Below are positions 1-40,739 of a stretch of DNA of 40,739 bases, piece after piece. Position numbers and translations under genes: made by a program. Every line of letters starts with the position of its first letter. Position 1 is the first letter of the stretch. A model generated the notes under the pieces. That model saw only the letters and a program-made list of their open reading frames with translations, was not told the DNA's origin and searched no databases. Source of the DNA: Lachnospiraceae bacterium (GTDB taxonomy: Bacteria > Bacillota > Clostridia > Lachnospirales > Lachnospiraceae); contig JAJPXU010000003.1 of NCBI GenBank assembly GCA_021205305.1, positions 1-40,739 on the forward strand, in the 5' to 3' direction.

Positions 1-88
1 ACTAAATTCAACTTTGCCCCTTTCGGAGTGGAATTTACTTTTTCACTTCAGTTTCAAATTTTGACTTATTTTTTACCGGGAAGGAATC

Positions 89-117
89 TTGACTTTTGAA
101 ATGTTTCTTCATATAAT
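89..117 (+). promoter_or_regulatory. sigma-A promoter of the MATE gene
   Basis: TTGACT at 89-94 and a perfect TATAAT at 112-117 are separated by 17 bases. Transcription would start near 124, leaving a leader of about 135 nt before the coding start at 261. Positions 1-88 hold no gene that I can support. Confidence 0.75.
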
Positions 118-120
118 AGG

Positions 121-217
121 GTACGAACCGAGTGGCATATGGTTTCGGCTTAGAACGTAAGCCGTGAACTTTTAGAAAGAGCGTAAAACCGGGTTTTGGG
201 TTTTGCGTTCTTTTTTT
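121..217 (+). promoter_or_regulatory. Candidate guanidine-IV (mepA motif) riboswitch
   Basis: The leader between promoter and MATE gene contains two adjacent hairpins followed by an intrinsic terminator. Hairpin 1 pairs CGAACC (124-129) with GGTTTCG (141-147), with one bulge, around an 11-nt loop. Hairpin 2 pairs GGCTT (147-151) with AAGCC (159-163). The terminator's 5' arm contains AAAACC (185-190), which could alternatively pair with GGTTT at 141-145, giving a possible switch. Guanidine-IV RNAs are known as transcriptional ON switches in front of MepA-type MATE pumps in Clostridia. Promoter, two hairpins, terminator and MATE gene in this order fit that class. I assign it from architecture and context, not from a covariance-model search; another small-molecule class remains possible. 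Confidence 0.55.
178..217 (+). terminator. Attenuator terminator in the MATE leader
   Basis: GAGCGTAAAACC (179-190) pairs with GGTTTTGCGTTC (199-210), allowing two G-U pairs, and is followed by seven T. It lies between the promoter and the gene, so it must be conditional if the gene is expressed from that promoter. Confidence 0.8.
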
Positions 218-260
218 GCACTTAAAAAGGAACATTAATAAGAAAAGGAAGGGATTTTTT

Positions 261-1703
261 ATGTCTGAAAAGAAAACGGGCGAACTGGATCTGACGACTG
301 CCCCGATTGGGAAAACGATGCTGAATTATGCGATTCCATGCATTATTTCACTGCTGGTAGCGGCGCTTTATAATATCGTTGACCAGATCTATATCGGCTG
401 GGGCGTCGGCGCGGAAGGCAACGGGGCGACTTCCATCGTGTTCCCTCTGACCGTTCTGGCTCTGGCAATTGCGACGATGATTGGCGATGGCGCCTGTTCT
501 TATGTAAGCATCAGCCTGGGCGGCGGAGATAAAGATCGGGCACACCGCACAGTTGGCAATGCGATTGTGCTGACAATCGTTTCCAGTATTGTTTTGATGC
601 TGATTTATCTGATTTTTATGAATCCGATTCTGCGGATGTTCGGAGCGACGGATGCAGTTTCCGAGTTGACCAGGAATTACGCGAAACGGTACTTTACCTG
701 GATTGCAATCGGCATCCCATTCTATATGTTCGGGCAGGCAATGAATCCGATTATCCGTTCAGACGGCAGCCCCAAGGTCGCGATGGCGGCGACTCTGGCA
801 GGCGCGATTGCCAATATTATTCTTGACCCGGTGGCGATCTTTCTCCTCAAGTGGGATGTGATGGGCGCGGCGGTCGCTACGGTAGCCGGTCAGGTGATCA
901 CGGCGGTGATTTCGATTGTCTATTTGTGTCATATGAAAGAGATCACGCTCTCAAAGATCAGTTTTAAGTTAAAGGCTTCTCTTATGAAGAATTTTATCCC
1001 GCTTGGCTTTACGAGCTTTTTGAGTCAGTTTTCGCTGGTGCTGTCCATGGCGGCGATGAACAATATGGTTTCAAAATATGGCGCACTTTCCCGTTTCGGA
1101 GAAGGCGGAACCGGCGATACACCGATGGCAGTTGTCGGTATTGTCATGAAGTTTTTCCAGATTATGATCTCTGTCGTAGTCGGAATGTCCGCAGGCTGCA
1201 TCCCGGTCAGTGGATTCAACTACGGTGCGCATCGGTTTGACCGCGTGCGTGAACTGATGAGAAAACTTCTGACCTATGAGTTTCTTGTGGGCGTTGTGTT
1301 CCTGCTGATTTTTGAACTTTTCCCAGTGCAGTTGATCAAGATGTTTGGAAACAGCTATTCGCAGACCTACTATGATTTTGCTAAGGTGGCATTTCGGATT
1401 TATCTCTGCGCGGTTCCTCTGGACTGTGTGTGCAAGGCCTCCTTTATCTTCCTGCAGTCTGTCGGAAAACCGGTACAGTCCACACTGCTTTCCCTGCTTC
1501 GTGAAGTGGTGCTGGCGGTTCCGCTTGTTATTATCCTGCCGTGGGTATTTTCACAGCTGTTTGGCTCTGAAAACGGGATTTATGGCATCCTGATTTCTAT
1601 GCCGGCGGCTGTCGTAGTGACATTTATTGTTGCAGTGACGATTGACCTGCGGATGTATCGCAAGCTGAAAGCGCTGGAAGACGAAAAGGATTCAATCCTG
1701 TAA
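261..1703 (+). CDS. MATE family multidrug efflux transporter (MepA-like)
   Basis: A 480-residue cytoplasmic-membrane antiporter of the MATE (NorM/MepA) family, which exports cationic drugs or metabolites using a sodium or proton gradient. The length is usual for the family. The protein shows about twelve hydrophobic segments and the N-terminal pattern KTMLNYAIPCIISLLVAALY, followed by VDQIYIG, typical of the first two helices; the second half repeats the fold. The start at 261 was chosen because it follows an AAGGAAGGG-type site and opens directly into the conserved region; an in-frame upstream codon at 216 falls in the terminator stem. It stands alone behind a riboswitch-like attenuated leader, which suggests induction by a small molecule, possibly guanidinium. 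The true substrate is not visible from sequence. Confidence 0.93.
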   Translation: MSEKKTGELDLTTAPIGKTMLNYAIPCIISLLVAALYNIVDQIYIGWGVGAEGNGATSIVFPLTVLALAIATMIGDGACSYVSISLGGGDKDRAHRTVGNAIVLTIVSSIVLMLIYLIFMNPILRMFGATDAVSELTRNYAKRYFTWIAIGIPFYMFGQAMNPIIRSDGSPKVAMAATLAGAIANIILDPVAIFLLKWDVMGAAVATVAGQVITAVISIVYLCHMKEITLSKISFKLKASLMKNFIPLGFTSFLSQFSLVLSMAAMNNMVSKYGALSRFGEGGTGDTPMAVVGIVMKFFQIMISVVVGMSAGCIPVSGFNYGAHRFDRVRELMRKLLTYEFLVGVVFLLIFELFPVQLIKMFGNSYSQTYYDFAKVAFRIYLCAVPLDCVCKASFIFLQSVGKPVQSTLLSLLREVVLAVPLVIILPWVFSQLFGSENGIYGILISMPAAVVVTFIVAVTIDLRMYRKLKALEDEKDSIL

Positions 1704-1837
1704 CAACGTTAGACCGAACCTGTCGCCGTGCTCGCTGTCTATGTAAGTGAGCCATGTGCCATTGCGCGAATTGCATAAAGTTTGCCCGGAAAATGTTCGC
1801 AAAAACGCCGAAAGTTCATTTTTGTCTGAAAAAATAC

Positions 1838-1866
1838 TTACGTAAACCACTTTTTTCTGGTAGAAT
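1838..1866 (+). promoter_or_regulatory. Possible promoter of the CarD gene
   Basis: TTACGT (1838-1843) and TAGAAT (1861-1866) are 17 bases apart upstream of the CarD-like gene. The -10 is good and the -35 poor, which would suit an activator-dependent promoter. The rest of 1704-1912 shows nothing further. Confidence 0.35.
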
Positions 1867-1912
1867 AAAGGCAGTAATTGTCTGGTTTCGAAGGTTTAAA
1901 GGAGTGAATAGA

Positions 1913-2416
1913 ATGTATTCGGTAGGAGATTATGTGGTAAAGGCCAACAACGGCGTCTGCCGGGTAGAGGACATCGTACATCTGGATGTGTCAAACACAA
2001 AGGAAGACAGGCTGTATTACCTGTTGATTCCGCAGGCAGATCAGGGTGCAAAACTGTATGTTCCGGTGGATACCAAGAGTACATCAATCCGCAGCGTGCT
2101 GAGTGAAGAGAAAGCGTGGCAGGTGATTGAAAAAATTCCGGATATTGATGAAGCCTGGATTGCGAATGACAAGTTGCGTGAGCAGGAATACAAAGAAGCG
2201 CTCAAAAGCTGCGACCCGGAGCTGTTGGTCAGCATTATCAAGAACATTTACCTGAGAAAAAAGAAGCGCCTTTCGGAAGGAAAAAAGAGCACTTCGGTCG
2301 ATGACCGTTACTTCAAGATGGCTGAAGAGGCCCTGTATTCAGAGCTGGCGTTTGCGATCGGGCGGGCCCCGGAAGAGATCAATGTGATTATACAGGATAT
2401 GATCGATAAAAAATGA
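1913..2416 (+). CDS. CarD family transcriptional regulator
   Basis: A 167-residue protein of the CarD/CdnL family. Such proteins bind the beta subunit of RNA polymerase and stabilise the open promoter complex, so they act globally in the cytoplasm. The N-terminal 60 residues (MYSVGDYVVKANNGVCRVED onward) form the Tudor-like RNA polymerase interaction domain shared with the Mfd/TRCF repair factor, with the usual ISSI-like region replaced by variable sequence. The C-terminal 100 residues are helical and basic (KNIYLRKKKRLSEGKKS), as in the DNA-binding part of CarD proteins, and end in the usual AEEALYSELAFAIG-type segment. The start at 1913 follows AAGGAGTG with ideal spacing; upstream in-frame codons lack a binding site. 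It is monocistronic and ends in its own terminator. Confidence 0.93.
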   Translation: MYSVGDYVVKANNGVCRVEDIVHLDVSNTKEDRLYYLLIPQADQGAKLYVPVDTKSTSIRSVLSEEKAWQVIEKIPDIDEAWIANDKLREQEYKEALKSCDPELLVSIIKNIYLRKKKRLSEGKKSTSVDDRYFKMAEEALYSELAFAIGRAPEEINVIIQDMIDKK

Positions 2417-2427
2417 AAAAATACTGC

Positions 2428-2458
2428 AAAAGGAGTTCTCGTGAGGGAACTCCTTTTC
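2428..2458 (+). terminator. Intrinsic terminator after the CarD gene
   Basis: AAAGGAGTTC (2429-2438) pairs perfectly with GAACTCCTTT (2447-2456) around an 8-nt loop, and the 3' arm runs into TTTT. Confidence 0.9.
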
Positions 2459-2459
2459 T

Positions 2460-2497
2460 GTCCAATAGGAAAGTTCTTCGAGCTTCCCTGTTGGACA
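2460..2497. repeat. Post-terminator hairpin repeat, copy 1
   Basis: GTCCAATAGG at the left pairs imperfectly with CCCTGTTGGAC at the right around AAAGTTCTTCGAGCTT. A related sequence occurs at 35656-35693. In both places it follows the T-run of a terminator directly. Confidence 0.65.
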
Positions 2498-2520
2498 GAA
2501 ACCCTCCGGGGGATGCGCAT

Positions 2521-2590
2521 GCCGCGCTAGAGGAAATTGTCTGCTAGCGCAGACGCGCGGCAGCGCGAGAATCCCGCAAAGCGGGATTCT
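2521..2590. repeat. Composite palindromic element (bulged hairpin plus perfect hairpin)
   Basis: Outer arms GCCGCGC (2521-2527) and GCGCGGC (2555-2561) enclose an 11-nt spacer on the left only and an inner hairpin GTCTGC-TAGC-GCAGAC (2539-2554). A second hairpin follows, AGAATCCCGC-AAA-GCGGGATTCT (2568-2590), perfect over 10 bp. The first hairpin has the same one-sided-spacer shape as the elements at 12920, 14206, 17868, 19393, 24022, 37052 and 38709. Confidence 0.7.
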
Positions 2591-2696
2591 ATTTCAACAA
2601 AAGGGCAAATTTGTCTGTAGAAAAGGAGAACGGAGCGTGCTATACTAAGCCGAATCGAAAGAAGTGGTAATGGTGAATGAGGGAAAGGAGCAGCTT

Positions 2697-3293
2697 ATGG
2701 AACTTTTTAAGAAAATTCGGGTAAATATGACAGTAAACGCTATTTTGACGATGTTGGTGGGTATTCTTTTTATACTGAATCCTGCCGGAACGGGTGAAAC
2801 AATCGCACTGATTGCGGGGATCGCGATTCTGATTTCCGGAATCGTCGACATCATTCGTTATGTCAGTGACCGGGAATACGGCTTTCTGATAAGCGGCAGC
2901 CTGTTTGGCGGCGTGATCAAATGTGTACTGGGCCTGTTTGCTGTGACGCATACAGGAACGATTATCACCTTGCTTACCTATATTTTGAGTGTATTTGTTA
3001 TCATTGGCGGAGTGAACTGTCTTGAGAGTTCTAGGCAGTTAAAGAGAGCCGGTGTGTCTGCCTGGGGCATAAATATGGTTCTTTCTGCCGTCATTCTTGC
3101 GGCAGGGATTTTTATGCTGTTCTTCCCGTTTGACGCAGCTTCGACAGCTATTATTGTTGTGGGTGTAATTTTGATTGCGGACGGGCTGAACGAGCTTTTT
3201 ACTTCCTGGCGGCTGAAGAAAATTAATAGAGAATTTGGCAGGACGATAAAAGAAATAAAGGATGAGATAGACGGAAATATTATAGATATGTAG
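2697..3293 (+). CDS. DUF308 / HdeD-like membrane protein
   Basis: A 198-residue integral membrane protein of the DUF308 (HdeD) type. After a short cytoplasmic N-terminus (MELFKKIRVNMTVNAIL) there are six predicted membrane segments arranged as two-helix repeats, including LVGILFILNPAGTGETIALI, GGVIKCVLGLFAVT, IITLLTYILSVFVIIGG and AVILAAGIFMLFFPF. The family's repeated small-residue turn, G[IV]xxLxNPxxT, is present once in clear form. It ends in a charged amphipathic tail (REFGRTIKEIKDEID). HdeD is linked to acid resistance in Escherichia coli, but in Firmicutes the role is unknown. The ATG at 2697 was chosen over GTG/ATG codons at 2664-2676 because GAAAGGAG lies 7 bases upstream. It appears monocistronic; TATACT at 2641-2646 is a possible -10 with no good -35. 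Confidence 0.85.
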   Translation: MELFKKIRVNMTVNAILTMLVGILFILNPAGTGETIALIAGIAILISGIVDIIRYVSDREYGFLISGSLFGGVIKCVLGLFAVTHTGTIITLLTYILSVFVIIGGVNCLESSRQLKRAGVSAWGINMVLSAVILAAGIFMLFFPFDAASTAIIVVGVILIADGLNELFTSWRLKKINREFGRTIKEIKDEIDGNIIDM

Positions 3294-3322
3294 CGCCGGT
3301 ATTTTTACGAAAAGAAAAACGA

Positions 3323-3357
3323 TTCAGAACAGCAGGCTGCAGACCGCTTGTTCTGAA
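3323..3357. repeat. Short inverted-repeat element (TTCAGAACA ends)
   Basis: TTCAGAACA at the left is exactly inverted as TGTTCTGAA at the right (3349-3357). The interior, GCAGGCTGCAGACCGC, resembles the left end of the larger element at 32648-32860 (GCACGCCGCAGACCGC). It may be an internally deleted copy, or may serve as terminator of the preceding gene, although no T-run follows. Confidence 0.6.
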
Positions 3358-3378
3358 CGGTTGTTTTCAAAAAAATTA

Positions 3379-3407
3379 TTGACAAAAAGGGTTCCCTGTA
3401 GTAGACT
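3379..3407 (+). promoter_or_regulatory. Promoter of the trp operon
   Basis: A perfect TTGACA (3379-3384) and TAGACT (3402-3407) are separated by 17 bases. Transcription would begin near 3414, at the start of the T-box leader. Confidence 0.75.
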
Positions 3408-3413
3408 GAATGA

Positions 3414-3780
3414 AGTAAAAATGAACAAACCGTTGAAGCGGAGATAAAGGCAGTAGATGTGCCCACAGAGAGTCCGGGCGCGGCGAATGATTCGAACGGC
3501 AGACGAGGAGAAACAGGAACGGAAGAGTTTTTGTCTGACAAAGAAGAAAGAACCGTGCACAGCTGAGAACCGGATGGAGATGCAGATTGTCAAATGGACC
3601 GCGGAGGGCGCAGCCAAAGGCAGGTTTTGCTGAGTATTCTGCGACGTGAGGGCATACGTCAGTTGCCGGAGATATGTTGGTATCTCGTAAGCGCACGGGG
3701 ATTCCCGTGAATCAGGGTGGCACCGCGGAAGTATATTCGTCCCTGACAGATTGGAGAAATCTGTCAGGGATTTTCTTTTT
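3414..3780 (+). promoter_or_regulatory. T-box leader of the trp operon (tRNA-Trp sensing)
   Basis: The T-box sequence AGGGTGGCACCGCGG lies at 3714-3728, immediately before a terminator. It would base-pair with the CCA end of uncharged tRNA and form the antiterminator, so the operon is read when tRNA-Trp is uncharged. Upstream is a long Stem I region with the usual AGAGAG tract (3467-3472). My best specifier is TGG at 3595-3597: it is followed by A, then CCGC (3599-3602) pairs with GCGG (3438-3441), while ATTGTC (3586-3591) pairs with GGCAGT (3449-3454), which places TGG in an internal loop. A second TGG is at 3575-3577, and CGG after GAAC at 3571-3573 is a rival reading. The T-box and terminator are certain; the specifier is tentative. 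Confidence 0.92.
3741..3780 (+). terminator. trpE leader: T-box-controlled terminator before trpE
   Basis: CCCTGACAGA (3741-3750) pairs perfectly with TCTGTCAGGG (3760-3769), followed by ATTTTCTTTTT. The 200 bases between this terminator and trpE hold a small hairpin, TCTCCATCTGGAGA (3803-3816), but no supported gene. Confidence 0.93.
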
Positions 3781-3983
3781 CTGAATTTCCTGCGGAAGCA
3801 TTCTCCATCTGGAGATTTACGTTACAGGCTATGCCTTGTTCCGATTTTGTTATTTTGTTTTCAAAGGCGAGAGCTGTAACGATTTTACATCTGAGGAACC
3901 CGGATCATACCGTATGGCAAGGAAGAGGATTTTACATTTTCAGTGGAATGGATCTTTGGGTTTCCAGACAGAAGGAGGAAAAT

Positions 3984-5474
3984 ATGTATCCATCTTTAGA
4001 AGAAGCAAAAAAGATTGCGTCATCGGGCGAGTATCGGAGAATTCCGGTATGTACAGAGATGCTTTCTGACCGCTTTACGCCGATTGAAGTTATGCGGACG
4101 CTGCGGGCGGCGAGCCGTCACTGCTATATGCTTGAGAGCGCGGAAGCGCACAATCAGTGGGGAAGGTACACGTTCCTGGGCTATTCGCCGACGCTGGAGC
4201 TTACCTGTGCGAAGGGCCAGGTGAGACTGCGCTGCGGGGAAGATGTTGGCGGAGGCCAGGTGAAAGAAGTGGTTCGCAGCGAGAGCCCACAGACAGTGAT
4301 CCGCGAGATTCTTGCGGCCAACAAAAGTCCAAAGCTGCCGGGAATGCCGTCGTTTACAGGCGGGCTGGTCGGATATTTTGCTTATGATTATCTCTGCTAC
4401 AGCGAACCGACATTGAAATTTACAGGTGAGGATGAGGAGAACTTTCAGGATGCGGATCTGATGCTGTTTGACCGGGTGATTGCGTTTGATAATTACCGGC
4501 AGAAGCTGATCCTGATCTGCGGCGTGGATACGGCGAGACTGGAGGATTCTTATCGGGAGGCAGGGGAAAAGCTGAAAGGAATCGAGCAGCTGCTGAAGAG
4601 CGGCGTGAAAGCGTATTTCGCCCCGCTGCATTTGAAAGAAGAGATTACGCCCTGTTTTTCGAGGGAAAAATATAAAGAAATGGTAGAGAAAGCCAAGCAT
4701 TACATTCGGGAGGGAGATATTTTTCAGGTTGTGCTCTCAAACCCGATGCAGGCGGAGGCAGAGGGAAGCCTGTTTGACGCTTACCGTCTGCTGCGCACAT
4801 CGAATCCGTCGCCGTATATGTTTTATTTTTCCAGTGATGACATTGAATTGGTCGGCGCGTCGCCGGAGACCCTGGTGAAGCTGGAGGATGGTACGCTTCA
4901 TACCTTCCCGCTTGCGGGTACAAGACCGCGTGGGAAGACAGACGAGGAAGACAAGCGCCTGGAAGAGGAATTGTTAGCGGATGAAAAGGAGCTATCCGAG
5001 CATAATATGCTGGTCGACCTGGGGCGCAATGATATCGGTAAGATCAGCGAGATCGGCACGGTGCAGGTGGAAAAATATCTCTCCATTGAGCGGTACTCGC
5101 ATGTCATGCACATCGGTTCGACGGTGGCCGGGCAGATCCGAAAGGACTGCGACGCGGTGGATGCGGTGGATTCGATTCTGCCGGCCGGGACACTTTCCGG
5201 AGCGCCGAAGCTGCGGGCCTGCCAGATCATTGATGAGCTGGAAGGGCGCAAGCGCGGCGTTTACGGCGGCGCAATCGGGTATCTGGATTTTGCCGGGAAC
5301 CTGGACACCTGTATTGCCATTCGCCTGGCATTTAAGAAAAATGGGCGCATCACGATTCGCTCCGGCGCCGGGATTGTCGCGGATAGCGTACCGGACAAGG
5401 AATTTGAGGAGTGCTGCAACAAGGCGCGGGCAGTGATCAACGCGGTGGAACAGGCAGAGGGAGGTGTGGAATAA
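3984..5474 (+). CDS. trpE: Anthranilate synthase component I
   Basis: A 496-residue subunit that converts chorismate plus ammonia (or glutamine through TrpG) to anthranilate and pyruvate, the first committed step to tryptophan. The N-terminal part carries the tryptophan feedback-binding signature MLESAEAHNQWGRYTFLGYS. The C-terminal chorismate-binding domain shows REGDIFQVVLSN, GASPETLVKL, FPLAGTRPRG, DLGRNDIGKI, the catalytic PAGTLSGAPK and the final RSGAGIVADSVPDKE. Length is normal. The start at 3984 follows GAAGGAGG; an in-frame extension to 3831 has no binding site and no family similarity. It is the first gene of trpEGDCFBA, and its stop overlaps the trpG start (TAATG), implying translational coupling of the two subunits. 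It is expected to be controlled by the T-box and by feedback inhibition. Confidence 0.97.
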   Translation: MYPSLEEAKKIASSGEYRRIPVCTEMLSDRFTPIEVMRTLRAASRHCYMLESAEAHNQWGRYTFLGYSPTLELTCAKGQVRLRCGEDVGGGQVKEVVRSESPQTVIREILAANKSPKLPGMPSFTGGLVGYFAYDYLCYSEPTLKFTGEDEENFQDADLMLFDRVIAFDNYRQKLILICGVDTARLEDSYREAGEKLKGIEQLLKSGVKAYFAPLHLKEEITPCFSREKYKEMVEKAKHYIREGDIFQVVLSNPMQAEAEGSLFDAYRLLRTSNPSPYMFYFSSDDIELVGASPETLVKLEDGTLHTFPLAGTRPRGKTDEEDKRLEEELLADEKELSEHNMLVDLGRNDIGKISEIGTVQVEKYLSIERYSHVMHIGSTVAGQIRKDCDAVDAVDSILPAGTLSGAPKLRACQIIDELEGRKRGVYGGAIGYLDFAGNLDTCIAIRLAFKKNGRITIRSGAGIVADSVPDKEFEECCNKARAVINAVEQAEGGVE

Positions 5475-6058
5475 TGTACCTTTTGGTGGATAATTACGAC
5501 AGCTTTTCCTATAATTTATATCAGCTGATCGGCGCGGTAAGGCCGGACATCCAGGTCATCCGTAACGATGTCTGCACGGTCGATGAAATCCGGACGATGG
5601 CTCCGGAGGCAATTTTCATCTCACCTGGCCCCGGACGTCCGGAAGACGCCGGCATCTGTGTGGAGATGATTCAGAAGCTGGGCAGTTCCATTCCCATGTT
5701 TGGCGTATGCCTTGGACACCAGGCGATCTGCCAGGCCTTTGGCGCGACTGTGACCTACGCAAAGGAGTTGATGCACGGCAAAAAGTCGCAGCTGCTCATC
5801 GAACCGGACAGCGTCCTGTTTCAGGGACTTTCCTCCGGAATGACAGCGGCGCGGTATCACTCCCTTTCCGTGAAAGAGGACACCCTGCCGGAGACCCTTC
5901 GCGTGACCGCACGGACGCCGGACGGGGAAGTCATGGCGGTCGAGCACCAGGAATACCCGGTGTACGGCGTGCAGTTCCACCCGGAATCCGTCATGACCCC
6001 GGATGGAATACAAATTATAAGAAACTTTGTAAACCAGTTCCAAACAGCAGCAAAATGA
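5474..6058 (+). CDS. trpG: Anthranilate synthase component II (glutamine amidotransferase)
   Basis: A 194-residue class I glutamine amidotransferase that supplies ammonia to TrpE. The fold starts with MYLLVDNYDSFSYNLYQLIG. It has the oxyanion motif SPGPGRPEDAG, the nucleophile Cys in FGVCLGHQAI, and the His-Glu pair in VQFHPESVMT near the C-terminus, so the catalytic triad is complete. The gene may serve both TrpE and a PabB, as in Bacillus, but this cannot be judged here. It overlaps trpE by one base, which fits equal subunit production. A gap of about 100 bases follows before trpD, without an obvious terminator. Confidence 0.97.
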   Translation: MYLLVDNYDSFSYNLYQLIGAVRPDIQVIRNDVCTVDEIRTMAPEAIFISPGPGRPEDAGICVEMIQKLGSSIPMFGVCLGHQAICQAFGATVTYAKELMHGKKSQLLIEPDSVLFQGLSSGMTAARYHSLSVKEDTLPETLRVTARTPDGEVMAVEHQEYPVYGVQFHPESVMTPDGIQIIRNFVNQFQTAAK

Positions 6059-6157
6059 AAATAAGCCCGTGCAGATTGATTCATTTATCTGCTAAGGCTC
6101 TGCTGTATCACATAAAGAGAAAACAAAGCAATAGAACAAAGAAAGGCGGTATCAACT

Positions 6158-7168
6158 ATGATCAAGGAAGCAATTATCAAACTGACAAACAAACAGGATC
6201 TGACCTATGACGAGGCGGAAGCTGTCATGCTGGAAATCATGAGCGGTGAGGCGAGTGACGTGCAGATTTCTTCTTATCTGACGGCTCTCGCGATGAAGGG
6301 CGAGACGATCGACGAGATCACAGCGTCCGCGGTCGGTATGCGCGCGAAAGGTATTCATCTGCTGCATGAGATGGATGTGCTCGAGATCGTCGGGACAGGC
6401 GGAGATAAGGCCAATTCCTTTAATATCTCGACGACGGCTTCTCTTGTGATTGCGGCAGGCGGCGTTCCGGTGGCGAAGCACGGCAACCGTGCGGCTTCCT
6501 CTAAGTGCGGCGCGGCGGATGTACTCGAAGCGCTCGGTGTCAAGATTTCTCTTTCTCCGGAAAAATGTCTGGAGCTGATTAAGAAGATCAATATCTGTTT
6601 CCTGTTTGCGCAGACCTATCACACCGCCATGCGTTTCGTGGGACCGGTTCGCAAGGAGCTGGGCATCCGCACGATTTTCAACATCCTTGGGCCGCTTTCC
6701 AACCCGGCAGGCGCGAACATGGAGCTGATGGGCGTGTATGATGAGTCGATCGTGGAGCCGCTGGCGCGTGTGCTGAACAATCTTGGTGTAACGAGCGGTA
6801 TGGTGGTGTACGGTCAGGATAAGCTGGATGAAATTTCCATGAGTTCGCCGACGACCGTGTGTGAGATTCGCAATGGCCAGTATACCTCTTATGTTCTGAC
6901 ACCGGAGCAGTTCGGCTATGAGCGCTGCGCGAAGGAAGAACTGGTGGGCGGTACACCGGAAGAAAATGCCGCGATCACACGTGCAATTCTCAACGGCACA
7001 GACCGCGGCCCGAAGCGTCAGGCAGTCTGCCTGAATGCGGGCGGCGCGCTTTACATCGCGGGCAAGGCGGCGACTATCGAGGAAGGCGTGCGCATGGCAG
7101 AGCGGCTGATTGACGACGGTTCCGCGAATAAGGTGCTGGAGCAGTTTATTGAGCTGAGCAATCAATGA
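6158..7168 (+). CDS. trpD: Anthranilate phosphoribosyltransferase
   Basis: A 336-residue cytoplasmic enzyme that joins anthranilate to PRPP, giving phosphoribosyl-anthranilate. It has the PRPP-binding glycine loop [17 protein letters not shown], the conserved [20 protein letters not shown] segment, [20 protein letters not shown] and [11 protein letters not shown], all in family order, and no fusion to TrpG. Length is typical. The start at 6158 is preceded by AAAGGCGG, and the next upstream in-frame codons lack a site. It is the third gene of the trp operon. Confidence 0.97.
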
Positions 7169-7214
7169 GGCGCGACGGGTCAATCAACCTTGAAAAACAA
7201 GGAGACAATAAAAG

Positions 7215-8123
7215 ATGAATATTCTGGATGAAATTGCCGGGCGCACGAAAGTCCGTATCGCTGAAGAAAAAGAGAAAATGCCGCTCGGAGAACTCCGTGC
7301 ACAGGCAGAGGAAGCACACCGGAGGGGAACCGCATTTGCGGACGGCGGCCCTGCGCAGGAGGCGTATGCGTTTGAAAAGGCGCTGCGCCCCGCAGCCGCA
7401 GATGAAGCCCTTTTGCAGAAGGGGGCGCCTGCCGAAGACGCCGGACAGACTGATGTGAAAATGGAAGATAACCGGATGGCTTCGCTCGGAATCGCTTTCA
7501 TCTGTGAGGTGAAAAAGGCTTCTCCTTCCAAGGGCCTGATTGCGCCGGATTTTCCCTATCTGCAAATCGCAGAGGAATATGAGGCGGCGGGCGCGGCGGC
7601 GATTTCCTGCCTGACAGAGCCGTATTATTTTCAGGGTCAGGACAGCTATCTGCGTGAAATTGCGGGGAGTGTGCATATCCCGGTTCTCCGAAAGGATTTT
7701 ACCGTGGATGAGTATATGATTTATCAGGCACGGGCATTCGGTGCGGGCGCGGTGCTGCTGATCTGTTCGATCCTGGATGATGCGCAGCTGCTGGCATATG
7801 GACAGCTTGCGGCGGAGCTGGGGCTGTCGGCGCTGGTGGAGGCGCACACGGAGGAAGAAGTCCTGCGGGCAATGAAAGCGGGTGCGAAAATCCTCGGTGT
7901 AAACAATCGCGATCTGAAGACCTTTCAGGTAGACCTGGGCACGAGCGCGCGTTATCGCAAACTGGTGCCGCCGGAAACGATTTTTGTCTCAGAGAGCGGC
8001 ATCCGCAATGCGGACGATATCAAAAAGCTGGTGGAGAACGGCACGAATGCGGTACTCATCGGTGAGACGCTGATGCGTGCGGCGGATAAAAAGGCGATGC
8101 TGCGGGAATTGCGTGGGGAATGA
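7215..8123 (+). CDS. trpC: Indole-3-glycerol-phosphate synthase with loop insertion
   Basis: A 302-residue TIM-barrel enzyme that closes the indole ring, converting carboxyphenylamino-deoxyribulose phosphate to indole-3-glycerol phosphate. It shows CEVKKASPSKGLI (catalytic Lys), AISCLTEPYYFQG, VLRKDFTVDEYMIYQARAFG, LGVNNRDLKTF and VSESGIRNADDI in order. The usual length is about 260. The excess comes from roughly 40 residues between about residues 53 and 95 (Ala/Glu/Gly-rich, APAEDAGQTDVKMED and neighbours), placed between the N-terminal helices and barrel strand 1, with no counterpart in the family that I recall. The reading frame is intact and all catalytic parts remain. Start at 7215 follows AAGGAGA. 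It is separate from trpF, as is common in Clostridia. Confidence 0.96.
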   Translation: MNILDEIAGRTKVRIAEEKEKMPLGELRAQAEEAHRRGTAFADGGPAQEAYAFEKALRPAAADEALLQKGAPAEDAGQTDVKMEDNRMASLGIAFICEVKKASPSKGLIAPDFPYLQIAEEYEAAGAAAISCLTEPYYFQGQDSYLREIAGSVHIPVLRKDFTVDEYMIYQARAFGAGAVLLICSILDDAQLLAYGQLAAELGLSALVEAHTEEEVLRAMKAGAKILGVNNRDLKTFQVDLGTSARYRKLVPPETIFVSESGIRNADDIKKLVENGTNAVLIGETLMRAADKKAMLRELRGE

Positions 8124-8213
8124 CAAAGGCTTGTGCGGGCAGGATGCAATTCTGATTTAAGAGAAAGGGCATCCTGCGTCTGCAGGAAAATCGGACAAAC
8201 CGAAAAGGAAGAA

Positions 8214-8999
8214 ATGGCGATTATGAATGGAAATCCCGTAAAAATAAAACTCTGCGGCCTGTCACGTCCGGTGGATATTGATTCTGTCAACGAGACGAAG
8301 CCGGACTACTGCGGATTTATTATAAACGTACCGAAGAGCATCCGCAACACGACGCCGGATCAGGTGCGTGCGCTGCGCAAAAATCTTTCCCCGGAGATCA
8401 TTCCGGTCGGCGTGTTCCGCAACGAGCCGGTAGAGAACGTGGCGGAGATTCTGCGGGATGGTACGATACAGGTTGCTCAGCTGCACGGGAGCGAGGATGA
8501 GGAATATATCCGGAAGCTGCGGACGTATGGGACATTTTTTATTATTAAGGCGTTTCGGGTGCCGATACCGGAAGAAATTAGTGAAATCCGGATGCGATCG
8601 TCCGAAAAACCATTTCATATCCGGAATGCGGCAGAACCCGGAATCGGAGAGCCTTCCTGTCAGGAGAAAGCGGCTTTCGAACCGGCAGACCGTTCGGCTG
8701 GGAACGTATTTTCGAGCTGGGCAGATATGGTAAACAAAAGCTCCGCCGACCTGGTTCTTCTGGACAATGGGGGCGGCGGCACCGGTCAGACATTTGAGTG
8801 GACCCTAGCAAACCAGATTCAGCGGCCGTTTCTGTTGGCCGGAGGCATCGGACCGGATAATATCACGGAAGCGCTGGATCAGCTGCATCCATGGGGCGTG
8901 GACATGAGCAGCAGTGTGGAGACGGACGGAAAGAAAGATCGTGAAAAAATGCTCGCCGCGGTGTCGCGGGTGCGAGAGTGGAACAAGAATAGGAGATGA
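8214..8999 (+). CDS. trpF: Phosphoribosylanthranilate isomerase with loop insertion
   Basis: A 261-residue (beta/alpha)8 isomerase acting between TrpD and TrpC. It has the family landmarks KIKLCGLSRPVDI (catalytic Cys), PDYCGFI, VGVFRNEP, VAQLHGSEDEEYI, LVLLDNGGGGTGQTF (catalytic Asp) and LLAGGIGPDNI, then GVDMSSSVETDGKKD. TrpF is usually 200-215 residues. The extra 45-50 lie at about residues 123-172, between strand 5 and the catalytic LLDNG strand, and include two small palindromes in the DNA (8655-8665 and 8666-8678). I chose ATG 8214 after AAGGAAG; ATG 8223 is an alternative, with the same site at longer spacing. The 90 bases after trpC contain no terminator, so it belongs to the operon. 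Confidence 0.94.
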   Translation: MAIMNGNPVKIKLCGLSRPVDIDSVNETKPDYCGFIINVPKSIRNTTPDQVRALRKNLSPEIIPVGVFRNEPVENVAEILRDGTIQVAQLHGSEDEEYIRKLRTYGTFFIIKAFRVPIPEEISEIRMRSSEKPFHIRNAAEPGIGEPSCQEKAAFEPADRSAGNVFSSWADMVNKSSADLVLLDNGGGGTGQTFEWTLANQIQRPFLLAGGIGPDNITEALDQLHPWGVDMSSSVETDGKKDREKMLAAVSRVREWNKNRR

Positions 9000-9005
9000 T
9001 AAAAC

Positions 9006-10187
9006 ATGAGTGGCAGATTTGGAATACACGGCGGTCAGTATATCCCGGAGACGCTGATGAATGCCGTGATTGAGCTGGAAGAGGCTTACAATCATTACAA
9101 AGATGATCCGGAATTCAACCGGGAACTGACGGAACTGTTTAACAATTACGCGGGCAGGCCGTCGCGCCTGTATTATGCGGAGCGTATGACGAAAGATCTG
9201 GGCGGCGCGAAAATTTATCTCAAGCGGGAAGACCTGAATCACACTGGTGCGCACAAGATCAATAACGTGCTTGGCCAGGCGCTTCTGGCGAAGAAGATGG
9301 GAAAGACCCGTCTGATCGCGGAGACCGGAGCGGGACAGCATGGCGTGGCGACGGCGACGGCGGCGGCATTGATGGATATGGAGTGCGAGGTCTATATGGG
9401 CGAGGAGGACACCAAACGCCAGGCGCTGAATGTTTACCGCATGAAGCTGCTTGGCGCGCAGGTACATCCGGTGACGACGGGGACAAGTACACTCAAGGAC
9501 GCTGTCTCCGAGGCGATGCGCGAGTGGACCAGACGGATTGACGATACGCATTATTGCCTTGGCTCTGTGATGGGACCGCATCCGTTCCCGACGATTGTGC
9601 GCGATTTCCAGAGCGTGATTTCCAAGGAAATCAAAGAGCAGCTACAGGAAAAAGAGGGGAAGCTTCCGGACGCGGTGCTGGCCTGCGTCGGCGGCGGCTC
9701 CAACGCGATCGGTACCTTTTACCATTTCATCCCGGATGAGAGCGTGCGTCTGATCGGCTGCGAGGCGGCGGGGCGCGGCGTTAATACGGCCGAGACCGCG
9801 GCAACCATCGCGACCGGAAAGCTTGGCATTTTCCACGGTATGAAGTCCTACTTCTGCCAGGATGAGTACGGCCAGATCGCGCCGGTTTACTCGATTTCCG
9901 CAGGGCTGGATTACCCGGGCATCGGGCCGGAGCATGCCTATCTGTATGACAAGGGACGTGCGGAATATGTGGCAATCACCGATGACGAGGCAGTAGAGGC
10001 ATTTGAATATCTGTCCCGGCTGGAAGGTATCATTCCGGCAATTGAGAGCGCCCATGCGGTTGCCTACGCGAGAAAGCTTGCTCCGACCATGGACCCGGAT
10101 CAGATCATTGTCATCACGATTTCCGGGCGCGGCGACAAGGACTGCGCGGCCATCGCGCGTTACAGAGGGGAGGATATTTATGAATAA
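9006..10187 (+). CDS. trpB: Tryptophan synthase beta subunit
   Basis: A 393-residue PLP enzyme that condenses indole, channelled from TrpA, with serine. The PLP lysine is in HTGAHKINN, the substrate loop is [14 protein letters not shown], the phosphate-binding loop is [10 protein letters not shown], and the C-terminal SGRGDKD motif is present. Length is standard for the TrpB1 type that pairs with TrpA. The start at 9006 follows AGGAGA by 7 bases and is 6 bases after the trpF stop. The 3' end overlaps trpA by 8 bases, a usual coupling for the two subunits of the alpha2beta2 complex. Confidence 0.98.
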
Positions 10188-10959
10188 GATACAGAATGCG
10201 TTTGCGCATGGAAAAGCGTTTATCCCGTTCATCACCTGCGGCGACCCATCGCTGGCGGTGACGGAGCAGCTGGTTTACGCGATGGAAAAAGCGGGAGCAG
10301 ACCTGATTGAGCTTGGCATTCCGTTTTCTGACCCGACCGCGGAAGGCCCGGTCATCCAGGAGGCGAACAACCGCGCCCTCTCTGGCGGTGTGACTACGGA
10401 CAAGATCTTTGACATGGTAAAAAAAATCCGCGAGAATACGCAGATCCCGATGGTGTTCATGACCTACGCGAATGTTGTATTTTCCTATGGCATTGAACGA
10501 TTCGTGAAGACAGCGGCGGAGGTCGGCATGGATGGCATCATCCTCCCCGACGTACCTTTTGAAGAAAAAGAAGAGTTCGCCGCTACCTGCCGTGAAAACG
10601 GCCTGGCGCTGGTCTCTCTGATCGCGCCGACTTCCCATGAGCGTGTCGCGCAGATTGCGTCCGCGGCAGAGGGCTTCATCTACTGCGTTTCCTCCCTGGG
10701 TGTGACCGGTGTCCGCTCCGAGATCACGACCGACATCGGTGAGATGGTGCGGCTGGTGCGTGCAGCCTCCGACATTCCGTGTGCGATCGGTTTTGGTATC
10801 TCCACACCGGAGCAGGCTGCGAAAATGGCCAGAGAGGCCGACGGCGTCATCGTCGGTTCTGCGATTGTGAAACTTTGCAAAGAGTACGGCGCGGACTGTG
10901 TGCCGAAGGTCGCAGAGTATGTGAAGAGCATGAAAGACGCGATTCGGGTGCGGCATTAG
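10180..10959 (+). CDS. trpA: Tryptophan synthase alpha subunit
   Basis: A 259-residue TIM-barrel protein that cleaves indole-3-glycerol phosphate to indole and glyceraldehyde phosphate. The catalytic Glu (position 49 in the Salmonella enzyme) lies in [11 protein letters not shown]. The next motif reads [10 protein letters not shown] instead of the more common DPxADGP, so the second catalytic Asp (Salmonella Asp60) is replaced by Glu. [40 protein letters not shown] and [10 protein letters not shown] follow in order. The start at 10180 sits inside trpB after GGGGAGG. The final codons and stop lie inside a dispersed palindromic repeat (10949-10988), so the repeat supplies the C-terminus. It is the last gene of the operon, before a strong terminator. 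Confidence 0.97.
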
Positions 10960-10988
10960 CCGCAAGACTCTTTGCCCGGCCCTGCGCA
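10949..10988 (-). repeat. GC-rich palindromic repeat R1, copy A (partial)
   Basis: Read on the minus strand, this matches copies at 14197-14262 and 19385-19447 almost base for base: ATGCGCAGGGCCGGGCAA, then AGTCTTGCGGCTAATGCCGC. The copy is cut off where trpA coding sequence begins, and covers the trpA stop codon (10957-10959). The inner hairpin GCGGC/GCCGC is kept, while the outer stem is only three pairs. Confidence 0.8.
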
Positions 10989-10989
10989 T

Positions 10990-11028
10990 AAAAAAGCCGC
11001 AGAACATGGATTTGTTTGCGGCTTTTTT
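10990..11028 (+). terminator. Terminator of the trp operon
   Basis: AAAAAAGCCGCA (10990-11001) pairs perfectly with TGCGGCTTTTTT (11017-11028) around a 15-nt loop. A-run and T-run make it usable from both strands. Confidence 0.92.
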
Positions 11029-11041
11029 AAATTGGGAGAAA

Positions 11042-11070
11042 TTGACGGAAATTTTATCTCGTGATATGAT
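11042..11070 (+). promoter_or_regulatory. Promoter of the ATPase-nuclease gene
   Basis: TTGACG (11042-11047) and TATGAT (11065-11070) are 17 bases apart. The leader to the ATG at 11186 holds a small hairpin GCCCGCATTGTGCGGC (11107-11122). Confidence 0.65.
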
Positions 11071-11185
11071 GTACTTGACTGAAAGCAGATTTTAATGATT
11101 GCATAATGCCCGCATTGTGCGGCGGATTGCTCGGAGAGCGGATATTCTATAATGCTTTAGACAGTACCGGAGATTGGAGGAGCCT

Positions 11186-12769
11186 ATGCAGAAAACTTTT
11201 AATGTCACGGGGGTCTGTGTGCCTGAAAGAAACTATATGGTGGATGTCAGTGACCGTGTGGAACGCATCGTTGAGGACTACGTATCGCCGGGAAAATATT
11301 TTACAATGAACCGTGCGAGACAGTATGGCAAGACGACGATGTTATATCTGCTTGAGGAAAGACTGAAAGAGTCGTTTATCGTACTTCGATTGAGCTTTGA
11401 AGCCGCAGACGAATATTTTGTTTCTCCTGCACTTCTTGCGGAAGGCCTGACGATGGATATAGCGGACTGTCTGCGCAGACAGAGTATAGAGGAAAGGATC
11501 ATTCGTGCATGGGAGGAGCCTGTTTCTGAGCGGTTTCCGATGCGCAGTCTGGGAGTAAAGATAACAAACCTTTGCAAAGCGTGTAAAAAGAAAGTGGTTT
11601 TGATGATTGACGAGGTGGACAGAAGTTCTGATAATCAGATTTTTCTTTCTTTCCTTGGTCTTCTTCGCGCAAAGTATCTGGATCAGGCGTCCGGATGGGA
11701 CACCACTTTTTGGTCAGTCATTCTGGCAGGGGTATACGATATAAAAAATTTAAAACAGAAAATGCATCCGAATGTGGAATCGAAATACAATAGTCCATGG
11801 AACATTGCGGTCGATTTTACAGTTGACATGAGTTTTTCTGCCAGCGATATCGCGTCAATGTTGGTGCAGTATGAAAAGGACTGGGAAACCGGAATGGATA
11901 CGGAAAAGATCAGTCAATTATTATACGACTATACTTCGGGTTATCCGTTTCTTGTGTCCAGACTGTGTCAGATCATGACAGCTTCATTGAGTGAAAACAG
12001 TTCAAAAGAAGAGCGAGAAGCTGCCTGGTCTGCAGGAGCGTTTCAGGACGCGGTTCGAGAGATGCTGAAAAAGCCAAATACGCTCTTTGACGATATGATA
12101 AAAAAACTGGCTGATTTTCCAAAATTAAGAGAAATGATCTACAGCATCCTGTTTCAGGGGAAAAGATATTCTTATGAAGCGGACAATGAACGTATCCGTA
12201 TTGGGGAAATGTTTGGTTTTCTGAAGGAAAAAGATGGCGCAGTTGTGGTTGCAAACCGGATATTTGAAATGAAACTGTATAATCTGTTTCTTTCAGAAGA
12301 AGAGACGGAAGAAAAAATAATCTCTGTTGCAGATACAGAGAAAAACCAATTTGTTTTGGGCGGACATCTGCAAATGGAATTGATTTTGAAAAAATTCTGT
12401 GAATACTTTGAAGAGATCTATGCTGATGCAGATGAGCGGTTTATTGAAGATAATGGAAGACGTATTTTTCTGATCTTCCTGAAACCTATCATAAATGGGA
12501 GCGGGAATTATTATATTGAGTCCAGAACCAGAAGCAGGAAGCGCACGGATGTGATCATTGATTACAAAGGCATCCAGGAGGTTCTTGAAATGAAAATCTG
12601 GCATGGGGAAGAATATAATAAACGCGGCGAAAAGCAGCTGTTGGAATACATGGATGCTTACCATTTGCAAAAAGGATATCTGTTGAGCTTTAATTTTAAT
12701 AAGAAGAAACAGGTTGGAGTAAAACAGGTTATTCTTGGGGACAGAGTGCTGGTAGAAGCTGTAGTGTAA
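11186..12769 (+). CDS. AAA-like ATPase fused to PD-(D/E)XK nuclease
   Basis: A 527-residue protein. The N-terminal half is an AAA-like (AAA_35-type) ATPase: FTMNRARQYGKTTML (about residues 45-59) is the Walker A region, with Gly-Lys-Thr kept in a shortened loop, and KKVVLMIDEVDR (about 134-145) is Walker B. A helical middle follows with SGYPFLVSRLCQIM. The C-terminal 130 residues hold a PD-(D/E)XK nuclease core: TDVIIDY (Asp), LEMKIW (Glu-x-Lys) and GEKQLLEYM (Gln). Cellular role and substrate are unknown; such proteins are scattered through Clostridia and Bacteroidetes genomes, often in many copies, and defence or selfish roles have been guessed. The ATG at 11186 follows GGAGGAG. The gene is AT-richer than the trp genes, stands alone with its own promoter, and looks acquired. 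Confidence 0.85.
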   Translation: MQKTFNVTGVCVPERNYMVDVSDRVERIVEDYVSPGKYFTMNRARQYGKTTMLYLLEERLKESFIVLRLSFEAADEYFVSPALLAEGLTMDIADCLRRQSIEERIIRAWEEPVSERFPMRSLGVKITNLCKACKKKVVLMIDEVDRSSDNQIFLSFLGLLRAKYLDQASGWDTTFWSVILAGVYDIKNLKQKMHPNVESKYNSPWNIAVDFTVDMSFSASDIASMLVQYEKDWETGMDTEKISQLLYDYTSGYPFLVSRLCQIMTASLSENSSKEEREAAWSAGAFQDAVREMLKKPNTLFDDMIKKLADFPKLREMIYSILFQGKRYSYEADNERIRIGEMFGFLKEKDGAVVVANRIFEMKLYNLFLSEEETEEKIISVADTEKNQFVLGGHLQMELILKKFCEYFEEIYADADERFIEDNGRRIFLIFLKPIINGSGNYYIESRTRSRKRTDVIIDYKGIQEVLEMKIWHGEEYNKRGEKQLLEYMDAYHLQKGYLLSFNFNKKKQVGVKQVILGDRVLVEAVV

Positions 12770-12886
12770 CAAATAAAGTACTCTGGCGGGGTTTAATCAT
12801 GTGGTAGCAGAATCAGTTGGTTCTTATCCCCTGAATATTTTTTTCAAATCAGGCCATACTCCAAAGGAAACAGTGAAAATAATGGA

Positions 12887-12958
12887 AATGCCCCCTCGCG
12901 TACGCTCGGCGGCAGGACACGCCCATCAATCAAAAAACGCTTCGCGTTGGATGGGCGC
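12887..12958. repeat. Composite palindromic element upstream of the spore protein gene
   Basis: Outer arms CGCCCATC (12920-12927) and GATGGGCG (12950-12957) enclose an 8-nt spacer on the left and an inner hairpin AACGC-TTC-GCGTT. The preceding sequence shares GCCCCCTC (12888-12895) and TCGGCGGCAGG (12906-12916) with the element inserted in valS (17835-17863). The rest of 12770-12886 shows nothing I can name. Confidence 0.75.
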
Positions 12959-12975
12959 CAAAAAGGAGTGTGACT

Positions 12976-13164
12976 ATGTCTGAAAAAAAGCTTATTTGGG
13001 AGGAACTCAGCCCGGATGACAAATTAAAGTATGAGATTGCGGAAGAACTGGGCTTGCTGGAAAAAGTGAAAACGCTGGGATGGAAATCCCTGACCGCAAA
13101 GGAGACTGGCCGTATCGGCGGCCTGATGACAAAAAAGAAAAGAGAGAAAGACCAGACGCTATGA
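12976..13164 (+). CDS. Small acid-soluble spore protein, alpha/beta type
   Basis: A 62-residue DNA-binding protein of the alpha/beta-type SASP family, which coats spore DNA and protects it from UV and heat. The protein shows LKYEIAEELGLLEKV, then GWKSLTAKETGRIGGLMTKK. The EIAxELG stretch is the spore protease (GPR) recognition region, and GxIGGxMTKK is the DNA-binding segment, in the form found in Lachnospiraceae rather than Bacillus. The ATG at 12976 follows AAGGAG; a GTG at 12970 is too close to that site. Expression is expected in the forespore, but I could not define a sigma-G promoter. Its stop overlaps the holA start by ATGA, an odd pairing with a replication gene. Confidence 0.88.
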   Translation: MSEKKLIWEELSPDDKLKYEIAEELGLLEKVKTLGWKSLTAKETGRIGGLMTKKKREKDQTL

Positions 13165-14147
13165 AAACGATAAACGAAGACATCAAAAGCGGCCAGTTTC
13201 GCCCGGCCTACCTTCTGTATGGAGAGGAAGCCTATCTGAAGGTTCAATACAAAAATAAACTCCGCGCCGCAATTTTGCCGGAGGACGATACGATGAACCT
13301 CAGCGTTTATACGGGCAAGGGGATTGATGTGAAGCAGATGATCGACCAGGCGGAGACGATGCCTTTTTTTGCGGATCATCGGCTGATTCTGATTGAGGAC
13401 AGCGGGTTTTTTAAAAACGCAAGTCCGGAGCTGGCGGAGTATCTGCCGCAGATGCCGCCGGAGACGATCCTGGTTTTTGTAGAGAGTGAAGTGGATAAGC
13501 GAGGCAAGCTTTACAAAAAAGTGAAGGACTGCGGGCGCGTTGTGGAGATGAAGCGGCAGGACGAACGGACGCTGACGGCCTGGGTGCTGGGCATGGTAAA
13601 GAGGGACGGGAAAAGGATCACGCAGGACGCGATGTCCCTCTTTCTGCAGAAGACCGGCGATGATATGGAAAACATCGCGCACGAGCTGGAAAAGCTGCTT
13701 TCTTACACCCTGGACGCAGACGCGATTACACCGGCGGATGTCGAGGCGGTCTGTACAGAAACGACGGAAAACCAGATTTTTGAGATGATTCGTGCGGTGG
13801 CAGAGAAGCAGCAGCGGCAGGCACTGGATCTGTATTACGACTTGCTGTCGCTGAAGGAACCGCCGATGCGCATTCTGTTCCTGATCGCGCGGCAGTTTAA
13901 TCAGATGCTCCAGTTAAAGGACTTAAGAGAACAGGGCATGGATCACAATACAGTGGCCTCGAAAGCCGGGCTGGCGCCTTTTATCGCGAAGAAGACGCTC
14001 TCGCAGGCGGCGCATTTTTCAAAGGAAGCGCTCCGGCAGGCAGTTGAGGACTGTGTGGAAGCGGAGGAGGCGGTCAAGACCGGCAGGCTGAATGACCGGC
14101 TTGCGGTGGAGCTGCTGATCGTGAAATTCAGTGAGAAAGCGGCGTAG
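13161..14147 (+). CDS. holA: DNA polymerase III subunit delta
   Basis: A 328-residue clamp-loader subunit that opens the beta clamp. The N-terminal pattern FRPAYLLYGEEAYLKVQYKN and the following region (ETMPFFADHRLILIEDSGFF) are typical of HolA domain I; MPPETILVFVESEVDKRGKLYK and ENIAHELEKLLSYT follow, then the C-terminal collar helices (RAVAEKQQRQALDLYYDLLS, ARQFNQMLQLKDLREQG, LNDRLAVELLIVKF). Length is usual. The ATG at 13161 overlaps the stop of the spore protein gene. There is no separate binding site, so translation is probably coupled. holA often precedes rpsT in Firmicutes; here it is followed by an accessory module instead. Confidence 0.94.
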   Translation: MKTINEDIKSGQFRPAYLLYGEEAYLKVQYKNKLRAAILPEDDTMNLSVYTGKGIDVKQMIDQAETMPFFADHRLILIEDSGFFKNASPELAEYLPQMPPETILVFVESEVDKRGKLYKKVKDCGRVVEMKRQDERTLTAWVLGMVKRDGKRITQDAMSLFLQKTGDDMENIAHELEKLLSYTLDADAITPADVEAVCTETTENQIFEMIRAVAEKQQRQALDLYYDLLSLKEPPMRILFLIARQFNQMLQLKDLREQGMDHNTVASKAGLAPFIAKKTLSQAAHFSKEALRQAVEDCVEAEEAVKTGRLNDRLAVELLIVKFSEKAA

Positions 14148-14158
14148 ATACTACCCTG

Positions 14159-14180
14159 ATACTTGACATATGACAAGTAT
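14159..14180. promoter_or_regulatory. Candidate operator: perfect inverted repeat over the -35 box
   Basis: ATACTTG (14159-14165) and CAAGTAT (14174-14180) form a perfect 7-bp inverted repeat around ACATATGA. Arms extend further with TACCC/GGGTA (14152-14187) with two mismatches. The repeat covers the -35 box of the promoter just below. It is a plausible binding site for the HTH protein encoded at 15100-15915. Confidence 0.6.
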
Positions 14181-14191
14181 TGGGGTATTCT
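14163..14191 (+). promoter_or_regulatory. Promoter of the HipA-like module
   Basis: A perfect TTGACA (14163-14168) and TATTCT (14186-14191) are 17 bases apart. The transcript leader would include repeat R1 copy B and the hairpin at 14257-14282. Confidence 0.7.
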
Positions 14192-14196
14192 GTCTT

Positions 14197-14262
14197 ATGT
14201 GCAGGGCCGGGCAAGGAGTCTTGCGGCTAAAGCCGCACCCGGCGCGCGCGGGCGAATAGGAG
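14197..14262 (+). repeat. GC-rich palindromic repeat R1, copy B
   Basis: About 65 bp closely matching 19385-19447. Outer arms GCCGGG (14206-14211) and CCCGGC (14238-14243) enclose an 11-nt spacer on the left and an inner hairpin GCGGC-TAAA-GCCGC (14223-14236). The copy continues into GCGCGCGGGCGAATAGG. Confidence 0.85.
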
Positions 14263-14282
14263 GCAAAAGAAGGCCGCCTCCT
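14257..14282. repeat. Hairpin in the leader of the HipA-like gene
   Basis: TAGGAGGC is inverted as GCCTCCTA around a 10-nt centre. It lies about 20 bases before the coding start. It has no T-run, so it is not a terminator. Confidence 0.6.
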
Positions 14283-14303
14283 ACTCGATTCCGGGAGGTT
14301 TTT

Positions 14304-15125
14304 ATGAGAGATATTGTGTCAGAAAAACAGGATCTTACATATTTATCCTGGACGAGAACCCGGAATTCTTCCGGAACGGCCGGATCATTCCTGAAAGCAT
14401 ATTCCGAATTGGGCGGGGAAAAGATTTATTATAAGCTTTCTAATTATGACACGATGCGCGGTGTGATTGGTCATGAATGTGTAAATGAATTAATTGTTGA
14501 CCGCCTGCTCACAATTTTGGGGGTTGAGCACCTGCATTATCAGCTGATCCATGCGGATATCCTGGTAAGTGAACAGCAGCAGGAAGTATTTCTTTGTGCT
14601 TCCAGGGACTTTAAGAAGAGCGGAGAGAGCAAGATTGCATTGGATGTCTATTACGACAGGGAACATATGGAAGGAGAAAAGCCTCTGGACTTTTGTATCC
14701 GCAATGGATGGGCGGATTATGTCTATACGATGTTTGCCGTTGACTATCTGATCTTAAACCGGGATCGTCATGGAGCGAATATTGAGGTGCTGCGCGACAG
14801 CCGGAAGCGGACGATCCGTCTGGCTCCACTTTTTGATCACGGACTGTCTCTGCTGTTTAGCTGCCTGACGGAGGAAGCAATTGCAGGCTATGATGTGATG
14901 GAGGATCGGCTTACCAATACCTGGCTTGGTTCACGGTCAACGCTGGACAATCTGAAGCTGATACCGATGGGGCAATTTCCAAAGCTGAAATGTCTGCTCC
15001 CTGAACACAAGGAGGTACTCATGCAGGGGCTGAATGATGTGATTTCACAAAATCTGCGGGATAAAATATGGGAAATGATCTGGAAACGGTGGTGCGTATA
15101 TGAAGCTATTTGCGATCAGAGATGA
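14304..15125 (+). CDS. HipA-like protein kinase (kinase core)
   Basis: A 273-residue protein that I place with HipA/CtkA-type serine/threonine kinases from its motifs. GEKIYYKLSNYD holds a candidate ATP-binding Lys; ECVNELIVDRLLTILGV fits the following helix; NRDRHGANI (residues 152-159) is the HipA catalytic loop, with Asp154 and Asn159; LAPLFDHG (173-180) is the metal-binding Asp motif, Asp178. HipA itself is about 440 residues, with an N-terminal subdomain that is missing here; a similar-looking region sits in the next gene instead. Start at 14304 follows GGGAGG. It overlaps the next gene by 26 bases. In HipBA modules the kinase phosphorylates a tRNA synthetase and arrests growth; whether this one is toxic is unknown. 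Lower GC than neighbours suggests acquisition. Confidence 0.8.
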   Translation: MRDIVSEKQDLTYLSWTRTRNSSGTAGSFLKAYSELGGEKIYYKLSNYDTMRGVIGHECVNELIVDRLLTILGVEHLHYQLIHADILVSEQQQEVFLCASRDFKKSGESKIALDVYYDREHMEGEKPLDFCIRNGWADYVYTMFAVDYLILNRDRHGANIEVLRDSRKRTIRLAPLFDHGLSLLFSCLTEEAIAGYDVMEDRLTNTWLGSRSTLDNLKLIPMGQFPKLKCLLPEHKEVLMQGLNDVISQNLRDKIWEMIWKRWCVYEAICDQR

Positions 15126-15915
15126 GAGCGCAGAGATTCAGAAAGATCTGGCGTGGCTTCTCTATTATGAAACAGAAAAACGGTTTTATATTGAACTTCC
15201 CGATGACGCAGATGAATGGGAGACGCCGCTGCTCTTATCGTCCTTTGTAAAAAGCGGAGAAAGAACGGTCAATTCTTACTGGAGCAGAGTGTGGGTACAG
15301 CAGCGGATTGTTCCCGCAGACCGACAGAATATCGGGCAGGTACTGAAAGACAACGGTCTGAAGGAATATGATGAGTTTGAATTACTTCTGCTTTCTATGG
15401 GCAGATGCGCGCAGGACGATTATTTTCTTGTTCCGCGAAAGGAGCAGGAACTACCGCCGCAGGTTCGGGGACGCTTTGCAAAAAGAGTCGAGGATGTGAT
15501 TTCACTGGGGTGTAATACCCTGTTGGTTTTTTTCCGGGATGGGATGGTTCGCAAATGTGATCTGACTGTCTGGTTCCGCGAGCATTCCCGGTTTTCGATT
15601 CTGATGAAAAAAGAAAAACTGTTTGATTGCGTACGGATGGAGACAGGAGGGCACGGAGTCACCTGGGATGAAAATATGAGCATTCCGGATTATATTTTAT
15701 ACCAGTACGGAGAAAAAGTCCCATTGGTGATGGAAGACTTCCGTGCTTTTGCGGCACAGCGGATCATTAATGTCAGTGAGGCGGCAGAGATCCTGGGCTG
15801 CTCCAGACAGAATGTCAATGATCTGATAAAGCGGGGAAAACTCCATCCTGTCAAAGCAACAGCGCGGAGCACTCTTTTGCTGAAGAGTGAGGTATTGAAA
15901 CGAAACTGGCAGTAA
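15100..15915 (+). CDS. HipA-N-like / DUF2442-like / HTH protein, partner of the kinase
   Basis: A 271-residue protein whose family I recognise only in parts. Residues 1-115 (SYWSRVWVQQRIVPADRQNI, GQVLKDNGLKEYDEFELLLL) recall the N-terminal subdomain that precedes the HipA kinase core. Residues about 150-205, ending in GVTWDENMSIPDYILYQYG, resemble the small DUF2442 fold. Residues about 223-271 form a MerR/excisionase-type helix-turn-helix (INVSEAAEILGCSRQNVNDL, then IKRGKLHPVKA). The HTH makes it a probable DNA-binding repressor and antitoxin candidate, which could bind the inverted repeat at 14159-14180. The start at 15100 lies inside the kinase gene; there is no strong binding site, so it is probably made by translational coupling. 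The function is inference. Confidence 0.65.
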   Translation: MKLFAIRDESAEIQKDLAWLLYYETEKRFYIELPDDADEWETPLLLSSFVKSGERTVNSYWSRVWVQQRIVPADRQNIGQVLKDNGLKEYDEFELLLLSMGRCAQDDYFLVPRKEQELPPQVRGRFAKRVEDVISLGCNTLLVFFRDGMVRKCDLTVWFREHSRFSILMKKEKLFDCVRMETGGHGVTWDENMSIPDYILYQYGEKVPLVMEDFRAFAAQRIINVSEAAEILGCSRQNVNDLIKRGKLHPVKATARSTLLLKSEVLKRNWQ

Positions 15916-15957
15916 ACCATGGTTCAGAACAGATATTTTGAAGATGGAAAAAGTATC

Positions 15958-15986
15958 TTGACAAACTCCACTCCGTTCGTTAAGAT
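15958..15986 (+). promoter_or_regulatory. Promoter of valS
   Basis: TTGACA (15958-15963) and TAAGAT (15981-15986) with 17 bases between. A fragment GGTTCAGAACAG (15921-15932), like the end of the elements at 3323 and 32860, lies just upstream. Confidence 0.8.
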
Positions 15987-15992
15987 AACAGA

Positions 15993-16313
15993 GAAGTAAA
16001 TAGCTGTGAGGAACAATGATTCGTAATCACAGCCGGAATAGTGAAGAGAAAGAGGAGTACGCATCACGGCGCCGACAGAGAGAAGGGTTCACTGGCTGGA
16101 AGACCCTTTGGGATGGACGGATGCGGAATGTGGCTTTTGAACTGAGTGGCTGAAGCGGATGCGCCAAATCCGTGTGTAAGGCATTCCGGGGCTTCCCGTT
16201 ACAGGAGATGGAGATACGGATGAAAGTGTGCGCTTTTGTCCGCAAGAAAAGGTGGTACCGCGAGACATTCGCCCTTTGTATACGCTTGTATGCAGAGGGC
16301 GCTTTTATTTTTT
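15993..16313 (+). promoter_or_regulatory. T-box leader of valS (tRNA-Val sensing)
   Basis: Stem I is clear: GAAAG pairs with CTTTT at the base; AGTA (16056-16059) faces GAAT (16126-16129); CGCATC (16060-16065) pairs with GATGCG (16120-16125); AGAGAG lies at 16077-16082. The specifier in the GAA-N-codon frame is GTG (16130-16132), a valine codon, agreeing with the gene. The T-box AAGGTGGTACCGCGAG is at 16249-16264. Uncharged tRNA-Val should favour the antiterminator and so raise valS expression. Confidence 0.93.
16270..16313 (+). terminator. T-box-controlled terminator before valS
   Basis: CGCCCT with TTGTATAC (16270-16283) pairs with GTATGCAGAGGGCG (16288-16301) around GCTT, and is followed by a T-rich tract. 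Confidence 0.9.
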
Positions 16314-16337
16314 ACCAACCGAAAAAAGGAGGAGACT

Positions 16338-19337
16338 ATGAGCAAAGAACTGGCAAAGACCTATGACCCGAAGGGTCTGGAAGACCGGATCTACCAGAAC
16401 TGGCTGGATAAGGGATATTTCCACGCCGAGGTGAATCCGGAGAAGAAACCGTTTACGATTGTAATTCCGCCGCCCAATGTGACGGGACAGCTGCACATGG
16501 GACATGCGCTGGATGAGACGATGCAGGATATCTTGATCCGTTTTAAGCGGATGCAGGGCTATGAGGCGCTCTGGCAGCCGGGTACGGACCACGCCGCGAT
16601 CGCGACGGAGGTCAAGGTGACAGAGATGCTGAAAAAGAAGGGCATCGATAAGGATGAGATTGGCCGAGAGGAATTCCTGAAATACGCGTGGGCGTGGAAG
16701 GAGGAGTACGGCGGAAAGATCACGAATCAGCTGAAGAAGCTCGGCGCCTCCGCAGACTGGGAGCGGGAGCGCTTTACGATGGATGAGGGCTGCTCGAAAG
16801 CGGTGGAGGAAGTGTTTATCCGCCTGTACAATAAGGGTTATATTTACAAGGGCTCCCGTATCATCAACTGGTGTCCGGTCTGCCAGACCTCAATTTCTGA
16901 CGCGGAAGTGATTCATGAGGATCAGGATGGATTTTTCTGGCACATCAATTATCCGGTGGTGGGCGAACCGGGGCAGTTCGTGGAGATCGCGACGACCCGT
17001 CCGGAGACGCTGCTCGGGGATACCGCGGTGGCGGTGAACCCGGAGGATGAGCGTTACACACATCTGGTGGGTAAGATGCTGGAGCTTCCGCTGACCGGCC
17101 GGCAGATTCCGGTGATCGCGGATGAATATGTGGATAAGGAGTTCGGAACCGGCTGTGTGAAGATTACGCCGGCACACGACCCGAATGACTTCGAAGTAGG
17201 CAAACGCCATAATCTGCCGGAGATCAACATTCTCAATGATGACGCGACGATCAATGAGCTGGGCGGCAAGTACGCGGGGATGGACCGCTACGAGGCGCGC
17301 AAGGCGATGGTGGCGGATCTGGATGCGCTCGGTCTGCTGGTAAAGGTAGTGCCGCATTCACACAGCGTAGGCACTCATGACCGCTGCAAGACAACGGTGG
17401 AGCCGATGATCAAACCGCAGTGGTTTGTGCGCATGAAAGAGATGGCAGAACCGGCAATTGAGGCGCTCAGGCGCGGAAAAATTAATGTTCCTGGCGCAGA
17501 TCTCGCAGCGGAGGCTGTAGCGGAGTCGGAAGCAGAGGCGGCTGATGGCGCAGCGAAAGCAGATGGAGAGATTGCAAGCACATCAAATCCTGCAACGGAT
17601 GGACTGATGACAGATAGTGGTGACGGAAACAAATCCGATTTCGAAGGAACCTTAACCTTTGTCCCGGATCGCTTTGATAAGATTTATCTGCATTGGCTGG
17701 AGAACATCAAGGACTGGTGCATTTCCCGCCAGCTCTGGTGGGGGCATCGGATTCCGGCTTATTATTGCGATGACTGCGGGGAAATGGTAGTAGCGCGTGA
17801 AATGCCGAAGATCTGTCCGAAGTGCGGCAGGGGAAGCGCCCCCTCCTGCCAGTCGGCGGCAGGTCGCAGTGCCGATTCCGAAAGTGCTTCGCACTTGGGC
17901 ACTGCTCACTTGACACAGGATCCGGATACGCTGGACACCTGGTTTTCCTCCGCACTCTGGCCATTCTCGACACTCGGCTGGCCGGAGAAAACACCGGAAA
18001 TGGATTATTTCTACCCAACGGATGTGCTGGTGACCGGCTATGATATTATTTTCTTCTGGGTTATCCGTATGGTATTTTCCGGTATTGAGCAGACCGGGAA
18101 GGTGCCGTTCCATCATGTACTGATCCACGGACTGGTGCGCGATTCCCAGGGCCGCAAGATGAGCAAATCCCTCGGAAACGGCATTGACCCGCTGGAAATC
18201 ATTGACCAGTACGGTGCGGATGCGCTGCGGCTGACACTGATCACGGGCAATGCGCCGGGCAATGATATGCGCTTCTATATGGAGCGGGTGGAGGCGTCCC
18301 GCAACTTTGCGAACAAGGTGTGGAATGCGTCGCGTTTTATTATGATGAATCTGGACAAAGCGGCGGAAGCAGGCGGTGCGGCGGGAATCCCGGCGCAGAT
18401 AGAGATTTCCGAGCTGACCAGTGCGGATAAGTGGATTCTTTCGAAGGTCAATGATCTGGCGAAGGATGTGACCGACAATATGGACCGCTATGAGCTTGGT
18501 ATTGCGGTGCAGAAGGTCTATGACTTCATCTGGGAAGAGTTCTGTGACTGGTACATTGAGATGGTGAAGCCGCGTCTTTACAGCGAGACGGACACCTCCA
18601 AGACAGCGGCGCTCTGGACGCTGAAGACGGTGCTGACGAATGCACTGAAGCTGCTGCATCCGTTCATGCCGTTCATTACCGAAGAGATTTTCTGTACCTT
18701 ACAGAACACGGCGGAGGAAAGTGCGTGCGGCGTGAACATATCCGCTGGTGCGGGGCCATCCCGGACGACTCCTTCCGGATACCAGATGCCGGAAATTGCG
18801 GAATCCATTATGATCTCCTCCTGGCCGGAATGGAAGGAAGCGTGGAACTTTGAAGAGGATGAGAAAGCGGTTGAGACGATCAAAGAAGCCGTGCGCGCGA
18901 TCCGCAATGCCCGTACTGGCATGAATGTGCCGCCAAGCAGAAAAGCACAGGTATATGTGGTAGCGGAAAGCGAGGCAGTTCGCACGATTTTTGAGAACGG
19001 CAAGGTCTTTTTTGCAACACTGGGTTACGCGAGCGAGGTGCATGTGCAGGCAGACAAGACGGGCATCAGCGACGACGCGGTATCGGCTGTGATTCCGGAG
19101 GCGGTTGTTTATATGCCGTTTGCGGATCTGGTAGATCTGGATAAGGAACTGGCGCGTCTGCAAAAGGAAGAGGAGCGTCTGACGAAAGAGCTGGCTCGTG
19201 TCAATGGAATGCTTGGAAATGAGAAATTTACGAGCCGGGCGCCGCAGGCAAAGATTGACGAAGAAAAAGCGAAGCTTGTGAAATATACACAGATGATGGA
19301 GCAGGTGAAAGGGCAGTTAAAGCGGCTGCAGAGCTAA
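16338..19337 (+). CDS. valS: Valyl-tRNA synthetase with three insertions
   Basis: A 999-residue class I synthetase that charges tRNA-Val. It has the HIGH-type motif HMGHALDE, the editing domain with [15 protein letters not shown], the [11 protein letters not shown] region with zinc-type Cys pairs (CDDC, CPKC), the KMSKS motif RKMSKSLGN, and a C-terminal coiled-coil arm ([20 protein letters not shown]). The family is usually about 880 residues. The excess lies in three places: about 387-436 (Ala/Glu/Ser/Asp-rich, before the [15 protein letters not shown] segment), about 497-524 (between CPKCG and [11 protein letters not shown]), encoded by palindromic DNA, and about 790-820 before ISSWPEW. All catalytic motifs survive. 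Start at 16338 follows AAAGGAGG. It is monocistronic behind a T-box. Confidence 0.97.
17827..17910. repeat. Palindromic element inserted in frame in valS
   Basis: GGCAGGGG and CCCCTCCTGCC form one hairpin (17826-17850). CCTGCC...GGCAGG overlaps it (17845-17863). AGTGCC...GGCACT (17868-17903) form an outer stem around an inner hairpin AAGTGC-TTC-GCACTT, with the spacer on the left only. The element shares GCCCCCTC and TCGGCGGCAGG with the intergenic element at 12887-12958, and CCTGCCAGT with the addB element. It adds about 28 codons without breaking the frame. Confidence 0.8.
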
Positions 19338-19344
19338 GAAAGAG

Positions 19345-19383
19345 AAAAGGCGTCGTGCGGACAAAACCGCATGACGCCTTTTT
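19345..19383. terminator. Bidirectional terminator between valS and the minus-strand gene
   Basis: AAAAGGCGTCGTGCGG pairs with CCGCATGACGCCTTTTT around ACAAAA with one wobble-type mismatch; A- and T-runs flank it on both sides, so it can end both converging transcripts. Confidence 0.88.
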
Positions 19384-19384
19384 G

Positions 19385-19447
19385 ATGCGCAGGGCCGGGC
19401 AAGGTGTTTTGCGGCTTAAGCCGCCCCGGCCCGCGCGGGCGAGTAGG
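19385..19447 (+). repeat. GC-rich palindromic repeat R1, copy C
   Basis: Same family as 14197-14262. Outer arms GGCCGGG (19393-19399) and CCCGGCC (19425-19431) enclose an 11-nt left spacer and the inner hairpin GCGGC-TTAA-GCCGC (19411-19424). Relative to copy B the outer stem gains a pair (GG/CC), so pairing is kept. Confidence 0.85.
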
Positions 19448-19461
19448 GAATATTTCGCAGT

Positions 19462-20184
19462 TTATTCTTCTGCATCAACGGTTTCTGTCTCCGTTTCCGC
19501 AGCTTCCTCATTTTCCATGCCGGCTTCCGTAGCTGTTTCCTCATCTTCTGCCTCGTCTGCCTGCGTGTAGATCAGCGTGACCGTGTCGATTTCGAAGGAA
19601 CTGCTGATTGTGAAATGGATGATGTCGCCAACCTGAAAATCGGAGACATCAAAATCTTCAGTCTCAACGGTTTCTTCTGTTTCGGATTCTGCTTCTGTGT
19701 CTTCCACGGCGTCTTCATCCGCCGTGCCTTCTGCATCTTCATCGCTATCTGCGGTTTCCGCTTCTTCCGCGTCCTCGTCCTCCGTATTTTCCGTCTCTTC
19801 TTCCGCGTCTTCGTCTGCATTTGCCTCAACGGTTGTGATGGTCAGCAAATCCGCGAGCTGCGCGGAGGTTACATCATCAGCGACGGTGAACTGTATGTAC
19901 ACCTCTGAAAGCTCCAGTGTCGCAGAAGCAGCGTCTTCCTCATCCTCGATCAGATCGCCGGTATTTACGACAAGTGTACCATCGTCATTTATGATTACAA
20001 TCTCTCCGTACAGATCGAGTCCGGTGCCTGCTGCCGCATCGAGGAGCGCAATGCCCGCGGAAATGGCAGCATTTTCGGTCTCGGTCTCCGTCTCGGTTTC
20101 TGTCTCTGCTTCTTCAGCAAAAACGCCTACGGATGTAAAAGAGAGCGTCAGTCCCAGCATGATTGCTACTAATTTTTTCTTCAT
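19462..20184 (-). CDS. Secreted acidic Glu/Thr-rich protein
   Basis: A 240-residue protein with a clear Sec signal peptide (MKKKLVAIMLGLTLSFTSVG, cleaved near VFA-EE). The mature part is very acidic and repetitive: a TETETETETE tract, a folded-looking segment with LDLYGEIVIINDDGTLVVNT and SEVYIQFTVADDVTSAQLAD, a long Glu/Asp/Ala linker (about residues 118-170), a segment SDFQVGDIIHFTISSSFEID, then another acidic tail. No lipobox Cys or sortase motif is visible, so it is probably released. No function is recognised; calcium or cation binding is possible given the charge. It is the only minus-strand gene in the window. AGGAAGG precedes the start, and a TATAAT (20240 to 20235, minus strand) is a likely -10. 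Confidence 0.82.
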   Translation of the reverse strand: MKKKLVAIMLGLTLSFTSVGVFAEEAETETETETETENAAISAGIALLDAAAGTGLDLYGEIVIINDDGTLVVNTGDLIEDEEDAASATLELSEVYIQFTVADDVTSAQLADLLTITTVEANADEDAEEETENTEDEDAEEAETADSDEDAEGTADEDAVEDTEAESETEETVETEDFDVSDFQVGDIIHFTISSSFEIDTVTLIYTQADEAEDEETATEAGMENEEAAETETETVDAEE

Positions 20185-20234
20185 AGGTTTGAACCTTCCT
20201 TTCCTGAATCGTAATGCAACTTACGTCGTTTACT

Positions 20235-20240
20235 ATTATA
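20235..20240 (-). promoter_or_regulatory. Possible -10 box of the minus-strand secreted protein gene
   Basis: A perfect TATAAT on the minus strand, 51 bases before the start codon. I see no convincing -35. Confidence 0.45.
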
Positions 20241-20324
20241 CAGGCTGTTTGCCCTGCCCTACTTTACCGGAAAAGTATGTCTAAAGTGTGTCGATGCGGA
20301 AAAAACACGGACAGAATTGATTGG

Positions 20325-20353
20325 TTGTATTATGGCGCGGATTGTGCTATCCT
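20325..20353 (+). promoter_or_regulatory. Possible promoter of addBA
   Basis: TTGTAT (20325-20330) and TATCCT (20348-20353) are 17 bases apart, about 36 bases before the addB start. Both boxes are moderate. Confidence 0.4.
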
Positions 20354-20389
20354 GAATGGAATCCAGATTTGCACCAGAGGAGGAATCGA

Positions 20390-23300
20390 ATGTCTTTGCA
20401 GTTTATATTTGGAAATTCCGGCAGCGGAAAATCGCGTTTCTTATATCAAAGGATGATTGAGGAATCGAGGCTTCACCCGGAACGCAGTTATCTTGTGATT
20501 GTGCCGGAACAGTTCACGATGCAGACCCAGCGGGATCTGGTGCTGCTGCACCCGGACGGCGGTATTATGAACATCGATGTCCTCAGCTTTCGGCGTCTGG
20601 CGCATCGGGTATTTGAGGAAGTTGGAGCTGACCGCAGGACGATTCTGACTGAGACCGGCAAAAATCTGATGCTGCGCAGGGTGGCGGAACAGCAAAAAGA
20701 TCAGCTGAAAGTGCTTGGCTCGCGGATGAACCGTACGGGATATGTATCGGAGGTAAAATCCATTCTCTCAGAACTGATGCAGTATGAGGTGTCCGATTAT
20801 GACCTGCAATGCATGCTGGAATCGGTGGAGAACAGGCCTCTTCTGCACGCGAAACTGGAGGATGTCCGAGTGCTCTACCGGGCTTTTCTGGAGTATCAGC
20901 GGGATCGTTTTATGAAGCCGGAAGAATTGCTGGAAGTACTTGCGCAGGTGGCGGGAAAGTCAAAGCTTCTGCGGCAGAGCGTACTTGCGTTTGACGGTTA
21001 TGCAGGATTCACGCCTTCGCAGCTTTCGGTTCTGGAAAAACTTCTTGTGGTCTGTCCGAAGATTTATCTGACCGTGACCATTGATGCGCGGGAATCCTTT
21101 TTTGGTAAAATCAGGGAGCATGAGCTGTTCGCACCGAGCCGCCGCCTGATCAAAAGCGTGGCGGAACGCTGTGAAAAAACAATGCGCATGGGAAAAGGCG
21201 AAAACCGCAGCCACCAAGAGACCTCGGATACGAGAGATGGCGAAATGCGCGGCTATGAAGAGCCGATTGTATTGGGAACGCTCCCGCGCTTTTCCAGGGA
21301 TGGGGCGCTGCGTCATCTGGAGCAGAATTTATTTCGGAAAAAGCAGCTTCCATATGAAGGGGAATCCGATGAAATTTCACTTCATGAGCTTTCTTCTCCG
21401 GCGCAGGAGGTGCATTTTGCGGCGCGGACGATCTCACATCTGGTGCGGGAAGGGCAGTACCGCTACCGTGAAATCGCGGTGATTGCCGGAGATCTGAATG
21501 CGTACGGGGATTATGTCAAAAATATTTTCCCGAGCTATGGTATCCCGGCTTTCGTGGATGAGACGAGAGGAATTCTTCTGAATCCCTGTCTGGAATTTGT
21601 GCGCGGGGCGCTGGCGATGGTGCGGGATGATTTTTCGCGTGAGAGTGTGTTTCGTTTTTTGCGGACCGGGCTGGCGGGTCTTTCTTCGGACGAAGCAGAC
21701 CGTCTGGAAAACTATGTGATCGCGGCGGGGATCCGCGGATATCGGCGCTGGGAAGAAGAATGGACCTGGTGTCCGGAGGGGCTTCGCACGGTGACGGGTC
21801 TGGGTGAAAACATGCAGGTTCCCGAAGCTTCGGGCGAAGAAATCCATCTCGCAGGTCTGGAATTGTATAACGCTCTGCGTGCGCGTTTTATAGACCGTGT
21901 TGGTTCGTTCACAGAGGAGATGCGGGTGAAAAATCGTCCGCTTCGTGCGTATGCGCAGGCTTTGTATCATCTGTTGGCGGACTGCAATGTGCAGCAGCAG
22001 ATGAAAAATCTGGAAAACCAGGCGGGAGAGCTTTCCTCGGAGTATCGGCAGGTATATCCGGTTCTGATCGGGCTGCTGGATGAAATGGTGGATCTGCTTG
22101 GGGAAGAGCGGATGGACTGCGGGGAATTTTCAGAGATATTGGACGCAGGGCTTTCGGAAGCAAGAATCGGAATCATTCCTCCTGGCATCGATCAGGTACA
22201 GGTGGGTGATATTCGCCGTTCCCGGCTTTCGAATGTAAAAATATTGTTTTTCCTTGGGCTGAATGATGGCTGGGTACCTGCCCGCCCGGACGGCGGCGGG
22301 ATTGTCTCGGATACCGAACGGGAAATTTTGCTGAACGCCGGGGCCTCTCTGGCGCCTTCCGCGCGGGAAAACAGCTATATTCAGCGCTTCTATCTTTACC
22401 AGAATCTGACAAAGCCGCAGGATCGGCTGTATTTGTCCTGGTGTTTAAGCAGCGGAGATGGGACGGCAATGCGGCCATCCTATCTGGTTTCTGTACTCAG
22501 GCGATTGTTTCCGAAGATGCAAACGCAGCGGGAGCAGGACGCAGGGACGATGTTTTCTCAGGTGACTTCAAAAGAGAATGGGATGTTGTACCTGCTGCAT
22601 GGGCTGCAGAAAGTGCGGAATTCGGCGGCAGCTGCCCCTGGTCAGACAGAGACGTGCCGAAGGGAATCAATCCAAAATCAGCGGGAAATGCAAGATTTTG
22701 GGAGAAATCAGGGCGAACAGTCTGACGCACAGGAAACACACACGGAGCAGAGTGCCTGGCTTGAGCTGTATCGGCTGTATTTGAAAGATGACGCGTACCG
22801 GGAACGGGTTCGCACCCTCGTCGGCGCGGCTTTCCTGCGTGGAAAAGTTCCGGATACGGAGCATCTGGAGGCACAGACCGCGCGGGAACTCTACGGAATG
22901 TTCCGGCAGGGCGGTGCTTCAGGAGGAATATCGGCGAGCGTCACGCGGCTGGAATTGTTTGCGGGCTGCGCGTTTTCCCATTTTGCTTCCTACGGCTTGC
23001 GGCTGCGAAGCCGTGAAGAGTATGGGCTGCAGGCGACTGACCTGGGAACACTGTTTCACGAAGCGATTGAATTTTTTTCACGGCAAATGCTTGCGGAGGG
23101 CTTTGACCCGGGCGAGCGTCCATACGAAGAACAGGCCAGACGCATGGATCAGTGCGTGGATATGGCGGCAGAACGGTATGGGGATGGCATTCTGCATGCG
23201 AACGCGCGCGATGAATATACAATCCGGCGGCTGAAACGGATTCTGCGGCGTACGGTTTGGGTGATGCGTGAGCAGACGAGGGCAGGGCGGTTCCGACCGG

Positions 23301-24235
23301 TTGGTTTTGAGATTTCATTCGCGGATACGGACAATCTGGACGCGACGAGAGTGCGCCTGGGAGAAAATGGACAGATTCGTCTGCAGGGGCGGATTGACCG
23401 CATCGACACCGCGGAGACGGAGGACACGGTCTATGTGAAAGTGGTTGATTATAAATCCGGTATGACGCAGTTTGACCCGGTGTCGCTTTACTATGGGCTT
23501 CAGATGCAGCTGATTGTTTACCTGAATGCGGCACTTGAGATGGAACGGAAGCTGCACCCGGACAAAAAGGTCGTCCCCGCCGGTGTTTTCTATCACCGGA
23601 TGCAGGACCCGGTATTGGAAAAGGAGGAGGATCCGGAGCGAGCGAGGGAGACTTTGCTGAAAAAAATGCGGCCGAACGGCCTGGTAAACAGCGATGGTCC
23701 GGTGATTCGCCTTTTTGACGGGGCGATGAGCGGAGATTCGCTGGTGATTCCCGTAGGTTTCAAGAAGGATGGGACGCTCAAAGCAACCTCCAGCGTTGTA
23801 ACAACGGAGCAGTTTGAGGCGCTTTCCGGATACGTGACTGAACTTCTGTGCAGGATGGGCGGGGAAATTCTCGATGGAATGATCGAGGCACGTCCGTATG
23901 TGGATAAAAACAGAAGCGCCTGCGATTACTGTCTTTATGCGGATGTCTGCGGCTTCGACCGCAAACTCCCCGGCCGCTGCGAAAAACGGCAGCCGCAGCT
24001 GACAGCCGACGAAGTAATTGAGCGCCTGCCCAACGCAAAGCGTTCAGAAAATGGCAGGCGCGACCTGCCGCCGGTGCTGCCTGCCAGTGGCAGGCGTTTA
24101 GCACCGACCGAAGCGAGAGCGGAGAACGAAGGTGAGGGGGCGATACCCGAGCGCCTATCGACAGGGGATAGCCTGAGAAAGGAGGTGACGACACATGGCA
24201 GTGAAGTGGACGAAGGAACAGCAGCAGGTGATTGA
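20390..24235 (+). CDS. addB: ATP-dependent helicase/nuclease subunit B (AddB)
   Basis: A 1281-residue subunit of the AddAB complex, which resects double-strand breaks up to Chi and loads RecA. It has an N-terminal Walker A (FGNSGSGKSRF, Lys14), an inactive helicase fold, and a C-terminal nuclease domain with GRIDRID and VKVVDYKSG. The iron-sulphur cluster cysteines are visible: Cys860 (FAGCAFSHF) and Cys1178, Cys1181 and Cys1187 (CDYCLYADVC). AddB is usually about 1150-1170 residues. Excess lies in a polar insertion near residues 740-790 and in about 75 residues after the Fe-S motif, where the DNA is a palindromic element (24022-24106). This tail overlaps addA by 41 bases. The start at 20390 follows AGAGGAGG. 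Confidence 0.95.
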   Translation: MSLQFIFGNSGSGKSRFLYQRMIEESRLHPERSYLVIVPEQFTMQTQRDLVLLHPDGGIMNIDVLSFRRLAHRVFEEVGADRRTILTETGKNLMLRRVAEQQKDQLKVLGSRMNRTGYVSEVKSILSELMQYEVSDYDLQCMLESVENRPLLHAKLEDVRVLYRAFLEYQRDRFMKPEELLEVLAQVAGKSKLLRQSVLAFDGYAGFTPSQLSVLEKLLVVCPKIYLTVTIDARESFFGKIREHELFAPSRRLIKSVAERCEKTMRMGKGENRSHQETSDTRDGEMRGYEEPIVLGTLPRFSRDGALRHLEQNLFRKKQLPYEGESDEISLHELSSPAQEVHFAARTISHLVREGQYRYREIAVIAGDLNAYGDYVKNIFPSYGIPAFVDETRGILLNPCLEFVRGALAMVRDDFSRESVFRFLRTGLAGLSSDEADRLENYVIAAGIRGYRRWEEEWTWCPEGLRTVTGLGENMQVPEASGEEIHLAGLELYNALRARFIDRVGSFTEEMRVKNRPLRAYAQALYHLLADCNVQQQMKNLENQAGELSSEYRQVYPVLIGLLDEMVDLLGEERMDCGEFSEILDAGLSEARIGIIPPGIDQVQVGDIRRSRLSNVKILFFLGLNDGWVPARPDGGGIVSDTEREILLNAGASLAPSARENSYIQRFYLYQNLTKPQDRLYLSWCLSSGDGTAMRPSYLVSVLRRLFPKMQTQREQDAGTMFSQVTSKENGMLYLLHGLQKVRNSAAAAPGQTETCRRESIQNQREMQDFGRNQGEQSDAQETHTEQSAWLELYRLYLKDDAYRERVRTLVGAAFLRGKVPDTEHLEAQTARELYGMFRQGGASGGISASVTRLELFAGCAFSHFASYGLRLRSREEYGLQATDLGTLFHEAIEFFSRQMLAEGFDPGERPYEEQARRMDQCVDMAAERYGDGILHANARDEYTIRRLKRILRRTVWVMREQTRAGRFRPVGFEISFADTDNLDATRVRLGENGQIRLQGRIDRIDTAETEDTVYVKVVDYKSGMTQFDPVSLYYGLQMQLIVYLNAALEMERKLHPDKKVVPAGVFYHRMQDPVLEKEEDPERARETLLKKMRPNGLVNSDGPVIRLFDGAMSGDSLVIPVGFKKDGTLKATSSVVTTEQFEALSGYVTELLCRMGGEILDGMIEARPYVDKNRSACDYCLYADVCGFDRKLPGRCEKRQPQLTADEVIERLPNAKRSENGRRDLPPVLPASGRRLAPTEARAENEGEGAIPERLSTGDSLRKEVTTHGSEVDEGTAAGD
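22672..22701. repeat. Inverted repeat inside the addB insertion
   Basis: CCAAAATC is inverted as GATTTTGG over 14 intervening bases, inside the stretch of addB that encodes a polar, low-complexity insertion (about 22612-22760). Confidence 0.45.
24020..24110. repeat. Composite palindromic element forming the addB 3' end
   Basis: Hairpin A: GCGCCTGCC (24022-24030) and GGCAGGCGC (24053-24061) enclose ACGC-AAA-GCGT and a spacer on the right. Hairpin B: CGGTGCT (24072-24078) and AGCACCG (24100-24106) enclose CCTGCCA-G-TGGCAGG. Hairpin B and the following GACCGAAG align with the reverse complement of the intergenic element at 32648-32860, with paired changes in both stems. It lies in the addB frame downstream of the last conserved residue. 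Confidence 0.78.
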
Positions 24236-27200
24236 CGCGCGGGGTCAGAATATCCTGGTCTCGGCGGCGGCTGGTTCCGGTAAGACTGCGGTTCTGGTAG
24301 AACGTATTTTAAAGATGATCACGGACGAGACGCATCCGGTCGACATTGACCGTCTTCTGGTCGTTACCTTTACCAACGCGGCGGCGGCGGAAATGCGGGG
24401 GCGCATCCGTGATTCCCTGGAGGAACGGGCCGAGCGGGATCCGGACAATGTTCATCTGCAAAGACAACTTGTGCTGGTGCATAACGCGAAAATTACGACG
24501 ATTCACAGTTTCTGTCTGCACGTACTGCGCAATCATTTTCAGACAATCGGGATTGACCCGGCTTTTCGTATTGCGGATGAAGGTGAGGTGACGCTGCTGG
24601 AGCAGGAAGTGGTGAAAACAGTGGTTGATGAGGCCTATGATTGTACCTCCGACCGCCCACAGGATCAGGCAGTCTCCGGTCAGCTTTATGACAGACGGGA
24701 ATTTACGGAATTTCTGGAGCAGATCGCGACCGGAAAGAGCGATGCCCAGATTGAAGAGATGATTTTGCAGATCTACCATTTTGCGCTGGGGCAGCCATTT
24801 CCAGAGGACTGGCTGCGGGAGTGCCGTGAAGCATACGAAAAAGACTGGTCGGACAAAGAGCAGCAACAGCCGGGCTGGATGGCCTTTATCGAAACGGATA
24901 CGGCCGTGCGGCTTAAGGATATCCGCGGGCAGCTGGAAGCGGCAATCCGCATCACACAGGAGCCGGACGGGCCGTATCCTTATGAGAAAGCGCTGTTTTC
25001 GGATCTGGAACTGGTGGATGGCCTGGAGCGGGGCGGCTCGTTTGAAGGATATCTGGAAGAATTTCGGAATCTCGCGGGTTTCGCACGCCTTGGCACAAAA
25101 AAGGATGAAAAGATTTCGGAGGAAAAGAAACAGCAGGTGCAGGCCATGCGTGCCGACTGCAAAGAACAGATCAGCGCGCTTCGGGACCAGTATTATTACG
25201 ATGATTTGGAGGCACTGCGGGAAGCCTATGGAAAAAGCGGTGTCTCGGTGCGTGTTCTGACAGAACTGACGGAGACTTTCAGGAAGCGTCTCTCCGAGAA
25301 AAAAGCGGAACGAAACATTCTGGATTTTGGAGATATGGAGCATCTGGCGCTGAATGCGCTCGTGAGCCAGGAGACAGGAGGAGCACTTACTTCAACGGCG
25401 GTGGCCAGGGAATATGCGGAGACATTTGAGGAAGTATTGATTGACGAGTATCAGGACAGCAATCTTGTACAGGAACTGATTCTCGACAGTGTTTCCGGAA
25501 AAGGCATTGGCGCACACAACCGTTTTATGGTGGGGGATGTCAAGCAGAGCATTTACCGGTTCCGGCTGGCTCGCCCGGAATTGTTCCTGGAAAAATATCA
25601 AAGCTATCGCCCCTATGGATCAAACCAGGAAACATCTGCTGACCCGGATGAGCCATCGTCCGGCTGCCGCATCGACCTTCACCGGAATTTTCGCAGCCGT
25701 CCTCAGGTACTCTCTGCGGTCAATGCGATCTTCCGCAGGATTATGACAGAGCCGCTCGGCGGGGTCGTTTATGATGACGACGCGGCTCTGTATCCGGGTG
25801 CGGAGTTTCCCAAGAGCCCTTCTTTGGCAGATGGAACCAGGGCGGAGACACCGGAACTTCTTATTCTGGATGGAAGCGAGGGAGAAAACGATACCTCGGC
25901 GGAAAATCTGCGCAGGGAAGAAGCGAAAATGGTCGGCCGCCGGATTCAGAAAATGGTGGGAGAGATGTCTGTGCTTGATAAAGAGAGCAGGGAATTTCGT
26001 CCGGTGCGCTACGGGGATATTGTGATTTTGCTTCGGTCGGTCAGCGGCTGGGCGGAGACCTTTGGCGAGGTGCTTCTCGACATGGGAATCCCCTGCTTTA
26101 CCGGCTCACAGAAAGGCTATTTTTCGACGGCAGAGGTCCGAGTGGTTCTTTCCTATTTACAGATTCTGGATAATCCGCAGCAGGATATTCCGCTCGCGGC
26201 TGTGCTGCGGAGCGCGATCGGGCGGCTGAACGACGAGGAGCTGGCTCAGATTCGTCTCGCGGGAGAAACGGAGACCAGGCTTTCTTTTTATGATTGCTGC
26301 CAGCGGTATCTGGAACGCTTCCCGGATACCAAAACCGCACAGAAACTGACTGCTTTTTTCTCAACTTATGAAACGCTGCGCGCAAAGTGTGCGCATACGC
26401 CGGTACATCAGCTTTTGTGGGAACTGTTGGACGTGACTGGATACGGTGAGTATGCGGCCGCGCTTCCGGCCGGAGAGCAGCGGCGTGCGAACCTGGATAT
26501 GCTGGTGGAAAAGGCGATTGCTTATGAGGCGACCAGCTTCCGTGGTCTGTATCATTTTGTGCGGTATATTGAAAATCTGCAAAAGTATGAGGTGGATTAC
26601 GGGGAAGCAAATGTCGCTTCTGAGGCGGATGATACCGTGCGGATCATGAGTATCCATAAGAGTAAGGGACTGGAATTTCCGATTGTGTTCGTCAGCGGAA
26701 TGGGCAAGCAATTCAATGAAAGCGATGTGCGCGGCAACGTTGTCATGCATCCGGAATGGGGGATTGCCTGTGATTGCGTGACGCACACGCCGACGGATTC
26801 CCAGGGAGATTCGGAGGGCACGGACGGTTCCTCTTTGGGGGAACTGCCCCGGATGCGCCAGGCCACGCTTTTGAAAAAAGTGATTCAGCAGAAGCTCTCC
26901 ACGGAGAACCTGGGTGAAGAACTGCGTGTTCTGTACGTAGCAATGACCAGGGCGAAGGAAAAGCTGATTCTGACCGGAAGTGTGAAAAATCTGGAAAAGC
27001 GGCTGCCCATCTGGAAGAATGCGGCAGCGCTGGCAAAGGACGGACCTTTGGGGTATTCCTGGCTGTCCGGTGCGTCCACGTATCTGGACTGGGTGGTTCC
27101 GGCACTGCTCGATTCCACGGGCGTGATGGCTTTCACAGATGCCGGAGCATATGCAGACGAAAGTAACTGCGCGCTGGAAAAGGAAAATTCCATGAAACGG

Positions 27201-28205
27201 TCAGAGGACGACTATGCGGGAAAGTTTCATGTAATTGTTGCCTCAGCATCCGGCAATGCCGCCGAGGAGACCAGGGAGTACACGGAAGAACTTCTTTCCC
27301 TGAACGATCTTTTGCGTGTGAACCCGGATGTTTGTCAGGATGAGCAGGCGAGAGATTATCTGGAGCGGGTGTTCGGGACAGAATATCCTTATGAGGCAAA
27401 CCGGGAAATTCCCGGCAAGGTCACAGTTTCCGAATTGAAAAAGATGTCGCAGCGGATGGAAGAAAATGACGCACAGGAGTTGTATGCCGAGGAAGAGGTC
27501 GTGCCATTGATTCCCCGATTTATGATGGACATGAGCGAAGGTGGAGATTCACAGCCCGAGCCGCTTCCATCCAAAACAGCGGGCAAGAATGATATGGCTG
27601 ATCGGGGAGAAGGCTCATCCCTTATCCGGATAAATACGGGCGGATATGGAAAGTTGCAGCCGGGTGGTGCCGATCGCGGTACGGCTTACCATACATTTAT
27701 GGAAAATTTAAATTTTTCTAAGAAAGAAGAATTGCGTTTCCAGTTGGAAGAATTGATAAGTTGTGGTAAAATGTCCGAGGAAGATGCCGCGATGATTCGA
27801 CTGGGCGATATTTCCGCTTTTTTGCGCTCCCGACTTGGAGAGCGGATGGAGAAGGCAGCACAGGAAGGACAGCTTTTCCGGGAGCGTCCATTTGTACTGG
27901 GCGTGTCGGCGGACGAGATTTATGGGCAGCTTTCTTCGGCCGCCGGATCAGAGGCGGAGAAGAAGACGTCTTTGTCAGAGGAAATGATATTAGTGCAGGG
28001 GATCATTGACGCCTGGTTTGTCGAGAACGGGCAAATTACGGTGGTCGATTACAAGACGGATCGGGTTTCGGATGGTTCTGTCCTGGTAAAGCGTTATCGG
28101 ACGCAGATTGATTATTATCAGAAAGCGTTGGAGCGTCTGACTGGCAAAAAGGTCTGCGACCGGGTGATTTATTCGTTTGGCCTGCGGGAAGAAATCCATC
28201 TGTAG
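24195..28205 (+). CDS. addA: ATP-dependent helicase/nuclease subunit A (AddA)
   Basis: A 1336-residue UvrD-type helicase and nuclease, partner of AddB. It has Walker A AAGSGKT (residues 25-31), motif Ia VVTFTNAAAAEMRGRI, Walker B LIDEYQDSN (about 415), the following VGDVKQSIYRFRLARPELF, motif V MSIHKSKGLEFPIVF, motif VI VAMTRAKEKLIL, and a C-terminal nuclease with GIIDAWF and VVDYKTDRV. AddA is usually about 1200-1250 residues; polar insertions occur near residues 860-885 (DSQGDSEGTDGSSLGE) and 1110-1150. The start at 24195 follows AAAGGAGGTGA, one of the strongest sites in the window, and lies inside addB. The pair forms one transcription unit. Confidence 0.97.
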   Translation: MAVKWTKEQQQVIDARGQNILVSAAAGSGKTAVLVERILKMITDETHPVDIDRLLVVTFTNAAAAEMRGRIRDSLEERAERDPDNVHLQRQLVLVHNAKITTIHSFCLHVLRNHFQTIGIDPAFRIADEGEVTLLEQEVVKTVVDEAYDCTSDRPQDQAVSGQLYDRREFTEFLEQIATGKSDAQIEEMILQIYHFALGQPFPEDWLRECREAYEKDWSDKEQQQPGWMAFIETDTAVRLKDIRGQLEAAIRITQEPDGPYPYEKALFSDLELVDGLERGGSFEGYLEEFRNLAGFARLGTKKDEKISEEKKQQVQAMRADCKEQISALRDQYYYDDLEALREAYGKSGVSVRVLTELTETFRKRLSEKKAERNILDFGDMEHLALNALVSQETGGALTSTAVAREYAETFEEVLIDEYQDSNLVQELILDSVSGKGIGAHNRFMVGDVKQSIYRFRLARPELFLEKYQSYRPYGSNQETSADPDEPSSGCRIDLHRNFRSRPQVLSAVNAIFRRIMTEPLGGVVYDDDAALYPGAEFPKSPSLADGTRAETPELLILDGSEGENDTSAENLRREEAKMVGRRIQKMVGEMSVLDKESREFRPVRYGDIVILLRSVSGWAETFGEVLLDMGIPCFTGSQKGYFSTAEVRVVLSYLQILDNPQQDIPLAAVLRSAIGRLNDEELAQIRLAGETETRLSFYDCCQRYLERFPDTKTAQKLTAFFSTYETLRAKCAHTPVHQLLWELLDVTGYGEYAAALPAGEQRRANLDMLVEKAIAYEATSFRGLYHFVRYIENLQKYEVDYGEANVASEADDTVRIMSIHKSKGLEFPIVFVSGMGKQFNESDVRGNVVMHPEWGIACDCVTHTPTDSQGDSEGTDGSSLGELPRMRQATLLKKVIQQKLSTENLGEELRVLYVAMTRAKEKLILTGSVKNLEKRLPIWKNAAALAKDGPLGYSWLSGASTYLDWVVPALLDSTGVMAFTDAGAYADESNCALEKENSMKRSEDDYAGKFHVIVASASGNAAEETREYTEELLSLNDLLRVNPDVCQDEQARDYLERVFGTEYPYEANREIPGKVTVSELKKMSQRMEENDAQELYAEEEVVPLIPRFMMDMSEGGDSQPEPLPSKTAGKNDMADRGEGSSLIRINTGGYGKLQPGGADRGTAYHTFMENLNFSKKEELRFQLEELISCGKMSEEDAAMIRLGDISAFLRSRLGERMEKAAQEGQLFRERPFVLGVSADEIYGQLSSAAGSEAEKKTSLSEEMILVQGIIDAWFVENGQITVVDYKTDRVSDGSVLVKRYRTQIDYYQKALERLTGKKVCDRVIYSFGLREEIHL

Positions 28206-28305
28206 GGGTTGAAATAACATAATTGTAAAGGTACGGAACAGTTGTGGGGTAACAATAATCTGGTCATGGTGCGGCCGGTAACTGTTTGCAAGGATGCGAG
28301 GTATT

Positions 28306-31300
28306 ATGAAAAAATTAATTCAAAATCAGGCAGTGAGGTATATCTTTTTCGGCGGCTGTACGACGGCGGTCAACCTGATTTCCTACTATCTGTTGTGTCT
28401 GGCGGGTTTTAATATCACCGTGGCGAACACGATTGCGGTGTTGCTGGCGATTGTTTTCGCTTATGTGGTGAATAAGCTGTTTGTCTTTGAACACAGGACG
28501 CATTCGTTTGCAGCACTGTGCCGCGAGGCGGGCAGCTTCATTGGCATGCGGCTGGGGACGATGCTGATCGAAGTGCTCGGCGTACTGTGCCTGGTCTGCA
28601 TCTGGGACGTGCCGAACATGGTCTCCAAGCTGCTGATACAGGTGGTGATTCTGGTATTGAATTTCCTGATCAGCAAGTTTGTTGTATTTAAGGAAGATGC
28701 GTCCGCTGCGGAGCGCGTCTCTCCTGCTCAGGGAATATTGGAAGATGAGAATGACTCTGAGGTCAGAAGCAGTCTTTCAGAGGAAATACCAAATGGCAAG
28801 AGGGAAAAACAGCGTTTCTCTGAGAGAATAAAAGCCAGAAGAAAAAAACAGCGCTCCGCTGCGTGCATCTCGCGCAATTATTTTCTGGCCGGATTTTTCC
28901 TGACCGGGATGGTGGCACTGGTCGGCTTTGCGCTGATGGGTGTCTGGCCGTTCGGCGATAAGACGCTGCTGATCATCGATTCGCTTCACCAGTATCTGCC
29001 GTTCTACACGGATTTTCATGAGAAACTGGTAAACAGCGAGTCGTTCCTGTACTCATTTTCCGGCGGATTTGGTTATAACTTCTGGTCCACTTACGCGTAC
29101 TACCTGGCGAGTCCGTTGAACTTCCTGATGGCTTTTATTCCGACGCAGAATGTATGCGACTTCATGGATCTGATGATTCTTCTCAAGATTGCGCTCTGCG
29201 GCGGCAGTTTTTCCTGGTATCTGCACAAAAGAGACGAGGAGAGAAAGTATTTGCCAGCTGTCTTTGGCGTGATGTTTGGCCTGAGCAATTTTGTGATCGG
29301 CTATTATTTCAATCTGATGTGGCTGGACAGCATTGCCATGCTGCCGCTGGTTATGTATGGCATTGAGCAGATTGTGAAAGGCGGAAGGGGGAAATTTTAC
29401 TGTCTGGCTCTGTTTTACGGGCTTTGGTGTAATTATTATATTGGGTTTATGCTCTGTCTGTTTGCCTGCCTGTATTTTCTGGTGTGTTGGATTGCACAGA
29501 CGGGAGAGTACGGTCGGCACGGGACGACGGAGTCCCACAGCTTCCCGCGTGATCTGGGCAAGAGCTGCCTGACCTTTGCCTGGCATTCACTGCTTGCGGG
29601 CGGTATGGCAGCGTTGGTTCTGATTCCTGCGTTTATGGGGCTGACTGCCTCAGAATCCATGGAAGGAAATTCGTTTCCCACGGTTGTGAAGTTTTACGAG
29701 AGCCTTGCGGAACTTCTGGAAAATCATATGGCATTCATGGAGCCGGTGACGATTTCCAGCACACAGGTCGGCCTGAATGTATACTGTGGCGTAGCGACCG
29801 TTCTGCTGGCGATTTTGTATCTGTTTGACCACGAGATTCGTCTGCGGGAGCGGCTGGCGCATTACGGGCTTTGTGCCTTTCTGCTGTTTTCTTTTGCCTG
29901 CAATATTCCGAACTATATCTGGCATGGGTTCCACCAGCAGAACGGTTTGCCGAACCGCTTCGCCTTTCTCTATATCGCGATTCTGCTGGTAATGGCATAT
30001 GACGCGCTGGGGCATCTGAAAAAATTCTGGCTCCCGGAGCTTTTGTTCTCGGTGGCAACGCCAGTGGCATTTTTGATTGTGCGTTATCTGAATCCGGAAC
30101 AGGAGCTGGAGGGCTATCTGTTTTTGATCTCAATCGGACTGCTGGTTTTCTATTTTGGCTTCTTATTAATAGGAAAATACGCGAATCGGCTGAAGCCTTC
30201 GATGTTCAGCGCGGCGCTGGCCTTTGTCCTTTTTGTGGAGTGTGCGGCCAATGCGGTTTACGGTATTTCCGAGAATGGCAGCGTTACCAGGAGCATTTAC
30301 CTGGCGGATCAGACTTCTTATCAGACATTGATTTCCAATCTGGATGAGGACGAAGACAGCTTTTACCGCAGCGAGGTCGACCGTCAGAGAATGCGGAATG
30401 TGACGATGTTTGTGGGCGGCAACTCGATGGTAATGTTTAATTCGACCATGCAGAGTTCCATCGTTGATTTCTGCGACGCGCTTGGGATTGAAGCGCGGAC
30501 GAATAAAAATGGGTACCTGGGCGTAACCAAGCTGATGAATGATGTCTTTGGCATCAAATATGTAGCGACGCCGTCAGGAATTTCGGATACCTTCTACCAG
30601 TTTGAAAAGGTAGATTCGGATGGGGAACTGACCCTGTATGAAAACACCAATGCGCTCTCCCTTGGCTTCATGGTAGACGATGCGATTCTGGAGTGGGACA
30701 CCTCTTCCGGTGAGCCTCTGGATATCCAGAACAGTTTTGTGGAGCTTGCGACCGGCCATGACGCGATCTATGTGCTTGACCGTTACATCGATATGGCAGA
30801 TGGCGAAAATTACGCGATTAAGATTCCGGAGAACAAACAGGTCTATATGTGCATTGATACGCGCGTGGAGAAAATTGAACTGAACACGCCGGAATACTCG
30901 AAGACCTACTCTACTTACACCGATCATCTGTATGTGATCAATAGTTCAGAGGAAAGTGACCTGGCGGACTTTACAGTGACGCTCAAAGACACCCAGACGA
31001 CGGTGCGGGCGGAGATCTATACCTGTTCCAACGAAGCCTATCAGGAGGTCGTCGATGCACTTGCCGAAAGCCAGCTGGAAAATCTGTCCGTGGAAGGAAA
31101 TCATGTATCTGGGGACATCGATGTGAAAGAAGAGGGAACACTGCTTCTGACCATACCTTATGATGAAGGCTGGACGATTCTGGTGGATGGGAAAGAGACG
31201 GATTTCTCCTGCGTGGGAGGAGCGCTGATTGGCGTGCATCTGTCAGAAGGAGAACATTCGATTGAAATGAAATACACGCCGTCCGGGCTGTGGCTCGGTA

Positions 31301-31404
31301 CCGGTATTACACTGGTTTGCGCGGCGCTGTTTCTGGGAACCTGTGCATGGAATGCAGCGGAGGGAAAACGCAGAAAAAGAAAGCCGGGACATCGTGCAAA
31401 GTAA
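28306..31404 (+). CDS. GtrA-YfhO fusion membrane protein
   Basis: A 1032-residue membrane protein joining two families. Residues about 9-127 are GtrA-like (YIFFGGCTTAVNLISYYLL, AYVVNKLFVFEHR, NFLISKFVVFKE), four membrane segments, a family thought to flip polyprenyl-phosphate sugars. A charged linker (about 128-190, with KREKQRFSERIKARRKKQR) follows. The rest is YfhO-like: membrane segments with LIIDSLHQYLPFYTDF, SFSGGFGYNFWSTYAYYLAS (a GT-C-type first loop with Asp) and GLPNRFAFLYI, then an extracellular beta-rich domain and a final membrane segment with a basic tail. YfhO and GtcA/GtrA proteins act in glycosylation of teichoic acids in Bacillus and Listeria; a fused flippase and transferase would fit. 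Start 28306 was chosen over ATG 28294; the choice is uncertain. Confidence 0.88.
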   Translation: MKKLIQNQAVRYIFFGGCTTAVNLISYYLLCLAGFNITVANTIAVLLAIVFAYVVNKLFVFEHRTHSFAALCREAGSFIGMRLGTMLIEVLGVLCLVCIWDVPNMVSKLLIQVVILVLNFLISKFVVFKEDASAAERVSPAQGILEDENDSEVRSSLSEEIPNGKREKQRFSERIKARRKKQRSAACISRNYFLAGFFLTGMVALVGFALMGVWPFGDKTLLIIDSLHQYLPFYTDFHEKLVNSESFLYSFSGGFGYNFWSTYAYYLASPLNFLMAFIPTQNVCDFMDLMILLKIALCGGSFSWYLHKRDEERKYLPAVFGVMFGLSNFVIGYYFNLMWLDSIAMLPLVMYGIEQIVKGGRGKFYCLALFYGLWCNYYIGFMLCLFACLYFLVCWIAQTGEYGRHGTTESHSFPRDLGKSCLTFAWHSLLAGGMAALVLIPAFMGLTASESMEGNSFPTVVKFYESLAELLENHMAFMEPVTISSTQVGLNVYCGVATVLLAILYLFDHEIRLRERLAHYGLCAFLLFSFACNIPNYIWHGFHQQNGLPNRFAFLYIAILLVMAYDALGHLKKFWLPELLFSVATPVAFLIVRYLNPEQELEGYLFLISIGLLVFYFGFLLIGKYANRLKPSMFSAALAFVLFVECAANAVYGISENGSVTRSIYLADQTSYQTLISNLDEDEDSFYRSEVDRQRMRNVTMFVGGNSMVMFNSTMQSSIVDFCDALGIEARTNKNGYLGVTKLMNDVFGIKYVATPSGISDTFYQFEKVDSDGELTLYENTNALSLGFMVDDAILEWDTSSGEPLDIQNSFVELATGHDAIYVLDRYIDMADGENYAIKIPENKQVYMCIDTRVEKIELNTPEYSKTYSTYTDHLYVINSSEESDLADFTVTLKDTQTTVRAEIYTCSNEAYQEVVDALAESQLENLSVEGNHVSGDIDVKEEGTLLLTIPYDEGWTILVDGKETDFSCVGGALIGVHLSEGEHSIEMKYTPSGLWLGTGITLVCAALFLGTCAWNAAEGKRRKRKPGHRAK

Positions 31405-31444
31405 AACGACTTACGTCGTTTCCTATAACAGGAGGAAAAAAGAA

Positions 31445-32614
31445 ATGGATCTTGTATTTTCAGACAAAGCGGAACATATGGAAGAGGGCATTTTTGCGGC
31501 TCTGAACGAAAAGAAAAATGAACTGCTGCGGCAGGGCCGAAAGGTTTGGAACCTCTCGGTTGGGACGCCGGATTTCGCTCCGCCCCAGCACATCATTGAT
31601 GCGGTCTGTGAAGCCGCGAAAAAGCCGGAAAACTACAAATATTCTCTGGTCGAGCTGCCGGAACTGATTGAGGCGCTGCAGGGATTCTATGAGCGGCGCT
31701 TTGGGGTTACGCTTGAAAAAAATGAGATTATGGAGCTTTACGGTTCGCAGGAAGGCATGACACATCTGGCCTGGACGCTCTGCAATCCAGGGGATCTGGT
31801 GCTGGTGCCGAACCCGGGTTATCCGATTTTTGGCATTGGACCGCAGCTGTGCGACGCCGAGTTGTGGGAATACCCGCTGTATGAGGAGAATGGATTTCTT
31901 CCCAGATTTTCGGACATTCCGGAGGATGTGGCGCAGCGGGCCAAGCTGATGGTCGTAAGCTATCCGGCCAATCCGATCTGCCGCGTGGCGCCGGATTCTT
32001 TCTATCGGGAACTGATCGCTTTTGCGAAAAAATATCATATTATAGTATTGCACGACAGCGCGTATTCGGATATTGTCTACGGGGGCAGAACGTGTGGTTC
32101 TTTCCTTTCTTACGAGGGGGCGAAAGAGGTCGGGATTGAATTTTATTCGCTCTCAAAAACCTTTAATTATACCGGCGCGCGCGTCTCATTCGCGGTCGGC
32201 AATGCGGAGATAATCCGGAGGTTTCGGGCAATTCGGACCCAGTACGATTACGGAACCTTTCTGCCGGTGCAGTACGGCGCGATTGCCGCACTGAACGGAC
32301 CATTTGACAGCGTCCTGCGCCAGAGAGAATTATATGAGGAGCGCAATCAGGCGCTGTGCGGCGGTCTGCGCTCGATTGGCTGGGAAGTGCCGGACAGTGA
32401 AGGTACCATGTTTGTCTGGGCGCCGCTGCCAAAGGGGTATACGAATTCGGTTGAATTTTGTCTGACCCTGATGGAAAAATCAGGAGTCATCTGTACACCG
32501 GGCAGCAGCTTTGGTTCCCTCGGAGAAGGGTATGTGCGCTTTGCACTTGTGCTTCCGCCGGAACAGCTGCGCGAGGCCGTGGAATGCATTCGTGTGAGCG
32601 GGGTGCTTGACTGA
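31445..32614 (+). CDS. PLP-dependent aminotransferase, class I/II
   Basis: A 389-residue fold-type I aminotransferase. The order WNLSVGTPDFAPPQHIIDAV, YKYSLVELPELIEAL, YGSQEGMTHLAWTLCNPGD, VPNPGYPIF, VVSYPANPICRVAP, VLHDSAYSDIVYGG, then the PLP lysine in FYSLSKTFNYTGAR, is characteristic. The set resembles LL-diaminopimelate and aspartate aminotransferases of Clostridia. The usual NPTG of this family is changed to NPIC, near the cofactor and substrate site. The amino acid substrate cannot be told from sequence alone. The start at 31445 follows AACAGGAGG. It is 40 bases after the GtrA-YfhO gene; that gap holds ACGACTTACGTCGT, a short inverted repeat whose core recurs at 20220. Confidence 0.9.
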   Translation: MDLVFSDKAEHMEEGIFAALNEKKNELLRQGRKVWNLSVGTPDFAPPQHIIDAVCEAAKKPENYKYSLVELPELIEALQGFYERRFGVTLEKNEIMELYGSQEGMTHLAWTLCNPGDLVLVPNPGYPIFGIGPQLCDAELWEYPLYEENGFLPRFSDIPEDVAQRAKLMVVSYPANPICRVAPDSFYRELIAFAKKYHIIVLHDSAYSDIVYGGRTCGSFLSYEGAKEVGIEFYSLSKTFNYTGARVSFAVGNAEIIRRFRAIRTQYDYGTFLPVQYGAIAALNGPFDSVLRQRELYEERNQALCGGLRSIGWEVPDSEGTMFVWAPLPKGYTNSVEFCLTLMEKSGVICTPGSSFGSLGEGYVRFALVLPPEQLREAVECIRVSGVLD

Positions 32615-32647
32615 CACGATGTGGGTATCTATCTATTTATTTATTTA

Positions 32648-32860
32648 TTTAGAACAGCACGCCGCAGACCGCCTGCTTTGCAGGCTATATGCCGCTTACG
32701 CGTCATATGTCTGTGGCTTGATGGGCGTCTCCGTTCCACTTCGGTCGGCGCTAAGCGAACGTCCACTGGACGTTCAGCGCCCGCCCATCCCGAAATGAAA
32801 ATACAGCCTTTAGCAGGTAAACCTGCACAGTCTGTCTTTTCATTTCGATGCTGTTCTGAA
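32648..32860. repeat. Inverted-repeat element with nested hairpins (MITE-like)
   Basis: The ends TTTAGAACAGCA and TGCTGTTCTGAA are inverted copies with one mismatch class. Inside, CGAAATGAAAA (32791-32801) is inverted as TTTTCATTTCG (32837-32847), GATGGGCG (32720-32727) as CGCCCATC (32782-32789), and GGCGCT / AGCGCC enclose GAACGTCC-ACT-GGACGTTC. Four or five TTTA units stand directly at the left end. No open reading frame of note lies inside. The length of about 213 bp and terminal repeats suggest a miniature mobile element. It fills the gap between the aminotransferase and murB. Confidence 0.75.
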
Positions 32861-32886
32861 CTGGTTAGCAAAGTTTGGAGGTTTTC

Positions 32887-33822
32887 ATGCCAGATATGAA
32901 AGCGCTGCTGCGGGAAGCAGCCGGGGAAGACTGCGTTCTTGAGCAGGAGAGTATGAGAAAGCACACCACCTTTCGCATCGGGGGACCGGCGGACTATTTT
33001 GCCGCGCCGACGACAGTGGAAGGTGTGCAAAGGATGGTAAAGCTCTGCCGGGAGCTGGATTATCCGTTTTATGTGATCGGCAATGGGAGCAATCTGCTGG
33101 TGTCCGATCAGGGATACCGGGGACTGGTGCTGCAGCTCTATAAAAACTTGAGTGAAATAAACGTTGTTTCTCAGGACACGGATCAGGGCGGCAGCATCCA
33201 GGCACAGTCTGGCGCGATGCTCTCTGTGATTGCGAAACGTGCCATGGAAGGGGGACTGACCGGTTTTGAGTTTGCTTCCGGAATACCGGGAACGCTGGGC
33301 GGAGCGGTCGTAATGAACGCCGGCGCATATGGCGGCGAGATGAAAGATGTGCTGGTCTCTGTAACTGTTCTGAACCGCACGGGAGAAATCCTGGAGATAC
33401 CAGTCTCGCAGCTGGAACTGGGGTATCGCCGCAGCGCGGTGCTTTCCAATGGTTGGATCGTGTTGGGAGCAAAACTTGATTTTGCCAACGGGGATACAGA
33501 GACAATACGCAGCCGTATGGAGGAATTAAAACGGCAGCGCGTCCAAAAACAGCCTTTGGATCTGCCGAGCGCGGGCAGTACATTTAAGCGCCCGGAGGGT
33601 TATTTCGCGGGAAAACTGATTATGGATGCCGGATTGAGAGGATATATGGTCGGAGGAGCTCAGGTGTCGGAGAAGCACTGCGGTTTCATTGTGAATCGGG
33701 GCGGTGCGACTGCTGCGGATGTGAGGAAGCTGATCGCGGATGTGTGTGTTCGTGTATACGATCAGTTTGGTGTAATCCTAGAGCCGGAGGTTCGGATGCT
33801 CGGAACCTTTTCCGGGGATTGA
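32887..33822 (+). CDS. murB: UDP-N-acetylenolpyruvoylglucosamine reductase
   Basis: A 311-residue cytoplasmic flavoenzyme that reduces the enolpyruvyl ether to give UDP-MurNAc for peptidoglycan. It has the FAD-binding pieces HTTFRIGGPADYFA, VIGNGSNLLVSDQGYRG, GIPGTLGGAVVMNAGAYGGE, the catalytic Ser segment LPSAGSTFKRPEG, AGKLIMDAGLRG, and the C-terminal HCGFIVNRGGATAADV with the final Glu in LEPEVRMLG. This is the short type IIa/b-like form usual in Firmicutes. The ATG at 32887 follows TTGGAGG. A terminal-repeat element abuts the gene upstream, so its promoter may lie in or beyond that element. Confidence 0.97.
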   Translation: MPDMKALLREAAGEDCVLEQESMRKHTTFRIGGPADYFAAPTTVEGVQRMVKLCRELDYPFYVIGNGSNLLVSDQGYRGLVLQLYKNLSEINVVSQDTDQGGSIQAQSGAMLSVIAKRAMEGGLTGFEFASGIPGTLGGAVVMNAGAYGGEMKDVLVSVTVLNRTGEILEIPVSQLELGYRRSAVLSNGWIVLGAKLDFANGDTETIRSRMEELKRQRVQKQPLDLPSAGSTFKRPEGYFAGKLIMDAGLRGYMVGGAQVSEKHCGFIVNRGGATAADVRKLIADVCVRVYDQFGVILEPEVRMLGTFSGD

Positions 33823-33886
33823 GAACTGTAGTATCCTAATTGCGTTGTCGCTCGAATCATAGGATAATTTTAAGAGGTGAGATGCG

Positions 33887-34843
33887 ATGTCATTTTCCCA
33901 GGATGTGCGGCAGGAACTCTCTGCCCAGATTGCGCCTGCGCGCCATTGTAATCTGGCTGAACTGGCCGCGATCAATCGTAAGGCAGGGGAGATTTTTGCC
34001 GAAAAAGGTTGCAGCGGAATAAAAATTCGTACCGAAAACCTTTTAATAGCAAGAAAAAGCTTTACATTATTACAAAAAACATTTAATATAAGTGTTGATG
34101 TCTCAGCGCATATACATAGAAATGAAAAAAAGAGCGAGCAGATCTATACGGTTCTGGTGAAAAATACGGAAATGGCGCGGAAGGTACTCTGTGCTCTGAA
34201 GATGGCAGGTCCTGACGGACGCCTGACAGACACTGTGTGCGCCAATCCGATTCTCGTGCAGCAGCCCTGCTGCCGCAGAGCCTATATCCGGGGAGCTTTT
34301 CTTTGCTCCGGTTCGATCAGCAATCCAGAGAAATCGTATCATTTCGAGATTGCCTGTTCCTCTTGTGAACATGCGGGTCAGCTTCAGAGCCTGATTCGCT
34401 CCTTTGGGCCGGATGCCAAAATTGTACAGCGTAAAAGCCACTACATTGTATATATTAAGGAAGGAGCCCAGATTGTTGATATGCTGAATATTATGGGGGC
34501 TCATGTCTCGCTGATGAATCTGGAGAATATCCGGATTGTCCGGGAAATGAGGAATTCAGTGAATCGTAAGGTGAACTGTGAAGCCGCCAATATCAACAAA
34601 ACCGTAAATGCGTCTGTAAGACAGATGGAAGACATTCGCTGCCTGCGAGACACCGTGGGCTTTGAACAGCTTCCACCACACCTTGCGCAGATCGCCAGAT
34701 TGCGGCTGGCGAATCCGGACGCTTCGTTAGCAGAGCTGGGGGAGATGCTGGCACCTCCCATAAGTAAGTCTGGAGTAAACCACAGACTGAGAAAACTCAG
34801 CCGACTGGCAGAGCAGGTAAGAAATAAGGAGGAAATATTATGA
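33887..34843 (+). CDS. whiA: DNA-binding protein WhiA
   Basis: A 318-residue WhiA homologue, with an N-terminal domain related to LAGLIDADG homing endonucleases but without activity, and a C-terminal helix-turn-helix. The N-terminus is MSFSQDVRQELSAQIAPARH; RRAYIRGAFLCSGSISNPEKSYHFEI is the LAGLIDADG-like core seen in pieces; the HTH part has LPPHLAQIARLRLANPDASL, ending in ISKSGVNHRLRKL. WhiA regulates sporulation septation in Streptomyces and influences division in Bacillus. In many Firmicutes the order is rapZ-yvcK-whiA-crh, often behind murB; here whiA follows murB with only 64 bases between and no rapZ or yvcK. The start at 33887 follows AGAGGTGAG. The stop overlaps the next start by ATGA. 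Confidence 0.95.
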   Translation: MSFSQDVRQELSAQIAPARHCNLAELAAINRKAGEIFAEKGCSGIKIRTENLLIARKSFTLLQKTFNISVDVSAHIHRNEKKSEQIYTVLVKNTEMARKVLCALKMAGPDGRLTDTVCANPILVQQPCCRRAYIRGAFLCSGSISNPEKSYHFEIACSSCEHAGQLQSLIRSFGPDAKIVQRKSHYIVYIKEGAQIVDMLNIMGAHVSLMNLENIRIVREMRNSVNRKVNCEAANINKTVNASVRQMEDIRCLRDTVGFEQLPPHLAQIARLRLANPDASLAELGEMLAPPISKSGVNHRLRKLSRLAEQVRNKEEIL

Positions 34844-35097
34844 CAAAAAAGGAAATCACGATTCAGCTTCCGAGTGGACTGGAGGCCAGGCCGATTGCTA
34901 TGCTGGTACAGGTAGCGAGTCAGTATGAGAGTGAAATTCATCTCGAAAGCAATGGAAGAAACGTTAATGCGAAAAGCATCATGGGTATGATGACGCTTGG
35001 GCTCGACACCGGAGATAAGGTTCTGGTTACCGCAGATGGCGCTGATGAGCAGGCAGCCGTGAATAAAATAGAAGAATATCTGAGCAAAACGAATTGA
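34840..35097 (+). CDS. Crh-like HPr domain protein without His15
   Basis: An 85-residue HPr-fold protein. The active-site motif of HPr (GLHARP) reads GLEARP, with Glu at position 15 in place of the phosphorylatable His, so it cannot take phosphate from Enzyme I for PTS transport. Ser46 is kept exactly in NAKSIMGMMTL, the site phosphorylated by HPr kinase. This is the logic of Bacillus Crh, which has Gln15 and acts with CcpA in catabolite repression; the position after whiA is also that of crh. The protein may carry a permanent negative charge at site 15, mimicking phospho-His. Coupled to whiA by ATGA. Confidence 0.9.
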   Translation: MTKKEITIQLPSGLEARPIAMLVQVASQYESEIHLESNGRNVNAKSIMGMMTLGLDTGDKVLVTADGADEQAAVNKIEEYLSKTN

Positions 35098-35110
35098 GCG
35101 GGTAGTGGAT

Positions 35111-35617
35111 ATGGACATTTGTACGGCAGGCAGCCTGGACAAAAAATTTATCCTGGATTTGTACCAGAAAACCTTTCCGCTCAAAGGGCGCCAGGAATTT
35201 TCCCTGATTGAGCGAAGAACAGCCATGGGGGAAATGGAGATTCTTCTTATCAGAGAAGAACGAAAGCCGATCGGTTTTGCAATTCTGGCATATGGAGAGA
35301 AGCTGATTTTGCTCGATTATTTTGCTATCTCTGAAAGATATCGGGGGCAGAATCTTGGAAGCGCGGCTTTGGAACTGATCCGGGAACTGTATGACGACCG
35401 GCAGTTTTTTCTGGAAAACGCAGAGTCGGAGGATGGTTCAAAGTTTTTTTTCCTGCGAAACGGTTTTTTTGAGACCGGGATTCATGTGGAGCAGGGCGGA
35501 GATTGTCTGGAACTGCTTTCAACGCAGCCCAGGCTGAACTTTGAGGAGTGCGAGCAGGTGTATCGTTCCCTTTTTGGTACGAACTACCGTGAGATCGTAA
35601 AGCTGGTAAATAAATAG
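35111..35617 (+). CDS. GNAT family N-acetyltransferase
   Basis: A 168-residue acetyltransferase of the GNAT superfamily. The acetyl-CoA pyrophosphate-binding motif A is ISERYRGQNLGSAALELI, preceded by the beta-4 strand LILLDYFA. The N-terminal part (YQKTFPLKGRQEFSLIERR) resembles a group of uncharacterised Clostridia proteins. The substrate is unknown. The ATG at 35111 is preceded only by a weak site; a GTG at 35105 is an alternative. It lies 13 bases after the Crh-like gene and ends before a terminator, so it closes the murB-whiA-hpr unit. Confidence 0.85.
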   Translation: MDICTAGSLDKKFILDLYQKTFPLKGRQEFSLIERRTAMGEMEILLIREERKPIGFAILAYGEKLILLDYFAISERYRGQNLGSAALELIRELYDDRQFFLENAESEDGSKFFFLRNGFFETGIHVEQGGDCLELLSTQPRLNFEECEQVYRSLFGTNYREIVKLVNK

Positions 35618-35623
35618 ATAAAC

Positions 35624-35654
35624 AGGGGGATGTCATAAAAACATCCTCCTTTTT
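35624..35654 (+). terminator. Terminator after the GNAT gene
   Basis: GGGGGATGT pairs with ACATCCTCC (one G-T type pair) around CATAAAA, followed by TTTTTC. Confidence 0.9.
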
Positions 35655-35655
35655 C

Positions 35656-35693
35656 GTTGGATCGAAAAGTTTTCCGAACTTCCCGATCGGACA
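35656..35693. repeat. Post-terminator hairpin repeat, copy 2
   Basis: GTTGGATCG and CGATCGGAC are partly inverted around AAAGTTTTCCGAACTTCC. The core AAAGTTYTYCGARCTTCCC and the ending YGGACA are shared with 2460-2497, and both copies start within two bases of a terminator's T-run. Confidence 0.65.
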
Positions 35694-35909
35694 AAAATTT
35701 ACATGCACGGATGCGTAAGGTGTTCGATTGCTTCGTATTTTATACGAAAATAGAAAATGTTTTAGAAAATATGGATTGCGAAAGCGGATGTTTCCTTAAC
35801 GAAACTCCTTTGTTTCGAAAAAACGAAACGAATAAAAGGAAAAATACACAAAAATTAAGTGGTAAAAAAATACAAAATAACCAAAACGTGAAAACAACAA
35901 AAATAGTTA
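35694..35909. other. AT-rich stretch without a gene
   Basis: No supported coding region. There is one clear inverted repeat, GTTTCG-AAAAAA-CGAAAC (35813-35830), which could be a regulator site with CG half-site centres as LacI-family proteins like, followed by adenine-rich DNA up to the promoter at 35910. Confidence 0.5.
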
Positions 35910-35938
35910 TTGACAAAATGAACGAAATGCTGTTTAAT
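35910..35938 (+). promoter_or_regulatory. Promoter of the LacI-type regulator gene
   Basis: TTGACA (35910-35915) and TTTAAT (35933-35938) with 17 bases between. Confidence 0.8.
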
Positions 35939-35940
35939 GT

Positions 35941-35960
35941 ACTTAAGAAATCGTTTAAGT
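35941..35960. promoter_or_regulatory. Candidate operator just downstream of the promoter
   Basis: ACTTAA and TTAAGT are inverted around GAAATCGT. The position at the transcription start is right for repression, and autoregulation by the LacI-type protein is a reasonable guess. I could not find a matching site before the transporter genes. Confidence 0.45.
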
Positions 35961-35992
35961 AAAGACAGATTTGACAAGCGAAGGAGAAAAGC

Positions 35993-36994
35993 ATGGTTTC
36001 CATGAAGGAGATTGCGGCAGCCTGCGGAGTATCTGTAGCGACTGTCAGTAAGGCATTGAGTGATCACCGGGATATCGGTGAGAAGACAAAACGACAGGTC
36101 AGAGAGACCGCTGACCGGATGGGATATCTTCCAAATATGTCCGCCCGCTATCTCAAGACGAATCGCAGCTACAACATCGGCGTTCTTTTTGAAGACGCGG
36201 CACACAGTGGCCTTACTCATGATTTCTTCTCCGGTGTATTGGAGAGCTTGAAAATCACTGCGGAGTCCAGAGGGTTTGATATCACGTTTCTGAATACGAC
36301 CTCGTCGGACATGTCCTATGTAGAGCGTGCGCAGTACCGGGGATTTGACGGAGTGGCGATCGCCTGTTTTGATTATTCAAACCCGAAGATCCTGGAGTTG
36401 CTGCAGAGCAGCGTGAAGGTTGTTACCGTTGACTACATTGCTGACAACCGCACGGCGGTCGTTTCAGACAATACGAGCGGTATGACGCAGCTGATGAGAT
36501 ACATTTTAGAACAGGGTCACAGGAAGATCGCTTACATCCATGGAGATGAGGGGCGGGTGACAAGACAGAGGCTGGCTTCCTACTATCGATGCATGGAAGA
36601 GTACAGTGTGACGGTTTCAGACGCATACATTCAGCCTGGTCTGTATCGGGATCGACAGTTAGCCTATGAAAAGACAGAGGAGCTGCTTTCTCTGAAAGAG
36701 CCGCCGACCTGTATTCTTTATCCGGATGATGTGGCTGCATTTGGCGGGATTAACGCAATCCGTGCCAGAGGCCTGCGGGTGCCGGAGGATATTTCGGTAG
36801 CAGGTTATGATGGAATCCGCGCATTGCAGTACAGCGAACCGAGACTGACGACCGTCCGACAGGACATGGAAGCACTTGGACGCCTTGCGGCGGAAAGCCT
36901 GATCGCAGAGATTGAACGCCCGATGCTGACAGCTCCCACAATCCATACGGTTGAGGGAAGCCTGTTAGAGGGACAGACGGTTCGAAAAATTTAG
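35993..36994 (+). CDS. LacI family transcriptional regulator
   Basis: A 333-residue repressor. The N-terminal HTH is MKEIAAACGVSVATVSKALS, with the hinge-helix region YLPNMSARYLKTNRSYNIGV. The periplasmic-binding-protein-like effector domain follows, with VLFEDAAHSGLTHDFFSGVL, YIHGDEGRVTRQRLASY, ILYPDDVAAFGGINAIRARG, VAGYDGIRALQYSEPRLTTV and the C-terminal LGRLAAESLI. The effector is probably a sugar, unknown which. The ATG at 35993 follows AAGGAG; ATG at 36002 is possible. It lies before a sugar-type ABC transporter on the same strand and probably controls it. Confidence 0.94.
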   Translation: MVSMKEIAAACGVSVATVSKALSDHRDIGEKTKRQVRETADRMGYLPNMSARYLKTNRSYNIGVLFEDAAHSGLTHDFFSGVLESLKITAESRGFDITFLNTTSSDMSYVERAQYRGFDGVAIACFDYSNPKILELLQSSVKVVTVDYIADNRTAVVSDNTSGMTQLMRYILEQGHRKIAYIHGDEGRVTRQRLASYYRCMEEYSVTVSDAYIQPGLYRDRQLAYEKTEELLSLKEPPTCILYPDDVAAFGGINAIRARGLRVPEDISVAGYDGIRALQYSEPRLTTVRQDMEALGRLAAESLIAEIERPMLTAPTIHTVEGSLLEGQTVRKI

Positions 36995-37018
36995 ATTGTT
37001 ATCGCGGATGACCCGCGT

Positions 37019-37094
37019 AGCATAATATGTCGTGTGCGCTTTTTGCACACGACGAAGGCCAGCCCATCGCGCAGCGATTGCAAATGGCTGGCTA
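37019..37094. repeat. GCCAGCC palindromic repeat, copy 1
   Basis: Hairpin GTCGTGTGC / GCACACGAC (37030-37053 region) is followed by GAAGG and a second hairpin: GCCAGCC and GGCTGGC around TCGC-GCA-GCGA with a spacer on the right. About 75 bp match 38673-38746. It separates the LacI gene from the solute-binding protein gene. Confidence 0.8.
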
Positions 37095-37129
37095 AACACA
37101 AACACCACTTTTAAAGGAGGAATATCACA

Positions 37130-38494
37130 ATGAGAACAATATCCAGAAGAGATTTTCTGCGTGGATCTGCAGCGGTTGCAGCTAGTTCAATCGCAGCAAG
37201 CATGTTCGTAGTTCCGGCACTGGCTGAGGAAGAGACCGAGCCGGAAAACACCGTTACTGGTGACGCTTCCGCAGACGGCGCGTTCGTCGTATGGGGCTGG
37301 AACGATGATATCAAGACCATCCTTGATACTGTATTCGCAGAGGCATATCCGGATGAGTATTCAAGAATCGTATTCGTAAACACAGGTGGTTCTGACTACT
37401 ATCAGACCAAGCTTGACGCAGTTCTTGAGGATCCGAGCAACGAGCTGTATCCGGATCTGATGGGTCTTGAGGTTGACTATGTACAGAAGTATACCAACAG
37501 CGATTGGCTGCTGAATGTTGCTGATATCGGCATCACAGATGATGATATGGCAAATATGTATCAGTACAATGTAGACCTTGGCTCTGACTATGACGGAAAT
37601 GTAAAGGCTCTGTTCTGGCAGGCAACACCGGGCTGCTACGCAGTACGTGCAGATCTGGCTGAGACCTATCTTGGAACAACGGATCCGGACGAGATCGCAG
37701 CGAAGTTCGCAGATCTTGACACCATCCTTGAGACAGCCCGTGAAGTAAACGAGGCTTCCGGCGGCACCTGCAAGCTGTTCTCCGGTTATGATGAGATCAA
37801 GAGATCCCTCATGAACTCCCGTGAGGTTGGCTTCTATGATGAGAACGATGTGATCACACTGGATGAGAACATTACTACATACCTTGAGACTGCTAAGACT
37901 CTGTATGATGAAGAGCTGACCTACAACACCTCTCAGTGGAGCGCTGACTGGTATGCAAACATGGACGGCGACGGCACAGAGAGCAATGCAGCACTTGCAT
38001 ACTTCGGATGCCCGTGGTTCGTATACTGGAGCCTTTCCTCTACATGGCAGGGTCAGACCATCCTTGTTCCGGCACAGGAGCAGTGCTTCTGGGGCGGCAC
38101 AGGCCTGGCAGCTACCGCTGGCTGCTCTGACACTGAGCTGGCTGCTCTGATTATGCAGTATCTGGCTTGCGATACAGAAGGTATGGTAGCGATCAACGCA
38201 CAGAACTCTGACTATGTAAACAACACCGAAGCAATTGCTCAGATCATCGAGAGCGGCGCTTCTGCAGACGGCAATGGTTATATGTACAGCGCAGATCAGA
38301 ACTTCATCGAGTTCTTCTATGACAAGGCAGATGCAATCGATGCTTCTACCGTAACGGCTGAGGATCAGACCATCCTGTCTCTGCTCGATACCGAGTGCCA
38401 GGCTTATGCTACTGGTGAGAAGGATCTGGATACTGCACTTGCAGATCTGAAGGCTTCTATCCATGATACCTATTCCTACCTGAGCGTAGAGTAA
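37130..38494 (+). CDS. ABC transporter solute-binding protein with Tat signal
   Basis: A 454-residue extracellular solute-binding protein, family 1 (carbohydrate type). The signal MRTISRRDFLRGSAAVAASS carries the twin-arginine motif SRRDFLR and ends near PALA-EEE. There is no lipobox Cys, unlike most Firmicute binding proteins. The mature part has FVVWGWNDDIKTILDTVF, SDYYQTKLDAVLED, DLMGLEVDYVQKYTNSDWLL and the C-terminal EKDLDTALADLKASI. Codon use is strongly biased, in line with high expression. The start at 37130 follows AAAGGAGG. It is followed by a stem-loop and then two permease genes. The sugar is not known. Confidence 0.92.
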   Translation: MRTISRRDFLRGSAAVAASSIAASMFVVPALAEEETEPENTVTGDASADGAFVVWGWNDDIKTILDTVFAEAYPDEYSRIVFVNTGGSDYYQTKLDAVLEDPSNELYPDLMGLEVDYVQKYTNSDWLLNVADIGITDDDMANMYQYNVDLGSDYDGNVKALFWQATPGCYAVRADLAETYLGTTDPDEIAAKFADLDTILETAREVNEASGGTCKLFSGYDEIKRSLMNSREVGFYDENDVITLDENITTYLETAKTLYDEELTYNTSQWSADWYANMDGDGTESNAALAYFGCPWFVYWSLSSTWQGQTILVPAQEQCFWGGTGLAATAGCSDTELAALIMQYLACDTEGMVAINAQNSDYVNNTEAIAQIIESGASADGNGYMYSADQNFIEFFYDKADAIDASTVTAEDQTILSLLDTECQAYATGEKDLDTALADLKASIHDTYSYLSVE

Positions 38495-38507
38495 TCCGTA
38501 TCGGATT

Positions 38508-38534
38508 CGGAAAACGGTTCTTTACCGTTTTCGG
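38508..38534 (+). other. Intercistronic stem-loop after the binding-protein gene
   Basis: CGGAAAACGG and CCGTTTTCGG form a perfect 10-bp stem around TTCTTTA. No T-run follows, so it is better seen as an mRNA-stabilising 3' structure that raises binding-protein levels over permeases. A second imperfect hairpin lies at about 38559-38594. Confidence 0.55.
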
Positions 38535-38672
38535 AAAAATGTAATTGATAGAGTATGGTGTGCTGCTTCTTCCTAAAGAGAAGGAGCAACACATTCTTTA
38601 CTATAGGTCATAGTTTAATCATTTTTCTAAAATACAGATGTTTCGTGCGGATCCGCCCACAGGGCGCTGGCT

Positions 38673-38746
38673 GCCATATATCATGTGTGCTTGCCACGCA
38701 TGACGAAGGCCAGCCCTCGCGAAGCGATTATAAATGGCTGGCTACC
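38673..38746. repeat. GCCAGCC palindromic repeat, copy 2
   Basis: Matches 37019-37094: GACGAAGGCCAGCC, then TCGC-GAA-GCGA, a right spacer, AAATGGCTGGCTA. The two copies flank the solute-binding protein gene in direct orientation. The upstream hairpin arms differ (ATGTGTGC/CACGCAT), yet still pair. Confidence 0.8.
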
Positions 38747-38793
38747 ACGGGATTTCCGCCCGGTGGGATTCCGGGAAATGGACAGGAGGCATT

Positions 38794-39771
38794 ATGAAAA
38801 AGAAAAAAAAGAAGAAAGTCACGTATGGAAAATATGGCTATCTGTTCATAGCACCGTTTTTCATTACATACCTGATTTTTCAGTTATATCCTTTAATCAG
38901 CACATTTTATTACAGCACTCTGTCGTATTATAAGCGTAACGGGCGTGAGGTAATCAGCTTTGCCGGCATTCAGAATTTCCTGAATATTTTCGGATTGGCG
39001 GCCGGTGAGCGTGCATATGTGCTCCAATATTTGAAAAATACCCTTGTGATGTGGGGCTGCAACTTTGTTCCGCAGATTCTGATTTCCCTTCTGATGGCAG
39101 TCTGGCTGACCGATACGAAGGTAAAGATTAAGGGAACCGGCGCCATCAAGGTTATTATATATCTTCCGAGTGTTATTACGGCAGCGTCCGTATCTGTCCT
39201 GTTTAAAAACCTGTTTTCACAGTATGGACCGATTACCCTTGCTTTGAAGAGCATTGGGCTGCTGTCTGAGAATTTTGATTTTATGTCGAGCGTAGCGGGC
39301 AGCCGCGGATTGATTTCCCTGATTCTGTGGTGGATGTGGTACGGCAATACTTCCATTCTGCTGATTTCCGGTGTGCTGGGCATTGATCCCGGTCTTTATG
39401 AGGCAGCCGATATCGATGGTGCCGGAGGCTGGAAAAAGTTTACCGACATTACGCTGCCGCTGTTGAAGCCGATTATGCTGTACACGCTGGTAACCTCCGC
39501 AATCGGCGGTCTGCAGATGTACGATATCCCGGCTCTGTTCAATGTAACTGAGACAGGTCTGAAGGGTCTTCCGAACGATATGACGACGACCATGGCCATG
39601 TATATTATGCGACTGTACAACAGTGACGTAGGAAAAGCTGCGGCGGTATCCGTATTCCTGTTTGTGATTACGCTTGCTGTTAGCCTGCTTCTGTTCTTCT
39701 TCATGGGTGACAAAGAAGAGAGGAAGCTGAAAAAGCTTGAGAAACAGAGAAGAAAGGCAGGTGCGAAATAA
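38794..39771 (+). CDS. ABC sugar permease, MalF type
   Basis: A 325-residue membrane subunit with six membrane segments, starting with a very basic N-terminus (MKKKKKKKVTYGKYGYLFIA) and the typical PFFITYLIFQLYPLISTFYYS. The EAA loop that contacts the ATPase is YEAADIDGAGGWKKFTDITL, then PLLKP. It ends in a Lys/Arg-rich tail. The start at 38794 follows ACAGGAGG. Its stop overlaps the next permease by one base. No ATPase gene is in the cluster, so a shared MsmK/UgpC-type ATPase elsewhere is likely. Confidence 0.94.
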   Translation: MKKKKKKKVTYGKYGYLFIAPFFITYLIFQLYPLISTFYYSTLSYYKRNGREVISFAGIQNFLNIFGLAAGERAYVLQYLKNTLVMWGCNFVPQILISLLMAVWLTDTKVKIKGTGAIKVIIYLPSVITAASVSVLFKNLFSQYGPITLALKSIGLLSENFDFMSSVAGSRGLISLILWWMWYGNTSILLISGVLGIDPGLYEAADIDGAGGWKKFTDITLPLLKPIMLYTLVTSAIGGLQMYDIPALFNVTETGLKGLPNDMTTTMAMYIMRLYNSDVGKAAAVSVFLFVITLAVSLLLFFFMGDKEERKLKKLEKQRRKAGAK

Positions 39772-40634
39772 TGCAGTATAAAGACAGCTATTTGCGCCAC
39801 TTGAGAAACCAGAGAATTTTCCGGACGGTTATTTGCATTATCTTCTGCTGTATCTCCCTGCTGCCATTCCTGATTCTGTGTATGAACGCGACCAGAACAT
39901 CCGAGGCGATTCAGTCCGGTCTGTCCCTGATTCCGTCCACACATTTCCTGGAGAACTGGAAGAACCTGCTGGCGAAACAGAATGGTATGCAGATTACGCT
40001 GCAGAAGGCCTGCCTGAACTCTCTGATTATCACAGTACCAGGCACGATCCTTTCCGTATACTTTTCATCCATGACCGCTTACGGTGTGCATGTGTATGAT
40101 TTCAAGATGAAAAAGTATGCGTGGGCATTTATCATGGCAGTCATGATGGTGCCGAGCCAGATTTCCATCATCGGTTTTTATCGGTTTATGTTACAGCTTG
40201 GTTTGATCGATACGTATATTCCGCTGATCATCCCGACGATTGCGGCACCGACGGTAGTCTTCTTCATGAAGCAGTATATGGAGAGCATCCTCTCCATCGA
40301 GATGATCGAGGCAGCCCGTATCGATGGCTCCGGTGAGCTGCGTACCTTCAACAGCGTTGTCCTGCCGATCTTAAAACCGGCAGTAGCGACACAGGCGATC
40401 TTCCAGTTCATTGCGCAGTGGAACAACCTGTTTACCCCGACGGTCATCCTGACCACAGACTCCAAAAAGACATTGCCTATGTTTGTACAGCTGCTGAGCT
40501 CCAACCAGTTCCGTACCGACTATGGTGTGGTGTATGTAGGTCTGTTTGTGGCCATCATCCCGCTGGTAATTGTTTACCTGATCCTCTCCAAGTACATCGT
40601 AGCCGGTGTAGCGCTTGGCGGCGTGAAGGGCTGA
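39771..40634 (+). CDS. ABC sugar permease, MalG type
   Basis: A 287-residue second membrane subunit, six segments. The N-terminal segment is VICIIFCCISLLPFLILCMN, and the EAA loop is IEAARIDGSGELRTFNSVVL, then PILKP. The C-terminus VAGVALGGVKG is the usual end of MalG-type permeases. It overlaps the MalF-type gene by TAATG, implying coupled synthesis of the heterodimer. Confidence 0.94.
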   Translation: MQYKDSYLRHLRNQRIFRTVICIIFCCISLLPFLILCMNATRTSEAIQSGLSLIPSTHFLENWKNLLAKQNGMQITLQKACLNSLIITVPGTILSVYFSSMTAYGVHVYDFKMKKYAWAFIMAVMMVPSQISIIGFYRFMLQLGLIDTYIPLIIPTIAAPTVVFFMKQYMESILSIEMIEAARIDGSGELRTFNSVVLPILKPAVATQAIFQFIAQWNNLFTPTVILTTDSKKTLPMFVQLLSSNQFRTDYGVVYVGLFVAIIPLVIVYLILSKYIVAGVALGGVKG

Positions 40635-40679
40635 GAAACACTGATTTCGAGTTTTTTCTTTCATAATAATTTCCTCATA

Positions 40680-40712
40680 GAATAGCCCGGTGCTGAATAC
40701 GTCGGGCTATTC
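40680..40712 (+). terminator. Hairpin after the permease genes, possible terminator
   Basis: GAATAGCCCG and CGGGCTATTC form a perfect 10-bp stem around 13 nt. The following sequence (AGTTATTGC) is only weakly T-rich, so termination strength is uncertain. The window ends 27 bases later. Confidence 0.55.
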
Positions 40713-40739
40713 AGTTATTGCAATAGAGAATCATCATAG

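Follow-up and report, generated by a model that had tools for sequence, protein, structure and literature searches.

Rickettsia palindromic elements (RPEs; RPE-1, -2, -3 and others) are short palindromic repeats of 100-150 bp with a conserved peptide that lie inside the open reading frames (ORFs) of unrelated genes, among them the gene for the phenylalanyl-tRNA synthetase beta subunit, and keep the frame of their hosts (PMC10969869, PMC3767692). A 2024 review holds a similar mechanism to be conceivable in other prokaryotes (PMC10969869). MITEs, including ERIC and Correia, are likewise short and dispersed, with intragenic cases (PMC10969869), and REPs are palindromic sequences tagged by GTAG or CGTC, some of which reside inside genes (PMC3733652). 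The Rfam family GA-cis is filed as an sRNA, and in the Rfam 15 paper it appears in a list of families with improved structures; this list was the sole occurrence of the term in the literature searched, where no description of GA-cis as a mobile or intragenic element was found. Among titles and the opening lines of abstracts, in-frame palindromic or MITE insertions were found for Rickettsia, Wolbachia and other cases, and none for Lachnospiraceae.

We analyzed a window of 40,739 nucleotides from a Lachnospiraceae bacterium (assembly GCA_021205305.1, contig JAJPXU010000003.1, positions 1 to 40,739), in which the stretches 17828-17909 and 12880-12963 pass the GA-cis cut-off over the full model. 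Although filed as an sRNA, GA-cis behaves here as a mobile element, also inside genes. Dispersed in the genome, inserted in both orientations and in six frames, with filled and empty sites between close species and gap lengths in multiples of three, it is very probably a non-autonomous mobile palindromic DNA element, the in-frame insertions of which survive as protein loops. Like the RPEs, which a first-pass annotation of this DNA had named as the parallel, GA-cis inserts in frame into pre-existing ORFs (24 of 45 copies, with empty counterparts at 17 of 22 sites examined). Unlike the longer RPEs with their one conserved peptide, it adds a net 72-78 nt at the coding sites compared and uses six frames; moreover, it belongs to another phylum and has empty sites in close species. 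GA-cis is best read as analogous to the RPEs and not as a member of them, set apart by length and peptide. It also resembles MITEs in being short and dispersed and in showing signs of target duplication (end repeats of at least 5 nt in 12 of 38 copies, a modest signal), but no terminal inverted repeats are evident by eye and the arms are internal. It shares with REPs, which span 20-40 bp, the palindromic structure and the intragenic location of some copies; unlike in the REP/RAYT system, the own genome has no Pfam Y1_Tnp transposase. In this way a catalogued RNA family is re-read as a mobile element, and the frame-keeping invasion of genes described for Rickettsia is extended to gut Lachnospiraceae.

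The window contains two GA-cis copies and a T-box as its only matches above the Rfam gathering cut-offs, and the features concerned are as follows.

12880-12963, minus strand: second GA-cis copy (45.7 bits), intergenic, between an ORF ending at 12769 and an ORF starting at 13080
16035-16279, plus strand: T-box leader of valS (RF00230, 96.3 bits), ordinary
16236-19337, plus strand: valS ORF with the insert (Pfam tRNA-synt_1, Anticodon_1 and Val_tRNA-synt_C)
17828-17909, minus strand: GA-cis element inserted in valS (RF02987, 50.7 bits, E 5.2e-8)
24018-24151, plus strand: third GA-cis copy, of the long form that carries an additional hairpin module (31.2 bits, under the cut-off of 34.7)

The valS product finds its best solved match in valyl-tRNA synthetase (1gax) and presumably starts at the ATG at 16338, judging by the starts of ValRS proteins. 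In the ORF reading, the insert sits directly behind the CPKCG motif, and it matches RF02987 over the full model at 50.7 bits against a gathering cut-off of 34.7; used as a DNA query against the own genome, it retrieved nine further locations at E <= 0.001. Compared to its orthologues, valS is longer here by a net 72 nt, or 24 codons in frame, at about 17829-17900, with boundaries ambiguous by a few nucleotides. The hairpin consists of an outer stem GCAGTGCC/GGCACTGC and an inner stem AAGTGC-TTC-GCACTT; its fold z-score is only -1.76, so that the folding energy alone is unremarkable. The first-pass annotation had noted a palindromic insert of about 28 extra codons behind CPKCG, with nested hairpins and a relative at 12887-12958: the insert is present at that place, both stems fold as it described and both stretches lie above the GA-cis cut-off, while the count comes down to 24 codons. 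Alignment with the Thermus enzyme (1gax) puts the insert between the zinc-knuckle stretch and the following conserved block, the placement of the gap by the aligner being uncertain. In an AlphaFold2 model of ValRS, the insert residues 532-557 are coil with pLDDT below 50, as is much of the catalytic part; the model as a whole (mean pLDDT 62.3, with 335 of 1033 residues below 50) is too poor to show the insert loop and decides nothing on the insert. Further stretches absent from most relatives occur near residues 417-470 and 825-855, where the matches of other genomes break.

Covariance-model search revealed 45 GA-cis copies over the cut-off in the own genome (G000), mostly matched over 76-89 nt, in addition to a few long forms of ~130 nt. 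They share a conserved CTGCCGCCGA...GAGGGGGCGTTTCC half and a two-level hairpin, the arms of which vary between copies (40 distinct 5' arms among the 45) yet still pair. The longest stem formed by a copy's own arms averages 8.8 bp, compared to 5.1 bp for arms taken from different copies, so the earlier remark that the stems differ but pair holds over all 45. This own-arm against mixed-arm test was used because RNAalifold missed the outer stem in the alignment, which took in 40 of the 45 copies. Within the genus, at least 23 of 47 genomes (own included) carry GA-cis, each with 1 to at least 59 matches at E <= 1e-4, and 24 gave no match; at most 72 candidates were scored a genome, which makes these counts lower bounds. 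An even draw across the family yielded GA-cis in at least 21 of 299 genomes, own included, again a lower bound with at most 14 candidates scored a genome, and 16 genomes representing other families of the order gave no match. The closest copies at different sites are 95-96% alike between species, and within the own genome the best likeness, tandem arrays excepted, is 91% between contigs and 93% inside one contig. A recent transposition was not caught, since copies at different sites are not near-identical. The idea of a unique stem for every insertion was rejected on the grounds of such 95-96% relatives, which occur at different sites of other species.

Tandem arrays of GA-cis were seen at two loci, L154 with a period of 73 and L155 with an array that contains unread bases, and adjacent matches also occur in genomes G269 and G323. 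Two genomes placed apart from the copy-rich clade in the valS tree, G038 and G042, have GA-cis embedded in a larger repeat that aligns over 475 to 580 bp; inverted ends of 30 nt were seen in at least one copy of this repeat. At the same chromosomal site of G042 and G038 (L177 and L169), this larger repeat stands in opposite orientations relative to the flanks.

At 24 of the 45 own copies, an open frame extends 60 codons or more to each side; one of these, in IMP cyclohydrolase (C36), passes via a frame of the other strand, the gene frame having 58 codons on one side. A copy on contig C173 and another on C89 have less open sequence around them, but homologues exist for their flanks, which brings the coding copies to 26. 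The valS gene is one of about two dozen host genes in its own genome. Pfam and NCBIfam assigned the hosts to Era, PheT, DapL, [FeFe] hydrogenase, beta-galactosidase, IMP cyclohydrolase, GH94 and alpha-L-rhamnosidase; further hosts comprise a HAD hydrolase, two CoA-dehydratase activases, GT8, GH13, ABC and MFS transporters, and others. With the insert inside, the products of era, dapL and pheT still reach equivalog scores of 341, 588 and 595 bits (cut-offs 237, 365 and 403, respectively), and Pfam domains span the insert in several host proteins. The 26 coding copies occupy all six strand/phase combinations, numbering 7, 7 and 2 on one strand and 5, 3 and 2 on the other. Inside genes, GA-cis most likely adds a short extra protein loop upon translation. 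The long-form copy at 24018-24151 is also read in frame on translation, near the C-terminus of ORF 20321-24235, an addB by TIGR02773 at 858.2 bits, just under the cut-off of 903.7. Four host proteins were also scanned against a defence library, with general HTH and ATPase-type hits as the sole result.

The same 60-codon rule holds for 34 of 57 copies in six other species of the genus and for none of 20 copies from 13 genomes of other genera, that is, 58 of 102 in the genus against 0 of 20 outside (Fisher P 5e-7), where the 57 and the 20 are high-scoring matches listed and not a random sample. The elements differ in composition, with a GC content of 63% in this genus versus 53% in other genera. 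Compared to their own shuffles, the genus copies have more open frames (3.91 versus 3.48 in the own genome, 3.77 versus 3.45 in the other species), and those of other genera have fewer (1.55 versus 2.04). We infer that this genus gave rise to a stop-poor form of GA-cis, which made coding DNA accessible to the element. At the 5' edge of the hairpin, 19 of the 20 copies from other genera (L322-L341) carry GAGGA or GGAGG, and 13 carry AGGAGG; such a motif recurs after the 3' end in some of them. Judged by its letters, the 5'-edge motif is possibly a candidate ribosome-binding site.

The valS site was read in 30 of the 47 genus genomes, own included; 26 of these loci are empty and four are filled. 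The spacing between two fixed valS motifs is 123 nt in 26 loci, 195 nt in three and 246 nt in one, corresponding to an excess of 72 nt and, in one species, of 72+51 nt. The filled genomes G000, G009, G017 and G018 have related sequences inserted at the same nucleotide, and the inserts of G000 and G009 are identical at the protein level. On a tree of the rest of valS, these four genomes do not form a clade, and their distribution requires four gains or losses even if the count is restricted to well-supported branches. Such patchy presence along the tree suggests that the insert was later exchanged between species or precisely lost. The G018 insert has an extra 51-nt palindromic module inside. 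In G012, a separate GA-cis insertion lies elsewhere in valS (L025, 3294-3373), and the gene has an apparent frameshift upstream of it.

Empty and filled states were also found at other genes. The joined flanks of 25 coding sites were searched in five relatives, and 22 sites were examined at the fetched loci. Beyond valS, 17 of these 22 sites have at least one relative with an empty site between two flanks each at least 80% identical, giving 46 empty loci in total. The empty relatives have 3 to 15 nt at the junction, as opposed to 72 to 87 nt where relatives of equal flank quality are filled, and the net insert between most of the filled and empty relatives compared is 75-78 nt. All of 73 gap lengths are multiples of three at partner loci that were located by their flanks alone; the own coding sites had been picked as open frames, so their openness is no independent evidence. 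For example, the dapL site is filled in G000 and G015 and empty in G009, G019, G020 and G021, and the IMP cyclohydrolase site likewise varies between filled and empty among relatives. In nine further species, among the matches listed, the junctions in era, the beta-galactosidase gene, GH13, dapL and C163 spare at most about 33 nt, which is too little room for a GA-cis element. The GT8 site reads as filled in G013, and pheT of G018 and GH94 of G011, filled by spacing, align to the insert at 93% and 88%, respectively. The empty site of C161 is less sure, as it belongs to a family with many paralogues.

The first-pass annotation had inferred that a dispersed element entered an essential gene and was kept in frame, and had advised aligning ValRS from close strains. 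Those strains do have empty sites, and DNA relatives of the insert are scattered genome-wide, which agrees with its inference; the combination that it named as speaking against this, an insert in all close relatives with protein-level conservation and no DNA relation to intergenic repeats, did not occur.

Among the matches listed, the hydrogenase ones of G016 and G017 are interrupted at the junction by gaps of different size. At the C104 site (L153), in a linker of an acyl-CoA dehydratase activase, the matches of several species break with differing gap sizes, and this linker seems to be an insertion hot spot.

Analysis of the element ends covered 38 of the 45 copies, with seven omitted (four array copies, the long form and two without the end pattern). 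End repeats of at least 5 nt flank 12 of the 38, compared to 5.2 for mis-paired ends, and repeats of at least 6 nt flank six, compared to 1.3 (P 0.001 each); the remaining 26 have no end repeat of 5 nt. The longest common end word averages 4.24 nt versus 3.56 for mis-paired ends, a value reached in 0 of 1000 permutations, though the signal is modest. Clear single cases are the copy in GH13, bracketed by CCACAG, and the ABC exporter site of G021, where the copy is bracketed by CCATAG. Terminal inverted repeats were not evident by eye at the ends of 40 aligned copies, in which the pairing arms are internal. We propose that a trans-acting transposase-like enzyme would insert the mobile element and duplicate a short stretch of the target; frame-breaking insertions would be purged, and those that leave the frame open in tolerant loops would persist and be translated as some 24-26 extra residues.

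No mobilizer was found among the candidates considered. A right-end pattern matched the genome 45 times, compared to once for its reversed control, and outside weaker GA-cis matches and the C23 array no match was found beyond the list of 45 copies in this 91% complete genome. Within this incomplete assembly, the pattern lends no support to an autonomous partner that shares the right end, as every match falls in GA-cis or the C23 array. Tyrosine transposases of the Pfam family Y1_Tnp number zero in G000, G008, G010, G015 and G017, the last four of which are copy-rich with 22-51 GA-cis matches as lower bounds; mobilization by IS200/RAYT was rejected, as Y1 transposases do not track the GA-cis copy number. 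Carriage by phages or plasmids was not supported either: one copy was compared, with 0 matches in either collection, and a strict GA-cis pattern had no match in viral contigs.

The divergence of shared insertions bears on what is being conserved. Among 19 pairs from 10 sites, 17 show less divergence in the insert than in its flanks; over all 21 pairs, which also count two pairs filled by length (L242, decayed, and L226, apparently unrelated) that were kept out of the 19-pair tests, insert and flank divergence are equal at 9.6% and 10.1% (P 0.57). Third positions of the 19 pairs differ at 31 of 444 (7.0%) in the inserts versus 20-27% in all distance bins of the flanks, including 20% within 24 nt of the insert. 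A recombination tract behind this low divergence was not supported, as the flanks show no clear gradient. Family-conserved columns of shared intragenic copies change at 13 of 513 positions (2.5%) and variable columns at 38 of 479 (7.9%; P 1.4e-4), a comparison partly biased because the own copies were picked by model score. From these rates, the nucleotide sequence may be conserved, or the inserts may be younger than the species. Because of the 7.0% versus 20% third-position change and the four gains or losses in valS, we tentatively entertain that the intragenic element is still selected or exchanged as nucleic acid, leading a double life as a protein loop and as mobile or structural DNA. On one reading of this, the insert alone would be transferred into the same site in a homing-like manner; on another, the hairpin would have a genome-wide function.

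The low third-position change and the slower conserved columns would also be expected if GA-cis were a structured RNA, either an sRNA or a cis-regulator, with intragenic copies kept as antisense or embedded regulatory RNAs. This agrees with the Rfam type label "Gene; sRNA", with the covariation of the stems between copies, and with the copies of other genera, none of them in a long ORF and all but one bearing a motif like a ribosome-binding site. We nevertheless regard it as unlikely, since unrelated hosts, both orientations and six frames are more in keeping with a mobile element than with a fixed regulator, and presence and absence between close species together with the tandem arrays favor the former.

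A functional peptide in valS, selected for its sequence, would account for the protein-identical inserts of G000 and G009 and for a site filled in four lineages that form no clade. However, over the 21 pairs the inserts have hardly any codon periodicity (positions 1+2 differ at 87 of 970, or 9.0%, and position 3 at 52 of 485, or 10.7%), whereas the flanks are periodic (3.5% and 23.1%, respectively), so the conserved thing is not the peptide; as different genes use different frames and hence different peptides, we consider this explanation very unlikely. Bypassing elements are a known precedent for skipping by the ribosome, and an insert that is present in the gene and absent from the protein, either removed from the RNA or skipped, would suit the strong hairpin, the little protein-like conservation and the essential host enzymes; it is still more improbable, because skipping would put no such constraint on the insert length, and 73 of 73 gaps are multiples of three. 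That the insert arose through misassembly or misbinning of a metagenome-assembled genome, for which one might cite the 173 contigs and 91% completeness of the own genome and the apparent frameshift in the GA-cis-bearing valS of G012, is the least credible of all, as the same valS insert recurs in G009, G017 and G018 and two to four genomes share the filled state at other sites.

With GA-cis taken as a mobile element that survives in frame, the natural filled and empty pairs in era, pheT, dapL and valS offer a way to measure the cost of an arbitrary loop in important enzymes, and they also give access to the origin of new protein segments.

The window holds other repeats as well. Eight places had been listed at the outset as material for a covariance model, and this list mixes several families: the entries at 12920 and 17868 are GA-cis, as is the one at 24022 below the cut-off, while 14206 and 19393, as well as 37052 and 38709, are other repeats and 2521 has no GA-cis match. 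A second repeat family at 10938-10996, 14190-14248 and 19375-19427 is 84-86% alike and unrelated to GA-cis, with one copy near the start of ORF 14163-15125. The repeat pair 37025-37094 and 38676-38744 is 78-87% alike and has hairpins. The extra hairpin module of the long-form GA-cis copies (24018-24151; L161, 1501-1630) is ~50 nt long, and a similar module is found at a different position in the valS insert of G018 (L011), as if it had moved on its own.
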